Below, in pieces: positions 1 through 64,000 of a stretch of DNA of 64,000 nt (positions within the stretch are counted from its first letter, which is position 1; each line of letters begins with the position of its first letter). The notes beneath the pieces were generated by a model that saw only the letters and a program-made list of their open reading frames with translations, did no database searches and was not told the origin of the DNA. The position numbers and the translations under genes were made by a program. The stretch is from Succinispira mobilis DSM 6222 (lineage in GTDB: Bacteria > Bacillota > Negativicutes > Acidaminococcales > Succinispiraceae). The stretch is taken from the NCBI RefSeq assembly GCF_000384135.1, contig NZ_KB913028.1, positions 1,821,298 through 1,885,297 of the forward strand. The letters run 5' to 3'.

Positions 1-293
1 ATAACCACTGCTGTTGATTTAAATTCCGCTAGATTGTTTTGCAAAAATTCCTTTGCATGCCAAGGATATATTGCCAAAATAACTAAATCCGCTTTTCTAA
101 GCAACTCTTGCGTATTTTGAGTTGTTTTTTGAATAATTTCCTGTTGCCAAGCATATTTTAAAGTTTTTTCGTTGATATCCACGGCATAAATATTCTTATA
201 ACCTACTTTTTTTAAGGCTAATGCTATTGAGCCCCCAATCAAACCTAGCCCCACAATTAGAATATTAGAGTTTTTGCTAAAACCATCTTGCAT
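1..293 (-). CDS. tyrA: Prephenate dehydrogenase, N-terminal part (cut by window edge)
   Basis: Read on the minus strand from an ATG at 293-291 with no stop before the window edge, so only about 97 residues are visible. The N-terminus carries the Rossmann dinucleotide signature IVGLGLIGGSIALALKK, then an acidic residue after the second strand (AVDINEK), and a later segment ADLVILAIYPWH, as in NAD(P)-dependent prephenate dehydrogenases. The enzyme oxidatively decarboxylates prephenate to 4-hydroxyphenylpyruvate for tyrosine synthesis. It lies 129 bp downstream of a DAHP synthase gene on the same strand, consistent with an aromatic amino-acid cluster. The ribosome-binding site is weak. The catalytic domain is outside the window, so arogenate dehydrogenase is an alternative. 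This gene is too truncated to be listed by a simple ORF scan. Confidence 0.85.
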   Translation of the reverse strand, partial: MQDGFSKNSNILIVGLGLIGGSIALALKKVGYKNIYAVDINEKTLKYAWQQEIIQKTTQNTQELLRKADLVILAIYPWHAKEFLQNNLAEFKSTAVV

Positions 294-304
294 ATTACCA
301 CGTC

Positions 305-356
305 CTTATCTACTTATCTACTTATCTACTTATCTACTTATTCTACTTATTCTACT
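305..356. repeat. Short tandem repeat, octamer CTTATCTA
   Basis: Four perfect copies of CTTATCTA (305-336) are followed by two 9-bp variants CTTATTCTA and a partial copy. The array lies in the gap between the DAHP synthase gene and tyrA, just upstream of the tyrA start. An 8-bp unit is prone to slippage, so copy number may vary between isolates and alter the tyrA leader. There are no spacers, so it is not CRISPR. Confidence 0.9.
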
Positions 357-422
357 AAAAATACCAATATTATTTATCTACCATACTACCAACCTACTAC
401 AGTTTCTTTAATTGCTATATAA

Positions 423-1437
423 CTATATTTCTCTGCCCACAATTTGAGCAATCGCTTTTAAATCTTGCATCAAATTATCAAAACGCTCTGGTTTTATCGA
501 CTGTTGACCGTCACATTTTGCATTTGCAGGATCATTATGAACTTCAATCATTAAGCCATCTGCGCCTACTGCAACAGCTGCTTTAGATAGAGATTCAAAC
601 CATCCACCACATCCCTGCCGCATGACTCGGATCAACTACAATCGGTAAATGACTTAGTTTCTTAATTGCTGGCACTGCACTTAAATCTAGAGTATTGCGC
701 GTGTATCTTTCAAAAGTTCTAATTCCTCGTTCACATAAAATTACATTTTGATTGCCCCCAGCCATAATATATTCTGCTGACATCAACCATTCTTCAATTG
801 TTGCTGACAAACCTCTTTTTAATAAAATTGGTTTATCTGTTTTGCCCAACTCTTTCAATAACTCAAAGTTTTGCATATTTCTTGCGCCTACTTGAATTAT
901 ATCTACATCGGCCACAAAACGTTCAATTTTATCTGCCGACATAATTTCGCTGACAATTGGTAATCCTGTTTTCTTACGTGCTATTTTCAATAAATCCAAG
1001 CCCTCTTCTTGCATACCTTGAAAAGCATAAGGAGAAGTTCTAGGTTTAAATGCGCCACCTCTTAATATATTTGCACCCGAGGCTTGTACGCTTTTCGCGA
1101 TTGCGGTAATTTGAGCTTCGCTTTCTACGGAACATGGTCCTGCCATTACTACAATTTTCTTACCGCCAATCTTTACACCTTGTACATCAATTATACTATC
1201 TTCTGGATGGAAATTTCTATTGGCTTGTTTAAATGGTTCTTGTACTCGCATCACTCGATCGACACTATCATTAATAGTTAAAGACTCAATATCTAATTTA
1301 CTAGTATCCCCAACTATTCCAAAAATACAATATGAAACACCTTGAATTGGGTGAATTCCAAAACCTTTGTTTTCTAAACGTCCTTTTAATTTAGCTATCT
1401 CTTGCGGATTAGCATTAGGTTTCATTACAACTATCAT
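423..1437 (-). pseudogene. aroF: 3-deoxy-7-phosphoheptulonate (DAHP) synthase, copy 1, with one frameshift
   Basis: First step of the shikimate pathway: phosphoenolpyruvate plus erythrose 4-phosphate to DAHP. The protein has the N-terminal ferredoxin/ACT-like domain (about residues 1-70) seen in the Thermotoga/Firmicutes type I enzyme, where it mediates aromatic feedback. The barrel follows, with GPCSVES near residue 108 and the late motif [10 protein letters not shown]. The start is ATG 1437, with AGGAGTGACGAAA in front of it; the longer reading from 1455 lacks a site. One extra base in the A-run at 597-599 creates a premature stop after ...GMWWMV. The remaining 60 or so residues ([19 protein letters not shown]...) continue in another frame to 423. 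The homologous stretch of copy 2 has two A's there and reads through. It may be a sequencing error, and with it corrected the enzyme is about 338 aa. A probable leader-peptide attenuator lies upstream. Confidence 0.9.
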
Positions 1438-1476
1438 TTTCGTCACTCCTATCAATTTGCATAATTAAAAAGTAAT

Positions 1477-1507
1477 AAAAAAAGAGAACCCTTAATGAGA
1501 GTTCTCT
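1477..1507 (-). terminator. Intrinsic terminator / attenuator hairpin before DAHP synthase copy 1
   Basis: On the minus strand AGAGAAC and GTTCTCT form a 7-bp stem around a short loop, followed directly by a run of seven T's. It sits between the end of the aromatic leader ORF (1556) and the synthase start (1437), inside the transcribed leader. That is where an attenuator terminator would be expected. There is no gene end nearby for it to serve except the leader ORF. Confidence 0.8.
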
Positions 1508-1555
1508 AGTAGTTAGCTAAAAAATTTTCTACAATAACCTATAGTTCTTGCACAG

Positions 1556-1696
1556 CTATATAGTCATCGCGCACTCATTAAATTTATCCATCTTATTTAT
1601 TTTCAAGCATGCAAAGTAGCTAAAGCTAAAATAAAAGTAGCTCCAGCTAAAATATAAGCTTGTAAATAAAGAAGATGTTTTTAACAAGTTGCTCAC
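1556..1696 (-). CDS. Aromatic-rich leader peptide 1 (46 aa), putative attenuator ORF
   Basis: GTG start at 1696, preceded by AGGGGA at a 7-nt spacing, and TAG stop at 1556. Residues 11-28 read FTSLYFSWSYFYFSFSYF: 11 of 18 residues are Phe, Tyr or Trp. A second leader upstream of the other DAHP synthase has the same Y-F-S-W-S-Y at exactly the same residue numbers (15-20). The ORF is followed by an intrinsic terminator and then the DAHP synthase gene. By analogy with pheL/trpL attenuation, ribosome stalling at aromatic codons when charged tRNA is scarce would prevent terminator formation. An alternative frame over the same DNA (YILAG...) has no start codon with a ribosome-binding site. No known family is recognised, and the function is inferred from composition and context. 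Confidence 0.75.
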   Translation of the reverse strand: MSNLLKTSSLFTSLYFSWSYFYFSFSYFACLKINKMDKFNECAMTI

Positions 1697-1757
1697 AAAA
1701 ATTTCCCCTAACATTACATTTTTTTCTTTTAAAACTTTTTTATAAATCACTGTTACA

Positions 1758-1786
1758 ATATTAATTCATTGTCGTTTCTTTGTCAA
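1758..1786 (-). promoter_or_regulatory. Sigma-A-type promoter of leader peptide 1 / DAHP synthase copy 1
   Basis: Minus-strand TTGACA (1781-1786) and TAATAT (1758-1763) with a 17-bp spacer. Transcription would begin near 1750, about 55 nt before the leader GTG. The -35 flank (ACTTGACAA preceded by TTAACAAAA) is shared with the promoter of the second unit. Confidence 0.75.
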
Positions 1787-1807
1787 GTACTTTTGTTAAT
1801 ATTACCT

Positions 1808-3028
1808 TTATATTTCTCTGCCTACAATTTGAGCAATCGCTTTTAAATCTTGCATCAAATTATCAAAACGCTCTGGTTTTATCGACTGTTGTCCATCGCA
1901 TTTCGCATTTGCCGGATCATTATGAACCTCAATCATTAAGCCATCTGCGCCTACTGCAACAGCTGCTTTAGATAGAGATTCAACCATCCACCACATCCCT
2001 GCCGCATGACTCGGATCAACTACAATCGGTAAATGACTTAGTTTTTCTTAATTGCTGGGCACTGCACTTAAATCTAGAGTATTGGCGCGTGTATCTTTCA
2101 AAAGTTCTAATTCCTCGTTCACATAAAATTACATTTTGATTGCCCCCAGCCATAATATATTCTGCTGACATCAACCATTCTTCAATGTTGGCGACAAACC
2201 TCTTTTTAATAAAATTGGTTTATCTGTTTTGGCCCAACTCTTTCAATAACTCAAAGTTTTGCATATTTTCTTGCGCCTACTTGAATATATCATATCTATC
2301 GGCGCCACAAAACGTTCAATTTTATCTGCCGACATAATTTTCGCTGACAATTGGTAATCCTGTTTTTCTTACGTGCTATTTTTCAATAAATCCAAGCCCT
2401 CTTCTTGCATACCTTGAAAAGCATAAGGGAGAAGTTCTAGGTTTAAATGCGCCACCCTCTTAATATATTTGCACCCGAGGCTTGTACGCTTTTCGCGTTG
2501 CTTGATTAGGGGAGATTATGGCGCGCTTTTTCCCCGTCCACTCCCGCCAATCCCTACACTTGTATCATCTCTTTTCCTTTGCTCGTGATTTGAAGGCTTC
2601 TCTATGTCGTTCTAAATCGGTCCAACGCCATACTATCCGCTGTGACATACTTGTGCTTTGCTCTCGGCGTATGGTCTTCATACACTTGTACAGACTCCAC
2701 TTATTACCTACTCTTCCTGAATGGAAAATTTCTACCTTGGCTGTTATGAGATGGTTTTTTTTCTTTCAATTAGGGGGATTGATTTCTATCACCTTATTCA
2801 TTTCGTTCATAACGCTGTTATACAGCTTTAATTATACTCTCTTAAAATAGTAGGATTAACATAAAGAGTGCTCATAGCGTCCAACTTATTGTTAAAAGAT
2901 TATCGATAAAGACTTTTCTCTATTGAGCCTCAGGATGGAACTATTCTGGTACCCTTGTGCGATTATTTGCTTTAAATTTTTCTCTACTTCAATTAGGGGG
3001 GAATTTGGTTTCATAACAATTATCATTT
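1808..3028 (-). pseudogene. DAHP synthase, copy 2: broken, indel-rich, with an internal duplication
   Basis: The 5' end is clean: ATG 3028, preceded by GAGGAGTAGATACAA, encodes MIIVMKPNSP and about 30 more residues, a diverged relative of copy 1. The 3' end is also clean: 1808-1996 encodes the last 62 residues with real substitutions against copy 1. Between them, 1996-2498 matches copy 1 almost base for base but with many single-base insertions in or next to homopolymers (for example near 2045, 2057, 2085, 2231). About 2499-2765 is only recognisable as synthase by scattered matches (for example CCGCCAATC...TACA). Positions about 2709-2928 are a noisy second version of 2929-3153. Span 1221 bp minus a 220-bp duplication is about 1000 bp, close to the 1017 bp of an intact gene. 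An artefact of assembly or low-quality sequence is the simplest reading. A forward ORF at 2518-2850 lies entirely in this noise. Confidence 0.75.
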
Positions 3029-3153
3029 GTATCTACTCCTCTGCTTTAAATAATTCTTTTTAAATAACGTCAATAAAAAAAAGAGGACTCATTAATGAGT
3101 CTCTCTAACTTATTGTTAAAAGATTATCGATAAAGACTGTTTCTCTATTGAGC
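2709..3153. repeat. Imperfect ~220-bp tandem duplication of the copy-2 synthase 5' region
   Basis: The segment 2929-3153 (synthase codons ~33 to 1, attenuator terminator, end of leader 2) recurs in poor form at about 2709-2928. Anchors in the same order and spacing are CAATTAGGGGG at 2767-2777 and 2989-2999, and a 46-nt block at 2883-2928 matching 3107-3153 with a single one-base indel. Between the anchors similarity is weak, with many indels. This looks like two overlapping contig ends joined without merging, or a degenerate tandem duplication. Confidence 0.7.
3074..3106 (-). terminator. Intrinsic terminator / attenuator hairpin before DAHP synthase copy 2
   Basis: Minus strand AGAGAGACTCATT/AATGAGTCCTCT forms a strong stem whose inner 16 bp are a perfect palindrome, followed by eight T's. 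It lies between leader ORF 2 (ends 3145) and the synthase start (3028), exactly as in unit 1. Confidence 0.85.
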
Positions 3154-3306
3154 ACCCCTCAAGGAGAGCTCAGACCCAATCCGCAACTCATTAATTTGGT
3201 TAAAGTTATTTATATTTGCGTACACCAAAAAGCCAAAGCTATAATAATAACTCCAGCTAAAATATACGTATGCAAATATAAAAGAAAATATCGCCAAATT
3301 ATGCAT
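3145..3306 (-). CDS. Aromatic-rich leader peptide 2 (53 aa), putative attenuator ORF
   Basis: ATG at 3306, preceded by TTAGGAGATTAACG (a good ribosome-binding site), and TAG at 3145. It is too short for a 60-residue ORF cutoff. Residues 7-29 include FSFIFAYVYFSWSYYYSFGF, with 13 aromatic residues among 23. Tyr15-Phe-Ser-Trp18-Ser-Tyr20 coincides in sequence and position with leader 1, and the DNA there shares a 16-bp identity (TATATTTTAGCTGGAG). Downstream come a terminator hairpin and the start of DAHP synthase copy 2. The tail (about residues 31-53) is hydrophilic. The interpretation as a Phe/Tyr/Trp-sensing leader is inference from composition, conservation and position. No protein family was recognised. 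Confidence 0.75.
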   Translation of the reverse strand: MHNLAIFSFIFAYVYFSWSYYYSFGFLVYANINNFNQINELRIGSELSLRGAQ

Positions 3307-3350
3307 CGTTAATCTCCTAACTTTTTATCAAAATCATTTATTTTGTTAAC

Positions 3351-3379
3351 AATATACACCCTTAAAAACTTCTTGTCAA
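3351..3379 (-). promoter_or_regulatory. Sigma-A-type promoter of leader peptide 2 / DAHP synthase copy 2
   Basis: Minus-strand TTGACA (3374-3379), 17-bp spacer, TATATT (3351-3356). GTTAAC occurs both upstream of the -35 and just after the -10, and the ACTTGACAA -35 context matches unit 1, so a shared operator is possible. Confidence 0.75.
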
Positions 3380-3409
3380 GTTTTTTCGTTAACAAGATTT
3401 ACATTAAGC

Positions 3410-4372
3410 TTAATATTTTATCGAAAACGGCTTGCGATCATAGCTATGAACAGCATCAACAAAACGCACAGTTCCTGATTTAAAACGCATAGAAATAGAA
3501 TGTGTTCTTATTCCTTCGCCAAAATACTGAACCCCACGCAACAGTTCGCCTTCAGTAATAGCTGTAGCCGCAAACATTACATCGTCGCCAGTTACCAAAT
3601 CATCAATTGTCAAAACTTTATTTACGTCAGTAATACCCATTTTCAAAGCTCGTTTTACATCTTCCTCGTTTTCAGGGTACAAGCGTGCCTGCATATCTCC
3701 CCCTAAACATTTCATAGCCGCTGCCGCAATAACACCTTCGGGAGCACCACCAATTCCCATCAACATATGCACGCCAGTGCCTTCAATACCTGCACTAACA
3801 ATTGGGGAAACATCTCCGTCTTGAATTAATTTTATTCTCGCTCCAGCTTGACGTACTTCATGAATTATTTTGTCATGTCTAGGACGATCTAAAATAACTA
3901 CTGTTAAATCTGAAATTTCTCTATCTAAGGCCTGCGCAACATTTTTTAAATTCACAGCAACCGGCGCCGTTATATCAATTTTACCGCGCGCTCTTGGGCC
4001 TACCGCAATTTTATCCATATACATATCTGGAGCATGTAACAGACAACCTTTAGGAGCTATTGCAATTACCGCAATTGCACCATTTAAGCCCTTGGCTACT
4101 AGATTTGTTCCTTCTAACGGATCTACAGCAATATCAACTGCTGGACCACCAGCACCAACATTTTCTCCGATATACAACATTGGAGCTTCATCCATTTCAC
4201 CCTCACCAATAACAACTGTCCCACTAATATCAATTGTATCAAAGGCCATGCGCATTGCATCTACTGCTGCCTGATCCGCCCCAATTTTATCACCTTTACC
4301 CATTAATCTAGCGGAGGCAATTGCCGCAGCTTCTGTTACTCTTACAAACTCTAGTGCTAACTCTCGATTCAT
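3410..4372 (-). CDS. glpX: Class II fructose-1,6-bisphosphatase
   Basis: 320 aa, the usual length of the GlpX family. It hydrolyses fructose 1,6-bisphosphate to fructose 6-phosphate in gluconeogenesis. Visible signatures are the metal-binding [15 protein letters not shown] near residues 56-70 and DPLEGTN near residues 83-89, followed by the GlpX core ([31 protein letters not shown]-like). Start ATG 4372 follows AGAGAGGCG. It is transcribed in the same direction as pyrG upstream (84-bp gap) and ends just before the promoter of the aromatic leader unit. A gluconeogenic FBPase beside a DAHP synthase makes metabolic sense, since the pathway needs erythrose 4-phosphate, but the genes have separate promoters. 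Confidence 0.93.
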
Positions 4373-4456
4373 TGTTAAAACGCCTCTCTTTTTGTTTTTA
4401 CTTAGCTTAAGGCAGACTAATACATAAACTACATCAATCTGCCCCAGGTCTAATTA

Positions 4457-7769
<3,313 letters not shown>

Positions 7770-7770
<1 letters not shown>

Positions 7771-8174
7771 TAACTACACTCCCTCGTTCTAATTAAAACT
7801 TGATTTATACCTTGAAAAATACCATTTAGATATAATTGATATTCTAAATATATTTTTATATCCGCATCTAACTTCTCTAATTTAAGCTTGTTTGTAATCG
7901 TCTTCACTTCTAATATTATACCTGTGTTGAAATAACTACTAATTCGTTCTTTTCCTAAAATAAATTCTTGACGATGTTCGACCGCACCTTGCCTCAAAAC
8001 TAGTAACCGATCAGCACTATATTTATAAGTATACTCAATGCCTTCTTGATCTTTATAACGCAGATACCAGCTCGAAGCCTTGAAAGTTAAATATCCGTGA
8101 CTTTGCTGCTCGATTTTCAAAGTTTCTCCAGCAGAATTTTGCACGGATTCTATATTAATTTCTACTTTACGCAC
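7770..8174 (-). CDS. DUF1934 (YwiB-type) beta-barrel protein
   Basis: 134 aa. Antiparallel beta-rich sequence (VEINIESVQNSAGETLKIEQQ... VLRQG, EFILGKERISSYFNTG) typical of DUF1934, a small calycin-like barrel family whose gene normally precedes argS in Firmicutes, as here. Biochemical function is unknown. The start at ATG 8174 is the first gene of the minus-strand operon DUF1934-argS-pyrG, divergent from putP. The stop overlaps the argS start by one base. Confidence 0.85.
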
Positions 8175-8375
8175 ACTTCACCCCAAGAAAAAGACTTATC
8201 AAAACAAATAAAAATAACCTCTATTATTACTAAAAGGTCATTACTATCATATTATTATAACTTATTGCTTGTTAATTAACAAGAAAAAAGCTCAATTTAT
8301 TGTTAAGATTTTCCAAGAAATTCCAAAAAACTGTTACTTATACCAGCTATTTCTCTATAATTACAGGTAAATAAT

Positions 8376-8405
8376 TTGCACATTTGCCCCGAAAGGTAGT
8401 ATAAT
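8376..8405 (+). promoter_or_regulatory. Probable putP promoter
   Basis: TTGCAC (8376-8381), 18-bp spacer, TATAAT (8400-8405), about 50 bp before the putP start. The 282-bp divergent gap 8175-8456 is otherwise AT-rich with no gene recognised. Confidence 0.55.
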
Positions 8406-8456
8406 AAAGTTTGATTTTTTTATTTATCAACAGTAATTATATTTAAGAGGTGATTT

Positions 8457-9950
8457 TTGTATATGCAGTCTATTAACATTGGTATTTTAATAGCATTTTT
8501 ATTGTACTTGTTTGCAATGGTTGCCATCGGCGTTTGGCACTATTATAAAACGCAGGATCTGTCAGATTATATTTTAGGCGGTCGCCAATTAAACCCTTGG
8601 GTCACTTCAATGAGTTCAGTCGCTTCCGATATGAGTGGTTGGATGTTGATGGGCCTGCCTGGTTTTGCTTATGTAGCTGGAATTAGTGCTTATTGGATTG
8701 CTATTGGTTTAGCTCTCGGAACATGGTTAAATTGGCAATTTGTTGCTAAACGACTTCGAAACTACACCCAATTAGCCAATGATTCTTTAACTATTCCTGA
8801 TTTTTTCGAAAATAGATTCCGAGATAAATCCAAAAGTTTACGCATCATCTCCGCAATCTTTATCTTTATCTTCTTTCTAGTTTATACTTCTTCAGGTTTT
8901 GTTGCTGGAGGTAAGTTATTTAATACCGTTTTTGGAATCCCCTATCTTTGGTCCTTAATTATTAGTGCTGGAGTTGTCGTATCTTATACTTTTCTTGGTG
9001 GTTTTAAAGCCGTTTGTTGGACCGATTTTTGCCAAGGGGTTTTAATGTTTATCGCAGTTATTGCCGTTCCCGCGACGGGAATATATCTAATAGGTGGTCC
9101 GAGTTTGACTATTCAAACTTTAACTACAAATTTCCCCGAGCATTTAAATATGTTTACTAATCCAGATGGCAGCAATATAACTTTTATTTCCATTATCTCT
9201 CTGCTGGCTTGGGGCTTAGGTTATTTTGGGCAACCACACATTTTAGTTAGATTCATGGCCATCCGCTCCGCAAAAGAAATATCCGCTGCTACCAAAATAG
9301 CAATGACCTGGATTGTTTTTTCGCTAAGTGCAGCTGTAATAATTGGCCTAGTAGGTCGTGTATATATTCATCCCGAACTAACAGGCAGTGCAATAGAAAC
9401 TGTCTTTATGGTGATGACTGAACAATTTTATGTTTCTTTCTTTGCCGGAGTTATTCTCTCGGCAATTCTGGCTGCTATTATGAGTACGGCTTCTAGCCAG
9501 CTTTTAGTTACTGCTTCCTCAATTGCTCAAGATTTTTACCAAGCCTTAATTAGAAAAAATGCCAGTGAACAAGAGTTAGTTTTAGTAAGTCGAATAACTG
9601 TTATTTTGGTATCAATTTTAGCAATAATAGTTGCCTCTAATCCCGATAATCTAGTGTTAGACTTAGTCGCTTATGCTTGGGCTGGTTTCGGCGCCGCCTT
9701 CGGCCCTTTAGTTCTAGTATCACTGTTCTGGCGAAATGCTACACGCAATGGTGCCTTAGCTGGCATTTTTGTTGGCGGTAGTACAGTATTGCTTTGGAAA
9801 TACTTAGGCAATCCGGCCCTTTATGAAATTGTCCCAGCCTTTATTGCTTCGTTCTTGGCTATTATAATCGTTAGTAAACTAGAAGGTTCGCCTAGCCAAG
9901 AAATTCTCAATGAATTTAAGGCTTTTGAAAAACTCAACAAAGAAAACTAG
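8457..9950 (+). CDS. putP: Sodium/proline symporter
   Basis: 497 aa, about 13 membrane segments, solute:sodium symporter family. It imports proline with Na+ across the cytoplasmic membrane. Family hallmarks are DYILGGRQLNPWVTSMSSVASDMSGWMLMGLPG in TM1-2, the segment GGFKAVCWTDFCQG, and LAAIMSTASSQLLVTASS in the Na+-binding TM8 region. The start chosen is TTG 8457 with AAGAGG 6 nt upstream; ATG 8463 is a close alternative. It is a single-gene unit with its own promoter and a strong terminator. The substrate call (proline rather than another solute) rests on overall similarity to PutP. Confidence 0.9.
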   Translation: MYMQSINIGILIAFLLYLFAMVAIGVWHYYKTQDLSDYILGGRQLNPWVTSMSSVASDMSGWMLMGLPGFAYVAGISAYWIAIGLALGTWLNWQFVAKRLRNYTQLANDSLTIPDFFENRFRDKSKSLRIISAIFIFIFFLVYTSSGFVAGGKLFNTVFGIPYLWSLIISAGVVVSYTFLGGFKAVCWTDFCQGVLMFIAVIAVPATGIYLIGGPSLTIQTLTTNFPEHLNMFTNPDGSNITFISIISLLAWGLGYFGQPHILVRFMAIRSAKEISAATKIAMTWIVFSLSAAVIIGLVGRVYIHPELTGSAIETVFMVMTEQFYVSFFAGVILSAILAAIMSTASSQLLVTASSIAQDFYQALIRKNASEQELVLVSRITVILVSILAIIVASNPDNLVLDLVAYAWAGFGAAFGPLVLVSLFWRNATRNGALAGIFVGGSTVLLWKYLGNPALYEIVPAFIASFLAIIIVSKLEGSPSQEILNEFKAFEKLNKEN

Positions 9951-9970
9951 TATTTAACTAACAAATTTAA

Positions 9971-10012
9971 CATCCCTGTTATTTTATAAAATAACAGGGA
10001 TGTTTTTAATTT
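9971..10012 (+). terminator. Terminator after putP
   Basis: Perfect stem CATCCCTGTTATTTTA/TAAAATAACAGGGATG followed by GTTTTTAATTTTT on the plus strand. The convergent gene ends at 10024, so it may also stop minus-strand transcription, but the T tract favours the plus strand. Confidence 0.9.
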
Positions 10013-10023
10013 TTATGCAAATT

Positions 10024-10440
10024 TCATTTTTTATAAATACCTAAATTGCGTTTTTTAGTAGCAGTGTCCGATAAATAAGAGCCTTCAATTAAATTTTCAT
10101 AGCCTTTTTTATACAAAATATTTTTTATATAATCTAAATGCGGGCAAACATCAGCATGATAGTTATCTTTACAAATGCAAGATGCCAAGTGTATAGTCAC
10201 TTGATTGCGTTGCAATTGCCATTTTTTTAAATTCATTTTTGTTAAATGTTCCAGTTTAGCTACTAACCCTTTACCACAACAGCCACCACAGGTTAAGCTA
10301 AGATACATAGTTGTACTTGGATAGTTTTGAAAGGTTCCGGTGCGCTCATAAAAACTACGCATGCAAGCATGACCACTACAACGTTTGCTAGCAAATTCGC
10401 ACTGAACTATTACAATTAATTTAATTTGCTCTTTATCCAT
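10024..10440 (-). CDS. CGGC-domain protein (putative metal-binding)
   Basis: 138 aa from ATG 10440 (TTAGGATTGAG upstream); a TTG at 10449 is possible. Cysteine-rich: CEFASKRCSGHAC, LTCGGCCGKGLVAKLEHL, ASCICKDNYHADVCPHLDYI. The CGGCC core with surrounding cysteines is the mark of the small CGGC family, presumed to bind metal and found mainly in anaerobes; its function is not established. It follows the 155-aa unknown gene by 11 nt, so the two form an operon. Confidence 0.75.
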   Translation of the reverse strand: MDKEQIKLIVIVQCEFASKRCSGHACMRSFYERTGTFQNYPSTTMYLSLTCGGCCGKGLVAKLEHLTKMNLKKWQLQRNQVTIHLASCICKDNYHADVCPHLDYIKNILYKKGYENLIEGSYLSDTATKKRNLGIYKK

Positions 10441-10451
10441 AAATCTCAATC

Positions 10452-10919
10452 CTAACGCATATTTTCGATAAATTCATCTAATTTATCGAGTAACAAAGGA
10501 TGTCCCCATGCTTTTATTTTTTTCGCTAAAGAACCATATACTTGTTCATATTCATCTGATACAATAATTTCCAAGCCTTCTTTTCTAAATTCTTCCAACA
10601 TTTGCAAAACAAATTTATTAATTTCACCACATTCTTGCCCAGCAGTGTCTAGTTGCGATTTAACTGGCACCAACATTTCATGATAACCTTCTGTAAATCC
10701 ACTAATCTCGACTTGCCATCCCCCAGGTATTGGCGGTAACTTAGCAGCGGTAATCATATATTCCCGTGAAAAACCAACAAATTTTTCCAAAGTATTATTC
10801 CACTTAGCTTTCTGAATAGGGTAATTTTCCTTTACCGACAATTTTACTAATTCTTGACAAATTTCTTCCTTATGAATAACACTTGAGAGCGTTGTTGAAT
10901 ATAAAATCTTCTCTTGCAC
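10452..10919 (-). CDS. Conserved-looking protein of unknown function (155 aa)
   Basis: No family recognised. It is soluble, mixed alpha/beta, slightly acidic, with no signal peptide and no membrane segments. Segments that look structured are FVGFSREYMITAAKLPPIPGG and the C-terminal helix WGHPLLLDKLDEFIENM. Start ATG 10919 is preceded by AAGAAGGGTGGATTAATTGTG. It is co-transcribed with the CGGC-domain gene downstream, so a related role is possible but unproven. Confidence 0.7.
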   Translation of the reverse strand: MQEKILYSTTLSSVIHKEEICQELVKLSVKENYPIQKAKWNNTLEKFVGFSREYMITAAKLPPIPGGWQVEISGFTEGYHEMLVPVKSQLDTAGQECGEINKFVLQMLEEFRKEGLEIIVSDEYEQVYGSLAKKIKAWGHPLLLDKLDEFIENMR

Positions 10920-10997
10920 AATTAATCCACCCTTCTTTAATAATTAAATATATATTATAATATTTTAACTTATTTAAGCTAAAATGCCAAGTTATCT

Positions 10998-11036
10998 AAA
11001 AAATAAAGCTGTGACAATCCTAAGATCATCACAGCT
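10998..11036 (-). terminator. Terminator after the zinc-ribbon gene
   Basis: Minus-strand stem AGCTGTGA/TCACAGCT followed by TTTATTTTTT, 32 nt after the zinc-ribbon stop. Confidence 0.85.
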
Positions 11037-11067
11037 GTCTTCCTAAAGTTAATAAAGCGTATTAAAA

Positions 11068-11352
11068 TTAGTTCATTTTTTTGAAGCAATCGTGGCAGTA
11101 AACTGGACGATCACCAGATGGTTTGAATGGAACTTCAGTTTCTACGCCACATTCAGCACAAGTTGCTGCATGCATTTGACGTGGTGCACGCTCAGGAGCG
11201 TCTCCCATACGTTGTTTGCGAGCTTTACGACAAGATAGGCAACGGCCTGGCTCATTTGTAAAACCTTTTTGCTCATAGAACTCTTGTTCTGACGCTGAGA
11301 ATACGAATTCTGCGCCACATTCGCGGCATGCTAGTGTTTTGTCTTCTTTCAT
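11068..11352 (-). CDS. Zinc-ribbon domain protein (double CxxC)
   Basis: 94 aa from ATG 11352, placed by AAGGAGAGA eight nt upstream; the reading from 11379 starts before this site. Two zinc ribbons are visible: LACRECGAEF...GRCLSCRKARK and ATCAECGVETEV...VYCHDCFKK. This CxxC-x17-CxxC arrangement is common in small zinc-ribbon proteins of anaerobic Firmicutes. A role in RNA binding or translation is often guessed but unproven. The 5' leader (about 11370-11470) can fold so that its anti-Shine-Dalgarno stretch pairs either locally or with the ribosome-binding site. Confidence 0.85.
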   Translation of the reverse strand: MKEDKTLACRECGAEFVFSASEQEFYEQKGFTNEPGRCLSCRKARKQRMGDAPERAPRQMHAATCAECGVETEVPFKPSGDRPVYCHDCFKKMN

Positions 11353-11360
11353 TATAAAAA

Positions 11361-11429
11361 TCTCTCCTTCTCTGCCCATCCTTAGGTCTAGAAGCTATCC
11401 TGCTTCTCCTCAAGATATAAGGAGAGAAG
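11361..11429 (-). promoter_or_regulatory. Possible anti-Shine-Dalgarno switch in the zinc-ribbon leader
   Basis: In the minus-strand RNA, TCTCTCCTT (11419-11427) is perfectly complementary over 9 nt to the ribosome-binding site AAGGAGAGA (11361-11369). The same stretch, within CTTCTCTCCTT, can instead pair with AGGAGAAG (11403-11410) 8 nt downstream of it. The two pairings exclude each other. Whether this is used, for example as a temperature switch, is inference. Confidence 0.45.
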
Positions 11430-11680
11430 TACTGGAATAACTCTTAATACGCCCTTCTGGATATGGAACTGTGTACTTTCATACAACTTGAATTATATAG
11501 CCTTTCCCCTAAAAAGTCAAGTGCATAATTTAAATATTTTTAAATAAATATAAAATAGAGTAATATTTTTTGTAAATTTTGAAGTTTCATTTGATTATTC
11601 AACCCATTTTTTGCATTTCACAACCATTAATATGTCATTATTCTAATTTTTCAGTTTTAGAGTTTTACGAGCTTTAAAAA

Positions 11681-11709
11681 TAGATATTTTACCATTTCTA
11701 TGATATAAT
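11681..11709 (+). promoter_or_regulatory. Probable promoter of the PBP gene
   Basis: TAGATA (11681-11686), 17-bp spacer, perfect TATAAT (11704-11709), 42 bp before the start. The -35 is a weak match. The 372-bp divergent gap 11380-11751 otherwise holds the zinc-ribbon leader and AT-rich sequence. Confidence 0.5.
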
Positions 11710-11751
11710 TGTCCTCGAATATTTATTTTATATATAAAGAAAGGTGACTAT

Positions 11752-13758
11752 ATGAGAACTTTTATCATAACATTACTAATTGTTATAATCGTCGGTATCG
11801 GTGCTGGTATTGGTTTTTTAACAGCTAGTATTGACAGCATTACAAATGTCAATACAGAAATCAATCCTGATGCTTCTTCTCAATTTTTCGATGTTAATGG
11901 ACACTTAATAACCACTACGGTTTCAGCCGAAAATCGTATTCCTGTAAAAATCAATAAAATACCTCAAAGTCTTGAGCAAGCTTTTCTAGCTGCCGAAGAT
12001 ATTCGTTTTTATGAACACTCGGGAATTGATCCCCGCGGTATAGTGAGAGCTATCTACAGTAATATTCTTAGTAAAGGTGTCGCCGAAGGCGGCAGTACTA
12101 TCACGCAACAATTAGCTAAAAATGCTTTTTTATCACAGGACCGAAATCTAAAACGTAAGGTTCAAGAAGCTATTTTAGCGTTTAAACTCGAACAACAGTA
12201 TAGTAAAAAAGAAATTTTAGAAATGTATTTAAACCAAATATACTTTGGTCAAGGCTCTTATGGCGTTGAAGCCGCATCATTACAGTATTTTGGTAAACAC
12301 GTTCAAGACCTTACACTAGCACAATCAGCAATGCTAGCTGGTATTCCCAAAAGCCCTAACTATTATTCACCAATGAATAATTTCAAAGCTTCTAAAGAAC
12401 GCCAAGAATTAGTCTTAGATCAAATGTTTAAATACCATTTTATTACGCAAGAAGAAATGCGCAAAGCCAAAGCAGAAAAAATTGTGATCACAAGTGCCGA
12501 ACGCAAAAATTCCAGTGACGCTAGCTACTTCATTGACTATGTTTCCCAGTTAGTTGCCGAAAAATTTGGTGCTGATGCACTTTATAAACAAGGCTTAAAA
12601 ATCTACACAACCCTAGATATTAATATGCAAGTTGCTGCCGAAGCGGCCGCAAAAGATTTACCAACTTTCTATACTGGTGCTAACGGCGTAAAACAACCGC
12701 AAATTGCCATTGTTGCTATCGAACCTAAAACAGGATACATTAAAGCCATGGTCGGGGGCAGAGGTAACGATCAATTCAATCGAGCTGTATTAGCAACTCG
12801 TCAACCAGGCTCCGCCTTTAAACCCTTTGTATATTTAGCAGCAATCGAAAGTGGCATGAATGCCGCCACACTAATCGAGGATAAACCAGTTACTTTCGCT
12901 GGTAATTGGTCACCTAGTAACTATTCGCGACAAAATTATGGTTGGGTAAGTTTAAGAACAGCCTTAACTCATTCTTATAATATTCCCGCCGTCCTTTTAG
13001 CAGATAAAGTTTCGCCAAGTAAAATACTATATTATGCTCAACAAATGGGCATCTCGACGCTTGTTAGTTCTGGAGCCATGAGCGACAACAATTTAGCAAT
13101 GTCTTTAGGTGGATTAACTAAAGGCGTAATACCTTTAGAAATGGCAAACGCTTATGCAGTCCTAGCTAATCAAGGAGTTTATAATCATCCCGTAGCAATA
13201 ACTAAAATAGTTGATCGTACTGGTAAAGTTATTTATAACAATAAACCTGCATCTCATAAAGTAGTTTCAGAAAACAGCAGTTATATCCTCGTTGATATGA
13301 TGAAATCGGTAATTACTTCGGGTACAGGCTATGGTGCTAACATCGGTCGACCAGCAGCTGGCAAGACAGGAACAACCGACACCTATAACGATGCTTGGTT
13401 TGTAGGCTTTACCCCCGACATTTCTGCAGCAGTTTGGATTGGTCAAGATGAGGGCGGGAGTGTGAATATGACTGGCGCGGATTTACCAGCTACAATTTGG
13501 CGAAATTTCATGAGCGCAGCACACCGCAATATCGAAGTACATGATTTCACTAAACCACCTGGTGTTTTTATTCCTAGCGAGCCAGTAATCCAAAAAAATG
13601 AAAAAACCGACTCCAAAAAATCAGATACTGACAGCAAGAAAGATAACTCTTCCAAAACTGATAAAAAAGAAAACAGCAAACAAACCCCTAATAATCCTGC
13701 AACAACTCCAGAAACGCCTGCAAACAGCAAACCCAAAGAGCTTAAACCTGCAGGTTAA
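11752..13758 (+). CDS. Class A penicillin-binding protein (PBP1A family)
   Basis: 668 aa bifunctional peptidoglycan synthase. One N-terminal membrane anchor (residues ~4-28). The GT51 glycosyltransferase domain has the catalytic Glu in AAEDIRFYEHSGIDPRG (~80-96) and GGSTITQQLAKN. The transpeptidase domain has the acyl-Ser in GSAFKP (~353), SYN (~407) and KTGTTD (~537). The last ~70 residues are a low-complexity Lys/Ser/Asp then Pro/Thr-rich tail, probably periplasmic and disordered. ATG 11752 follows AAAGGTGACT. It polymerises and crosslinks glycan strands at the outer face of the inner membrane. It is a monocistronic unit. Confidence 0.93.
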   Translation: MRTFIITLLIVIIVGIGAGIGFLTASIDSITNVNTEINPDASSQFFDVNGHLITTTVSAENRIPVKINKIPQSLEQAFLAAEDIRFYEHSGIDPRGIVRAIYSNILSKGVAEGGSTITQQLAKNAFLSQDRNLKRKVQEAILAFKLEQQYSKKEILEMYLNQIYFGQGSYGVEAASLQYFGKHVQDLTLAQSAMLAGIPKSPNYYSPMNNFKASKERQELVLDQMFKYHFITQEEMRKAKAEKIVITSAERKNSSDASYFIDYVSQLVAEKFGADALYKQGLKIYTTLDINMQVAAEAAAKDLPTFYTGANGVKQPQIAIVAIEPKTGYIKAMVGGRGNDQFNRAVLATRQPGSAFKPFVYLAAIESGMNAATLIEDKPVTFAGNWSPSNYSRQNYGWVSLRTALTHSYNIPAVLLADKVSPSKILYYAQQMGISTLVSSGAMSDNNLAMSLGGLTKGVIPLEMANAYAVLANQGVYNHPVAITKIVDRTGKVIYNNKPASHKVVSENSSYILVDMMKSVITSGTGYGANIGRPAAGKTGTTDTYNDAWFVGFTPDISAAVWIGQDEGGSVNMTGADLPATIWRNFMSAAHRNIEVHDFTKPPGVFIPSEPVIQKNEKTDSKKSDTDSKKDNSSKTDKKENSKQTPNNPATTPETPANSKPKELKPAG

Positions 13759-13771
13759 TCCAAAAAAAGCA

Positions 13772-13800
13772 TTGCCAGCAACTTTTTTTAATGGTACAAT
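13772..13800 (+). promoter_or_regulatory. Rubredoxin promoter
   Basis: TTGCCA (13772-13777), 17-bp spacer, TACAAT (13795-13800), 46 bp before the rubredoxin ATG. Confidence 0.7.
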
Positions 13801-13846
13801 CTTGTCATAGATTAAGTAATTTTTATGAACTAAGGAGGTATTTTTT

Positions 13847-14005
13847 ATGAATACTTGGGTATGTACAATTTGTGGTTATGTTTATGATCCCGCTGTTGGC
13901 GATCCTGATAGCGGCATTGCTCCTGGCACAGCTTTCGAGGATATCCCAGAAGATTGGGTATGTCCCTTATGCGGTGTAAGTAAAGACCAGTTTGAAAAAC
14001 AATAA
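13847..14005 (+). CDS. Rubredoxin
   Basis: 52 aa, too short for a 60-residue cutoff. The two Cys pairs that hold the single FeS4 iron are clear: [12 protein letters not shown] near the start and [15 protein letters not shown] near the end, with the central [19 protein letters not shown] typical of rubredoxins. ATG 13847 follows TAAGGAGGTATTTTTT. It is a cytoplasmic one-electron carrier, in anaerobes commonly donating to rubrerythrin (a rubrerythrin is encoded at 37891) or superoxide reductase. It has its own promoter and terminator. Confidence 0.97.
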
Positions 14006-14021
14006 TTTTGCATCAACATTT

Positions 14022-14050
14022 AAAAGGCTGGTTTTTGCCAGTCTTTTTTA
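14022..14050 (+). terminator. Terminator after rubredoxin
   Basis: AAGGCTGG/CCAGTCTT stem with a T5 loop region, followed by TTTTTTA. Confidence 0.8.
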
Positions 14051-14078
14051 TATTAAGTTTTACCTAGGGGGTATTTTT

Positions 14079-14417
14079 TTGATTAAGTTTATTTTTATAA
14101 CCAGCGTTCAAATCCTAATTTTATATTTGCTATTTGCTTACATTCCTGCGCTTGAAGTAGTAACTTTCACTGGTAAAATTTTAGGACTAACAATTCTCGC
14201 GCTTGTTTCTTCTGCAATTCAATATCTCTTCAGCTTACGTTTCATCTCACGCTACCGCTTCACGCTTACTTTTATGACCTTGGCTGGCACTGCTTTACTA
14301 ACTTTAAAAAATTTGCCAGGCTATACTATTTTAGATAGCAATAAAAGCTTATTAATTATAATTCTGTTTAGTTTTACCAGTGTATTTTTAGGTTTATTTA
14401 CCAAAAGGAGCGGGTGA
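14079..14417 (+). CDS. Small integral membrane protein, unknown (112 aa)
   Basis: Start taken at TTG 14079, which has AGGGGGT 6 nt upstream; an upstream TTG at 13992 would overlap rubredoxin and its terminator. Four hydrophobic segments are visible (about residues 3-22, 30-50, 60-77 and 88-107), and the protein ends in KRSG. No family is recognised. The topology resembles small four-helix proteins such as the YndM/DUF2512 type, but this is a guess. Its end lies 6 nt before the chosen HAD phosphatase start, so the two are co-translated. Confidence 0.7.
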   Translation: MIKFIFITSVQILILYLLFAYIPALEVVTFTGKILGLTILALVSSAIQYLFSLRFISRYRFTLTFMTLAGTALLTLKNLPGYTILDSNKSLLIIILFSFTSVFLGLFTKRSG

Positions 14418-14422
14418 TTTTT

Positions 14423-15232
14423 TTGATTAAATTAATAGTTAGTGACATCGACGGGACGCTTATTGATGACGATTTGAATATTAGTCCCAAACTCCAAGCC
14501 ACAGTAGAACGTTTAAAAGCCCAAAATATCTTTTTTACTCTAGCTACTGGGCGAATGTTTTCTTCAGCTTTACCATTTGCCCAAAAATTAAAAGTTAATA
14601 TTCCCATTATCACCTACAATGGGGCTTTAATTCAAGATACGCAACAAGGCACCCAACTTTTTTCCAAAAAAATATCGCCGCCCGTAGCAAGATTAATTCT
14701 ACAAACCTGTAAAACCAATAATTGGTATGTACAGTGCTATATAGATGACAAGTTATACGTAGCTAATGATTGCGCTTACGCACGTCAATATTCTAGTTTA
14801 GCAGGTGTACCTTTCTATACTTTGGGCGATGATTTCTTTAATTTATCCCTGCCCCAAGATAAAATGCTAATTATCGCCGAACCAGAACAACTGACTGCTA
14901 TTCAAGCTCAGTTAGTAAGTCTTGCTGGGGAAGAAATTTGTTTTACTAGTTCTAAGTCCAAATTTATTGAATGTGTACATCGTGATGTAAATAAGGGTGT
15001 AGCTATAAAAAAATTAGCCGATTATCTTAACGTAGATTTAGATGAAGTTATGGCTGTAGGCGATTCTTTTAACGATGTCGAAATGTTGAAAACTGCTGGC
15101 CTTGGTATCGCAATGGGTAACGCTCCCACACCTGTAAAAAACATCGCTAAAGCTATAACTAGCAGTAATCAAGATGACGGGCTAGCTGTTTCTATCGAAA
15201 AATATGTTTTCAATTATAATAAAAGGATTTAA
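14423..15232 (+). CDS. Cof-type HAD-IIB family phosphatase
   Basis: 269 aa from TTG 14423, giving the usual MIKLIVSDIDGTL opening; GGGTGAT is the ribosome-binding site. GTG 14414 is the alternative and would overlap the preceding gene by 4 nt. HAD motif I is SDIDGTLIDD, motif II lies in TLATGRMFSS, and motif IV is AVGDSFNDVEMLKTAG; the large C2B cap lies between. The family dephosphorylates sugar phosphates, FMN/PLP or similar small metabolites in the cytoplasm; the substrate is not predictable. It is followed by azlCD in the same direction. Confidence 0.88.
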   Translation: MIKLIVSDIDGTLIDDDLNISPKLQATVERLKAQNIFFTLATGRMFSSALPFAQKLKVNIPIITYNGALIQDTQQGTQLFSKKISPPVARLILQTCKTNNWYVQCYIDDKLYVANDCAYARQYSSLAGVPFYTLGDDFFNLSLPQDKMLIIAEPEQLTAIQAQLVSLAGEEICFTSSKSKFIECVHRDVNKGVAIKKLADYLNVDLDEVMAVGDSFNDVEMLKTAGLGIAMGNAPTPVKNIAKAITSSNQDDGLAVSIEKYVFNYNKRI

Positions 15233-15238
15233 GCTAAC

Positions 15239-15943
15239 ATGAATTATCAAACCTTAAAAATAGTGTTTCCTTACACTCTCCCGGTACTTATGGGTTATAT
15301 TTTCATGGGCATAGCCTTCGGAGTATTGCTTAGTAGTAAAGGTTATGCTTTTTATTGGGGAACCCTAATGGGCATCTTAATCTATGCGGGGTCAATGCAA
15401 TTTATAGCAATCGGCCTACTAACAACCCCCCTTAATTTATTAGGCGCTGCTATTTTAACCTTTACGGTAAATGCCCGTCATTTGTTTTACGGTCTTTCAC
15501 TTTTAGAAAAATTTAAAATTTTCGGGTTCAAAAAATTTTATATGATTTTTTCCTTAACCGATGAAACCTATTCGTTACTCTGCACTTTAAAACCACCCGC
15601 AAAAATATCGCCGGCTGATTTTTATTTTTCCATCGCCTTTTTAAACCACTTTTATTGGATACTTGGTTGCACATTAGGTGGAATTCTTGGTTCTTTAATA
15701 ACCTTTAATTCGCAAGGTATAGACTTTAGTATGACGGCGCTGTTCATTGTTATCTTTGTTGAACAATGGGAAAAAACTGAACAACACATTCCGGCATTGG
15801 CAGGAATATTAATAACAGCATTATCATTAATATTCTTCGGAACAAAAAGTTTTATCATCATTTCCATGCTTTGTTTGGTTTTAACTCTAATTTTTTTCAG
15901 AAAAAAACTAGAAAGTACTTCCGAGGTGGATCATGCTGAATAA
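15239..15943 (+). CDS. azlC: AzlC-family branched-chain amino-acid export permease
   Basis: 234 aa inner-membrane protein with about 5-6 hydrophobic segments. Family signatures are the N-terminal LPVLMGYIFMGIAFGVLL, the GTLMGILIYAGSMQFIAIGLL segment, and TFTVNARHLFYGLSLLEKF. With AzlD it forms a two-subunit exporter for branched-chain amino acids and analogues such as azaleucine. It is 6 nt after the HAD gene and overlaps azlD by 11 nt. Confidence 0.9.
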   Translation: MNYQTLKIVFPYTLPVLMGYIFMGIAFGVLLSSKGYAFYWGTLMGILIYAGSMQFIAIGLLTTPLNLLGAAILTFTVNARHLFYGLSLLEKFKIFGFKKFYMIFSLTDETYSLLCTLKPPAKISPADFYFSIAFLNHFYWILGCTLGGILGSLITFNSQGIDFSMTALFIVIFVEQWEKTEQHIPALAGILITALSLIFFGTKSFIIISMLCLVLTLIFFRKKLESTSEVDHAE

Positions 15944-16271
15944 TTTAGAACTTATATCGCTTATTTTAGTTCTTGCCATAGTTACTTTTTTCACTCGCTA
16001 TCTACCCTTTGTTTTATTCCCAAGTAATAAAACAACGCCACGCTTTATTGTTTTTTTAGGACAATATTTGCCTCCCGCAATTATCGGAATGCTTATCGTT
16101 TATTGTTTTAAAGACATCCAACTTGCGAAACAACCTTATTTCTTCCCCGAATTAATTGCCGCTATTTTCGTTGTTATAATCCACAAATATAAACATAATT
16201 TGCTATATAGTATTGCCGGTGGAACAATTCTATATATGCTACTAATTCAAAAAGTAATGAGCGTGTGCTAA
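15933..16271 (+). CDS. azlD: AzlD-family branched-chain amino-acid export subunit
   Basis: 112 aa with four membrane segments; TFFTRYLPFVLFP and GQYLPPAIIGMLIVYCF are typical of AzlD. ATG 15933 lies inside azlC with GAGGTGG just upstream, implying coupled translation. The final codons (VMSVC) and stop are encoded inside the left arm of a perfect 20-bp inverted repeat that terminates transcription. Confidence 0.9.
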   Translation: MLNNLELISLILVLAIVTFFTRYLPFVLFPSNKTTPRFIVFLGQYLPPAIIGMLIVYCFKDIQLAKQPYFFPELIAAIFVVIIHKYKHNLLYSIAGGTILYMLLIQKVMSVC

Positions 16272-16290
16272 GCACACGCTCATTACTTTT
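16250..16290. terminator. Bidirectional terminator shared by azlD and scfB
   Basis: A perfect inverted repeat with 20-nt arms (16250-16269 and 16271-16290) separated by one base. The inner GCGTGTGCT/AGCACACGC is GC-rich and the ends are AAAA/TTTT. It contains the azlD stop codon and touches the scfB stop, so the last coding residues of azlD are part of the hairpin. Confidence 0.9.
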
Positions 16291-17674
16291 ATTTATAACT
16301 AAAATTACTTATTTTTTCACGTTCAATTTTGGCCTCAGCTAAAACAGCCTGTAATAGTATTGCACATTCTAATCGTTTTCTTTGCAAATCACAACCCAAT
16401 TCATATGGTTTATAAATATCACCATTAATTAATTGGGCATTAGCATGACAACCGCCACTACAATGATATCTTGCCCAACACTCTAAGCAATCTGGTTTAT
16501 TCAAAATATGAGCATTGCGAAATTCTTCAACTATTTTCGGTTTTTGCACCCCAGAATCTAAATTACCTAAAAGATATTCTTCTCGACCTACAAATTGATG
16601 ACAGGGGTACAAGTCTCCCTCGGGAGTAACAGCAAAATACTCATGTCCTGCTCCACAACCTGATAAGCGTTTATTTAAACACGGTCCACCATCTAAGGCT
16701 ACATTAAAATGAAAAAAGTTAAAGCCCTCACCTGCTAGGTTTGCTTGCAAATAAGCCCTCGCTAACTTCTCATATTCTGCATACAAAATTGGCAAGTCCT
16801 CTTTCTGTAAAGCGTAAGGTTCCGTTGTGCCTACAACAGGTTCTACTGATATTTCTTTACCTAATTTTGCCATATCTAGTACGTCCTGCGCAAAATCTAA
16901 ATTATAACGCGTATAAGTACCACGTACATAATAATTTTTATCGCCTCGCAACTGCACCACTTTCTTAAAACCTGCGACAGCCTTATCATAACTTCCCACA
17001 CCACCTTCATAAGGTCTAATGCGGTCATGCACCTCTTTGCGACCATCAATACTAATAACTAACATTACACGATTTTTATTGAGAAACTCAATGATTTCTT
17101 CTGTCAAAAGTGTTGCATTGGTAGTCAAGGTCAATTTAATATTTTTGCCGGTTTCTTGTTCACGCCGCCTAGCATATTCAATTAAATATTTATTTACAGA
17201 CCAATTCATCAAAGGCTCGCCACCAAAGAAATCAATTTCCAAATTATGCCGCTTTTGGCTTCCTGCAATAGCAAACTCTATTGCCTTTTCACCTACTTCT
17301 TTACTCATTAAACTCCGCGTGCTCGTACCAAAATCTCCCGTACTTGCAAAGCAATAGCCACAGCGTAAATTACAGTCATGAGCTACATGCAGACATAATG
17401 ATTTCACAATCGGTTGTTCTTTGAAAACTTCTGGTATTTCTGGAGCTTTTGAAAACAACAACCCTGCTTTTTGTAAACTTTCTAATTCACCAATAGCTTC
17501 TTGTAAATCTTCCAATTGATATTGTCCCGATAGTTTTTCATACACCATATGAGGATTATCACCTTGATAGACATCCAAAATATCATAAATCATTTGGTCA
17601 ATCAAATGTACTGCCCCACTATTAACATCCAAAACTATTATATTATCATCTAGTTTAAATTTATGTATAAGCAT
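16289..17674 (-). CDS. scfB: SCIFF peptide maturase (radical SAM/SPASM thioether enzyme)
   Basis: 461 aa. The N-terminal ~85 residues form a PqqD-like peptide-binding domain (DDNIIVLDVNSGAVHLID). The radical-SAM cluster is C101-x3-C105-x2-C108 in HDCNLRCGYCF. GGEPL follows at about 152, and a SPASM domain at the C-terminus has cysteines in GGPCLNKRLSGCGAGHEYF, YPCHQF, CLECWARYHCSGGC and ELGC, binding two auxiliary clusters. It installs thioether crosslinks in the SCIFF precursor encoded just upstream (scfA, 17747-17887). Start ATG 17674 lies 20 nt past a hairpin separating peptide and maturase. Confidence 0.93.
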   Translation of the reverse strand: MLIHKFKLDDNIIVLDVNSGAVHLIDQMIYDILDVYQGDNPHMVYEKLSGQYQLEDLQEAIGELESLQKAGLLFSKAPEIPEVFKEQPIVKSLCLHVAHDCNLRCGYCFASTGDFGTSTRSLMSKEVGEKAIEFAIAGSQKRHNLEIDFFGGEPLMNWSVNKYLIEYARRREQETGKNIKLTLTTNATLLTEEIIEFLNKNRVMLVISIDGRKEVHDRIRPYEGGVGSYDKAVAGFKKVVQLRGDKNYYVRGTYTRYNLDFAQDVLDMAKLGKEISVEPVVGTTEPYALQKEDLPILYAEYEKLARAYLQANLAGEGFNFFHFNVALDGGPCLNKRLSGCGAGHEYFAVTPEGDLYPCHQFVGREEYLLGNLDSGVQKPKIVEEFRNAHILNKPDCLECWARYHCSGGCHANAQLINGDIYKPYELGCDLQRKRLECAILLQAVLAEAKIEREKISNFSYK

Positions 17675-17693
17675 TATTAGCTAAAACCCTCCC

Positions 17694-17728
17694 AAAAAAG
17701 TTAGCTCCCCGTATATACAAGGAGCTAA
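17694..17728 (-). terminator. Hairpin between scfA and scfB (partial terminator)
   Basis: Minus-strand TTAGCTCC/GGAGCTAA stem followed by CTTTTTTGG. It sits 19 nt after the scfA stop and before scfB, so it would leave more peptide mRNA than maturase mRNA, the usual logic for a precursor-peptide/enzyme pair. Confidence 0.75.
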
Positions 17729-17746
17729 AATTGCAACATCTTTTTA

Positions 17747-17887
17747 TTATTTCTTTTCACAAACTTGATTGCCTACTGTACAAGAAGTTTTACAAGCTGA
17801 TTGGCAAGATGCTGGGCATTCACCACAACCTGTAGTTTTTGTAGACTTATTAAGTTCACCTTTGTTCACAGTCTTAATGTGTTTCAT
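17747..17887 (-). CDS. scfA: SCIFF precursor peptide (six cysteines in forty-five residues)
   Basis: 46 aa, below the usual ORF cutoff. The leader is MKHIKTVNKGELNKSTKTTG and the core is CGECPASCQSACKTSCTVGN followed by QVCEKK. The six cysteines are at 21, 24, 28, 32, 36 and 43, the exact SCIFF pattern. ATG 17887 follows AAGGAGGGGTGTATATA. SCIFF is a near-universal Clostridia/Negativicutes RiPP of unknown physiological role, modified by the neighbouring maturase. The upstream deacetylase gene ends 52 nt before, with a possible TATAAA -10 in the gap. Confidence 0.96.
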   Translation of the reverse strand: MKHIKTVNKGELNKSTKTTGCGECPASCQSACKTSCTVGNQVCEKK

Positions 17888-17939
17888 TATATACACCCCT
17901 CCTTAAAACGATTACAACTACTAGAATATTTTATACCTT

Positions 17940-18737
17940 TTAGCTATTTTTCGCAAGTGTCAAATTTCTATACCAGCCTTTTAACTGGGCGCGAAACAGT
18001 CTACTTTGAAAGCCACGCACTGGATCTTCATACTTAAACATATTAACGCGGTAATAGTAGTATTGCGGCGAATTGTAAACATTAACTCCATCTAAGCCAG
18101 TTACCGCACCTGTGTAACCAATTTTTTCTAGAATTTTGCCAATCTTATCATTATAACTCCCATTTGGATAAGCCAAATATTTAACAGTTTTTAAAGTAAG
18201 ATATTCTAAGTATTGCTTTGAAATTACCAGTTCTTTCTCCACTTCCTCAGCGCTTAAAGTTGCTAACGGTAAATGTCGATCAGTATGCGAACCAATTTCA
18301 ATACCAGCCTTACTTAACTCTCCTACCTGCTTAGGGCTTAAATAATTAGTCGCTCCAACACTGCCAGTAACCACAAAAACAGTTGCTGGATAATTATATT
18401 TTTGCAAAATAGGTAAAGCTTTAGTTAAATTATTTTCATAACCATCATCAAAGGTAATAACAATATATTTTTCTTCACCTAATTTTCTATTATCCATCAA
18501 TTCTTGCATCTTTTCTAAAGTAATAGCCTTGTAACCATTTTGGTGTAAATATTTAAGTTGCTCATCAAAAACTTTTTCCGATACACTATATACCGAATGA
18601 TCATTATCAACTTTATGATATGCCAAAATTGGGACACTATTTTTTTTATAATCCTCAAAACTCCAATAAGCTACAGCTACAGCTACTAAGCTAAAAACAC
18701 TTAAATATATAACTATCTTTTTTATTTTTACTAACAC
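17940..18737 (-). CDS. Polysaccharide deacetylase family protein, membrane-anchored
   Basis: 265 aa. An N-terminal signal anchor (residues ~8-27) is followed by a NodB-type carbohydrate esterase 4 domain. The catalytic TFDDGYE is at 95-101 (Asp97/98) and the metal ligands are in GSHTDRHLPL (His151, His155). It probably removes N-acetyl or O-acetyl groups from peptidoglycan or surface polysaccharide outside the cytoplasmic membrane. Its start overlaps the whiA stop by one base, making it the last gene of rapZ-yvcK-whiA-pda. The substrate is not predictable from sequence. Confidence 0.87.
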   Translation of the reverse strand: MLVKIKKIVIYLSVFSLVAVAVAYWSFEDYKKNSVPILAYHKVDNDHSVYSVSEKVFDEQLKYLHQNGYKAITLEKMQELMDNRKLGEEKYIVITFDDGYENNLTKALPILQKYNYPATVFVVTGSVGATNYLSPKQVGELSKAGIEIGSHTDRHLPLATLSAEEVEKELVISKQYLEYLTLKTVKYLAYPNGSYNDKIGKILEKIGYTGAVTGLDGVNVYNSPQYYYYRVNMFKYEDPVRGFQSRLFRAQLKGWYRNLTLAKNS

Positions 18738-19672
18738 TACTTTCTCTCCATTCCTAGTTCAATTGCTAATCTTTCTATTTTCTTCAAACGATGATTAAGA
18801 CCCGATTTTGAAATATTACTATCATTTAATTCAACCAATTCGCTTAAAGTACTATCTGGATATGCCAATCTCAATTCTGCGGCTTCTCTCAAGGCTACTG
18901 TAAGTTCGCACCAATATTGTTCTTTACTTTTCAAAAAATTAATGCTCTCTACTTGCCGCAATGCCGCTTGTACAGTTTTATCAAGATTTGCAGTCTCACA
19001 GTTAACTAATCGATTAACTTGATTACGCATTTGTTTCACAACTCGTACATTTTCAAACTTCAGCAACGCATTATGAGCCCCTATCACTGAAAGAAAATTA
19101 ATAATATAGTCCCCGCCTTTTAAATAAATTATATATTCATTTTTCCGATCTGTTAGCTTCACAGGCAAATCAAAATATTTCATAACACGCAAAATAGTAT
19201 CAGCAAAGTTTTTATTCGAAGTTATTATTTCTAAGTGGTAATCACCTTCTGGTTTATTTACAGAACCACTTGCCATAAATACACCCCGTAAAAAACAACG
19301 TCTACAGCAAGGGCTAAGCAGCAAGTCGTTTTCTAAACGGCCATCGTCGCCCGGTAATAGTCTTAAGCTATTAACAACCGGCAAGACCTCTGCCGCAGGC
19401 AAAATCCGCACTTGATAGCGATTATTTTTTTTTAGGCGGCGCGATCTAGTAACTACAACTTCTGTGCTAACTTTAAATTGTTGTTTCAGAAGTTTTAAGA
19501 CTTGGCGTGCTAAAGCTGCATTTTCAGTAATAAAATTAATTCCAAAATTGCCACGTCGAATAACTAAATCCCCATTCATTCTTAATACTGCCGATAATTG
19601 CGCTAGCATACAACAGTTTTTCTCTATTTCAATCCTAGTTAACTCTGCTTTTACTTCTGCTGAAAAACTCAT
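18737..19672 (-). CDS. whiA: DNA-binding protein WhiA
   Basis: 311 aa. The opening MSFSAEVKAELTRIE is characteristic of WhiA. The N-terminal two-thirds is a degenerate LAGLIDADG-like homing-endonuclease fold (FLRGVFMASGSVNKPEGDYHLEI), and the C-terminus has a helix-turn-helix (STLSELVELNDSNISKSGLNHRLKK). It regulates or modulates cell division and chromosome segregation in Gram-positives. It overlaps yvcK by 4 nt in the conserved rapZ-yvcK-whiA cluster. Confidence 0.95.
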   Translation of the reverse strand: MSFSAEVKAELTRIEIEKNCCMLAQLSAVLRMNGDLVIRRGNFGINFITENAALARQVLKLLKQQFKVSTEVVVTRSRRLKKNNRYQVRILPAAEVLPVVNSLRLLPGDDGRLENDLLLSPCCRRCFLRGVFMASGSVNKPEGDYHLEIITSNKNFADTILRVMKYFDLPVKLTDRKNEYIIYLKGGDYIINFLSVIGAHNALLKFENVRVVKQMRNQVNRLVNCETANLDKTVQAALRQVESINFLKSKEQYWCELTVALREAAELRLAYPDSTLSELVELNDSNISKSGLNHRLKKIERLAIELGMERK

Positions 19673-21048
19673 GTCTGCTCCTTATTTTTACTGCCTAAAT
19701 TCTTAATAATATTTTTTATAAAATAATACTCAAAAATATTAAAAATTGAATTTGATAAATGCAAATTATAAATTAATCTAATTAGAGTCCTCGCTAACCG
19801 ATTAGAATTATGCCTTATCAGATTATCTTGACTAATTAAATTAGCAGGTACTACCTTAATTCCCAATTCGATAATTTTATCACTATCGTTTAAAACTGGG
19901 TAAGCACCTTGCGTAGCATATTTTTCTAAAAGTTCAGGATTAATATCTAATTGATTATTTAAAATAACATAATCTAAAAATTTAACACCATCTATATATT
20001 CTAAAAGTTTTTGAACATGTGCAAAAGCACTAAACCCATCCGTCTCTCCTGGTTGGGTCATTACATTACAAATATATATTTTTACAGCGGCTGATTTAAG
20101 TAACGCCTGCTTTATTTCTGGAATCAATAAGTTGGAAATAACACTAGTATACAAGCTACCCGGGCCTAAAATTATAACATCTGCTTCTTCGATAGCTTTT
20201 AGAGCGGAACTTGTTGCTTGCGGTGTTTCCGGCAAAATTTCCAAGCGTGCAATTTTCCCAGCTGCTTGCGAAATACTACTTTCGCCTCTTACACGTTTAC
20301 CATCATGCATTTCTGCTACTAGTTCTACTGGTTGAACACTTGAAGGAATAACGCGCCCCCTAACTTTTAAAATTTCACTAGTTGCACTAAGCGCGCCTTC
20401 CATGTCTCCAACAATATCATGCATAGCGGTAATAAATAAATTGCCAAAATTATGCCCCGCTAATTGATTCTCACCTTTAAAACGATATTGCATAAGCTTT
20501 TCCATCAAAGGTTCTGTATCCGCTAAAGCAATCAAGCAATTGCGACAGTCTCCCGGCGGTATAATCCCAAATTCTTGTCTTAATCGCCCCGAAGATCCCC
20601 CATCATCGGCACTAGTTACCACAGCCGTACAATTATTGGTAATCTGTTTAATACCTCTAAGCAAAACTGAAAGACCTGTTCCACCGCCAATCACCGTAAT
20701 AACAGGACCGCGAGCCAAACGTTTCTTGGAAAAAATTTTTTCTAACAAATGGTTATTATTTTCGGGTGCAATAGCCTCTAAAATAGAGTGGATACTTTTT
20801 CTAGTCGCTAAAACCATTAGGAAAATTCCTATAATTAGCAAAAGAATTCCTACGGATAGCGAGATAACATTATAATTAGTAGCTGAAGAGAAGTACGTCA
20901 ATTCCGATAAAATTTTCTCTACAACGTGAATAAACTTATACTTAAACAACAACGCAATTCCTAAAGCTGCTATGATAACTCCAGTAGTAAATAAGAATAG
21001 CCACCTTTTTATATCCATACCTGGATATAACCACTTTATCCAACGCAC
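19669..21048 (-). CDS. YvcK/CofD-family gluconeogenesis factor with N-terminal membrane segments
   Basis: 459 aa, about 130 residues longer than the soluble B. subtilis YvcK. Residues ~17-37 and ~58-85 are hydrophobic, so the protein is probably anchored in the inner membrane with a cytoplasmic CofD-like domain beginning PVITVIGGGTGLSVLLRGIK. Other family motifs are TSADDGGSSGRLRQEFG, PPGDCRNCLIALAD, and ILGPGSLYTSVISNLL. YvcK is a UDP-sugar-binding regulator of cell-wall/carbon metabolism needed for growth on gluconeogenic carbon. It lies 31 nt downstream of rapZ and overlaps whiA. Confidence 0.93.
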   Translation of the reverse strand: MRWIKWLYPGMDIKRWLFLFTTGVIIAALGIALLFKYKFIHVVEKILSELTYFSSATNYNVISLSVGILLLIIGIFLMVLATRKSIHSILEAIAPENNNHLLEKIFSKKRLARGPVITVIGGGTGLSVLLRGIKQITNNCTAVVTSADDGGSSGRLRQEFGIIPPGDCRNCLIALADTEPLMEKLMQYRFKGENQLAGHNFGNLFITAMHDIVGDMEGALSATSEILKVRGRVIPSSVQPVELVAEMHDGKRVRGESSISQAAGKIARLEILPETPQATSSALKAIEEADVIILGPGSLYTSVISNLLIPEIKQALLKSAAVKIYICNVMTQPGETDGFSAFAHVQKLLEYIDGVKFLDYVILNNQLDINPELLEKYATQGAYPVLNDSDKIIELGIKVVPANLISQDNLIRHNSNRLARTLIRLIYNLHLSNSIFNIFEYYFIKNIIKNLGSKNKEQT

Positions 21049-21079
21049 AACTAGCCTCCTAATCTACTTAATTACACTC

Positions 21080-21952
21080 TTATTTCTTTTTATCAATATC
21101 GCGATGGATAGCCATAGTCACACATTCATGTTTTTTACAACTCTCTTCCAAATAATTTGCTAAATAAACAGAACGATGCATTCCCCCTGTACAACCAATA
21201 GCAATAATTAATTGACTTTTCCCCTCTTTTTTATATTGTGGGATCAAAAAATCAATAAAATCAACCAATCTATTTTGGAAATTTTTAGTAATTTCAAAAC
21301 TACTTATGTAATCTACAACTTCCTGTTCATTTCCTGTTTTTTTCTTAAGTTCCGGCTCATAATAAGGATTAGGTAAAAATCTAACATCAAAAACTAAATC
21401 AGCCTCAATCGGCAATCCATATTTAAAGCCAAAAGAAATTATATTAATACTCATGCCGCTGGTATCTCCATAACGAGTATACAGCTCCACAATTTTTTTA
21501 CGCAGTGTAGCTGGCAACATATTTGAAGTATCAATTATAATAGTCGCTTGACTCCGAACACATTCTAAACTATTCCGTTCTAAAGCAATTCCTTCACTTA
21601 ACAAGCCTGATTTAGCCATTGGATGTCTTCTTCTTGTCTCTTTATAGCGTCGAATTAAAGCATCATTGCTCGCCTCTAAAAAAAGTAATTCATAGTTTTT
21701 TCCTTTTAATTTTAGTTCACTCAAAATGCTATTAAAATTTCGGAAAAATTCCCCCCCACGACTATCAACCACCACAGCAATATTTTGAATACTGTTCGTA
21801 GTCAAAGCGCATAAATCAGCAAATTTAGGAATTAGTGCGGGCGGTAAGTTATCGACACAAAAAAAGCCAATATCCTCTAACGCATGCATCACTTGTGATT
21901 TACCAGCCCCCGACATACCGGTAATAATCAAAAACCTACTACTACTGTTCAT
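21080..21952 (-). CDS. rapZ: RNase adapter protein RapZ
   Basis: 290 aa. The N-terminal kinase-like domain has Walker A GMSGAGKSQVMHALED (~12-27). The C-terminal domain ends with the conserved IAIGCTGGMHRSVYLAN. In E. coli RapZ steers decay of glmZ RNA and senses glucosamine-6-phosphate; in Firmicutes (YvcJ) the role is less defined. It is the first gene of the rapZ-yvcK-whiA-deacetylase operon, with a 109-bp gap from the GerMN gene. Confidence 0.95.
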   Translation of the reverse strand: MNSSSRFLIITGMSGAGKSQVMHALEDIGFFCVDNLPPALIPKFADLCALTTNSIQNIAVVVDSRGGEFFRNFNSILSELKLKGKNYELLFLEASNDALIRRYKETRRRHPMAKSGLLSEGIALERNSLECVRSQATIIIDTSNMLPATLRKKIVELYTRYGDTSGMSINIISFGFKYGLPIEADLVFDVRFLPNPYYEPELKKKTGNEQEVVDYISSFEITKNFQNRLVDFIDFLIPQYKKEGKSQLIIAIGCTGGMHRSVYLANYLEESCKKHECVTMAIHRDIDKKK

Positions 21953-22061
21953 AACTCCACAACCTTTTTACATTTTAAATAATTAAGCCAATCCGTAACT
22001 CAATGCTCTGGTTTGATAAAAGCCAATTTAAAGAAAACCTTCCCTAAATCAGCTTTTAGTT

Positions 22062-22592
22062 TTACTTATGTAATAAATTTTCATTGCGTTTTAGAGGTTC
22101 TGTCAAATCTAAGTGTCCAGTCAAAGTTTCAATTGGTTTTCCTTCTACTAAAATTTTAACTGCCTTAATTTCTTGATTTTCCGTCAAAGTATTTACAATT
22201 GACCCAATAAACAATTGCTCAAATAATGACCCACCCTTAATTTTTTTCAATTCTTCATTGAAATTCACTACCGCTATACCATTTTCTTGAACCACAAAAC
22301 TTAGTAATTTAATAGTCGAATTTGCTATAGGATTAAAATAGTTCTTATCACTAGGCAATTCTAACAAAGCCAATAAGGCTGTCTTTGCGGCTGTTTCTTC
22401 TTTTTTGCGAGTTACTTGCACTCTAGTTAAATGGTCCCCATCTACATGCATTCTTTGGATAGTAACCTTCACCTCTTGAACAATCTGCTCTTTTTTACCA
22501 ATTTCTGGCTTCGGTTGTTTATCCGTAGTTTTACTGCAACCCATGCTAAAAAAAAGTACTACTATTATTAGAAAAACACCAAATTTTCTCAC
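22062..22592 (-). CDS. GerMN-domain lipoprotein
   Basis: 176 aa from GTG 22592, which abuts the amidase stop. The signal peptide ends in the lipobox FFSMGC (Cys19), so this is a lipid-anchored envelope protein. One GerMN domain (about residues 60-165) contains the typical NGIAVVNFNEELKKIKGGSLFEQL and VKILVEGKPIETLTGHLDLTEPL. GerMN proteins are linked to peptidoglycan metabolism and spore germination, and a neighbouring amidase fits a cell-wall role. Exact activity is unknown. Confidence 0.87.
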   Translation of the reverse strand: MRKFGVFLIIVVLFFSMGCSKTTDKQPKPEIGKKEQIVQEVKVTIQRMHVDGDHLTRVQVTRKKEETAAKTALLALLELPSDKNYFNPIANSTIKLLSFVVQENGIAVVNFNEELKKIKGGSLFEQLFIGSIVNTLTENQEIKAVKILVEGKPIETLTGHLDLTEPLKRNENLLHK

Positions 22593-23663
22593 CTATTGAC
22601 CACCTCCACTAGCAATGGTTTTAAAGTAATCTTCAATTCCAATACTTATACCTGTTGCCAGTTTATTTTGGAACCAATTACTAGTTAAAAGTTTTTCTTC
22701 TCGTTCATTACTAATAAAGGCTAACTCCAACAACACTGCAGGCATCTTGCTCCGCTTCGTAACATAAAACCCAGCCTGCCGTGTACCTAAATTATCTAAA
22801 TTACTATATTCTACTAAACGATCTTGAATAGATTTTGCCAAAACCGTATCTAATTCACTCTTCGGCGAATAATAAGTAGAGGTTCCACCTACACTCCGAT
22901 TTATTGAAGCGTTAATATGAACACTTACGAAAATATCCGCATTACTGTTTTCACCAACTTGAACTCGCGCTTGTAATTCTTGAGCGTCAGTTGCGTTTTT
23001 GCCAAACACATCCACATCTGATACCCTAGTCAAGCGGACATTAGCACCTTTTTGTTGTAATAACAGCGCTAATTTTTTACTGATTGCCAGTGTTATATCT
23101 TTTTCCATAATTTTATTAGGACCTATTGCCCCAGGATCACTACCACCATGTCCAGGGTCAATAACAATCGTTTTCCCATTTAAACCAAAGTTTTTCAATA
23201 AACTAATTTTCTTAGTTGTTGGCAAAACATTGCTCGTATTAGGTCGTTTATCAAATACGTCAATAACAACACGATCCGGTCTGCCTGTTATAGGATCTTT
23301 GCGCAAAACAAACACATTAACATCTTCTTGAGTTTTTCTTTTATCTAATTGCATAGTTAACAATGTGCCATCTATTCCCACTTGATTAGAAATCAATTTA
23401 CTTACATTATTGTTCTTAACAGGAATTAAGCCGCTATGCTTTCCTGGCGTAGCATTTTTGATACTTATTTTCAGTTCATTCCCCTTAAAAATATTACTAA
23501 CTGTGGCTGGCCCACTTAAATCAACTACTATTCTCGTCGCGCGGCTGTTCACTTTATCATCAACATGTACCGACCAGCGAATATTGGTTATTTCTCCTGC
23601 AAACACAGTGCTTGTTAAACTTATCAGCAAGATTGTTAAAATCATTGCAATTTTCTTCCACAA
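22593..23663 (-). CDS. N-acetylmuramoyl-L-alanine amidase, AMIN plus Amidase_3
   Basis: 356 aa with a signal peptide (1-22). The AMIN peptidoglycan-targeting domain spans about 28-140 (RATRIVVDLSGPATVS). The catalytic Amidase_3 domain starts KTIVIDPGHGGSDPGAIGPN (Zn ligands His and the following Glu in IMEKDITL), with VSVHINAS and the C-terminal catalytic Glu in VLLELAFISN. It cleaves the bond between MurNAc and the stem peptide in the periplasm, as in AmiC-like cell-separation enzymes. It is co-transcribed with the GerMN lipoprotein. Confidence 0.93.
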   Translation of the reverse strand: MWKKIAMILTILLISLTSTVFAGEITNIRWSVHVDDKVNSRATRIVVDLSGPATVSNIFKGNELKISIKNATPGKHSGLIPVKNNNVSKLISNQVGIDGTLLTMQLDKRKTQEDVNVFVLRKDPITGRPDRVVIDVFDKRPNTSNVLPTTKKISLLKNFGLNGKTIVIDPGHGGSDPGAIGPNKIMEKDITLAISKKLALLLQQKGANVRLTRVSDVDVFGKNATDAQELQARVQVGENSNADIFVSVHINASINRSVGGTSTYYSPKSELDTVLAKSIQDRLVEYSNLDNLGTRQAGFYVTKRSKMPAVLLELAFISNEREEKLLTSNWFQNKLATGISIGIEDYFKTIASGGGQ

Positions 23664-23719
23664 AATAATTATCCCCCCCTAGGCTCGGCTTTTTAACTAC
23701 TAGCAATACCCTGTCTGCT

Positions 23720-23941
23720 TTAGTTATTTCCAGTTGTTAGTTCTTGCAACAACTGTGCTACTTCTTGTTCGCGCTTTTGTCTTTCTAAACTATCATTTTC
23801 AATATTTATCGCTAATACATCGCCCTCTTTAAGCTCCGCTGGCAATAGTTCAAGGGGAAAGTTCAAGGCAAGTTCTGGTTGATCGGACAATAAAACAACT
23901 TTTTGTTCTTGAATTTGATCCACAGTTAAAAAATATTTCAT
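23720..23941 (-). CDS. DUF3006-domain protein
   Basis: 73 aa from ATG 23941, placed by AGAGGTAAGCTT; a longer reading would overlap the upstream gene. It is a small beta-rich N-terminus (KYFLTVDQIQEQKVVLLS, LPAELKEGDVLAINI) plus a charged C-terminal helix. DUF3006 genes commonly sit beside ComEC-like metallo-hydrolases, as here (4-nt gap), but have no known function. Confidence 0.8.
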   Translation of the reverse strand: MKYFLTVDQIQEQKVVLLSDQPELALNFPLELLPAELKEGDVLAINIENDSLERQKREQEVAQLLQELTTGNN

Positions 23942-23945
23942 AAGC

Positions 23946-24815
23946 TTACCTCTCTGTCTTAATATTGTATCCTGTCCCAGCTGAAGTAATGCAAATATCA
24001 CCTTTATCGGCAGTTAAATACATACTTTGTTTTCTCGCTTTATATCTTGATACAACTTCTGGGTGCGGATGTTTATATTCATTTTCTTTAGCGGCGCTGA
24101 CTACTGCATCCTTCGCGTTTACTACTTCCAAAAACTCTTTACTAGAAGAGGTGCGACTACCATGATGTGGCACTTTTAAAATATCACTTTTTAACTTCTC
24201 TGCCTGTTTCTCCAGCAAAAATTTTTCTACTTCTTTTTCAATATCACCGGTAAACAACATTTTTAAATTGGGAGTTACCAACCTAAAAACAATACTATTA
24301 TTATTCATATTTTCGCGTAACTCAGGCGCTGAATTTATTAAAGGTGTCAAAAACTCTAACTTTAAACTGTCATCAATTACTAGAGTTTGTCCTTCCTTGG
24401 GAACACTAAATTTTATTTTTTTATTCTTAGCTTGTTTTAAATAATTAGCATATAATTTACTACTACTTTTAGCACCACTATCATATATTTCTTTAACTGT
24501 AAAGTTTTCTAAAACAGCCTGTATCCCACCAATATGATCTTCATGCGGATGTGTAGCAATCAATAAGTCAATGGTATTTACCTGATATTTCTTTAATTTT
24601 TCCACCAGCTTAGCTCGCTGCTCAATTTTCCCTGTATCTACTAAAATGTTTTTCTCTTGAGTTTTAATCAAGATACTATCTCCTTGACCAATATCTAACA
24701 TAATAACTTGTACTTGTGGAACACTTGCCGTCAATTTAGGTTTGGGACTAAAGCACCCCCACAGTGAAAAACTTAATAATACTGTTAAAATTAACAGCAA
24801 TAGTTTTTTGTTCAT
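23946..24815 (-). CDS. ComEC/Rec2-like metallo-beta-lactamase-fold lipoprotein
   Basis: 289 aa. A signal peptide with lipobox SLWGC (Cys21) is followed by a secreted MBL domain. Motifs are VIMLDIGQGDSILIKT, the metal site ATHPHEDHIGG, LFTGDIEKE, and VPHHGSRTSSSKEFL. It resembles the extracytoplasmic nuclease-like domain of ComEC but lacks the membrane channel. Stand-alone forms are probable phosphodiesterases/nucleases in the envelope. It pairs with the DUF3006 gene. Confidence 0.87.
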   Translation of the reverse strand: MNKKLLLLILTVLLSFSLWGCFSPKPKLTASVPQVQVIMLDIGQGDSILIKTQEKNILVDTGKIEQRAKLVEKLKKYQVNTIDLLIATHPHEDHIGGIQAVLENFTVKEIYDSGAKSSSKLYANYLKQAKNKKIKFSVPKEGQTLVIDDSLKLEFLTPLINSAPELRENMNNNSIVFRLVTPNLKMLFTGDIEKEVEKFLLEKQAEKLKSDILKVPHHGSRTSSSKEFLEVVNAKDAVVSAAKENEYKHPHPEVVSRYKARKQSMYLTADKGDICITSAGTGYNIKTER

Positions 24816-24880
24816 AAATTTTATTCCTTTTCTAATACTAACGCTATGTAAATAATTCTAAATTAAAACTAGTATCTTGC

Positions 24881-24915
24881 TTGGTAGGCAGGTGAGCCTT
24901 TTCTAAACCTACCAA
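24881..24915. repeat. Inverted repeat between nnr and the ComEC-like gene
   Basis: TTGGTAGG and CCTACCAA arms 19 nt apart, directly after the nnr stop in the direction of transcription. There is no T tract on either side, so it is not a classic terminator. It may protect an mRNA end or mark processing. Confidence 0.5.
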
Positions 24916-24926
24916 AACCACTATTC

Positions 24927-26468
24927 TTAATCACTTGCTAACTTATATAAAGTTTTAGGAATATATTTAATTAAATCTGAAGCCACTACCCCTTGGGAAA
25001 ACTGCTCTTGTTGCTCAATAAGTCTAGCCGCTTGCGTATGCAGATAGACAGCGGACACGCTTGCTCGTTCAGCATCTAAGCCTTGTGCTAATAAACTCGC
25101 AATCATTCCCGCCAAAACATCTCCCATTCCAGCAGTTGCCATAGCTGGAACTGGTTGATTATTAACATATACATAGCCGGTTGGTGTCGCGACTACCGTA
25201 ACACTACCTTTAAGAACTATTGTAATTTTCCATTGTTGCGCATATTGACGCGCATATTCTAATTTATTAGTTTCAATTTCAAAACCGCTCACATTAATCA
25301 TCCGAGAAAATTCTCCTGTATGTGGAGTTATAACCACTTCATTAGGATATTGTTTTAGAAGCTCTAGATGATTACCAACTACGTTTAGAGCATCAGCATC
25401 TAAAACCAAGGGTACTTTTAATTTTTCCAGAATATAAGGAATAAATTCCCGCGTGGTTTTGTTATTGCCTAATCCCGGCCCAACCAAAACCGCCTTTGAA
25501 TTATTCGCACTATGCAAGAATTTTTGCAAGGCTGTTTCTACTGGTTCATCCGCAATGGCATAAACCATCGCTTCAGTAAGTTTAGTTGCAACGGGTACAT
25601 ATACGCTTTCAGGTGTGAATAAATCTACAATTCCTGCGCCAGTTCTCAGACAAGCTTCAGTCGCCAAAACACTTGCACCTAAAGTATGCATGTTTCCTGC
25701 TAGTATTGAAGCTTTACCAACTTGGTATTTATGCGCATGCCTGTTTCTCTCTGGCAAATATTTTTTTACTAATTGTCTGGTAATTAATTCTTGTTGAGCA
25801 TATTGCTCCAGTAAACAGTTAGGAATATTGGTAGCAATAATCTTTAAAATTCCCACATTTTGGCAAGTAGGTGCTAAAAAAACTCCCATTTTCGGCAAAC
25901 AAATACTTAAAGTCATACTTGCCTTGACAGCAATAGTTGGAATTTCACCTGTATCTGCGTAACTACCACTTGGCAAATCAATCGCAATTTTAGGAATGTC
26001 TATTTCATTCATTATTGTTATCGCCCGCTCATAAACATCAGTTAATCTACCTACAAAGCCAATTCCTAAAACAGCATCCACAATCACATCACATAACCGC
26101 AAATTTATCGAAAACCGATCCCAAGTATTTTCTGTATTAAAATAACTAATATCCAAATCCAAAGCTTTTAGAACTTCTAAGCTGCCTAGAGCAACTTCGT
26201 TTAAGTCCTTTACCGCATCTAACAAAAATATTTTTACCTTAAATTCCCAACTAGCTAGATATCTAGCTGCCACAAAAGCATCTGCTGCATTATTACCCTT
26301 GCCCGCCACAATACAAATTTTCTTGCCCGCTCTAGCCAAGCTAAATTGTTTAATTTCCAAAGCCAATTGATAACCAACTTGTTCAACAATGGCTACTACT
26401 GGTAAAAAAAACTCTTTTTGTGCTCTCTTATCAATTTCATACATCTGCGCTTTGTTTACAATCTTCAT
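24927..26468 (-). CDS. nnr: Bifunctional NAD(P)H-hydrate epimerase / ADP-dependent dehydratase
   Basis: 513 aa metabolite-repair enzyme. N-terminal YjeF/NnrE epimerase (~1-215): ICIVAGKGNNAADAFVAARYL, AIDLPSGSYADTG. C-terminal NnrD ribokinase-fold dehydratase: GKASILAGNMHTLGAS, VGPGLGNN, DADALNVVG, VITPHTGEFSRM, AGMGDVLAGMIASLLAQG. It reconverts hydrated NADH/NADPH to the normal cofactors. It is 4 nt after acpS in the same operon, a conserved Firmicutes pairing. Confidence 0.94.
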   Translation of the reverse strand: MKIVNKAQMYEIDKRAQKEFFLPVVAIVEQVGYQLALEIKQFSLARAGKKICIVAGKGNNAADAFVAARYLASWEFKVKIFLLDAVKDLNEVALGSLEVLKALDLDISYFNTENTWDRFSINLRLCDVIVDAVLGIGFVGRLTDVYERAITIMNEIDIPKIAIDLPSGSYADTGEIPTIAVKASMTLSICLPKMGVFLAPTCQNVGILKIIATNIPNCLLEQYAQQELITRQLVKKYLPERNRHAHKYQVGKASILAGNMHTLGASVLATEACLRTGAGIVDLFTPESVYVPVATKLTEAMVYAIADEPVETALQKFLHSANNSKAVLVGPGLGNNKTTREFIPYILEKLKVPLVLDADALNVVGNHLELLKQYPNEVVITPHTGEFSRMINVSGFEIETNKLEYARQYAQQWKITIVLKGSVTVVATPTGYVYVNNQPVPAMATAGMGDVLAGMIASLLAQGLDAERASVSAVYLHTQAARLIEQQEQFSQGVVASDLIKYIPKTLYKLASD

Positions 26469-26472
26469 ATTT

Positions 26473-26844
26473 TCACCCCTCTAAAATCACTTGAGCCATT
26501 GCATATTCTGCTGTATGACTAAGACTCAGGTGAATATTTTCAATTTTTCGTTCCTCGATTATTTCACGAAAAAGGCCCCCTAAAACCAAAGTTGGTTTTC
26601 CTTGCAAATCATTAACAACCTCAATATCGGTTAATTTACCCGCAACAAACCCTGTACCCAAGGCTTTTACAAAAGCCTCTTTTGCCGCAAAACGCGCTGC
26701 ATAAGAATACGCTGCTTGTCTATTCTTACTTATACAATATTCCTGTTCACTTGTGCTAAAAACACGTCTTACAAAGTTTTCTTTGAGAATCGCTTTTTGC
26801 ATTCGTTCTATTTTTACAATATCAATTCCAGTTCCTTTTATCAT
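26473..26844 (-). CDS. acpS: Holo-[acyl-carrier-protein] synthase
   Basis: 123 aa, normal length. It transfers the 4-phosphopantetheine arm from CoA to acyl carrier protein. Motifs are GTGIDIVKIERM (Mg-binding Asp) and FAAKEAFVKALGTGF, with a C-terminal SLSHTAEYAMAQVIL. ATG 26844 starts the acpS-nnr transcript. Confidence 0.94.
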   Translation of the reverse strand: MIKGTGIDIVKIERMQKAILKENFVRRVFSTSEQEYCISKNRQAAYSYAARFAAKEAFVKALGTGFVAGKLTDIEVVNDLQGKPTLVLGGLFREIIEERKIENIHLSLSHTAEYAMAQVILEG

Positions 26845-26932
26845 AAATATCTACCCACTAAATACATTATTTTACAAGATAAATAATACCATAAATGCCC
26901 AACTTTAGCAAAAATTATTAAGCAAGAAAGCG

Positions 26933-26968
26933 AAAAAAAGGGACTACTATCTCAATAATAGTAGTCCC
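26933..26968 (-). terminator. Terminator after ferritin
   Basis: GGGACTACTAT/ATAGTAGTCCC perfect 11-bp stem followed by seven T's on the minus strand. Confidence 0.92.
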
Positions 26969-26986
26969 TGATAAAATCACTTTATT

Positions 26987-27472
26987 CTATTCGCGTTTTC
27001 CTAATTGTGCATTTAGTTGGAATAAACCTATTGGGCTATCGCCAATCAATTTTAAAGTTTCCACAATTTCTGTAAAGCTAGCTTCTTCTTCTACTTGTTC
27101 ATCGATAAACCATTGTAAATGATTTTGAGCTGCGTAATCTTTTTCCTTAACAGCTAAAGCATACATATCGTGGATTCTCTTAGTCACATACTTTTCATGT
27201 GCTAAAGATTTCTCAAAGACTTCTAGAATGCTTGCATATTCAGCTTGTGGTTGTTCGATAGCCATCAAAGTAACTGTCTGCCCACGATCTTGAACATGCC
27301 CGATTAAACGCATTGCATGCTCTCTTTCTTCTTCATATTGTTTTTTCAACCAGGAAGCGATCCCTTTAAGATTTTTCCCTTCACAATATAGGCTCATTGC
27401 ATAGTACATATAGGCAGAATAAAATTCCGCTTGGATTTGTTCATTAAAAGATTTTGCTACTTTGTCATTCAT
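26987..27472 (-). CDS. ftnA: Bacterial non-haem ferritin
   Basis: 161 aa from ATG 27472 (TGAGGTGTGTTGAAA upstream). Four-helix ferritin with di-iron ligands in EFYSAYMYYAM, EEEREHAMRLIGHV and the QWFIDEQVEEEASF helix. It oxidises and stores iron as a 24-subunit shell in the cytoplasm, detoxifying Fe2+ and peroxide. It is monocistronic with its own terminator. Gene symbol by similarity to FtnA. Confidence 0.92.
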   Translation of the reverse strand: MNDKVAKSFNEQIQAEFYSAYMYYAMSLYCEGKNLKGIASWLKKQYEEEREHAMRLIGHVQDRGQTVTLMAIEQPQAEYASILEVFEKSLAHEKYVTKRIHDMYALAVKEKDYAAQNHLQWFIDEQVEEEASFTEIVETLKLIGDSPIGLFQLNAQLGKRE

Positions 27473-27603
27473 TTTCAACACACCTCACTCATATTTTATA
27501 GTCCCGATTGACTATATACTATCACTTTTTGTTGTTTTATACAACCTATGACTTAATTATAACAGATATTTTTTGATTTACAATAGTTTTTTTAAAATAA
27601 TTA

Positions 27604-30147
27604 TTATTTGTTGATAGAAATCTCCCCATTTGAATTTACTGATAGCTCAATCTTGTCTCCCGCTTGGATATCCCCAGCAATAATTAGTTTGCTGAGCATT
27701 GTTTCTATTTTTTGGCTAATCAACCTTCTTAGGGGACGCGCTCCAAAAACTTCATCGAAACCAGCTTCTGCCAGTAATGCTAGCAAATCATCATCCCATT
27801 TTATCTCAACATCCACTTGTTCAGCTATTCTTTCTTTTAAAGCACACAACAGCAAATTAGCAATTGCTTTTACCTGTATGCTACCTAAAGGTTTAAAAAC
27901 AATAATGTCATCTAAGCGATTTAAAAACTCTGGACGGAAAAACTCACCTAACATATTGCGCAAATAATTAGCATCTAATTGTCCCTTGCTTTTAATTATT
28001 TCTTTTGAGCCGAGATTACTGGTCATAATAATAATGGTATTTTTAAAATCAACTACCCTACCATGACTATCAGTTAATCTACCATCATCTAAAACTTGCA
28101 GTAAAATATTAAACACATCACTATGAGCTTTTTCAATTTCATCTAAAAGTAACACACAATAAGGTGAGCGTCGCACCGTCTCAGTCAATTGACCACCTTC
28201 GTCATAACCGACATAACCTGGAGGAGCCCCGATCAGCTTAGCAACAGCATGTTTTTCCATATACTCGCTCATATCGATACGGACCATTTTATGTTCATCA
28301 TCAAACAAAACTTCCGCTAGAGCTTTAGCTAACTCTGTTTTGCCCACACCAGTAGAACCTAAAAATATAAAGGAGCCGATTGGGCGATTGGGATCTTTTA
28401 TCCCGGCTCTAGCTCTTAAAATAGCATCACTAACCACCTGAATTGCTTCCTCTTGTCCAACAACACGCTTACTTAAAGTTTCTTGTAAGTGGAGCAACTT
28501 TTCTCTTTCACCAGTAAGTAGTTTTTGTACAGGAATATTAGTCCAGGAGCTGACTACTCGGCTAATATCCTCTTCATCAACTACTTCTTTTAGCAAACTA
28601 TCAGCTTTATCTGTAACTTTTTCTTCTAATTCTTGTAACTGTTTTACTAATTCCGGCAGTTTACCATATTGAAGTTCAGCCAATCTACCCAAATTGTATT
28701 CGCGTTCTGCGCTTTGCATTTGTTGGTGCACTAAGTCAATTTCTCGCTTTAATTCTCGCACTCGTGCAATCCCAGTTTTTTCATTACGCCACCGTGTTTC
28801 TAAAACTGCCGCCTCTTGTTTAACTGCGGCTAATTCACTTTGAATCACCTGCAAACGCTCTTGCGATTGTTTATCTTCTACTTCTTGTTTTAAAGCATGT
28901 TCTTCTATTTCTAATTGTAAAATTCTTCTGCGCCGCTCATCTAACTCTGCGGGCATCGAATCAATCTGGGTTTTCAATCTTGCTGTAGCCTCATCCACTA
29001 AATCAATGGCCTTATCTGGCAAGAATCGATCAGTGATATACCTATTTGACAAAACCGCCGCTGCAACTAAAGCTGAATCCTTAATCCGCACCCCATGATA
29101 AGCCTCATAGCGTTCTTTTAAACCGCGTAAAATTGAAATAGTTGCTTCTACACTAGGCTGATTTATCATTATTGGCTGAAAACGGCGTTCTAAAGCTGCA
29201 TCTTTTTCAATATATTTACGATATTCGTTTAAAGTAGTTGCACCAATACATTTTAATTCTCCCCGCGCCAACATGGGCTTGAGAATGTTTCCAGCATCCA
29301 TTGAGCCTTCACTAGCACCAGCACCAACTACGGTATGTAGTTCATCAATAAACATTATAATTTGACCTTCTGATTTGGCGACCACATTAATTACATTTTT
29401 TAAACGTTCTTCAAATTCACCGCGAAATTTAGCCCCAGCAACTAAACTCGATAAATCCAAGGCGTAAATCGTTTTATTTTTTAAAACAGTAGGCACATCG
29501 CCAGAAACAATCCGCAAGGCTAAGCCTTCTGCTATGGCAGTTTTACCAACGCCTGGTTCACCAATTAAAACAGGATTGTTTTTTTTACGTCGCGATAAGA
29601 TTTCAATTACTCTGCGGATTTCTTCATCGCGGCCAATTACAGGATCCAACTTACCATCTTGCGCTTTTTGGGTCAGATCTTGACCATATTTAGCCAACAA
29701 TTCTTTATTTTGTTCCGCATCAGCTGTATTTGCATGAATGTTAACTAGTTCTTTCAATTTTTTCGCCGTCAAACTAAACTTTTTAAATAAATCTACAATT
29801 TCCTGATCTCCATCTTGAGCTAAGGCAATTAGTAAATCTTCTTCGGTTATTGCGGCTTTACTATTTTGTTTGGCTACTCCAATCACTCTACTCAAACTTA
29901 AACTAATATTGAGAGTATCTTTGCTAGAGCGCACTTGTGGAATTTTATTTAAAATTTTGCTTAGTTCTTGAGAAAACTCTTGCTTATTTACTTTATAATA
30001 ATTCAAAGCAAAATCTAAAAAAGTATTTTCTCCTAACATAGCTACCACAACATGTGCACAAGTTAATTCTTGGTTATAACTAACCAAAGCCTTACTTTGA
30101 GCTTTTTCTAAAATTGCTTGTGTTTTTTCATTAAATTCTGCTTGCAT
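27604..30147 (-). CDS. clpB: Chaperone ClpB (disaggregase)
   Basis: 847 aa from ATG 30147, with AAGGGG 8 nt upstream; a GTG three codons earlier is less likely. An N-terminal Clp repeat domain is followed by NBD1 with Walker [16 protein letters not shown] (~202). A long coiled-coil middle domain (~400-530; ELEEKV, LQELEEK-type heptads) distinguishes it from ClpC/ClpA. NBD2 has [15 protein letters not shown] and DEIEKAH. A hexameric AAA+ unfoldase that, with DnaK, rescues aggregated proteins after heat stress. No CIRCE or CtsR box is evident in the upstream 170 bp. Confidence 0.95.
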
Positions 30148-30319
30148 AATTTTCACCCCTTATTTTAATTAAACACTGTGTGGGCGACTTTTTAAAGTTA
30201 TCCACATCTTTATTCTAAACATTTGTACGGGTTTTTGCAAGTGGAAAACTTGACAAATTATGGGAGCTATGCAAAAATGAGCATATTATTTTGATAAACA
30301 TTAAAGAAGGTGTGTATTT

Positions 30320-30688
30320 TTGAATCCAAGCTCTATTTTGCAAGGTTTTACGATAATTATGTGCATTCACTTTGTAAGTATTGCACTAGTAGATATTTTT
30401 AACTTGCTTTTACCCCCTCCCTTGTTAGGAATGATTATCCTAGCTATCTTGTTATACACTAACATTATTAAAGTTGCCTGGGTAGAACATGCGGCTTATG
30501 TTTTATTAGAATATATGGGAATGCTCTTTATTCCCCCAGCAATCAGTATTATTTTGTATTACAAAATAATTGCTCAAGAAGCTGTTCCCATCATCGTTAC
30601 TTTAATAATAACAACTTTATTAGTTATGATAATTACTGGTAAAATTGTTCAATTGTTTTCCCCCAAAAATAACAAGGAGGTGCAATAA
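30320..30688 (+). CDS. CidA/LrgA-family holin-like membrane protein
   Basis: 122 aa, four membrane helices (GFTIIMCIHFVSIALVDIFNLLLPPPLLGMIILAILL typical of LrgA/CidA). TTG start at 30320 with GAAGGTGTG upstream. With LrgB it forms the CidAB/LrgAB-type module, variously linked to autolysis control or export of pyruvate/overflow metabolites. Its stop overlaps the lrgB start by one base. Confidence 0.87.
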   Translation: MNPSSILQGFTIIMCIHFVSIALVDIFNLLLPPPLLGMIILAILLYTNIIKVAWVEHAAYVLLEYMGMLFIPPAISIILYYKIIAQEAVPIIVTLIITTLLVMIITGKIVQLFSPKNNKEVQ

Positions 30689-31386
30689 TGTTACCAGCAG
30701 CTCTTTTAAATTCACCTGCTTTAGGCATAACCATTACTTTAGGCTTATTTGCCGTAGCCCGCTTTATCCAATTAAATACTCGTTTTAAAAGCATCCCCCC
30801 CATGGTTACCGCAACCTGTTTGATAATTAGTCTGCTCTTGATTTTAGATATTGATTATCCTACTTACAATAAGGGCGGTGAAATGATTAGTTTTTTATTA
30901 GGGCCTGCAACTATTGCCTTAGCACTCCCTTTGGTGAAAAACATTAAAATTTTACTAAATAATCTAAAGCCAATTCTCATCGGGGTCTTCACAGGTAGTA
31001 TTGTTGCAATACTTTCCGTAGCTGCTCTTGCTAAGCTATTAGGAGCTTCTACCAAAGTAATGCTTTCTTTGGTACCAAAATCCGTGACCACACCTATTGC
31101 CATGGGAATCGCTCAAAATATTGGTGGTATTCCCGCCTTAACTGCAATTATGGTTATTCTTACTGGTATGCTAGGAGCTTTTTGTGGGCATAAATTATTA
31201 AAGTTCTGCGGCGTCAAAGCTGATATCGCAATCGGCATTGCCATTGGTGCTGCTGCCCATGGATTAGGTGCTAATCGTTGTCTTAGTGAGAATGAATTGC
31301 AAGCCGCCGTTGCTGGTGTAGCAATCGCTTTGGTAGGTATCGTTACTGCCTTACTAGCTCCAACTCTGTCTAGTCTTTTTATTTAA
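30688..31386 (+). CDS. LrgB-family membrane protein
   Basis: 232 aa with about six to seven membrane segments. Family motifs are LLGPATIALALPLVKN, SLVPKSVTTPIAMGIAQNIGGIPALTA and GAAAHGLGANRCLSENE. It is the partner of the preceding CidA/LrgA protein (GGAGGTGCAATA precedes the ATG). Whether the pair acts as Lrg (antiholin), Cid or a glycolate/pyruvate transporter (PlgG-like) cannot be decided from sequence. Confidence 0.9.
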   Translation: MLPAALLNSPALGITITLGLFAVARFIQLNTRFKSIPPMVTATCLIISLLLILDIDYPTYNKGGEMISFLLGPATIALALPLVKNIKILLNNLKPILIGVFTGSIVAILSVAALAKLLGASTKVMLSLVPKSVTTPIAMGIAQNIGGIPALTAIMVILTGMLGAFCGHKLLKFCGVKADIAIGIAIGAAAHGLGANRCLSENELQAAVAGVAIALVGIVTALLAPTLSSLFI

Positions 31387-31413
31387 TATTTTTACACTTT
31401 CCTGATTGTTTGC

Positions 31414-31442
31414 TTGTAAAACAATCCTACATATGTTATAAT
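31414..31442 (+). promoter_or_regulatory. Cold-shock gene promoter
   Basis: TTGTAA (31414-31419), 17-bp spacer, perfect TATAAT (31437-31442). The transcript would have a 5' UTR of about 50 nt before the cold-shock ATG. Confidence 0.75.
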
Positions 31443-31501
31443 GTCCAAGAAATAGACCTCGCGTTTGTTTTACATTATTTTTATTTTAGGGGGTCCTAGA
31501 A

Positions 31502-31699
31502 ATGATTGGAAAAGTTAAATGGTTTAATTCTGAAAAAGGTTTCGGTTTTCTTGAGCAAGAAGATGGTAAAGATGTATTCGTACATTTTTCTGCTATCCAA
31601 AGCGATGGATACAAAACTTTAGAAGAAGGTCAAAAGGTTGAGTTTGATGTTGTGGAAAGTGAACGTGGCTTACAAGCTGCTAACGTTGTGCGTCTGTAA
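31502..31699 (+). CDS. CspA-family cold-shock protein
   Basis: 65 aa, single cold-shock domain. RNP1 is [10 protein letters not shown] and RNP2 is DVFVHFSAI; it opens [14 protein letters not shown] nucleic-acid chaperone that melts RNA structure. ATG 31502 follows TTAGGGGGTCCTAGAA. It has its own promoter and terminator. Confidence 0.96.
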
Positions 31700-31753
31700 T
31701 ATACTAATCTGTTGGTAGTTTTTACAATATAGATTATGAATTTAACTGGACTT

Positions 31754-31782
31754 AAGGGTTGTATAACAGCAACCCTTTTTTC
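31754..31782 (+). terminator. Terminator after the cold-shock gene
   Basis: AAGGGTTG/CAACCCTT stem with an 8-nt loop, followed by TTTTTCT. Confidence 0.9.
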
Positions 31783-31800
31783 TATTTTATTGTTGTTTGC

Positions 31801-31853
31801 TAAATAAACATAAGGTATACTAGTAATAGACTTTTAGACACTATGTTTATTTA
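31801..31853. repeat. 12-bp inverted repeat upstream of the GT2 gene
   Basis: TAAATAAACATA (31801-31812) and its reverse complement TATGTTTATTTA (31842-31853), 29 bp apart. It lies in the 300-bp gap between the cold-shock terminator and the glycosyltransferase. It could be an operator or loop-forming site. Confidence 0.5.
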
Positions 31854-31904
31854 CTAAACAACCAATAAATTTTATTTTTTCTAAAAAGATCGATATTGCA
31901 AACA

Positions 31905-31932
31905 GTTTATAAGTTTATAAGTTTATAAGTTT
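31905..31932. repeat. Short tandem repeat, GTTTATAA x3.5
   Basis: Three perfect copies of GTTTATAA (31905-31928) plus GTTT, flanked by ATCGATAT on both sides (near 31889 and 31939). It is about 70 bp upstream of the GT2 start. Confidence 0.8.
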
Positions 31933-32002
31933 CTTACTATCGATATCCTGCATAATATAATCGCAAACTAGTTCTTTCTATTTCAATTTCTGAAGGTGCA
32001 AT

Positions 32003-32962
32003 ATGAATAATAATAAAATAATCTCTATTGTCGTTCCCGTGTTTAACGAACAAGACAATATTCTAGTTTTTTATCGTGCAATTTGTGATACTATGCAAAA
32101 CTCAGCCTATGATTTTGAATTGTTGTTTATTGATGATGGTTCCCAAGATCAAACCGCTTTTACTATCCAAAATCTAACCGCTACAGATAGCCGGGTCAAA
32201 TTATATATGCTTTCGCGTAATTACGGACATCAGATTGCTCTAACTTGTGGTTTAGATCATACTACTGGTACGGCGATCATTACTATGGATGGAGATATGC
32301 AACATCCTCCTTCCTTAATCCCACAACTAATTAGCGAATGGGAAGCTGGTTTTGAAGTAGTGCAAACAGTTCGCGCTACAACAGAAGGTGTCAGCTTCTT
32401 TAAAAGGCTTAGTTCCCATTTATACTACAAACTAATAAATAAGTTAGCTCAATCAAAAGTAGTCGAAGGCGGTTCGGATTTTAGGTTAATGGATGAAAAA
32501 GTTGTTGCCGCTTTTCGCTTGTATCGCGAACGCGGTCGCTTTATTCGTGGCCTTATCGGTCTATTAGGCTTTAAACAAAAAACTATTAGTTTTACTGCCC
32601 CAGCAAGATTTGCCGGTGTTTCTAAATTTTCCCTAAAAAAAATGCTTCATTTTGCATTAGACGGGATAACCGCCCTTTCAACTGTTCCTTTAAGATTATC
32701 TTTTTACATTGGAATTCTTGCCGGAATAACTAGTTTAGTTTTAACTATTCACGTCCTCTATATCAAGTTTTTCACCAATGAAGCTGTATTAGGTTGGAGT
32801 ACAATCGCAGCAAGTATTTTCTTTCTCGGCGGCATGCAACTTATTGGTATAGGTATCCTGGGTGAATATATTGCCCGAATTTTTCAAGAGGTTAAACAAC
32901 GTCCCCTCTATTTACTAAGTAAAAAAATAGCAAATGGGCAAGAAATTAAAAAGGATTTATAG
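32003..32962 (+). CDS. Family 2 glycosyltransferase, DPM1/GtrB-like, membrane-bound
   Basis: 319 aa. N-terminal GT-A domain: ISIVVPVFNEQDNI, LLFIDDGSQDQT and the metal-binding TMDGDMQHPP. Two C-terminal membrane helices (about 235-257 and 270-292) end in the GEYIARIFQEVKQRPLY motif of dolichyl/undecaprenyl-phosphate sugar transferases. It probably makes an undecaprenyl-phosphate-linked sugar used to modify LPS, teichoic-like polymers or proteins. ATG 32003 follows TCTGAAGGTGCAAT. It is a monocistronic unit. Confidence 0.88.
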   Translation: MNNNKIISIVVPVFNEQDNILVFYRAICDTMQNSAYDFELLFIDDGSQDQTAFTIQNLTATDSRVKLYMLSRNYGHQIALTCGLDHTTGTAIITMDGDMQHPPSLIPQLISEWEAGFEVVQTVRATTEGVSFFKRLSSHLYYKLINKLAQSKVVEGGSDFRLMDEKVVAAFRLYRERGRFIRGLIGLLGFKQKTISFTAPARFAGVSKFSLKKMLHFALDGITALSTVPLRLSFYIGILAGITSLVLTIHVLYIKFFTNEAVLGWSTIAASIFFLGGMQLIGIGILGEYIARIFQEVKQRPLYLLSKKIANGQEIKKDL

Positions 32963-33057
32963 TACTTTTGTCGAATATAACTATTAGGAACAGCGTCTTA
33001 AATCTAAGGAATTGCAGCTTAAATTTAGTCTTCTACTGTTAGAAAGGGGGATTCTTA

Positions 33058-33729
33058 TTGAAAGCAATACAATTTTTCCAAAAGATTCTAGTAGTAACTT
33101 TGCTTTGTTTGGCAATATATCCTATTACTTCCTTCGCTTCTTTTAGAGTAGGCGATGCCGGCGATGAAGTTCGTGAAATTCAAACTCGCCTCCAAGAAGT
33201 AGGTTATAGTCTGAGCAATATTGATGGTGTTTACGGTTCCGAAACTAAAAATGCCGTACTAGCTTTTCAAAAAGATATTGGTCTAGAGGCAGACGGAATT
33301 GTAGGCCGTGAAACCTACAAAGCCTTGTTAAAAAAAGATATGCCCGTTAGCCGTAGTGGCAGCGGTCGTTATCGTGGTCTAATTGCCACAGCCTTAAACT
33401 ATCGCGGTGTACCATATGTGTTCGGTGGTACAAGTGCTAATGGTTTTGACTGTTCTGGGTTTACTCAATTTATTTTTGCTTCCGCGGGAATTTATTTACC
33501 TCGCACTGCCGATGCACAATTTGAGGTAGGCAGATGGGTTGCACAAGATAACTTAGATGTGGGTGATTTGGTTTTCTTCTCCACCTATGAACCTGGTCCT
33601 TCACATGTAGGTATCTATATTGGCAATGGACAATTTATTAGTGCTAAATCAAGCGAAGGTATCGCCGTAGCTTCGCTTTATGATCCTTATTATTGGGGAG
33701 CGCGCTATATTGGCGCTCGGAGAATTTAG
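33058..33729 (+). CDS. NlpC/P60 peptidoglycan endopeptidase with binding domain
   Basis: 223 aa secreted protein. Signal peptide ~1-27. PG_binding_1 domain (~30-92): GDAGDEVREIQTRLQEVGY, GVYGSETKNAVLAFQKD. NlpC/P60 catalytic domain (~105-223): catalytic Cys in FDCSGFTQF and His in SHVGIYIGNG. TTG start at 33058 with AAAGGGGGATTC upstream. It cleaves D-Glu-DAP-type stem-peptide bonds. The following HD gene starts 4 nt after its stop. Confidence 0.9.
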   Translation: MKAIQFFQKILVVTLLCLAIYPITSFASFRVGDAGDEVREIQTRLQEVGYSLSNIDGVYGSETKNAVLAFQKDIGLEADGIVGRETYKALLKKDMPVSRSGSGRYRGLIATALNYRGVPYVFGGTSANGFDCSGFTQFIFASAGIYLPRTADAQFEVGRWVAQDNLDVGDLVFFSTYEPGPSHVGIYIGNGQFISAKSSEGIAVASLYDPYYWGARYIGARRI

Positions 33730-33733
33730 GCTT

Positions 33734-34303
33734 ATGTTATTAACACGTGAGCAAGCCTTTAAACTTCTTAATCAGTATGTTACTGCTGAACATCTCTTAA
33801 AACACAGCATTGCTGTAGAAATTGCAATGCGTGCTTATGCCCAACACTTTCAGCGAGATGTTGAGTACTGGGGACAGGTCGGCTTATTACACGATATTGA
33901 TTACCAGCTTTATCCAAGTGAACATTTGCGCCATACTCAGGCTCTTTTAGAACCAGCTGGCTTTAGCCGTCAATTTATTACTGATATTGTTTCTCACAAT
34001 CGTAATTGGCTCGAACCAAGAAGCTTAATTCAGAAAGTACTGTTGTCGGTAGATGAAATTACTGGTTTTATTATTGCTTGTGTGCTTGTGCGACCTGATA
34101 AAAGCATCGCTAATTTAGAAGTGAAGTCAGTTTTGAAAAAGTTCAAAGATAAAGCCTTTGCCAAGGCAGTAAATCGTGAAAACATCAAGCAAAGCGTGGA
34201 CGAATTGGGTATTCCCCTTGAGGAACATATCCAATTTATCATTGAAGCTTTCAGAGAAAATAGCGCTGTAACTAATTATAAAAATATTAATCTTTTTATA
34301 TAA
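33734..34303 (+). CDS. HD-domain (HDIG-type) putative phosphohydrolase
   Basis: 189 aa from ATG 33734; an ORF read from 33680 would overlap the NlpC gene. The HD dyad is in WGQVGLLHDIDYQLYP with an upstream His in LLKHSIAVEIAMRAYAQHF and a downstream IVSHNRNW. Stand-alone HDIG proteins hydrolyse nucleotides or phosphomonoesters; the substrate is unknown. It is co-transcribed with NlpC/P60 and followed by a terminator. Confidence 0.82.
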   Translation: MLLTREQAFKLLNQYVTAEHLLKHSIAVEIAMRAYAQHFQRDVEYWGQVGLLHDIDYQLYPSEHLRHTQALLEPAGFSRQFITDIVSHNRNWLEPRSLIQKVLLSVDEITGFIIACVLVRPDKSIANLEVKSVLKKFKDKAFAKAVNRENIKQSVDELGIPLEEHIQFIIEAFRENSAVTNYKNINLFI

Positions 34304-34318
34304 ACAAATATTTATGAT

Positions 34319-34356
34319 AAAATAGTAGCTGATAGCAAACAGCTACTATTTTTTTA
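34319..34356 (+). terminator. Terminator after the HD-domain gene
   Basis: AATAGTAGCT/AGCTACTATT stem with a 10-nt loop, followed by seven T's; it lies 15 bp before the regulator ATG. Confidence 0.9.
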
Positions 34357-34370
34357 CTAGAAGGTGACTT

Positions 34371-35060
34371 ATGCTTAAACAAATCCTCAAGAACTTATTT
34401 TTATTTGCCAAACTCAACGATACACAATTAGATAAAATTTGTGCGCTCATAAAGGAAAAAAGCTATAAAAAAAACTCCATCATCATCCGCGAGGGCGAAG
34501 CAGGAGCAAATGTGTTTTTTGTAGTAGAAGGTTCTGTTAAAATAACCAAAATTTCTCCCGAAGGTCGCGAGTACACCCTAAAAATTGTTGGACAAGGCGA
34601 TGTGTTTGCCGAAGTCATTCTCTTTACTAACTTAGCTTATCCAGCCAATGCCACAGCTTTAACTAATTCTCGTCTTGCTTCTCTCGCTATTTCCGATCTG
34701 GAAACACTGATCAGCAAAGACGCTTCTTTGGGCATTGAATTAATTCGTGTTCTTTCACAACGACTTTACGACACGCAAAACAAAATAAAACAATTAGCAG
34801 TGCATAATGTCTACGAACGCACCTTAATTCTCTTACTAGACTTGGCTAGAAACCAAGGTCTCGATGAACAAGCCCATCATAATAGCTTTACACTTGCTGT
34901 TCCTCTTTCCCGCACGGAATTAGCAAACATTATCGGCACAACACGCGAAACACTAACCAGGATGCTCGGACGCCTAAAACAAGCTGGCTTAATCAAAATT
35001 GGCGAAAATGCGATCGAGTTAAATTTAAGCAAAATAAACCAAGCACAGTTAATAAACTAG
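34371..35060 (+). CDS. Crp/Fnr-family transcription regulator
   Basis: 229 aa. Cyclic-nucleotide-binding-type beta-barrel (~10-120; IIREGEAGANVFFVVEGSVKI), dimerisation helix, and a C-terminal winged helix (SRTELANIIGTTRETLTRMLGRLKQAGLI). There is no cluster of N-terminal cysteines, so it is not an FNR iron-sulfur sensor; the effector is unknown. ATG 34371 follows AGAAGGTGACTT. hydE starts 26 bp after it, suggesting an operon or regulation of hydrogenase maturation. Confidence 0.88.
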   Translation: MLKQILKNLFLFAKLNDTQLDKICALIKEKSYKKNSIIIREGEAGANVFFVVEGSVKITKISPEGREYTLKIVGQGDVFAEVILFTNLAYPANATALTNSRLASLAISDLETLISKDASLGIELIRVLSQRLYDTQNKIKQLAVHNVYERTLILLLDLARNQGLDEQAHHNSFTLAVPLSRTELANIIGTTRETLTRMLGRLKQAGLIKIGENAIELNLSKINQAQLIN

Positions 35061-35086
35061 CTAACTATAAAATTACGAGGTGTCTT

Positions 35087-36124
35087 ATGTCCTTTGCACT
35101 TGCTTTACAAGAATTAAAAACTGGCAACATAACTTTCGAAAACATTCAAACCGTTCTGCTTGCCGATCAACACACTGCTTCGCAGCTTTTTGCGTTAGCC
35201 CAAGAAATCCGTTTTGCGATTATGGGCAAAAAAGTATTTCTCCGCGGTCTAATCGAATTTTCCAATTATTGTCGTAATAGTTGTGCCTATTGTGGTTTAA
35301 ACATTAGCGTCAAAAATCAAATACGTTATCGTTTAAACTTATCTGAAATTCTCGAGTGTGCTGCTATCGCCCAAGATCTCGGTTATCAAACTTTAGTTTT
35401 GCAAGCTGGCGAAGATGCTTACTACACCTCAGAAAAATTCACTTCCATTATTAGCACGCTCAAGGATAAGTATCCTACTATCGCCCTCACTCTCAGTTTT
35501 GGCTTACATTCTAAAACTGATTATCAGACTTGGTTCAAGGCTGGTGCTGATCGTTACCTAATGCGTTTCGAAACTTCTAATGCTCAACTGTTTGCGCAAC
35601 ATCGTCCTGGAACAAATTTACAAGAACGCCTTACAGCTTTGTCCGACTTACAAGAAATTGGTTATCAAGTCGGTACAGGTAATTTAATTGGCTTGCCTGG
35701 GCAAACTTTAACTGATCTGGTTAATGATATTTTATTATTATATAAATTGCAACCAGATATGATTGGTGTCGGGCCCTTTATACCCCATCCTGCAACCTTA
35801 TTAGCCAATGAGCCTGCAGGAGATGTGTTCTTGGCCTTAAAAGAATTGGCCATACTAAGAATTATTTTACCTTATGTACATCTACCCGCAACCACAGCTT
35901 TTGGGACCTTGAAAGAAAGTGGACAACTGTTAGCTTTAAATGCTGGAGCTAACGTAATAATGCCTAATGTAAGTCCGGAAACTTCTAGAAAACTCTATGC
36001 TATCTATCCTAACAAAGCTGGCAGTTTAGAAAATTCCACACAAACTCACGCACGAATCTTAAACACTATTAGCAAAGCTAAACTAGAAGCGGACTTTTCA
36101 CGAGGCGATAGCTATAAGCTTTAG
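35087..36124 (+). CDS. hydE: [FeFe]-hydrogenase maturase HydE (radical SAM)
   Basis: 345 aa. The radical-SAM cluster is C62-x3-C66-x2-C69 in SNYCRNSCAYCGLN, followed by the BioB/HydE-type barrel (VLQAGEDAYYTSEKF, RFETSNAQLFAQHRPG, GLPGQTLTDLVNDI, GVGPFIPHPAT). HydE helps build the H-cluster of [FeFe]-hydrogenase. HydF, HydG and the hydrogenase itself are not in the window. ATG 35087 follows ACGAGGTGTCTT. Close relatives such as PylB or HydE-like enzymes are alternatives, but the overall pattern is HydE. Confidence 0.88.
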   Translation: MSFALALQELKTGNITFENIQTVLLADQHTASQLFALAQEIRFAIMGKKVFLRGLIEFSNYCRNSCAYCGLNISVKNQIRYRLNLSEILECAAIAQDLGYQTLVLQAGEDAYYTSEKFTSIISTLKDKYPTIALTLSFGLHSKTDYQTWFKAGADRYLMRFETSNAQLFAQHRPGTNLQERLTALSDLQEIGYQVGTGNLIGLPGQTLTDLVNDILLLYKLQPDMIGVGPFIPHPATLLANEPAGDVFLALKELAILRIILPYVHLPATTAFGTLKESGQLLALNAGANVIMPNVSPETSRKLYAIYPNKAGSLENSTQTHARILNTISKAKLEADFSRGDSYKL

Positions 36125-36360
36125 AGCATTTATGGCAACTACTAGAAAACAGCTCTGGCAACTGGTAGTTATCAGTTCACTAATAACTACTTATTTCAAG
36201 TAAAACACTTTCAGCTCCCAACAGTTTTTGATTTATTAGCTAAAATTGTTATTTCCGCCCTTATTTCTAATGGCTGTCGCTTTAAAGGTTGTATTCTATA
36301 CCCACAAAGGTAAGATTGTTTGTTATTTAGCACAGTTCACTACCGCAAACAGAAACAATG

Positions 36361-36399
36361 GGCTGTTGCAAAATAGGCTTTAACCTGTTTTAGACAGCC
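36361..36399. repeat. Hairpin resembling insertion-sequence ends
   Basis: GGCTGTTGCAAAATAGG (36361-36377) pairs imperfectly with CCTGTTTTAGACAGCC (36384-36399). GGCTGTxxxAAAA is the kind of terminal inverted repeat seen in several IS families, here with both ends only 6 bp apart and no transposase. It may be an IS remnant or MITE-like scar, or simply an extended structure after hydE. The remainder of the 482-bp gap 36125-36606 has no gene I can support. Confidence 0.5.
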
Positions 36400-36501
36400 T
36401 CTTGTTCATATTATAAATATCTGAAAGTTTTATTTGAGATGCATAGTGCAAAGAATTCATAATAAAACAATGCATAGTGCTGGCCATACGATTTTTAGCG
36501 A

Positions 36502-36547
36502 AAGATGCTTACTCAATAAATTATTGAATAAGCATCTTGTTTTTTGA
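36502..36547. terminator. Strong inverted repeat in the hydE-FkbM gap
   Basis: AAGATGCTTA and TAAGCATCTT arms around TTCAATAA-type inner pairing, followed by GTTTTTTG on the plus strand. It is 380 bp after hydE and 60 bp before the convergent FkbM gene end. Likely terminator. Confidence 0.7.
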
Positions 36548-36606
36548 AATATAACTAAATATTGATCTAGACTATTTGCGCTAATATCTCGCTATTCTAA
36601 AACCCT

Positions 36607-37671
36607 TTAGCACGCAAAAATATTTATCTCCCAAGCAGGAATATAAGGATGTTTGCGAAAATACAGCTGATATTCTGGATTGAGTTCCTTAATTAGTAAG
36701 GGTAAGCGAAATAAATCTTCTTCCCGATGATAACAAGCGACCAATAATTTCGGCTTATATTTCTGCAAAGTCTGTTTAGCCCCACGCAAAGCTTGTAGTT
36801 CTGCGCCTTCTACATCCATTTTAATCAAAGTAGCCGCATCACCTTGCAAGATATTGTCTACTGTATCTACCGTAATTATCGTACTGCCATCTAAATCTAA
36901 CGCCGAGGCTCGTCCGCCTGAATTATTAAAAGATAGTTCTCCAACATTATCCCAAATTCCCTTAGGAATAATTTCCACATTCGCTAAACCACTCTCTAGC
37001 AACCACCGCTGGAGTTTCTTGTAGTTTTTATAATCTGGTTCCACAGCAATAATGCGCTGATATTTTGAAGCCACTAACTGAATAAATTCTCTAACCGTAT
37101 CTCCATTATAAGCACCTAAATCCAGATAAACTTCTCTTGACGAAAAAGTAAATAATTCTTGGTAATCGGCTACACGTAAGCTAGCAATTTTACGAAGATA
37201 TTCAACTTTTCCAGTTAATTTATAATTACAAATGTTTCTAAACACCCACTTTGACTGTTCATCAGCCAATAAACTATAAGTTGCTTCAAACTCAGCTTGA
37301 TGTGTTTGCAAAAATTGCAAATCAAAGCAACTATTACCAAACAAAGGAAAATTCGGAGCCAACATTTCATGTTTTGCCGCCAAATCGTGAAAATGTTCTA
37401 ACATTACAGGGCTCTCGGCGCCAAAAGCTAACAAAATAATAAATTCCGAAAACAACTCGCAAACTTCACTATATTTTATAATTTTATAACCTAAAAAACT
37501 TTGTCCACGCACAAACTCATCACTAGCAAAAATAGCGCGAACATCTATCCGATATTCTTGGCATTTAGCTAAAGTTTTTAGTGCTCCATTACCCATGCCA
37601 TAAATCACAATCGGCTTTTCAACTGTAGTTAAATAAGTCCACATATCCACTTGTTCATCCATAAACAACAT
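36607..37671 (-). CDS. FkbM-family methyltransferase with N-terminal Rossmann-like domain
   Basis: 354 aa from ATG 37671; a GTG at 37689 is possible. Residues ~10-110 form an extra NAD-binding-like region (KPIVIYGMGNGALKTLAKC). The FkbM methyltransferase follows: EVYLDLGAYNGDTVREFIQ (SAM site), IIAVEPDYKNYKKLQRW, TLIKMDVEGAELQALRGA. This two-domain layout occurs in surface polysaccharide and glycan-modification loci. The target (sugar O-methylation or glycan tailoring) is inferred. It stands alone on its strand. Confidence 0.83.
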   Translation of the reverse strand: MLFMDEQVDMWTYLTTVEKPIVIYGMGNGALKTLAKCQEYRIDVRAIFASDEFVRGQSFLGYKIIKYSEVCELFSEFIILLAFGAESPVMLEHFHDLAAKHEMLAPNFPLFGNSCFDLQFLQTHQAEFEATYSLLADEQSKWVFRNICNYKLTGKVEYLRKIASLRVADYQELFTFSSREVYLDLGAYNGDTVREFIQLVASKYQRIIAVEPDYKNYKKLQRWLLESGLANVEIIPKGIWDNVGELSFNNSGGRASALDLDGSTIITVDTVDNILQGDAATLIKMDVEGAELQALRGAKQTLQKYKPKLLVACYHREEDLFRLPLLIKELNPEYQLYFRKHPYIPAWEINIFAC

Positions 37672-37815
37672 CTTTTTCTCTCGCCTCACTTCTTGAAAAT
37701 AACATTATCCATTATACTTGCCCCACTCCATAATGTAAATATTTAATCAGTAAAATAAATTCCCTGTTGTTTTATAAGTTATCAGTGTATTTTAACAACA
37801 TAGCTTGGCAGTTGC

Positions 37816-37844
37816 TTGACTTTTTTTTAAAAAAAGCTTATTAT
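37816..37844 (+). promoter_or_regulatory. Rubrerythrin promoter
   Basis: TTGACT (37816-37821), 17-bp spacer of mostly T and A, TATTAT (37839-37844). Confidence 0.65.
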
Positions 37845-37847
37845 ATA

Positions 37848-37863
37848 AATAATAATTATTATT
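37848..37863. promoter_or_regulatory. Perfect 16-bp palindrome over the rubrerythrin start region
   Basis: AATAATAATTATTATT, just downstream of the -10. It resembles the AT-rich PerR/Fur-type operator (TTATAATnATTATAA) and would let a peroxide or iron regulator repress rubrerythrin. Identification of the regulator is inference. Confidence 0.5.
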
Positions 37864-37890
37864 AATTAAAATTTAAGGAGGTAGTTATTA

Positions 37891-38427
37891 ATGGATTTAA
37901 AAGGTAGTAAAACAGAAGCAAATTTGCAAGCCGCTTTTGCAGGTGAATCCCAAGCTCGTAATAAATATACTTATTATGCATCTGCCGCTCGTAAAGAAGG
38001 CTTAGTTCAAATTGCCAAACTCTTTGAAGAAACAGCTCGCAATGAACAAGAACATGCTAAAATTTGGTTTAAATTACTCCATAACGGCATCGCCGATACG
38101 GCAACTAATCTTGAAGATGCAGCCGCCGGTGAACATTACGAGTGGACTGATATGTACGCTAATTTCGCCAAAGATGCTAAGGCTGAGGGATTCGATAAAA
38201 TCGCTTTCCTATTTGAAGCCGTAGCAAAAATAGAAAAAGAACACGAAGAACGCTATTTAAAACTTTTGAAAAATGTTAAGGAAGAAGTTGTTTTCAAGCG
38301 ATCTGAAAAAGTAGAGTGGGTTTGTGATAACTGTGGACATATTCATGTAGGTGAAAAAGCCCCTACAGTCTGTCCAGTTTGTGATCACCCACAAGCACAC
38401 TTTGAAATTCGTGCTACTAATTTTTAA
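37891..38427 (+). CDS. rbr: Rubrerythrin
   Basis: 178 aa. An N-terminal di-iron four-helix domain ([55 protein letters not shown]) is followed by a C-terminal rubredoxin-like FeS4 domain ([27 protein letters not shown]). It reduces hydrogen peroxide to water in anaerobes, with rubredoxin (13847) a plausible electron donor. ATG 37891 follows TTTAAGGAGGTAGTTATTA. Confidence 0.96.
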
Positions 38428-38446
38428 ATTAAACAATTAAACTTAT

Positions 38447-38492
38447 AAGCAAGGTACTGAAAATTAATTTTCGGCACCTTGCTTCATTTTTT
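38447..38492. terminator. Bidirectional terminator shared by rubrerythrin and the GGDEF gene
   Basis: AAGCAAGGT/ACCTTGCTT outer stem and CTGAAAA/TTTTCGG inner stem, with a T-rich tail on the plus side. The right arm includes the last codons of the convergent diguanylate cyclase (stop at 38464). Confidence 0.85.
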
Positions 38493-39621
38493 CTTTCATA
38501 GTATACATCAAATTATCAACTTTTTTTATAATATCATCATTTTGAGGTTGATATTCAGCATAGCCATACGCATAAGTAAATTCAACTGCACACAACTCTC
38601 TTGCAATCAATTGCGGAGCCGCCAAACGCATTTGCGCTAAAATTTCTACCAATTGCGCTTCAGATTTAAACTGACCAATCACAGCAAATTCATCTCCGCC
38701 AATGCGAAAAATCTTGGCATATGGTCGCAAATATTGTTTTAAAAGATTGGCCATTGCCTTTAAATACAAATCGCCCATTTCGTGACCGTATTTATCATTA
38801 ACTAATTTTAAATTATTTAAATCAAATTCAATTAAAAATATTTTACCTGTATCTTGTTCTGGGCCAGTTACTTTAATATTTTTTAAATATAATTCAAAAG
38901 CATTTCTATTTTTCACATCTGTTAATAAATCTGTATAAGCTAGATTTCGCAAATAAGGGTAAGAAATTTTCTTTAAAAGGGAAATGGTTATACTTATTGA
39001 CAACAATAATAATAACAGGCATATTAACAAACTCACCCGCACAGCTTGTTCTTTGGCCTGCCAAATCAAGTTAGCATCAAACTCCAAGCCAACTGCGCCA
39101 ATAATGTTTCCCGCCTCAAAGACTGGATAATAAACTACATAAACTGCGCCCCAATCCGTATTTTGAATATTATGCCCATACACAATCTCGCCGGCTTCTA
39201 ACGTTCTAGTTAATTGTTTTACGATTTCTGGTTCAATTAAGTCGCCGACATGTCTAAAGTCTTCAGCTTGTTGCTCATAGCCATCAATTAAGTAAACATA
39301 TTCTCCCCTAGTTGTTTTCTTAGCTGTATATAAATATTTAATATTAGCCGATTCCCTTAAGCTATTAAAATCTTGTAGCATCTGTCGATATAGTTCGCTT
39401 TGCTCATCTGCTCTGGTATTTAAATCATAAAAACTACGTATTTTTATTTTTTGTCGAACATGCTTATATACCGAATCTGAGCGATTTTTCAAATCGCATA
39501 TTATCGCCCGATCAGAAAGAATATACACACTAGCAAAAACGCCTATTGCTAAGAGAATATTGATCACAACAATGACGGTTATAATTTTAGCTTCAAAATT
39601 CTTAAAATTATCATTGAACAT
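38464..39621 (-). CDS. Membrane-bound diguanylate cyclase (GGDEF)
   Basis: 385 aa. TM1 ~16-36, then an extracytoplasmic sensor region (~37-190) with Cache-like features (SNIKYLYTAKKTTRGEYVYLIDG, VYYPVFEAGNIIGAVGLEFDA), then TM2 ~195-217. The C-terminal GGDEF domain has LTDVKNRNAFE and RIGGDEFAVIG (~306-316). The intact GGDEF signature predicts synthesis of cyclic di-GMP from GTP in response to an external signal. It is monocistronic; its 3' end lies in the shared terminator with rubrerythrin. Confidence 0.9.
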   Translation of the reverse strand: MFNDNFKNFEAKIITVIVVINILLAIGVFASVYILSDRAIICDLKNRSDSVYKHVRQKIKIRSFYDLNTRADEQSELYRQMLQDFNSLRESANIKYLYTAKKTTRGEYVYLIDGYEQQAEDFRHVGDLIEPEIVKQLTRTLEAGEIVYGHNIQNTDWGAVYVVYYPVFEAGNIIGAVGLEFDANLIWQAKEQAVRVSLLICLLLLLLSISITISLLKKISYPYLRNLAYTDLLTDVKNRNAFELYLKNIKVTGPEQDTGKIFLIEFDLNNLKLVNDKYGHEMGDLYLKAMANLLKQYLRPYAKIFRIGGDEFAVIGQFKSEAQLVEILAQMRLAAPQLIARELCAVEFTYAYGYAEYQPQNDDIIKKVDNLMYTMKEKMKQGAEN

Positions 39622-39881
39622 TCGCCAGCTCCCCTAACTAAATTTATCAAGACACTCGTCCTTAATAAATAGTTTTTCTCCACTGACTTACATTATACCA
39701 TGGCAATATTGCTTTTTTCAAATTTCACAGCTCGCACAAATATTCCTAGTAGTAGACAACTTAATTTTTATAACTATAAATTAACCGCTTAATATTAACT
39801 TGTTATGCTATTGTGCAAATTCAGCATCCTATGTGTAAGTTAATCTCCCAAAATTCTTATACTTAATAATTATCTTTAAGG

Positions 39882-41891
39882 CTAAAAACTGTGGCGATAG
39901 CCAACATTAGCCTTCCATTTTTCGACTACTTTATCGGCACCCGCAGTTTTAGTTATTTCTCCATATAAATTACCATTTTTACTAAGTTTGTGATTAAAAC
40001 CTACCCCATATTCAAACCAAGTATCTTTCATATCTTCATTTGTGTATTGGCTATAGCTACCGTAATTTGTAGTTACGCCTGTACCACCAGCAAACTCTCG
40101 TACTACTGCTAATTTACCATAGACATTCCCTTTGCTAGTTTGCTTGCCAATATTTATTCCCAGCCGACCAATTACTGAGCTTACCGCCTCGTTTTTCACC
40201 TGTGCTCCCGCTCCACTACTCGTCTGCATCGTGTAATCATTACTATTAATCCGCCCATAATTTATTTCTGTCAACGGCTCTACATACCAGTTATTATCCA
40301 ATTCTTTGTGATAACCATATTCTAAAGATAAATTCAGCCCTCTAGTTGCCGAACTACTTTCATATCTAGTAGTTACTGTCGAACCTGTAGCCGCTTCATT
40401 ACTCATCCGCCCATACTTGACAATTAAATCGGCAAAATGGCCTTTTTTACCTTGATAACTCCCATATACCCCAAACATCGTCGATTTTGTTTCGGCTTTG
40501 CCGGCATTATAAACAACATCGCCTTGCATATGTGAAATTGCAATCCCTTTAAACAGCTTGCCGTCTGCTAAATCTAACTTACTATCATAACCAACCTGCA
40601 TACCTCGATATTGAACTTTAGAAGGTGTGCTAGTGTTAATTTCCGTATCGCCCCCATATATTCTCGCCCAAATCCCTGTTTCGTTTTCTTCTTGACGCAA
40701 ATCACCCATCCGTCTTAACAAGTCATTATTTTCTGCCCGCCAAGCCGACAGCACCCCTTGACTTGATACTGCAGCGGCATTAGCCATCTGTTGAGCTGGA
40801 CCAGCGATTTCCGCGGCGATACTTTCTACCGTCAAGCCTGTCAGTTTAGTTGCCACACCAGTTGTAGCTAGAGTTGGCGTAATTTTCACGGTGTTAGTCG
40901 TTAAACCGGCATTATAATCTTGGGTAGTCGTGTAGGCTTTGGCATTTACCGTATCCGTTGCCCCAGCTTGCATAACTACGATTTCTCCCGTAGCTGTATA
41001 CGTTCCTGCACCCTGCGCAATTACAGGGTCGTTAGCTATTTGCACATAATAGGTATTACTGCCTGTTGTACCATTTAGTACTACTTTGTCCGCACTATTA
41101 CTTGCTAAATCACTTTGCAACACAAAAGTGGCATTATTAGCAGCCGTCCCAGTGTTCGTTAGTGTAAAAGTCCGGCCCACCGCACTCGCTCTTTTGGTCG
41201 TAGGATTTTCATGATACAAATCAATTACCCCGCCCTCTTGAACGTTTAAATGAATGCCTTGGGGTATCATAGTCCATGGAAAATTTGCCGTACTCAACGT
41301 ATAGCTATTCTTCTTAGGGTACCAAGTCCCGCCATTTTTCAAAGTTAAGCCAATCCCACTTTTCCCATCGTCTCCCGTCAAAATTAAATCACCCGCTAAA
41401 TAGGACCGTGAATTATTTAAACTTAACGATATAGAAGCTTTTGCTTCCAGATGATACTCATCATCCGAAAGTGCTCCCTGCGCTTTTATATTGCCATCAA
41501 TTTGCACTGTTTTATTAGTGTCAATTAGTAAATAGTTTATATTACTCGAGTTAGCACTAACCCCCTCTAAAAATAGTGCATAATCTCCCCCAGGATTAGA
41601 TATTTTAATATTTCCTAGCAGATCTAGTCGCTTTGATTCATTATAATTATATATTTTCAAAGAAGCGTTATTAATATTAATATCATCCGCTAAATACCTG
41701 TAATTTGAATTTACATGTGTCCCTAGCGAAGCGATGTCATAATCGCCACCAGTAGTAGTTATTGTTGCCGCACTAGCTAAGTTATCCGAATAGCTACTGA
41801 ATAATAAACAGCCACTGGCACAACTTACCCAGGCTATTTGCTTTAACAATTGTTTAGTTTGCATTTTTTTCAAAAAATTATTCGCTTTCAT
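39882..41891 (-). CDS. Autotransporter with outer-membrane beta-barrel (type V secretion)
   Basis: 669 aa. An extended N-terminal signal (charged MKANNFLKKMQTKQLLKQ then a hydrophobic core, cleavage near ASA-AT at ~43). A passenger of beta-helix/pertactin type (~44-350) is rich in Thr, Asn and Gly (GTTGSNTYYVQIAN). Linker helix ~375-410 (ENNDLLRRMGDLRQEEN), then a 12-strand autotransporter barrel (~415-669) opening GIWARIYGGD and ending in YRHSF with the terminal Phe that BAM recognises. The passenger has no obvious catalytic motif, so adhesion is the best guess. It implies a diderm cell. GT8 upstream (81-bp gap) is on the same strand. Confidence 0.92.
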   Translation of the reverse strand: MKANNFLKKMQTKQLLKQIAWVSCASGCLLFSSYSDNLASAATITTTGGDYDIASLGTHVNSNYRYLADDININNASLKIYNYNESKRLDLLGNIKISNPGGDYALFLEGVSANSSNINYLLIDTNKTVQIDGNIKAQGALSDDEYHLEAKASISLSLNNSRSYLAGDLILTGDDGKSGIGLTLKNGGTWYPKKNSYTLSTANFPWTMIPQGIHLNVQEGGVIDLYHENPTTKRASAVGRTFTLTNTGTAANNATFVLQSDLASNSADKVVLNGTTGSNTYYVQIANDPVIAQGAGTYTATGEIVVMQAGATDTVNAKAYTTTQDYNAGLTTNTVKITPTLATTGVATKLTGLTVESIAAEIAGPAQQMANAAAVSSQGVLSAWRAENNDLLRRMGDLRQEENETGIWARIYGGDTEINTSTPSKVQYRGMQVGYDSKLDLADGKLFKGIAISHMQGDVVYNAGKAETKSTMFGVYGSYQGKKGHFADLIVKYGRMSNEAATGSTVTTRYESSSATRGLNLSLEYGYHKELDNNWYVEPLTEINYGRINSNDYTMQTSSGAGAQVKNEAVSSVIGRLGINIGKQTSKGNVYGKLAVVREFAGGTGVTTNYGSYSQYTNEDMKDTWFEYGVGFNHKLSKNGNLYGEITKTAGADKVVEKWKANVGYRHSF

Positions 41892-41972
41892 CTTGCGCCC
41901 CTCTTTGCTAATTAATTATTTTTAGGTTATCACTTTTTAAGTTCCCCAAACTTCGAACTGGTAGTTGATTTG

Positions 41973-42917
41973 CTAGTCCCGTTCCATTTGTTGTAAATAA
42001 TACTCCATCAAGCGGCTGGCTACTAAACCTAAATAGTGTGCTGCCGCCTTGTATTCGCCTTTTTTCTCTGCGTTTTTCCCAGCTAAAAAAGCTGTTTTCA
42101 CATCGCGTGGTTCAATAGCTGTCATATCAAACCACAAAGAGCGATGCACATATCCCCAATAGATTTTTTCTATTTCCGGATCACAATTTTTGACCCAAGG
42201 TTTGCCAGCATTTACAAAATGCCACACCACATTGTCAGCCTGTGGTTTAATTTGCAAATGATTAAAAGCATCCATGGTGCAAATGCTCGTAGCCGAAAAC
42301 TCAGTAAACTGACCATCTAAAAGGTAGTTTAAGGTATCTTGCTCTAACATTGGAAAGCGTGCCATATTTTCTCGATAACTTGCTAACACCCGCTCCGTCA
42401 TTTGCGCTTGTCGCCAACCATCTACGTCAATCAACATCGCCCCGGCATTAAAATACCGTTTGTGACTTAAGCCCAGTTTTTTACTCCGCAGTACATGCGC
42501 TGGATCTAATAAAGCCGCCAAAAAATTCTTAGCTAATTCTTGTTGCCAAAGTTTTGCTAACGAGCCAACACAGAGCATATCTGCATCAAAATACAAAATC
42601 TTTTTTACCGTACTAGGCAAATAGTTCGGCAAAAGAATTCGCAAAAACACCGTTTTATTTAATCTATCTGGAGCGCCCTGCGGCAAATCTGGTACGGCCT
42701 TTAATAACTCTTTGGCCTCATAGATCATAATTTTAGTGTTACGATATAGTTTAGTAAATTCTTCTAGTTTATCTTGGTCTTCAGGGTTTAAACCATCACA
42801 CACTAAATGAAAACAAATGGCTTGTCCTGGTTGATTTAGTATAATTGAGGTCATCATTACGCCCGCATATTTTACGTAATTAGCATCTACCCCAAAGGCA
42901 ATTTGATATTCTTCCAC
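41973..42917 (-). CDS. Glycosyltransferase family 8
   Basis: 314 aa, GT-A fold retaining transferase. N-terminal YQIAFGVDANYVKYAGVMMTSII, the DxD metal motif ILYFDADMLCVGSL, and HFVNAGKPW near the end of the domain are typical of LPS glucosyl/galactosyl transferases. It acts in the cytoplasm on UDP-sugar donors, probably in LPS core or surface glycan synthesis. It is immediately upstream of the autotransporter on the same strand, so passenger glycosylation is an alternative role. ATG 42917 follows AAGGAGGCGGATAAA. Confidence 0.87.
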   Translation of the reverse strand: MEEYQIAFGVDANYVKYAGVMMTSIILNQPGQAICFHLVCDGLNPEDQDKLEEFTKLYRNTKIMIYEAKELLKAVPDLPQGAPDRLNKTVFLRILLPNYLPSTVKKILYFDADMLCVGSLAKLWQQELAKNFLAALLDPAHVLRSKKLGLSHKRYFNAGAMLIDVDGWRQAQMTERVLASYRENMARFPMLEQDTLNYLLDGQFTEFSATSICTMDAFNHLQIKPQADNVVWHFVNAGKPWVKNCDPEIEKIYWGYVHRSLWFDMTAIEPRDVKTAFLAGKNAEKKGEYKAAAHYLGLVASRLMEYYLQQMERD

Positions 42918-42949
42918 TTTTATCCGCCTCCTTGTTAGTACTTATTATT

Positions 42950-43004
42950 AATCTTTATTGTATTTTTTAATCTTTATTGTATTTTTTAATCTTTATTGTA
43001 TTTT
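42950..43004. repeat. 19-bp tandem repeat (2.9 copies) upstream of GT8
   Basis: Units AATCTTTATTGTATTTTTT at 42950-42968 and 42969-42987 are identical, followed by 17 nt of a third. It lies 33 bp before the GT8 start, in the 368-bp divergent gap with the LytTR regulator, where copy number could alter the GT8 promoter. The rest of the gap is AT-rich, with a possible TATAAT at 43250 for the plus-strand gene. Confidence 0.85.
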
Positions 43005-43285
43005 GTTGTATTTACCGCTGCTTATATGCTTAGATTAAGTTATTAATTATCATTTAAAAGATTCTCTTTAGTTGTAATCGCAATAGCAAAACCTAAAAAT
43101 TTTATCGCTTAGCGCCTAAGCTATTCATCGAAATGCTTTCGTGTCCTAAGCCACTGTATAAAGTAACATTTTTTTTTTACGTTGGCAACTTTTTTGGGAT
43201 AACTGGTTTATTTTCTGCAAAACTGGTAGTAGTAACAATAATTTTGGTGTATAATTTATAAAAAACTAAAAAGGAGGCTCTATTC

Positions 43286-44014
43286 TTGCAAATCGCAATT
43301 GTTGATGATTTAGCAGTTGAACGTAAACTTGCCAAACAACTAATCGGCCAATATTTTTACCAACATCGCAATTTATCTTCCCCCGCTTTAAACTTGCAAG
43401 AATTTGCCAGTGGAGAAGAATTTTGGCAAAATTTCACCCCCAATACTTTTAGCCTAATTTTTTTGGATATCTATATGGGTGGACTTAATGGCATACTATT
43501 GGCTAAAAAAATCAGAAACCTTGATAAGAATTGTCAAATTATTTTTTTCACTTCCAGTCAAGAACATCTCTTAGATGGTTATGACGTGCAAGCCTGTGGT
43601 TATCTGCTTAAACCCTTAAATTTAAACTTAGGACGTCTGTATAAAACTCTAGACTACTGTTGGGAAAAATTAGCTCTAGATAAACGTTCTCTAGCTGTAA
43701 CCAGCGAAAAAACCCCTTTAATGGTCGCTTTTCGGGAGCTTATTTATCTAGAGTACAATAATAGTCGTTCAATAAACTTGCACCTCACCACCCAAGTCTT
43801 GCCAGTTAGTGATTCTTATGCCTATTTCGCAAATAATCTCTTAACGGATCGACGCTTTATTGAGTGTTATCATAAGTTAATTCTCAACTTGGACTATGTC
43901 GCCAACCTCCAAGAAACCGATTTCCTGTTAAAAACTGGTGCCCGGATTCCTATTAGCCGTCGTAAAAAACTCTCCGTCAAGCAAGCTTATATTGAATATT
44001 TTTTAACAAAATAA
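43286..44014 (+). CDS. LytTR-family response regulator
   Basis: 242 aa. Receiver domain with the acidic pair Asp7/Asp8 and phospho-acceptor Asp61 in LIFLDIYMGG, Thr/Ser in IIFFTSS, Lys in LLKPL. C-terminal LytTR DNA-binding domain (~135-240) with FIECYHKLILNLDYV and PISRRKK. TTG start at 43286 with AAGGAGGC upstream. It is an AgrA/LytR-type activator, paired with the GHKL kinase 13 nt downstream. Targets are unknown; the divergent GT8-autotransporter genes are candidates. Confidence 0.9.
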   Translation: MQIAIVDDLAVERKLAKQLIGQYFYQHRNLSSPALNLQEFASGEEFWQNFTPNTFSLIFLDIYMGGLNGILLAKKIRNLDKNCQIIFFTSSQEHLLDGYDVQACGYLLKPLNLNLGRLYKTLDYCWEKLALDKRSLAVTSEKTPLMVAFRELIYLEYNNSRSINLHLTTQVLPVSDSYAYFANNLLTDRRFIECYHKLILNLDYVANLQETDFLLKTGARIPISRRKKLSVKQAYIEYFLTK

Positions 44015-44027
44015 AAGGTGAGGTCCT

Positions 44028-45371
44028 ATGTTAGCATTTTTCTTAGCCATTTGTTTGGCAATTGCTCAATTGCCTGGAATAGCAATTCGCTATTTACCTT
44101 TCGCGAACTTTGTTACCGCCGTTGATAAACAGCGGCTCTTTAAATTTTATCTTGTCTGGTTTATTAGCAAAATTATAATTTTAACCTATGTTTTTCAAAT
44201 TTTCGGTTCTAAATTTTTAATATATAAATTAATGTTGATTATTTGTGCCTTTCCTTATTTTTTCATTAATCTTGCTATTATCAAAAACAGAACTGCACAA
44301 CATCTCTTTATTTTAGGCATGCAAGGAATTTATTCTTTCCTTTTACATACTTTAGCAACTATGGTGATCGTTGTTTTAACAACTTACCATAATTACTCAC
44401 CTTACTGGCTGTTAACTCTACAGACGATTTTTTATTTAATTTTATTTGCCTTATCTTTTATTCCCTTGCGGAAAATTCTTAAAAATGTCTTTGTGGCTTA
44501 TCATTCGGTTAATGATAATTTCTACTGGCAAACCATTTATCCCCTACCGCTTTTGCTGTGTTTAAACAACATGTTCTTAGCCTTACATGAAAGTCGGATT
44601 GATTCTTGGTTTCAACTAATTTCACGTTTTTCTTTCGGCCTATCATTTTTTGTAATTTGCCGTTGCATTCATGTCGATCTTAAAACTTTGGAAAAACGTT
44701 TTGAATTAGCCCATAATAACAAATTGTTGGGCGTTCAAATTACTTCTTTAAAAGAACAATTTAATTTAGTGGAAGAAACAGAGAAAAAGCTAAATATTAT
44801 GCGCCATGATATGCGTCATCAATTACAATTATTAAATACGTTAATTCGCGAACAAGATCTAACTTCTGCCTTGCTCCTTATTGATGGTTTAAACCAAGAA
44901 TTAGAAGAAACTAGAATTGTCCAGTTTTGTAAAAACACGCTCATTAACACCGCTCTTTCTGTTTACATCAGTCGTGCTCAAGGTTATGCTATTCAAGTTG
45001 AGCACAAGATAAATATTCCCGCTAAACTGCCTATTGCCGAAAATGATTTTTCCATTATTTTGTCCAATTTACTAGAAAATGCGATTAACGCAACTAAAAA
45101 GCAAGCGCTAGAAAATCGTTGGCTAAAAATAATCGCCCAGGCTGACGCCACACAATTAGCTGTAATAATTGAAAACTATTACGCAGGTGAAGTCTTGTTT
45201 GATACAGACGGATTTCCCAAAACGCTAGTAAAAGGTCATGGCATTGGCATCCATTCGCTCAAAGCTTTTTTAAACAAATATCAAGGCCAAGCAATTTTCA
45301 CACATCAAGATAATTGCTTTAAGGTTTTGCTTATCTTTAATTTTTCTGACACTAAGCAAAATTTTGCTTAG
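44028..45371 (+). CDS. GHKL sensor histidine kinase (AgrC/CitA-like)
   Basis: 447 aa. About six membrane helices occupy residues 1-215. The dimerisation region has phospho-acceptor His in IMRHDMRHQLQLL (~258-270), followed by a GHKL ATPase domain with the N box LLENAINATKKQ and G box GHGIGIHSLKAFL. The multi-helix sensor without a large external loop resembles AgrC-type peptide receptors or lipid-phase sensors. No agrB/agrD-like genes were seen nearby, so the signal is unknown. Confidence 0.88.
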   Translation: MLAFFLAICLAIAQLPGIAIRYLPFANFVTAVDKQRLFKFYLVWFISKIIILTYVFQIFGSKFLIYKLMLIICAFPYFFINLAIIKNRTAQHLFILGMQGIYSFLLHTLATMVIVVLTTYHNYSPYWLLTLQTIFYLILFALSFIPLRKILKNVFVAYHSVNDNFYWQTIYPLPLLLCLNNMFLALHESRIDSWFQLISRFSFGLSFFVICRCIHVDLKTLEKRFELAHNNKLLGVQITSLKEQFNLVEETEKKLNIMRHDMRHQLQLLNTLIREQDLTSALLLIDGLNQELEETRIVQFCKNTLINTALSVYISRAQGYAIQVEHKINIPAKLPIAENDFSIILSNLLENAINATKKQALENRWLKIIAQADATQLAVIIENYYAGEVLFDTDGFPKTLVKGHGIGIHSLKAFLNKYQGQAIFTHQDNCFKVLLIFNFSDTKQNFA

Positions 45372-45553
45372 CCTGTGTTAACGATACTTATCATTATTCC
45401 GGTCATATATTTAATAATGAGTTTGTATATTCTTAACAGCGCCTAATTAGATTTATTTCTTGTTCCCTCACAACATATGACATCGAACAAAATATGTTCT
45501 GATATGCAGAAACTTGCCACACACCACAACAATATTTAGATACCAAAAAAAAA

Positions 45554-45609
45554 AAAGAAAGAGCTGTAGCTAGCAAGATAAATCTGTTGTTAGCTACAGC
45601 TCTTTCTTT
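45554..45609. terminator. Long perfect hairpin after the histidine kinase
   Basis: 19-bp perfect arms AAAGAAAGAGCTGTAGCTA / TAGCTACAGCTCTTTCTTT around an 18-nt loop, with a 12-A run on the left that becomes a T tract on the minus strand. It probably terminates minus-strand transcription and may act in both directions. Confidence 0.8.
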
Positions 45610-45621
45610 ACAATACAATAT

Positions 45622-45651
45622 AAAAAGACCTCTTACAAATTGTAAGAGGTC
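45622..45651 (-). terminator. Terminator after tRNA-Leu
   Basis: GACCTCTTACAA/TTGTAAGAGGTC near-perfect palindrome followed by TTTTTA on the minus strand, nine nt past the tRNA 3' end. Confidence 0.9.
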
Positions 45652-45660
45652 AAATATTCA

Positions 45661-45747
45661 TGGTGCCGAAGGCCGGACTCGAACCGGCACGTGGGGAGCC
45701 ACGTCTGATTTTGAGTCAGGTGCGTCTGCCAATTCCGCCACTTCGGC
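45661..45747 (-). tRNA. tRNA-Leu (anticodon CAA)
   Basis: 87 nt including an encoded CCA end. Acceptor GCCGAAG/CTTCGGC with discriminator A. D arm TGGCGGAATTGGCAGACGC. Anticodon loop CTCAAAA, giving CAA (reads UUG). A long variable arm ACGTGGCTCCCCACGT typical of class II leucine tRNAs. T loop GGTTCGAGTCC. Followed by two hairpins on the same strand. Confidence 0.96.
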
Positions 45748-45801
45748 ATATCGTGTTAGATTTCACTAACATAAAAAATTATATCATATTTATAATTTTT
45801 G

Positions 45802-46341
45802 TCAAGTTTTTTTGCAAGATATTTCCTGCAGGTATAAAGCGGCAAGGCTTTTACTATCATATAGACTTCCCGTCTGAATAGCACTCTTCACAGCTGCGGA
45901 TGTCAGAATTTTCACCTGCAAAAACTCATCACTATCTGGACAGGCAAGACCAGCTATCAACTTTTCCGCTAAAAACACATGGATTATTTCATCGCAAAAC
46001 CCTGGAGTTGTAGCTATTTTGCCTAAATACTGCATTTTTTCAGCCCGATAACCTGTTTCTTCGACTAATTCCCGCTCTGCACAAGTTAATAGTTCTTCAC
46101 CAGCATCCAACTTACCTGCTGGTAATTCTAAGAGGACTTCTTGCAAGGGGTAGCGGTATTGTTCGACAAACACAATATCCCCATTTGGTAATATCGGCAC
46201 TACAACTACAGCCTGGCAATGCCTAACTACATCTCTACTAGCCAACTTACCATTAGGCAAGCGTACTTGATCTTGATAAACATCAATTATATTGCCAGAA
46301 AACTTACTAACCGATTGAATTTTAGTTTCTTTTAATTCCAT
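45802..46341 (-). CDS. NUDIX hydrolase, ADP-ribose pyrophosphatase type
   Basis: 179 aa. Complete Nudix box from residue 76: GKLDAGEELLTCAERELVEE then TGY. The N-terminal strand VRLPNGKLASRDVV and the region EQYRYPLQEVLLELPAG are typical of the ADP-ribose pyrophosphatase (YqkG/NudF) subgroup, which cleaves ADP-ribose to AMP and ribose 5-phosphate. It is the last gene of the long Asp23-to-NUDIX operon, 14 nt after recN. Confidence 0.9.
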   Translation of the reverse strand: MELKETKIQSVSKFSGNIIDVYQDQVRLPNGKLASRDVVRHCQAVVVVPILPNGDIVFVEQYRYPLQEVLLELPAGKLDAGEELLTCAERELVEETGYRAEKMQYLGKIATTPGFCDEIIHVFLAEKLIAGLACPDSDEFLQVKILTSAAVKSAIQTGSLYDSKSLAALYLQEISCKKT

Positions 46342-46355
46342 TTTTCCCCCGCAAT

Positions 46356-48053
46356 TTAATAGCCCCGTAAAAAGAGTTTTCGTTCCTGAGCTATTTTTAG
46401 CATTTGTGCCGCACTATCTTTAGTTAAATCCGTCTGACTATCGCCAGCCATCATATTCGATATTTCCGCAATTTTCCCGGCTAAATCCAAGCTGTTTACT
46501 TGAGTCATGGTATTATCAGTGGTTTGATATTTTTTGATACACAAATGTGTATCAGCCATACACGCTACCGGTGGCAAATGTGTCACACATATCACCTGAC
46601 AAGTTTTAGAAATCAAAACTAGTTTTTCCGCCATACGTTGTGCAGTTAAGCCACTAACACCTGTATCTACTTCATCAAAAATCATTGTAGAATAATTAAA
46701 GTTACGCATCAGAACTGTTTTTAAGGCTAAAAATATTCTGGATAACTCACCACCCGAAGCCACTTTAGCTACCGGCCTAAGTTGTTGACCCAAATTAGCT
46801 GAAAACAAGAGTTGCACATCATCTCTACCAAATTTTCCGAAGTCCGACTGCGGAATAACTTGTATTTTAAAAACTGCTTGGGGCATTGCTAGATCCCGTA
46901 AATGTTCTTGGACAGCACTGGACAGCTTTTCTGCAGCTTTTTGACGGACTAAACTAAGATTACTAGCTTTTACTTCTAATTGTGCTTGTAGTTTTCCTAG
47001 TTGCTCTTCTAACCCCTTAATGTTTTCTTCTATAGTTTCTAAGCTAGAGTATTCTTCTTGGGCCGATTTAAAAAAAAGCATGGTTGCTTCATAACTACCA
47101 TATTTTTTATATAATTTATATAACTCATCCAACCGCAGTTGTATTTTTTCCAAATTTATCGGTTTGCTTTCACTTTGTTCATAATAATCTAGCAGTTCTA
47201 ATTTCACTTCTTGTATTAAGTACTGCCAGTCTTGCATGCTTTTAACAAAATCTTGAAACTTCGGTTCGTATCTCGCTAAATTTTCCAACTTGCTATTTAA
47301 ACGTACTAAATCTTCTAATATCCCGCCACCTTGAGGTTTTTCTAATAAAAATGTAGCTTCTTGTAAATTTTGACGAATTTTTTCTAAATTGCCCAACCGC
47401 TTACTTTCTAGCTCTAGTTGTTCATATTCATTTAGCTTAGGTGCAACATTGGTGATTTCTTGAATTTGCCAACGCAAAATATCCATTCTTTGCTCGCGAG
47501 CTCGCAAACTATTTCGCACCTCTTGTAACTCTTTCTCCGCTTTGTTGTATTGCTCAAAAATATTTTTATAAGCCTTTAAGATTTTCTGTTCCTGTTCCGT
47601 TAAGGAAAAATCAAGCAATTCCAACTGATAGCCAGCTTGCACTAAGAGCTGATTGTTATTTTGAGCATGCATATCTACCAGTAGCGCCCCTAACTCTCTT
47701 AAGGTCGCTAAAGTTACCTGCACCCCGTTAATATCAATAAAATTTTTCCCATTTTTGTTGAGTTTTCGGGTTATTAGCAATTCGCTTTCTGTTACCTCAA
47801 AACCTTTTTCACTCAACCACTCTTGAATGTGGCTAAGGTTAGCGATGTTGAAAAGCGCTTGAATACGATAATAGTCGCAAGTTTCTCGGATGTTCTCTAT
47901 GGAACTACGCGCCCCTAAAATCGTACTTACCGCATCTAATAGAATAGATTTTCCTGCGCCTGTTTCACCCGTTAGCACATTAAAACCTCTGGAAAATTCT
48001 ATTTTTACCTGTTCTATTAAAGCAAAATTATAAACAGATAGCCATTCTAACAT
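46356..48053 (-). CDS. recN: DNA repair protein RecN
   Basis: 565 aa SMC-like ATPase. Walker A GETGAGKSILLDA (29-41), long central coiled coils (~150-380), ABC signature VASGGELSRIFLALK and Walker B TMIFDEVDTGVSG. It binds DNA ends and promotes double-strand break repair in the cytoplasm. It follows argR by 33 nt, the conserved argR-recN order of Firmicutes. Confidence 0.95.
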   Translation of the reverse strand: MLEWLSVYNFALIEQVKIEFSRGFNVLTGETGAGKSILLDAVSTILGARSSIENIRETCDYYRIQALFNIANLSHIQEWLSEKGFEVTESELLITRKLNKNGKNFIDINGVQVTLATLRELGALLVDMHAQNNNQLLVQAGYQLELLDFSLTEQEQKILKAYKNIFEQYNKAEKELQEVRNSLRAREQRMDILRWQIQEITNVAPKLNEYEQLELESKRLGNLEKIRQNLQEATFLLEKPQGGGILEDLVRLNSKLENLARYEPKFQDFVKSMQDWQYLIQEVKLELLDYYEQSESKPINLEKIQLRLDELYKLYKKYGSYEATMLFFKSAQEEYSSLETIEENIKGLEEQLGKLQAQLEVKASNLSLVRQKAAEKLSSAVQEHLRDLAMPQAVFKIQVIPQSDFGKFGRDDVQLLFSANLGQQLRPVAKVASGGELSRIFLALKTVLMRNFNYSTMIFDEVDTGVSGLTAQRMAEKLVLISKTCQVICVTHLPPVACMADTHLCIKKYQTTDNTMTQVNSLDLAGKIAEISNMMAGDSQTDLTKDSAAQMLKIAQERKLFLRGY

Positions 48054-48086
48054 AGTTAACCTCCGCCAACACTAAGCTTTTTCGTT

Positions 48087-48536
48087 TTATATAATCTCTC
48101 TAAATTTAGCAATTAAACTATCTACACAATTTTTATCTGCGACCACTACAAAAATAGTATCATCTCCAGCAACAGTACCTAATATTTCTGGCCATTTTAC
48201 ATAATCAATGTTGTAGGCAACAGCTTGCGCAGTCCCTGGTAAAGTTTTAAACACAATAATATTTTCACTGGCTTTAATGCTAACCACTGAATCTTGGAAG
48301 GTCCGAGCCATTCTAGCTTGCGAGAACATCGTTGCTTGGTCGGTGGGGAAAGCATAACGATAACAGCCATCGCCCATTGGAACCTTGATCAACATAAGTT
48401 CCTTAATATCCCGCGAAACAGTTGCTTGCGTTACATCAATAGACATTTCTTTTAGAGCTTTTGTCAAATCATCTTGAGTTTCAATAACCTTAGATTGGAT
48501 AATCTCTCTGATTCTGGCATGTCGCATGTTCTTCAT
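48087..48536 (-). CDS. argR: Arginine repressor ArgR
   Basis: 149 aa from ATG 48536 (GGGAGGGTGTTATTT upstream); the GTG at 48545 overlaps this site. N-terminal winged helix (RIREIIQSKVIETQDDLTKAL, DVTQATVSRDIKEL) and C-terminal oligomerisation/arginine-binding domain (GTVAGDDTIFVV with the paired Asp residues). It represses arginine biosynthesis as an arginine-bound hexamer. Confidence 0.94.
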   Translation of the reverse strand: MKNMRHARIREIIQSKVIETQDDLTKALKEMSIDVTQATVSRDIKELMLIKVPMGDGCYRYAFPTDQATMFSQARMARTFQDSVVSIKASENIIVFKTLPGTAQAVAYNIDYVKWPEILGTVAGDDTIFVVVADKNCVDSLIAKFREII

Positions 48537-48550
48537 AAATAACACCCTCC

Positions 48551-49111
48551 CTATACTCTTTCAACAATATACACTATTGGACTAGGTTTTTGATGATTAA
48601 ATAATTGATATTTACCAACATTATACACCTTATTTGATAATTCTGGTAAATATTTTTCCAACCAAATAAATTCTTTTTTGCCTTGTTCATGTCCTGGATA
48701 ACTCACGATAATAATTATCCCTTGAATCGATAACAGCTCCACTATTAAGGGAATTGTCAAACATAAGTCATTTACACAAGTAGTAATATTTTTATTTTCA
48801 CCGGGTAAATAACCCAGATTAAAAACTACCAAATCCAGCTTTTTATCCACATATTTTTTTATATTTACAAAATTCTCTTGATAAAATTCTACCTTATTAT
48901 CTAAACAATTTTGCGCAAGAAGTTTCTTAGAATTTAAGATACTTTGTGTTTGTATATCAAAGGCATAAATTTGGGCCTCTGGCTGGCTATGCTTAGCCAA
49001 AAACAAGCAATCATGCCCATTGCCACAGGTAGCATCTACAATTACCTCGGCAGTAGTTAGTTTGGGCCTCATAAATAATTGTGCAACTGTTACTGGTTTA
49101 AAAGTTTGCAC
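48551..49111 (-). CDS. MnmM/YtqB-family tRNA methyltransferase
   Basis: 186 aa. Start taken at GTG 49111, with AGAGGTGA 5 nt upstream; it overlaps the nadK stop by 14 nt. Readings from 49195 run back into nadK. Class I SAM methyltransferase: motif I VIVDATCGNGHDCLFLAK, YAFDIQTQSI, LVVFNLGYLPGENKNITT. This family (PF06962) was shown in B. subtilis and S. aureus to methylate the wobble-uridine side chain (nm5s2U34 to mnm5s2U34). The assignment is by motif similarity. Confidence 0.85.
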   Translation of the reverse strand: MQTFKPVTVAQLFMRPKLTTAEVIVDATCGNGHDCLFLAKHSQPEAQIYAFDIQTQSILNSKKLLAQNCLDNKVEFYQENFVNIKKYVDKKLDLVVFNLGYLPGENKNITTCVNDLCLTIPLIVELLSIQGIIIIVSYPGHEQGKKEFIWLEKYLPELSNKVYNVGKYQLFNHQKPSPIVYIVERV

Positions 49112-49970
49112 TATCTTCACCTCTACGCAGCTTCGTCTGCCAAGTAGCATAATAGTCTTGACTTGCCACATGTACAAAGGGTATTTTGAATTCACTGCTC
49201 GAAATAGCTAATTTGTCACCCTTGAGCATTTTTTCAAAGGTCACTCCATCTGCCGATAATACTACTTCTTCGGTATCTAGAGCTAAGCTAACTAAAATTT
49301 GTTCAGACATGCTAACTACAAATGGTCGTGTATAGAGTGCATGAGCACAAACTGGCGTGATTAACATTGCATCTAAGCTAGGATGGACAATCGGTCCTCC
49401 TGCCGATAAAGAGTACGCTGTCGAACCCGTCGTGGTCGCAAAAATCAACCCATCTACAGGGTACTTAACCCGACTCCCATTATTAAAATCAACATATAAA
49501 CGTAACATCTGTAAACTACTACCGCGCGCAATGACAATATCATTTAACGAATGCACACAGCTTACTTGCCGCTCTTTTCTTATCAAGCAGGCTTTAAGCA
49601 TACTTCTGTTTTCAATAGTAAATTTCCCAGTCAAAATACTTTGCAATTGCTCGCGTAATTTAGGTAACTCTAATTCCGCTAAAAATCCTAATTGACCCAT
49701 ATTAACTCCGCAAACAGGAATTTTATAGGGAGCAACACATTTTACCATTCGCAACAATGTCCCATCGCCACCTAAAGAAATAGCTAAATTTATCGCTGCG
49801 GGGCCTTCTTTAATTTTTTCACTAAAACTTAAAGTTCCATATTGGCGTGCTAAATCTGTGGGTAACACTACTTGAACTCCACCTTCACCCAAAAACTGCA
49901 GCACCATCTCTAAGCTTTCTAATACTTGCGGTTTAGTTAGATTAGGGAAAACAAATACCGTCTTAGACAT
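49098..49970 (-). CDS. nadK: NAD kinase
   Basis: 290 aa from ATG 49970 (TTAGGAGTGGGCATA upstream). It phosphorylates NAD+ to NADP+. Conserved SLGGDGTLLRMVK, GVNMGQLGFLAEL, and TTGSTAYSLSAGGPIVHP. It sits between tlyA and the methyltransferase in the dxs-tlyA-nadK-argR-recN arrangement common to Firmicutes. Confidence 0.95.
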   Translation of the reverse strand: MSKTVFVFPNLTKPQVLESLEMVLQFLGEGGVQVVLPTDLARQYGTLSFSEKIKEGPAAINLAISLGGDGTLLRMVKCVAPYKIPVCGVNMGQLGFLAELELPKLREQLQSILTGKFTIENRSMLKACLIRKERQVSCVHSLNDIVIARGSSLQMLRLYVDFNNGSRVKYPVDGLIFATTTGSTAYSLSAGGPIVHPSLDAMLITPVCAHALYTRPFVVSMSEQILVSLALDTEEVVLSADGVTFEKMLKGDKLAISSSEFKIPFVHVASQDYYATWQTKLRRGEDSANF

Positions 49971-49981
49971 TATGCCCACTC

Positions 49982-50788
49982 CTAACTGTTACTCAAAGAA
50001 TCATGTGCGGCACTAACTACCAAATCAACATTATACTCATATGCTGGTAGTTGGCGTGAATTCGTTAAGAACAATAAATATTCAATGTTGCCTTCTGGAC
50101 CCTTAACTGGTGAAAAACTTAAACCTAAAACTTGTAACTCTAATTCTTGACTATGTTCGATTACTTTATTGATAACTTGACGATGTACGTTTGGTTCTCG
50201 TACCACACCTTTTTTACCGACAAACTCTCGTCCAGCTTCAAACTGTGGTTTAATTAAAGCAACGATATAGCCCGTAGTATTTAATAATTCTTTTACTTTT
50301 ATTAGGATTTTCTCCAAAGAGATAAAAGCTACATCAATAGTTGCTATATCTATTTTTTCTGGTACTAACCCAGCTTCTAAATATCTTACATTAGTTCTCT
50401 CTAAGTTGACTACCCGCTCATCGGTACGCAAACTCCAAGCTAACTGCCCATAACCTACATCAATTGCATAAACTTTGCGCGCCCCATGTTGCAAAGCACA
50501 ATCTGTAAATCCGCCTGTAGAGGCGCCAATATCTGCAACAATTTTACTTTGAAAGTCAAGTGCAAAAGCATCTATCGCTTTTTTTAATTTTAAGCCACCA
50601 CGACTTACATAAGGCAAATTTTCCCCAATCAAGCGGATTTCAGCGTTTGGATCAACCATACTGCCCGCTTTATCAACTTTTTGCATATTTACCAAAACTC
50701 GTCCCGCCATAATCGCAGCTCTTGCTCTTTCGCGACTAGGAAACAAACCTCGATTAAATAACAAGCTATCTATTCTTTCTTTCTTCAT
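49982..50788 (-). CDS. tlyA: TlyA-family rRNA 2'-O-methyltransferase / hemolysin homologue
   Basis: 268 aa. N-terminal S4 RNA-binding domain (KERIDSLLFNRGLFPSRERARAAIMAGRVLV) and an FtsJ-type SAM domain (VADIGASTGGFTDCALQHGARKVYAIDVGYGQL, KPQFEAGRE). TlyA methylates 2'-hydroxyls of 16S/23S rRNA in mycobacteria. It overlaps the dxs stop by one base. Confidence 0.92.
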   Translation of the reverse strand: MKKERIDSLLFNRGLFPSRERARAAIMAGRVLVNMQKVDKAGSMVDPNAEIRLIGENLPYVSRGGLKLKKAIDAFALDFQSKIVADIGASTGGFTDCALQHGARKVYAIDVGYGQLAWSLRTDERVVNLERTNVRYLEAGLVPEKIDIATIDVAFISLEKILIKVKELLNTTGYIVALIKPQFEAGREFVGKKGVVREPNVHRQVINKVIEHSQELELQVLGLSFSPVKGPEGNIEYLLFLTNSRQLPAYEYNVDLVVSAAHDSLSNS

Positions 50789-52671
50789 TAGGCTCCATCC
50801 TCAATAAATTTCCGAACTCGCGCAACTAAACTTGCCACATCTAAATTCAGACTCGTGTATAATAATTCCTTGCTACCATGCGGTACAAATTTATCGTCAA
50901 TTCCAATCTGCAAAAAATTGTGTTTGGTTATTTGTTGAGATTTATTTAAGCAAGCCAATAGATTACTTCCAAATCCACCTGCTAAAATCCCCTCTTCTAA
51001 AACTACCAATTTTTTACCCTGCGCTATTAATTGTAAAAATAATTCTTGATCAAAAGGCTTCACATAACGAACGTTGACTACGCCACAACTAAATCCGCTG
51101 TCTGTTAATTGCTTAGCAGCTTCTAAAGCCAGATAACTCACATTCCCCACTGCCACTAGCATAAGCTGCTCCCCAGTTTTTAAAATTTCTGCCTTACCTA
51201 GCGGTACTTGTTTAGGCACCAGTTCTAGCTGAGCCCCTTCTCCATTGCCTCTAGGATAGCGAATCGCAACTGGTCTAGCCAAACTAAATGCCGTAAAGAG
51301 CATTGCTCGTAGCTCCGCTTCATCTTTAGGCGCCATAATTGTCATATTCGGAATATGTCCGAGAAAAGACATATCAAAGACTCCATGATGAGTCGCACCA
51401 TCATCACCTACTAAACCAGCTCGATCCAAAGCTATAACTACTGGCAAATTTTGGAGACAGATATCATGTAAAATTTGGTCATATGCTCTTTGTGCAAAAG
51501 TTGAATATAGCGCCACCACTGGTTTAAGACCTTGAGCCGCCATGCCCGCAGCTAAAGTTACAGCATGTTGCTCCGCAATGCCCACGTCAAAAAAGCGTGT
51601 TGGAAAAGCTTTTGAAAAAGCTCTTAGCCCTGTTCCGTCAGGCATTGCTGCTGTAATAGCCACTACTTTACTATCTTGTTGTGCTATTTCTAGCAAAGTA
51701 TTACTAAAAACTTCTGTATAAGTTGGTGCTGGATTAGCACTTAGCAGTTTTTCCCCTGTTTGGACGCAAAAAGGGCTAATTCCATGAAATTTATCTGGAT
51801 TAAGCTCAGCTGGTTTATAGCCTTTGCCTTTACAGGTTATTGCATGTACCAATACTGGGCCATTTATTTTTTTGGCTTCTTCTAAAACCAATAATAAATT
51901 TTCTAGATTATGCCCATCCACAGGTCCAATATAAGTAAAGCCTAAATCTTCGAATAACATCCCAGGTACCAATAAATATTTCAAACTATCCTTAACCCGT
52001 TCTGCAGTTCGTGCTAACCGATCCCCAATAGTTGGTATGCCTTTTAAGATCAGCTCCACGTCTCTTTTTATCCGCGAATAGGTGGGCGCAGTACGCATTC
52101 TAAATAAATATTCAGACATTGCCCCAACATTTTTAGCAATAGACATTTCATTGTCATTTAAAACTACAATCAGACGTCTGGCCATATCGCCAGCACTATT
52201 TAGAGCTTCCAAGGCCATTCCGCCAGTTAAAGCCCCATCACCTATTACAGCAACCACATTATAATCTTCAGCCTGCAAATCTCTTGCTACTGCCATCCCC
52301 AAAGCTGCTGAAATTGAGGTGCTCGAATGTCCTGTACCAAAAGCGTCATGTACACTTTCTTTGCGATTCGGGAAACCACATACGCCTTGATATTGCCTTA
52401 AAGTATGAAAATCCTGCCGTCGCCCCGTTATAATTTTATGAACATAAGCCTGATGACCTACATCCCACACAATTTTATCTTCTGGGGTACTAAAAATATA
52501 GTGCAACGCTAAAGTTAACTCCACTACCCCTAAGTTAGGAGCTAAATGTCCCCCTGTTTTAGCTACGTTACTTACCAAAAAATCCCTTAGCTCTTGTGCT
52601 AATTTATGCAGATCTTCTTTGGCAATTTTTTTCAAATCTGCTGGTGAATTTATCGTTTCTAATAGACTCAT
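50788..52671 (-). CDS. dxs: 1-deoxy-D-xylulose-5-phosphate synthase
   Basis: 627 aa thiamine-diphosphate enzyme making DXP from pyruvate and glyceraldehyde 3-phosphate, the entry of the MEP isoprenoid pathway. Motifs are GHQAYVHKIITGRR, the TPP site GDGALTGGMALEALNSAG ... LNDNEMSI, the catalytic Glu region FDVGIAEQHAVTLAAG, and RAGLVGDDGATHHG. It is 32 nt downstream of ispA, coupling precursor and prenyl synthesis. Confidence 0.96.
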   Translation of the reverse strand: MSLLETINSPADLKKIAKEDLHKLAQELRDFLVSNVAKTGGHLAPNLGVVELTLALHYIFSTPEDKIVWDVGHQAYVHKIITGRRQDFHTLRQYQGVCGFPNRKESVHDAFGTGHSSTSISAALGMAVARDLQAEDYNVVAVIGDGALTGGMALEALNSAGDMARRLIVVLNDNEMSIAKNVGAMSEYLFRMRTAPTYSRIKRDVELILKGIPTIGDRLARTAERVKDSLKYLLVPGMLFEDLGFTYIGPVDGHNLENLLLVLEEAKKINGPVLVHAITCKGKGYKPAELNPDKFHGISPFCVQTGEKLLSANPAPTYTEVFSNTLLEIAQQDSKVVAITAAMPDGTGLRAFSKAFPTRFFDVGIAEQHAVTLAAGMAAQGLKPVVALYSTFAQRAYDQILHDICLQNLPVVIALDRAGLVGDDGATHHGVFDMSFLGHIPNMTIMAPKDEAELRAMLFTAFSLARPVAIRYPRGNGEGAQLELVPKQVPLGKAEILKTGEQLMLVAVGNVSYLALEAAKQLTDSGFSCGVVNVRYVKPFDQELFLQLIAQGKKLVVLEEGILAGGFGSNLLACLNKSQQITKHNFLQIGIDDKFVPHGSKELLYTSLNLDVASLVARVRKFIEDGA

Positions 52672-52703
52672 AATCTAGTTCATTCCCCCTAACTTATCTA
52701 AAG

Positions 52704-53582
52704 TTAGTTCTTCCTTGTTAATAATTGGTGTAAAAAGGCAATTAACAACTCTGCCTTATCCCCAAAAATATTTAATTCAGCTTTCGCTTCCTGTGTTAGT
52801 GTCAGCACCAAGTCTTTAGCTCCTTGCAAACCATAAGCAGATACATAGGTTACCTTACCATTACGAACATCACTACCTACTGGTTTACCTAAATCCGCAA
52901 ATTCACCTTCCACATCTAAAATATCATCGGTAATTTGAAAAACAAGACCATACAGAGTTGCAAACTTTTCTAAAGCCAATAACTGTTCTGGATTAGCTCC
53001 TGCTAATTTTCCCCCTGAAACAATAGCAACCTTAAATAAAGCACCAGTTTTGCCCTCATGCATTTTTTGTAATGCCGCGCAATTTAAAAATTCGCCGTTA
53101 GCTTGAACATCTAGCGTTTGCCCACCTACCATTCCCAAACGGCCTGCCGCTTTAGCAATATCGCCCACTAATTCCACTAACAGTTGTGAGTCTACAAATT
53201 TTTGTGTGGCCACACATTCAAATGCAGCAGTCAATAAGGCATCACCCGCTAAAATAGCAATATCTTCACCAAAAACTTTATGGTTAGTTAATTTACCACG
53301 ACGATAATCATCATTATCCAGCGCTGGCAAATCATCATGTATTAAAGAATAAGTATGTATCATCTCTAGTCCCGCTGCTACTGGTAAATATTGCTGACTT
53401 TTGCCAGCAACAACATCAACTGTAGCCATTAGCAATAATGGTCTTAGTCTTTTCCCCCCAGCTAGCAGACTATAGCGCATCGCCTGTTCAATATTAGAAA
53501 TACTTCCTTCCTTTAAACAATTTTCGAGATAAGCATTTATTAGTTCAATTTTTTCAGCACAATATCTTTTAAAATCAATCAT
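52704..53582 (-). CDS. ispA: Polyprenyl (farnesyl) diphosphate synthase
   Basis: 292 aa. The first Asp-rich motif is HDDLPALDNDDYRRG and the second is ITDDILDVEG; the aromatic/short residues before the first motif (HTYSLI) fit a farnesyl-length product. It condenses DMAPP with IPP. The start overlaps the xseB stop by 4 nt, as in many bacteria (xseA-xseB-ispA-dxs). Confidence 0.92.
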   Translation of the reverse strand: MIDFKRYCAEKIELINAYLENCLKEGSISNIEQAMRYSLLAGGKRLRPLLLMATVDVVAGKSQQYLPVAAGLEMIHTYSLIHDDLPALDNDDYRRGKLTNHKVFGEDIAILAGDALLTAAFECVATQKFVDSQLLVELVGDIAKAAGRLGMVGGQTLDVQANGEFLNCAALQKMHEGKTGALFKVAIVSGGKLAGANPEQLLALEKFATLYGLVFQITDDILDVEGEFADLGKPVGSDVRNGKVTYVSAYGLQGAKDLVLTLTQEAKAELNIFGDKAELLIAFLHQLLTRKN

Positions 53583-53842
53583 TTTAAATTTTCCTCCGCA
53601 AATTCCCGATACTCAATCTCGGCCTGCTCATTAAAAATTATTTGTTCCACACTTTGTTCGGCTAATTGTAATTTATCACCAGCAATCTTAGCTAGTTTCA
53701 TACTCTTAGCAAACAGCTGTATACTTTCTTCCAAAGGAATTTCGTTATTTTCTAAGATCTGCACAGCTTGCTCTAACTCTTCTAAAAGCTCCTCAAAAGT
53801 TTTTTCTTCTGCAGTCACAGTTTTTTTTCTTCTAACCATCAT
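53579..53842 (-). CDS. xseB: Exodeoxyribonuclease VII small subunit
   Basis: 87 aa, helical. The FEELLEELEQAVQILENNEIPLEESIQLF signature is characteristic of XseB. It regulates the XseA nuclease. Directly abuts xseA and overlaps ispA. Confidence 0.93.
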   Translation of the reverse strand: MMVRRKKTVTAEEKTFEELLEELEQAVQILENNEIPLEESIQLFAKSMKLAKIAGDKLQLAEQSVEQIIFNEQAEIEYREFAEENLK

Positions 53843-55069
53843 CTATCTCCCATTTTTTCTGAGTTCTAAAACTTCTGCTAATATCACTCCATCAATTAAA
53901 GTAAGTTCTAATTGAGCTTGTGGTTTTATTTGCGCGATCCTTCTTACAATTTCTCCTTCAGAAGTTATGCAAGCAAAACCTCTGGCTAGTACTTTTAAAG
54001 GACTACTTGCTTCTAATTTAATTAATAACTCACGATATTTACGTTGTTTAAGGTTCAATAATTCAGAGCTAAGTTTAATCAACTGTTCTTGTTTTTGAAC
54101 TAGATTTTGGCGATATTTGCGAAAAACAAGTTGTGGATTCCGAAAAATGTAGTTATTTTGACAAGCTTCAACGCGGAAACGTAATCTTAACAAGCGTTGC
54201 TTTTGTAGCTGTACCGCAAGCTTTTGTAACCGCGCAACCTTCTCTTGCAAAACTTGATAAACGGGTACTGCTAATTCCGCTGCCTGCGAAGGCGTTGCCG
54301 CTCTTACATCAGCCACATAATCAACTAAAGTTGTATCTATCTCATGCCCTACAGCTGAAATAATCGGAATTCGCGAAGCATAAACTTTCCGAACTACACT
54401 TTCAGAATTAAATACCCATAAGTCTTCTTTCGAGCCACCACCACGACCTAAAATAATCACTTCTATGTTAGGGATTCGATTTAACAAATCTATTGCTTGG
54501 TTAATCTCCGCTTCGCTTTGCAAGCCTTGGACTCTTACTGGGGCTAGATATATTTTTACACCTGGGTAGCGCAACTTCGATACCTTAATAATATCCCGAA
54601 TAGCAGCCCCATCAGGTGACGTGATTACCCCAATAGCTTTGGGTACCAGTGGTAGAGATTTTTTATGCTGAGTAGCAAACAATCCTTCCTGCTCAAACTT
54701 AGCTTTTAGACGTTCAAACAGCAACTGCATATCACCTTGTCCAGACGGCAGAATTCTCTCTACCATTAATTGGTAAACGCCATCGCGTTCATAGACGGTA
54801 ATACTCCCCAGAGCTACAATTTGCATTCCATTTACGGGCTGAAAATTTAGTTTTTGCACCCGACTATTAAATATAACTGCTTTTAAGTTGCTATTTGCAT
54901 CCTTAATTGTAAAATAAGCATGCCCGGAAGCATACCTTTTATAATTCGATATTTCACCTTGCACTTGAATATATTGTAATAATTCTTCTTGTTGCAAGAT
55001 AGTTTTTATCATACTATTGAGTTCGCTAATTGTATATATTTTGGTAGTTAAATTAAGCATTTTCACCAT
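53843..55069 (-). CDS. xseA: Exodeoxyribonuclease VII large subunit
   Basis: 408 aa. N-terminal OB fold (IQVQGEISNYKRYASGHAYFTIKD), then the nuclease core (GVITSPDGAAIRDII, VIILGRGGGSKEDLW, SAVGHEIDTTLVDYVADVRAATPSQAAE), then coiled coil. It degrades single-stranded DNA processively. The ATG at 55069 overlaps the TsaD-like gene by 17 nt; ATG 55060 is an equally good start. Confidence 0.95.
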   Translation of the reverse strand: MVKMLNLTTKIYTISELNSMIKTILQQEELLQYIQVQGEISNYKRYASGHAYFTIKDANSNLKAVIFNSRVQKLNFQPVNGMQIVALGSITVYERDGVYQLMVERILPSGQGDMQLLFERLKAKFEQEGLFATQHKKSLPLVPKAIGVITSPDGAAIRDIIKVSKLRYPGVKIYLAPVRVQGLQSEAEINQAIDLLNRIPNIEVIILGRGGGSKEDLWVFNSESVVRKVYASRIPIISAVGHEIDTTLVDYVADVRAATPSQAAELAVPVYQVLQEKVARLQKLAVQLQKQRLLRLRFRVEACQNNYIFRNPQLVFRKYRQNLVQKQEQLIKLSSELLNLKQRKYRELLIKLEASSPLKVLARGFACITSEGEIVRRIAQIKPQAQLELTLIDGVILAEVLELRKNGR

Positions 55070-56045
55070 TCCATTTGCGTTTCGCCAATACTGCGCAACC
55101 TACCGCATTATCAGTACTAAATTCTGGTTGAGCCCAATATACTTCTAAATTATATTTCAACAATGACTTTTGTAGAAAATCCCGAATATAAATATTACTG
55201 GCAACACCACCTACCAATAACACTTTTTTCAAATTATAAGTGGCTGCTAAATATCTCAAGCTTCTATATAGGCTAATAGCAATTGCCTCTATAACGGCAT
55301 AAGCCAATTCAGCTGGTTCCGGTGAGTCTTTGCCTGCTAGCAATCTTAATGCAGCTGTGCACGGACCTGAAAAGCTAATTTGACCTTTCCTTACTGCTAT
55401 CGGGATTTCTAAATTTTTAAATTCCGCTTGCTGAGCTAGTTTTTCTAAATGACTTCCAGCAGGAAATTTCAGACCTAAGGCTACGCCAACACGATCTATG
55501 AATTGGCCGGCGCTAATATCTCCAGTCGCTGCTAATAAGTTAAAGTTAAAATCACCTAACTGCATCCTTGCTTTATCAGAGTTTTTCTGAACTTTAATAA
55601 ATTCTGTAGTTCCGCCTGATAGATGAACCAAAAGTACTGGTTCCGTAACCGTCAAACCCGCTGACCACAATCCCGCATACAGGTGATTTTCTTGATGACT
55701 GGTAGTATATAGGGGCACATTTAATATTTGAGCTAAACTACGTGCCATACCTTTGCCTACTAAAAAAGCTGGCATATATGAGTCAACCAGTGGACGAGGT
55801 CTGGCAGATACCCCAATTGCTCGCACCAAAAAATTCTGCCAACTTAATTTTTCAATTAATTCAGGCAAATTACGCGTATGTTCAAACACCATTTCCGATT
55901 GTGCTAAACCTTTTTTACCAGCTTTAACAGCTAATATGGTTTTTTCATTAGCTATTAGTTGCTCTTGATTATCGATTATTGCCAAACTAGTAGTATAACA
56001 GCTTGTATCAAAACCTAAAAAAACTTCTTTTTTATTTCCGTTCAT
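55053..56045 (-). CDS. TsaD/Kae1-like protein (M22 family paralogue)
   Basis: 330 aa ASKHA-fold protein related to TsaD, the N6-threonylcarbamoyl-adenosine tRNA transferase. The N-terminal LGFDTSCYTTSLAIID replaces the usual GIETSCDET. The metal-binding HxxxH is retained in TSHQENHLYAGLWS, as is VHLSGGTTEFIKV. The C-terminus has VLLVGGVASNIYIRDFL. It is shorter and diverged from canonical TsaD, and sits between nusB and xseA, a position typical of a second Firmicutes-specific family of unknown role. It is probably not the essential TsaD. Overlaps nusB by 14 nt. Confidence 0.8.
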   Translation of the reverse strand: MNGNKKEVFLGFDTSCYTTSLAIIDNQEQLIANEKTILAVKAGKKGLAQSEMVFEHTRNLPELIEKLSWQNFLVRAIGVSARPRPLVDSYMPAFLVGKGMARSLAQILNVPLYTTSHQENHLYAGLWSAGLTVTEPVLLVHLSGGTTEFIKVQKNSDKARMQLGDFNFNLLAATGDISAGQFIDRVGVALGLKFPAGSHLEKLAQQAEFKNLEIPIAVRKGQISFSGPCTAALRLLAGKDSPEPAELAYAVIEAIAISLYRSLRYLAATYNLKKVLLVGGVASNIYIRDFLQKSLLKYNLEVYWAQPEFSTDNAVGCAVLAKRKWNGENA

Positions 56046-56442
56046 TAGCCATATTTCCTAGAATACCATTAATAAATTTAGAGGAAAAATCATTGCCAAA
56101 TATTTTCGATATTTCAATTGCCTCATTAATAATAATATTGGCCGTTAAGGGCTCTGTTGCATAAAACATTTCATAAATAGCAAGTCGTAAAATATTACGC
56201 TCTACACTAGCCATACGTTCTAATTTCCAATTATTAGCATACTTAATTATTGCAGCATCAATAGCTTCTTTATTAGCTAAAACACCATCTATTAAGGTAT
56301 GCGTATATTGTAAATCTTCTTCACTTTCATCTACACCCCGTTCACAACAGACTGCAAATAAAGCGGTATTCTTATCAATATCCGAAAAATCAAATTGAAA
56401 TAATGTTTGCAATGCTATTTCTCTAGCCAACCTACGTTTCAT
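56032..56442 (-). CDS. nusB: Transcription antitermination factor NusB
   Basis: 136 aa all-helical RNA-binding protein. MKRRLAREIALQTLFQFDFSD at the start, MASVERNILRLAIYEMFY and INEAIEISKIFGNDFSSKFINGILG are diagnostic. It binds boxA RNA with NusE/S10 in rRNA antitermination. Confidence 0.95.
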   Translation of the reverse strand: MKRRLAREIALQTLFQFDFSDIDKNTALFAVCCERGVDESEEDLQYTHTLIDGVLANKEAIDAAIIKYANNWKLERMASVERNILRLAIYEMFYATEPLTANIIINEAIEISKIFGNDFSSKFINGILGNMANERK

Positions 56443-56466
56443 AAATAATTAATCCTCTTTCCTAAT

Positions 56467-56694
56467 TTAATAGTACCTGCGCGGTAATATTTTATCTAAT
56501 AATCTTAATAAATCCTCTTTATGGTCAATTTTATTACCAATATAATAACCAACTAGCATACATAATAGTAGAAATAGTGTTTTAAAGAAACCTAAAATTA
56601 AAAACAAAGTTCCAATTAGCAATCCGACTAAAATCCCTGCCACTCTAGCTCTATGTGTTTGTAGTAAATTTAATAATATTTCTTTCCAATCCAC
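56467..56694 (-). CDS. DUF2273 small membrane protein
   Basis: 75 aa from GTG 56694 (GGGGGAGAAATT upstream); a reading from 56709 would include the site. WKEILLNLLQTHRARVAGILVGLLIGTLFLILGFFKTLFLLLCMLVGYYIGNKID contains two membrane helices. DUF2273 genes accompany Asp23/AmaP, as here, and probably form part of that envelope-stress membrane complex. Confidence 0.85.
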   Translation of the reverse strand: MDWKEILLNLLQTHRARVAGILVGLLIGTLFLILGFFKTLFLLLCMLVGYYIGNKIDHKEDLLRLLDKILPRRYY

Positions 56695-56717
56695 AATTTC
56701 TCCCCCCACCGGTATGA

Positions 56718-57248
56718 CTATTTAGGTTGATTATTTATATCTTGTATATATACTTCAATGCTATTTACAGCTCTGCCAATACTCTCTTGTATACCTTGAC
56801 TAACATTTTCTTGAATTGTTTTTGTGACTTCTGCAACTTTACACTCTGGCAAAGCATCTGCCATTATTTTTATACTAATCAATTGTTCATTGTGCTTAAT
56901 TTCTGATTTGATGTTATGTAAGCCAGCAATTTTTTTGACATATTTTTCAATTAATTTTTGCAAAGCCTCAACACTCATATGAACTTTGCCATATTCGGTT
57001 ACTTGTACTAACATTGCCTTGTCATGTTTGCCCCAAATAGCAATTATCAGTAAACTTAAAGAGAGAATACTCCAAATCGTTGCCGTCAAAATTAGCTCCC
57101 ATCTGCCGATATAATTATTAAGTTGTTGATAGATAAATTGTAAATCTAACGCTTGTGTCGCTACTAAAAGAGTTCCCACTGCTATACCTAACCCAAGGGC
57201 AGCATATGTAAACATAAAAAACCTTACAATTATACCCACTACACTCAT
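56718..57248 (-). CDS. amaP: Alkaline-shock membrane anchor protein AmaP
   Basis: 176 aa with two N-terminal membrane helices (~7-30 and ~48-70), then a soluble Asp23-related domain (VQVTEYGKVHMSVEALQKLIEKYVKK). In S. aureus AmaP tethers Asp23 to the membrane. Lies 3 nt from the Asp23 gene. Confidence 0.85.
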   Translation of the reverse strand: MSVVGIIVRFFMFTYAALGLGIAVGTLLVATQALDLQFIYQQLNNYIGRWELILTATIWSILSLSLLIIAIWGKHDKAMLVQVTEYGKVHMSVEALQKLIEKYVKKIAGLHNIKSEIKHNEQLISIKIMADALPECKVAEVTKTIQENVSQGIQESIGRAVNSIEVYIQDINNQPK

Positions 57249-57251
57249 CTC

Positions 57252-57635
57252 CTATTCTTCAAAGATTGAAGTTACTTTTTTAGGCACACTAACACCTTGA
57301 ATGTTTACATTTACTTCAATTACTTCCATACCTGTCATACTCTCAACTTGTGCTTTTACTTGCCGTTGAATCGCAACTGCAACATCAGGAATTCGGTATC
57401 CATATTGAACAATAACATATACATCAAGAGCAATAGTATTTTCCTTTATATAACATTTAACGCCTTTAGAAAAGTCTTCTTTGCCTAATAACTGAGCTAA
57501 GTTAGCTATTAGTCCGGAACTCATTCCAACTACACCTTCAACTTCTGTAGTTGCCAAACCTGCAATCAAGCGTACCACATCATCAGCAATTTTTGTTTCA
57601 TTATTTAATGTATCTTTAAAAGATTCGTCTTGCAA
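57252..57635 (-). CDS. Asp23/Gls24 family envelope stress protein
   Basis: 127 aa. VVRLIAGLATTEVEGVVGMSSGLI and ALDVYVIVQYGYRIPDVAVAIQRQVKAQVE are typical. A cytoplasmic filamentous protein anchored by AmaP. First gene of the 11.8-kb operon running to the NUDIX gene, with a good promoter 35 bp upstream. Confidence 0.9.
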   Translation of the reverse strand: MQDESFKDTLNNETKIADDVVRLIAGLATTEVEGVVGMSSGLIANLAQLLGKEDFSKGVKCYIKENTIALDVYVIVQYGYRIPDVAVAIQRQVKAQVESMTGMEVIEVNVNIQGVSVPKKVTSIFEE

Positions 57636-57669
57636 AAAAACCCCTCCTTTATTCCTATCCTAATAAGAC

Positions 57670-57698
57670 ATTATACCAATAAATAGTATATTTTACAA
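57670..57698 (-). promoter_or_regulatory. Promoter of the Asp23-to-NUDIX operon
   Basis: Minus-strand TTGTAA (57693-57698), 17-bp spacer, perfect TATAAT (57670-57675). No internal terminator was seen from here to 45802. Confidence 0.75.
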
Positions 57699-57711
57699 AC
57701 AATTATCAGTG

Positions 57712-57742
57712 AAAACAAAAAACACTTGCTTACGCAAGTGTT
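57712..57742 (-). terminator. Terminator after tRNA-Pro
   Basis: AACACTTGC/GCAAGTGTT perfect stem with a 4-nt loop, then TTTTGTTTT on the minus strand. Confidence 0.9.
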
Positions 57743-57753
57743 AAATATTAAAC

Positions 57754-57830
57754 TGGTCGGAGCGGCAGGATTCGAACCTGCGACCCCCTGTTCCCAAGAC
57801 AGGTGCTCTACCAAGCTGAGCCACGCCCCG
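57754..57830 (-). tRNA. tRNA-Pro (anticodon UGG)
   Basis: 77 nt with encoded CCA. Acceptor CGGGGCG/CGCTCCG with discriminator A. Anticodon loop CTTGGGA, giving TGG. D loop AGCTTGGTAGAGC, T loop GGTTCGAATCC. Followed by its own terminator. Confidence 0.96.
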
Positions 57831-57913
57831 TTAAATTTATTACTTAATTAGTATATTATAAAATCAAGGCAATGTCAATACTTTTTATCTTTTTTATTTA
57901 TCAACTAAGCCTA

Positions 57914-57943
57914 TTGACAATGTTTTTCATTTCCAATTATAAT
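57914..57943 (+). promoter_or_regulatory. feoAB promoter
   Basis: Consensus TTGACA (57914-57919), 18-bp spacer, TATAAT (57938-57943). No clear Fur box is visible, though the region is AT-rich. Confidence 0.75.
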
Positions 57944-57986
57944 GTTGGTGTAATTGAAAAATTTTTTCATCTAAGGAGGCTATTTT

Positions 57987-58214
57987 ATGTTATTAAGCGA
58001 ATTAAAAGCCGGGGATCTTTGTACTGTGCATCAATTAATTGGCGATTGTTCTTTAAAACAAAAAATGATGACTATGGGTATCGTTCCAGGCGTAGAAATT
58101 TTAATTCAAAAGTACGCTCCCTTAGGCGATCCTTTAGAAATAAAAATCAAGCACTTCAATCTTTCCTTGCGTAAACGCGAAGCTGCTACTATCGTAGTCC
58201 AGGCTTTGTCATAG
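57987..58214 (+). CDS. feoA: FeoA-family protein
   Basis: 75 aa SH3-like beta-barrel (LSELKAGDLCTVHQLIGDC, MMTMGIVPGVEILIQKYAPLGDPLEIKI, LSLRKREAATI). A small cytoplasmic partner of FeoB in ferrous iron uptake. ATG 57987 follows TAAGGAGGCTATTTT. Confidence 0.94.
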   Translation: MLLSELKAGDLCTVHQLIGDCSLKQKMMTMGIVPGVEILIQKYAPLGDPLEIKIKHFNLSLRKREAATIVVQALS

Positions 58215-58256
58215 GACACTTATTTCAAACAACTTACATTGGAGGAATGCATCAAT

Positions 58257-60401
58257 ATGTTTTCAAACATTCCCGTTGCCTTGGCTGGTAATCCTAATGC
58301 TGGCAAAACTACTATTTTCAACAATCTTACTGGCGCCAATCAACGGGTGGGAAATTATCCAGGAGTAACAGTCGAAAAAAGAGTTGGTAAAGCTCGGTTT
58401 AAAGAAACTACTTTTAACATTGTCGATTTACCTGGCACTTATAGTCTTGCCGCTACGGCTGAAGATGAATTGGTAGCTCGTAATTATCTGCTTCAAGATA
58501 ATCCGGCAGTAATAATAAATGTAATCGATGCCAGCAATTTATATCGCAATTTATTTCTGACTCTAGAGTTATTAGAGCTAGAAAAACCCATGTTATTAGT
58601 TTTAAATATGATCGATGCTGCCCAAATTCAAGGTACAAAAATTGACATAACTAATCTCGCAACTACGTTGTCAGGATTAAAGATAGTTACAGCCATCGGC
58701 AGCAAGCAAGTTGGCACCCAAGAAATTCTCGAAACTTTAACAACTGAACTTAAGTCAAGTAATTTTAAAATTGATTATGGTTGCCAATTAGAAAAAAGCA
58801 TTAGCAACATAATTCAGTTGCTTGAGCCATTAGTTATCCCTGCCAATATTCCACCTCGGTGGTTAGCTCTTAAATTGCTCGAAAACGACGCCGCGTTGTT
58901 CACCCTTCAAAATCTACCATTAATCCCTGAAAATATCATGTGTGAAATTCAAAAATTACGCACGACTTTGACGGGAGAATTAGCTGAGGATATCAGTTTG
59001 TATATCACTGGAAAAAAATATGAATTTATCAATTATATTTTGCAAGCCGCGATTGAAACTACCCACTGTCATAAACCTACCCTTTCAGATAAAATCGATA
59101 AAATTCTTACGCATAAATATATAGGCTTGCCTATTTTTTTATTTTTTATGTGGTTATTATTTAATATGGTTTTTACTTTAGGGGCTTATCCCCAAGGATT
59201 AATTGAAGATGCAATTAGTCTTTTTAGCAATCAAGTACGCATATTAATTCCCGCAGGTGAACTTAACGATCTTATCGTCGACGGAATTATTGGTGGCGTA
59301 GGTGGTGTAATTGTCTTTCTACCTAATATCTTACTGTTATTCTTTGGAATTGCCATCCTTGAAGGAACTGGTTATATGGCGCGCGCCGCTTTTCTAATGG
59401 ATCGGGTAATGTGTTTAGTTGGCTTACATGGTAAATCTTTTATTCCACTGCTCTTAGGATTTGGTTGCACAGTTCCTGCAATAATGGGTACTAGAACACT
59501 CGAAAACAAACACGACCGTTTTGTGACCATGTTGGTTTCGCCTTTTATGAGTTGTAGTGCTCGTCTACCGGTCTATACCTTGCTAATAGGTGCTTTTTTT
59601 AGCGATAATATTGCTGGTAGTATCTTGTTTCTTATTTACATTGCTGGTGTACTAATTGCCATCTTACTCGCTAAATTGTTTCGCAAAACCTTATTTCCCG
59701 GGAAAACAGAGGCTTTTCTTATGGAAATGCCGCCTTATCGAATGCCCACATATAAAAGTATTCTCCTGCAAATGTGGGAACGCGCTGTATTATATATCAA
59801 AAAAGCTGGCACGATTATTCTGGCTTCCTCGATTTTGATTTGGTTTCTAACTAATAACCCTACCGAGCTTAATTTCTCACAAAATTACGACCAAAACATT
59901 CAAAATCTAACTTTACAAATTGAACAAATCTCTGATAATTCCCATCGAGAACTACTATCTCAAGAAATAAATAAATTAGAGCAACAACAACATGCTGAAA
60001 CAATTGCTCAAAGCTATGCTGGCCAAATCGGCAAATTTGTCGAACCAGTAATCGCGCCTTTAGGTTTTAATTGGAAAATAGGTGTTGCTTTGCTATCAGC
60101 TTTTAGCGCTAAGGAAGTTTTAGTCAGTACTTTAGGCACAATTTACAGTGTTGGCAATATAGAAAACGACTCCCAAACTTTAGCTTTGGCTTTACAAGCA
60201 GATCCTACGTTAAGTCCGCTAGTTTCTTTGTCGCTAATATTTTTCGTTTTACTTTATACCCCTTGCATGGCAACTTTAGCGATTATTTACCGAGAAACAG
60301 CTAGCTGGAAATGGCCTTTATTTACAGCTACATACAGCCTCTTGTTAGCTTGGTTAGTTTCTTTTTTAATATTCCAATTAGGTAGTCATTTGGGCTTCTA
60401 A
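58257..60401 (+). CDS. feoB: Ferrous iron transporter FeoB
   Basis: 714 aa from ATG 58257 (TTGGAGGAATGCATCAAT); readings from 58239 include the ribosome-binding site. N-terminal G domain: G1 GNPNAGKTT, switch II DLPGTYSL, G4 LNMID. A GDI-like helical domain, then a membrane domain with two Gate regions (LLFFGIAILEGTGYMARAAFLMDRVM, GFGCTVPAIMGTRTLENK, ...SAFSAKEVLVSTLGT). It imports Fe2+ across the inner membrane. Operon feoA-feoB-Cys-rich protein. Confidence 0.96.
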   Translation: MFSNIPVALAGNPNAGKTTIFNNLTGANQRVGNYPGVTVEKRVGKARFKETTFNIVDLPGTYSLAATAEDELVARNYLLQDNPAVIINVIDASNLYRNLFLTLELLELEKPMLLVLNMIDAAQIQGTKIDITNLATTLSGLKIVTAIGSKQVGTQEILETLTTELKSSNFKIDYGCQLEKSISNIIQLLEPLVIPANIPPRWLALKLLENDAALFTLQNLPLIPENIMCEIQKLRTTLTGELAEDISLYITGKKYEFINYILQAAIETTHCHKPTLSDKIDKILTHKYIGLPIFLFFMWLLFNMVFTLGAYPQGLIEDAISLFSNQVRILIPAGELNDLIVDGIIGGVGGVIVFLPNILLLFFGIAILEGTGYMARAAFLMDRVMCLVGLHGKSFIPLLLGFGCTVPAIMGTRTLENKHDRFVTMLVSPFMSCSARLPVYTLLIGAFFSDNIAGSILFLIYIAGVLIAILLAKLFRKTLFPGKTEAFLMEMPPYRMPTYKSILLQMWERAVLYIKKAGTIILASSILIWFLTNNPTELNFSQNYDQNIQNLTLQIEQISDNSHRELLSQEINKLEQQQHAETIAQSYAGQIGKFVEPVIAPLGFNWKIGVALLSAFSAKEVLVSTLGTIYSVGNIENDSQTLALALQADPTLSPLVSLSLIFFVLLYTPCMATLAIIYRETASWKWPLFTATYSLLLAWLVSFLIFQLGSHLGF

Positions 60402-60419
60402 ATATAAAGGAGTTGCATT

Positions 60420-60605
60420 ATGGAAAAATGGTTAGTAGTCGGCTTAGTCGTTCTTTCGGCTTTATATATCGGCAAAATTGCTTTACAGGCCTGGTTTAAA
60501 CATATTAACTGTGACGCATGTCAAGATCCTTGTGATGCTTGTACTGGTTGTCATAATAACAAAAACGAAACCGCTGCGACAGAAGTAAAAGAAAACGACA
60601 AGTAA
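60420..60605 (+). CDS. FeoB-associated Cys-rich membrane protein
   Basis: 61 aa. One N-terminal helix (WLVVGLVVLSALYIGKIALQAW) followed by a cluster of five cysteines in CDACQDPCDACTGC and a charged tail. Family PF12669, found next to feoB in anaerobes; it may pass or sense iron at the membrane. 18 nt after feoB. Confidence 0.88.
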   Translation: MEKWLVVGLVVLSALYIGKIALQAWFKHINCDACQDPCDACTGCHNNKNETAATEVKENDK

Positions 60606-60632
60606 GCTACAACAAATCTATAGTAACCTAAG

Positions 60633-60680
60633 AAAAAGAGCATGTTTACTAGCTAAATCACTAGTAAACATGCTCTTTTA
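60633..60680. terminator. Bidirectional terminator between the feo operon and the SLC13 carriers
   Basis: AAAAGAGCATGTTTACTAG/CTAGTAAACATGCTCTTTT perfect 19-bp arms, 8-nt loop; T tracts on both strands. Confidence 0.93.
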
Positions 60681-60695
60681 TTATTTAATAAAATT

Positions 60696-61970
60696 TTATT
60701 TGCCAGGGAAGAATGGCCATACCATTGGAATTACGATTATCGCAACTACAAAAGATACCACAACTAAGCCGGTACCAGCTTTGACATAATCCATAAATTT
60801 GTAATTACCAGGGCCGAGAACTAAAGTGTTTGGTGGTGTACCTACTGGAGTTGCAAATGCACAAGATGCAGCAACTGCAATTGCCATCAACACTGCATGT
60901 GGGCTAGCACCCAATTGCTTTGCAATCGAAATTCCTATAGGACATAAGAGCGCTGCTGCAGCCGTATTGGACATAAACTGAGTTAAGCCGCAAGAGAGAA
61001 TAAATAACACTATTGTTACAAATAACGGACTTGGTGAACCACCCATAATCCCTACTACCCATTGAGCAATAAGTTTACCCGCACCTGTTTTATCCATCGC
61101 TTCAGATACTGGCATCATACCGGCAAACAAGAAGATTGTTACCCAGTCAATACTTGCATAGGCTTGTTTTTCTGTTAAGCAACCAGTTAATACACATACT
61201 AGCGCACCAGTAATTGCTGCCATTTCTAAAGTGAATATTTTAGAGTCGATAGCCATTACTACGATTACAATTGCCAAAATTGTCCCAGAAATTATTTGTT
61301 TAGTTGGGTTAGCTGTGCTAGCCTCAATTTCTTGTTCAATTTCTTGGTCAGCATTTAATTCAGCTTTTGGCAATAAATGTTTACCAATAAACATCATATA
61401 AATAATCCCTACTACTGTAACAGGAATTCCGATCCAAGCAAATTCAAAGAAACCAAAAGGAGTAAATCCAGCAGCTTTAAGGGCACCAGCCGCAATAATA
61501 TTCGGTGGCGTACCTACCAAGGTAATGATTCCGCCTAATCCTGCTGCAAAAGCTAGTGGCATTAATTGACGTGATGCAGGAATTTTTGCCGCTGCACATA
61601 TGCCTAAAACTACAGGCATTAAACATGCTGCTGTCCCAGTATTAGAAAGTACAGAAGATAATCCCGCACCTACCAGCATAATCCCTAACATTAAGCCATT
61701 TTCACTGGTGCCTGCCATTTTTACTACGCCTATACCAATTTTTTGAGCAAGACCAGTGTGGAACATTGCTGCCCCAACCACGAACATTCCCGCAAATAAA
61801 ACTACTGTAGAATTTGATAAACCTGCAAATACTGATTTTACTGGAATAAAGCCCAAAACTCCACAAGCTATTGCTCCAGCCGTCGCGGTGATTGCCAAAG
61901 GTACAAGTTCAGTAATAAATAACAGAGCCACCACCGAGAGAAGAATTAAACATTTTACTGCCGCCGTCAT
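60696..61970 (-). CDS. SLC13/DASS-family anion:Na+ symporter, copy A
   Basis: 424 aa, about 11 membrane segments. Two repeat halves each carry the SNT signature: LSSVLSNTGTAACLMPVVLG and GLTQFMSNTAAAALLCPIG; PVGTPPNTLVLGPGNYKFMDYVKAG and LVGTPPNIIAAGALKAAG are the paired NTP/Na+ loops of di- and tricarboxylate carriers. Likely imports succinate or a related dicarboxylate with Na+. Nearly identical to the two copies upstream. A longer cytoplasmic loop (~205-222) is acidic (DQEIEQEIEAST). The exact substrate is inferred. Confidence 0.88.
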   Translation of the reverse strand: MTAAVKCLILLSVVALLFITELVPLAITATAGAIACGVLGFIPVKSVFAGLSNSTVVLFAGMFVVGAAMFHTGLAQKIGIGVVKMAGTSENGLMLGIMLVGAGLSSVLSNTGTAACLMPVVLGICAAAKIPASRQLMPLAFAAGLGGIITLVGTPPNIIAAGALKAAGFTPFGFFEFAWIGIPVTVVGIIYMMFIGKHLLPKAELNADQEIEQEIEASTANPTKQIISGTILAIVIVVMAIDSKIFTLEMAAITGALVCVLTGCLTEKQAYASIDWVTIFLFAGMMPVSEAMDKTGAGKLIAQWVVGIMGGSPSPLFVTIVLFILSCGLTQFMSNTAAAALLCPIGISIAKQLGASPHAVLMAIAVAASCAFATPVGTPPNTLVLGPGNYKFMDYVKAGTGLVVVSFVVAIIVIPMVWPFFPGK

Positions 61971-62140
61971 GATAACACCCTCTTTTTTTATTTTTTATAT
62001 AAACTGCCAAGCAGTTTTATAACACTTTTTCTGTTTCCCTATTTTTTTTCTAGCTTTTTTAATTATTTTTATATTTATTTAAATTAATAAATCTTTTCTG
62101 TATTTATTAAGCATTTGCTAATTTTCAGTTTTTTAGACTT

Positions 62141-62174
62141 CTATAAAAAACGTGCTTACACACGCTTCTTATAG
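62141..62174 (-). terminator. Terminator after SLC13 copy B
   Basis: On the minus strand CTATAAGAAGCGTG TGTAAG CACGTTTTTTATAG: a CGTG/CACG core inside a longer pairing, with the T tract in the right arm. The rest of the 295-bp gap 61971-62265 is AT-rich with no gene. Confidence 0.7.
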
Positions 62175-62265
62175 GGCATCACTATGTTTATAATATATTA
62201 CTATCTAGATTGTTTTGCAACTTCAAAATACTTACTTAAGTTCTTAAAAATACTTACTTAATTAA

Positions 62266-63540
62266 TTACTTACCTGGGAAGAATGGCCATACCATTGGAA
62301 TTACTATCAAAGATACGATAAAGCTAACTACTACTAGACCTGTACCGGCTTTAACATAATCCATAAATTTGTAGTTACCAGGGCCAAGCACCAAAGTATT
62401 TGGTGGTGTACCTACTGGAGTAGCAAATGCACAAGATGCTGATACGGCAATTGCCATTAAAACCGCATGTGGACTTGCACCTAGTTGTTTAGCAATCGAA
62501 ACACCAATTGGGCATAACAGAGCTGCAGAAGCTGTGTTTGACATAAATTGAGTTAAACCACAAGATAGGATAAATAAAATTGCTGTTACAAATAGCGGAC
62601 TTGGATTGCCACCCATTACGCCTACTACCCATTCAGCGATAAGTTTACCCGCACCAGTTTTATCCATTGCTTCAGACACTGGCATCATACCGGCAAACAA
62701 GAAGATTGTTACCCAGTCAATACTTGCATAGGCTTGTTTTTCTGTTAAACAACCTGTTAATACACAAATAACAGCGCCGGAAATTGCGGCCATTTCTAAA
62801 GTAAAGCCTTTTAAATCTAATGCCATTACTACGATAACAATTGCTAAAATAACACCAGAGATAATTTGTTTAGTTGGATTTGCTGTGCTAGCTTCAATTT
62901 CTTGTTCGATTTCTTGATCAGCACTTAGCTCAACTTTTGGTAACATATATTTACCAATAAACATCATATAAACTATACCTGCTACAGTAATTGGAATTCC
63001 AATCCACGCAAATTCAAAAAAACCAAAGGGAGCAAACCCTGCTGCTTTTAAAGCACCAGCTGCGATAATATTTGGTGGTGTGCCTACTAAAGTAATAATT
63101 CCACCTAAACCACACGCAAATGCTAGTGGCATTAATTGGCGTGATGCTGGAATTTTTGCGGCTGTACAGATCCCTAATACTACGGGAAGCAAACATGCTG
63201 CCGTTCCTGTGTTAGATAGCACTGAAGAAAGAGCTGAACCTACCAGCATAATTCCTAGCATTAAACTATTTTCACCTGTACCTGCCATTTTTACTACTGT
63301 TGTACCTACTTTTTGTGCAAGTCCTGTATGGAACATTGCTGCCCCAACTACGAACATCCCAGCAAAAAGTACCACTGTAGAATTTGATAAACCATTAAAA
63401 ACTGCCTTAACTGGGATAAAACCCATAACCCCACAAGCGATTGCGCCTGCTGTAGCTGTAATTGCTAAAGGTATGATTTCTGTTACGAAAAATAACGCAA
63501 CTACTGCTAATAAAATCAGACATTTGATTGCTGCTGTCAT
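62266..63540 (-). CDS. SLC13/DASS-family anion:Na+ symporter, copy B
   Basis: Same 424-residue length and motifs as copy A (LSSVLSNTGTAACLLPVVLG, GLTQFMSNTASAALLCPIG, both VGTPPN loops). By eye the two differ at scattered, mostly conservative positions along the whole length (for example IPVTVVGI against IPITVAGI, SKIFTLEM against LKGFTLEM), with no indels. This is a recent tandem paralogue. Start ATG 63540 with AGAGGAGGCAAATTA. It has its own terminator and presumably its own promoter in the 235-bp gap upstream, so the copies can be controlled separately. Confidence 0.88.
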   Translation of the reverse strand: MTAAIKCLILLAVVALFFVTEIIPLAITATAGAIACGVMGFIPVKAVFNGLSNSTVVLFAGMFVVGAAMFHTGLAQKVGTTVVKMAGTGENSLMLGIMLVGSALSSVLSNTGTAACLLPVVLGICTAAKIPASRQLMPLAFACGLGGIITLVGTPPNIIAAGALKAAGFAPFGFFEFAWIGIPITVAGIVYMMFIGKYMLPKVELSADQEIEQEIEASTANPTKQIISGVILAIVIVVMALDLKGFTLEMAAISGAVICVLTGCLTEKQAYASIDWVTIFLFAGMMPVSEAMDKTGAGKLIAEWVVGVMGGNPSPLFVTAILFILSCGLTQFMSNTASAALLCPIGVSIAKQLGASPHAVLMAIAVSASCAFATPVGTPPNTLVLGPGNYKFMDYVKAGTGLVVVSFIVSLIVIPMVWPFFPGK

Positions 63541-63722
63541 TAATTTGCCTCCTCTTTTTTAGTAGGTAGTTATATATAAAGCACATAGTGCATGCTTTCA
63601 ATTTTTAAAATTACATTTATTAAATTTATTTTAGTTCTTTTATTTTCGTTAAATATTTTATTATGTTTTTAAAGTGATTATTTTAGTTTAAAAAGTTTTC
63701 CCAATATTCTGAATTTAAATTC

Positions 63723-63757
63723 TCCAAGAAAAGCGCAATTGCTTGCGTTTTCTCGGT
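63723..63757 (-). terminator. Probable terminator after SLC13 copy C
   Basis: GAAAACGCAA/TTGCG-CTTTTC stem with a one-base bulge, 24 nt past the copy C stop. The T tract is short and interrupted. The gap 63541-63775 shows no gene. Confidence 0.55.
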
Positions 63758-63775
63758 TACTATAAACGTATTTTC

Positions 63776-64000
63776 TTATTTAGCTGGGAAGAATGGCCAT
63801 ACCATTGGAATTACCATCAACGATACGATAAATCCAACTATTACTAGACCAGTGCCGGCTTTCACATAATCCATAAATTTATAGTTCCCAGGACCAAGTA
63901 CTAAGGTATTCGGTGGTGTACCTACTGGTGTAGCAAATGCACAAGATGCTGATACGGCAATTGCCATTAATACGGCATGTGGACTAGCGCCTAATTGCTT
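63776..64000 (-). CDS. SLC13/DASS-family anion:Na+ symporter, copy C (C-terminal part)
   Basis: The reading frame continues to the window edge; about 75 C-terminal residues are seen, from KQLGASPHAVLMAIAVSASC through GPGNYKFMDYVKAGTGLVIV to VWPFFPAK. It is almost identical to copy B here (VIVGFIVSLMVI against VVVSFIVSLIVI) and ends FPAK instead of FPGK. It is the third tandem member; the apparent start at 63967 is internal. Confidence 0.85.
   Translation of the reverse strand, partial: KQLGASPHAVLMAIAVSASCAFATPVGTPPNTLVLGPGNYKFMDYVKAGTGLVIVGFIVSLMVIPMVWPFFPAK

Follow-up and report, generated by a model that had tools for sequence, protein, structure and literature searches.

A putative ribosome-mediated attenuator with aromatic sensor codons ahead of DAHP synthase genes in Negativicutes and Clostridia

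Introduction

How might a bacterium of the class Negativicutes adjust transcription of its DAHP synthase gene to the supply of aromatic amino acids? In Firmicutes, control of aromatic genes is usually ascribed to T-boxes, TRAP or repressors, and a T-box binds uncharged tRNA directly, without an open reading frame. In Escherichia coli, pheL and trpL are the attenuators of pheA and the trp operon, each reading a single amino acid. The question is raised by the minus strand of a 64,000-nucleotide stretch of the Succinispira mobilis DSM 6222 genome (hereafter the window), where a short open reading frame crowded with aromatic codons stands ahead of a DAHP synthase gene. A preliminary description of the sequence had taken this element for a leader-peptide attenuator. 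Here we compare it with its counterparts in related genomes and conclude that it is very probably a ribosome-mediated transcription attenuator.

Results

The promoter, the GTG-initiated open reading frame with its ribosome-binding site, the terminator and the DAHP synthase start named in the preliminary description were all found again between 1786 and 1437 on the minus strand (Table 1). A translatable short reading frame rich in codons for the pathway's products therefore lies between a promoter and a structural gene, and an intrinsic terminator separates the two coding sequences. The distance from AGGGGA to the GTG codon is ~8 nt, and leader starts in relatives are preceded by ribosome-binding sites of the AGGTG or GGAGG type. 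Translation of the leader 1 frame yields MSNLLKTSSLFTSLYFSWSYFYFSFSYFACLKINKMDKFNECAMTI, which was recovered from its own genome by a profile HMM with E=7.5e-12, leader 1 itself being among the 34 sequences of that profile. The downstream gene begins with an ATG at 1437, contains the Pfam domains DAHP_snth_FXD and DAHP_synth_1, and is frameshifted near 600-640.

Table 1. Features of the two leader loci in the window (positions are those of the window)
Feature	Position	Strand	Description	Basis
Promoter, leader 1	1758..1786	-	sigma-70 type, TTGACA-17-TAATAT	consensus scan, 10/12 positions matching
Ribosome-binding site, leader 1	1703..1709	-	AGGGGAA	read directly off the sequence
Leader 1 open reading frame	1556..1696	-	46 codons; predicted GTG start 1696, TAG stop 1558-1556	frame conservation
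Aromatic run, presumed stall site	1613..1666	-	FTSLYFSWSYFYFSFSYF, 11/18 Phe/Tyr/Trp	aromatic columns conserved
Hairpin within the aromatic run	1617..1649	-	TAGCTGGAGCTA (1649-1638), 9-nt loop, TAGCTTTAGCTA (1628-1617), 12 pairs	fold
Box	1574..1581	-	TTAATGAG, inside the leader 1 frame, ~15 nt before the stop codon	complementarity
Intrinsic terminator, leader 1	1483..1507	-	hairpin AGAGAACTCTCATTAAGGGTTCTCT, then TTTTTTT (1482-1476)	
DAHP synthase, presumed regulated gene	423..1437	-	type I with ferredoxin-like regulatory domain	Pfam
Leader 2 open reading frame	3145..3306	-	MHNLAIFSFIFAYVYFSWSYYYSFGFLVYANINNF..., predicted ATG 3306; own tract hairpin	
Terminator, leader 2	3079..3102	-	core GACTCATTAATGAGTC, then T run	

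The tandem DAHP synthase locus is locally mis-assembled around window positions 1-3640. An N gap immediately precedes the window. Sequence at 1796-3060 is noisy and in part duplicated, and 1809-2501 is an additional noisy copy of the 3' part of DAHP synthase. Faulty assembly is thus the probable cause of the frameshifts seen in the DAHP synthase copies of the window. Positions 1-1675 and 2949-3636 are repeats of sequence before the gap, at 90% and 98.8% identity, respectively. Noisy repeated copies of the ends of DAHP synthase, tyrA and glpX were also observed across window 1-3640 and L037 4156-9934. Leader 2, which like leader 1 has a TTGACA upstream, stands before a broken DAHP synthase copy in the window, and a near-identical copy of it (L037 5591-) precedes an intact DAHP synthase gene just outside. 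The two leaders are clearly different from each other, so both are genuine sequences unaffected by the assembly fault. Tandem DAHP synthase genes are frequent in relatives, and the true order here is likely glpX - leader 2 - aroF2 - leader 1 - aroF1 - tyrA - aroB - aroA - aroC, in which the gene identities were confirmed by Pfam.

The initial count of 11 aromatic residues among 18 in FTSLYFSWSYFYFSFSYF held on recounting, and this density is rare by chance. Only three stop-free segments in the six frames of the window reach it, two of them being leader 1 and leader 2 (3306-3145), and none does so in five doublet-shuffled windows. The run might still arise by chance, from reading in the wrong frame a sequence whose next frame encodes a hydrophobic repeat (AYILAGATFILALATL), or belong to a small membrane protein. 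Over the leader 1 tract the next frame reads AYILAGATFILALATLHA, a plausible hydrophobic peptide when the window alone is considered, and in the window alone this frame is open across the tract of both leaders. However, it has no usual start in leader 1, and across 97 leaders it is closed by stops in 79, while the third frame is closed in 94. The aromatic frame, in keeping with the frame conservation that the preliminary description had proposed checking, is open in relatives, mostly with a ribosome-binding site upstream. Eight leaders contain a stop in the aromatic frame within the tested segment; since that segment opens ten codons ahead of the tract, it may extend upstream of the start codon. 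Because relatives keep only this frame open, we regard it as the coding frame and a chance reading as extremely improbable. The next frame was also considered as a small membrane peptide in its own right and rejected, being closed in those 79 relatives.

The same codons also fold into an RNA hairpin, which went unnoticed in the preliminary description. This hairpin, built by the aromatic codons together with their AGC and GGC neighbours, is itself under selection. Within the tract, 121 of 137 Ser codons are AGC, where 42 would be expected from neighbouring genes, and TTT accounts for 294 of 326 Phe codons (205 expected); Tyr codons are near expectation. Among the leaders of the order Acidaminococcales, these peptides show no AGC bias in their N-terminal part. 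Tracts are predicted to fold more stably than their synonymous recodings, with mean z of -2.6, -3.7 and -2.5 in three groups and z of -4.7 and -3.6 for leaders 1 and 2 of this genome. The 12 pairs of the hairpin are formed in 78% of cells across 70 distinct leaders, compared with 23-44% when the pairing is slid. Cells with changes on both sides of a pair number 46 against 22 +/- 5 in shuffles, and none of 300 shuffles reaches 46; as the 70 leaders are related, the shuffle figures are not strict probabilities, and it was the fold of the window sequence that supplied the structure. Residues 23 and 31 are joined by the strongest pairs and show covariation, the combinations being W-A, Y-Y, F-T and Q-F.

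These observations bear on two other explanations of the element. One is nascent-peptide arrest of the TnaC kind, where the ribosome would be stalled not by empty aromatic-tRNA sites but by the peptide itself or by free aromatic amino acids; the non-aromatic residues S, G, A, C and K are conserved more than codon counting requires, as such an arrest would predict. However, the conservation of Ser and Gly lies at the nucleotide level, Ser being nearly always AGC and swapping with GGC-encoded Gly, because these codons build the hairpin. That residues 23 and 31 vary as base pairs also argues against an arrest peptide, and aromatic identity is interchangeable in the leaders, whereas in arrest peptides it is not known to be. 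We therefore consider arrest improbable: codon bias, fold z and covariation indicate that the RNA hairpin accounts better for the conserved Ser, Gly and Ala.

The second explanation takes the conserved and covarying hairpin for a riboswitch or a protein-binding site, with the reading frame a mere by-product. Yet the open frame is retained with its start and ribosome-binding site while other frames are closed, aromatic codons persist even where pairing does not need them, and comparison with Rfam gave no match at gathering score and no convincing one below it. This makes such a reading very improbable. The T-box model (RF00230) gave no covariance-model match at the leader locus or in the window, with T-boxes before other DAHP synthase genes as the positive control, and the Rfam Trp_leader and Phe_leader models gave no match at gathering score and none below it. 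A T-box or other known RNA family was rejected on this lack of Rfam matches.

An attenuator would also need alternative pairings, and the box TTAATGAG can pair either with the 5' part of the leader or, as an antiterminator, with CTCATTAA of the terminator 5' arm and loop. Its counterpart in leader 2 is the pair TTAATGAGTT/GACTCATTAA, a 10-base match, and box/arm pairs in other lineages include ATGAGT/ACTCAT, TACGGGTA/TACCCGTA and AAGAATCTCT/AGAGGTTCTT. A terminator-like hairpin is present for all 97 leaders examined. The box region begins upstream of the stop codon or at most 20 nt past it in 81 of 83 leaders, and a ribosome finishing the peptide would therefore cover it.

The antiterminator was evaluated in 83 leaders by partition-function calculations compared with shuffled upstream RNA. 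The mean predicted probability that the terminator arm is held by upstream RNA is 0.64 with a stalled ribosome, against ~0.3 when the leader is ribosome-free or the ribosome is at the stop codon, and 0.39-0.44 with shuffled upstream RNA. In 75 of the 83 leaders the predicted value for the stalled state exceeds that for the stop-codon state. Most leaders are thus predicted to have an alternative antiterminator fold, which the preliminary description had put forward as a check; the prediction is clear for the two of this genome (0.84 and 0.95 when stalled, against 0.40-0.45 with shuffled upstream RNA). Taken alone, the leader 1 box duplex showed no clear gain over foreign or shuffled boxes. In Acidaminococcaceae, exchanging boxes among species gave no clean negative; this control is weak there because the boxes are alike and their duplexes with the terminator imperfect.

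Phe and Tyr codons dominate the leaders and, at aligned aromatic positions, the two residues swap freely. Trp codons are a minority: each of the two leader cores of this genome has one, and many relatives have none. The original proposal that one leader reads all three aromatic amino acids is therefore only partly supported by codon content, in which Trp is sporadic. These leaders may integrate Phe and Tyr supply, and at times that of Trp.

We surveyed the regions upstream of 72 DAHP synthase genes (59 loci) of Acidaminococcales and found the leader in most of these loci. A peptide of the pattern Y-F-x-F-S-W/Q-G/S-Y-x-F-S-x-G-Y-F precedes DAHP synthase in most Acidaminococcales, in other families of Negativicutes and in Clostridia, where the carriers include Clostridium chromiireducens, C. 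magnum and C. tyrobutyricum. The conserved short aromatic reading frame followed by a terminator that the preliminary description had anticipated upstream of Negativicutes DAHP synthase genes is thus borne out. The leader is absent in some relatives, for example family f2 (G001). Among 60 loci from other Negativicutes, an aromatic leader occurs in ~30 and a T-box (RF00230) in 16, with no case of both before the same gene; other DAHP synthase paralogues of the class sit behind T-boxes instead. One genome (G002; L040 2545-2795, L039) has two DAHP synthase genes, one with a T-box and one with an aromatic leader.

Alignment A1, of 34 leader peptides, then served as a profile for whole-genome searches. 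Matches were obtained in 52 of 61 genomes of the order, 86 of 200 of the class (overlapping sets) and 16 of 398 drawn from the phylum, the genomes that supplied A1 matching by construction. They are almost always single in a genome and followed directly by a DAHP synthase gene or another of the shikimate genes. Second sites precede EPSP synthase-chorismate synthase, shikimate kinase, shikimate dehydrogenase, prephenate dehydrogenase and prephenate dehydratase; in other Negativicutes, leaders stand before aroA-aroC, aroK, aroE, tyrA or pheA at L279, L280, L281, L284, L285, L286, L288, L292 and L294. Because genome-wide matches fall almost only before shikimate genes, the leader-bearing genes (DAHP synthase, aroA-aroC, aroK, aroE, tyrA and pheA) look like a regulon. 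A weak match (L293, E=0.006) has no shikimate gene behind it.

One second site lies before an ACT-domain protein. At L287, the protein behind a similar leader and its terminator is small, has two ACT domains and is possibly an aromatic amino acid sensor; the site lies ~2 kb from the leader that precedes DAHP synthase in that genome. Two sets of shorter leaders were also observed. In family f28 (L183, L187, L192, L195, L200) the leader is shortened, as in QYFYFWFFIQSTGKGLFGLR; its box and terminator form another pair, TACGGGTA/TACCCGTA, and it is apparently derived from the class-wide leader. In Clostridia and others (L146, L152, L158, L166, L168), DAHP synthase is preceded by aromatic leaders that are short and divergent, for example MKNSLSTKAYFGFYYYYFFPKK; the device may have been invented independently there.

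Discussion

In summary, sequence analysis establishes the reading frame, its aromatic residues, the covarying hairpin, the terminator, the complementarity of the box and the position ahead of shikimate genes. From these features we infer that ribosomes stall, which amino acids are sensed, and that transcription in the cell either terminates or reads through. RNA polymerase would initiate at the TTGACA/TAATAT promoter with a ribosome trailing on the leader frame. When Phe- and Tyr-tRNAs (perhaps Trp-tRNA as well) are charged, the ribosome would reach the stop codon and hide the box; the terminator could then form, and transcription would end ahead of the DAHP synthase gene. When charged aromatic tRNAs are scarce, the ribosome would stall in the aromatic run and leave the downstream box free to pair with the terminator 5' arm as an antiterminator, so that DAHP synthase and tyrA-aroB-aroA-aroC would be transcribed. 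If the leader is not translated, a single long hairpin is predicted, whose tip holds the aromatic codons and whose stem holds the box; this fold, too, would favour termination.

Devices of this kind are known. The E. coli pheL and trpL leaders share with the present ones regulatory codons, an antiterminator and a terminator; they differ in serving a single amino acid each and other genes, and their families have no Rfam match here. The T-box, through which aromatic genes of Firmicutes likewise come under tRNA-dependent control, precedes other DAHP synthase genes of the class. Ribosome-mediated attenuators in Firmicutes also include the His leaders of the Bacillus cereus group, Peptostreptococcaceae and Erysipelotrichales, which carry His codons and precede his operons (PMC9413887).

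The nearest candidates were compared by description. In the actinobacterium Corynebacterium glutamicum, a leader peptide with Phe and Tyr codons likewise precedes a DAHP synthase gene (aroR-aroF; Neshat et al. 2014, as related in PMC11802643 and PMC4046766); it responds to Phe and not to Tyr, and transcription is reported there to be higher under Phe limitation. As described in those accounts, aroR contains only Phe-Tyr-Phe, whereas the leaders studied here typically have 8-12 aromatic residues in 16, and add the conserved codon hairpin, several shikimate operons and a distribution across Negativicutes and Clostridia. The uORFC-13-1 motif, proposed by a motif screen, is a predicted upstream frame with one or more Phe codons that adjoins a terminator ahead of aroF (PMC8632094). 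Going by its description, it comprises 24 examples, from Acholeplasma and environmental sequences only, in which a U run encodes at least one Phe, and it was reported without the multi-aromatic tract or regulon of the present leaders (PMC8632094).

We found no prior description of the aromatic leader of Negativicutes and Clostridia in the open-access literature, and an earlier prediction in the subscription literature is therefore possible. Of the suggestion that this is an undescribed attenuator class of Negativicutes, what survives is the family, which is apparently undescribed in Rfam and the open literature; the kind of device is known, and Clostridia carry the leader too. On balance, we think it likely that these leaders form an undescribed and ancient family of structured attenuators in Negativicutes and many Clostridia, in which the sensor codons are also the strands of a selected hairpin, and which would integrate Phe and Tyr (and Trp in places) supply across a shikimate regulon.

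Looking forward, the family could be used for annotation, as a new Rfam-type family, and in Clostridium engineering. Codons that double as amino acid sensor and as hairpin offer a clean case of overlapping selection, seen in the AGC and TTT codon bias. If the proposed mechanism is true, a class-wide leader-peptide attenuator that reaches into Clostridium would constitute a widespread additional layer of control at the entry to the shikimate pathway.
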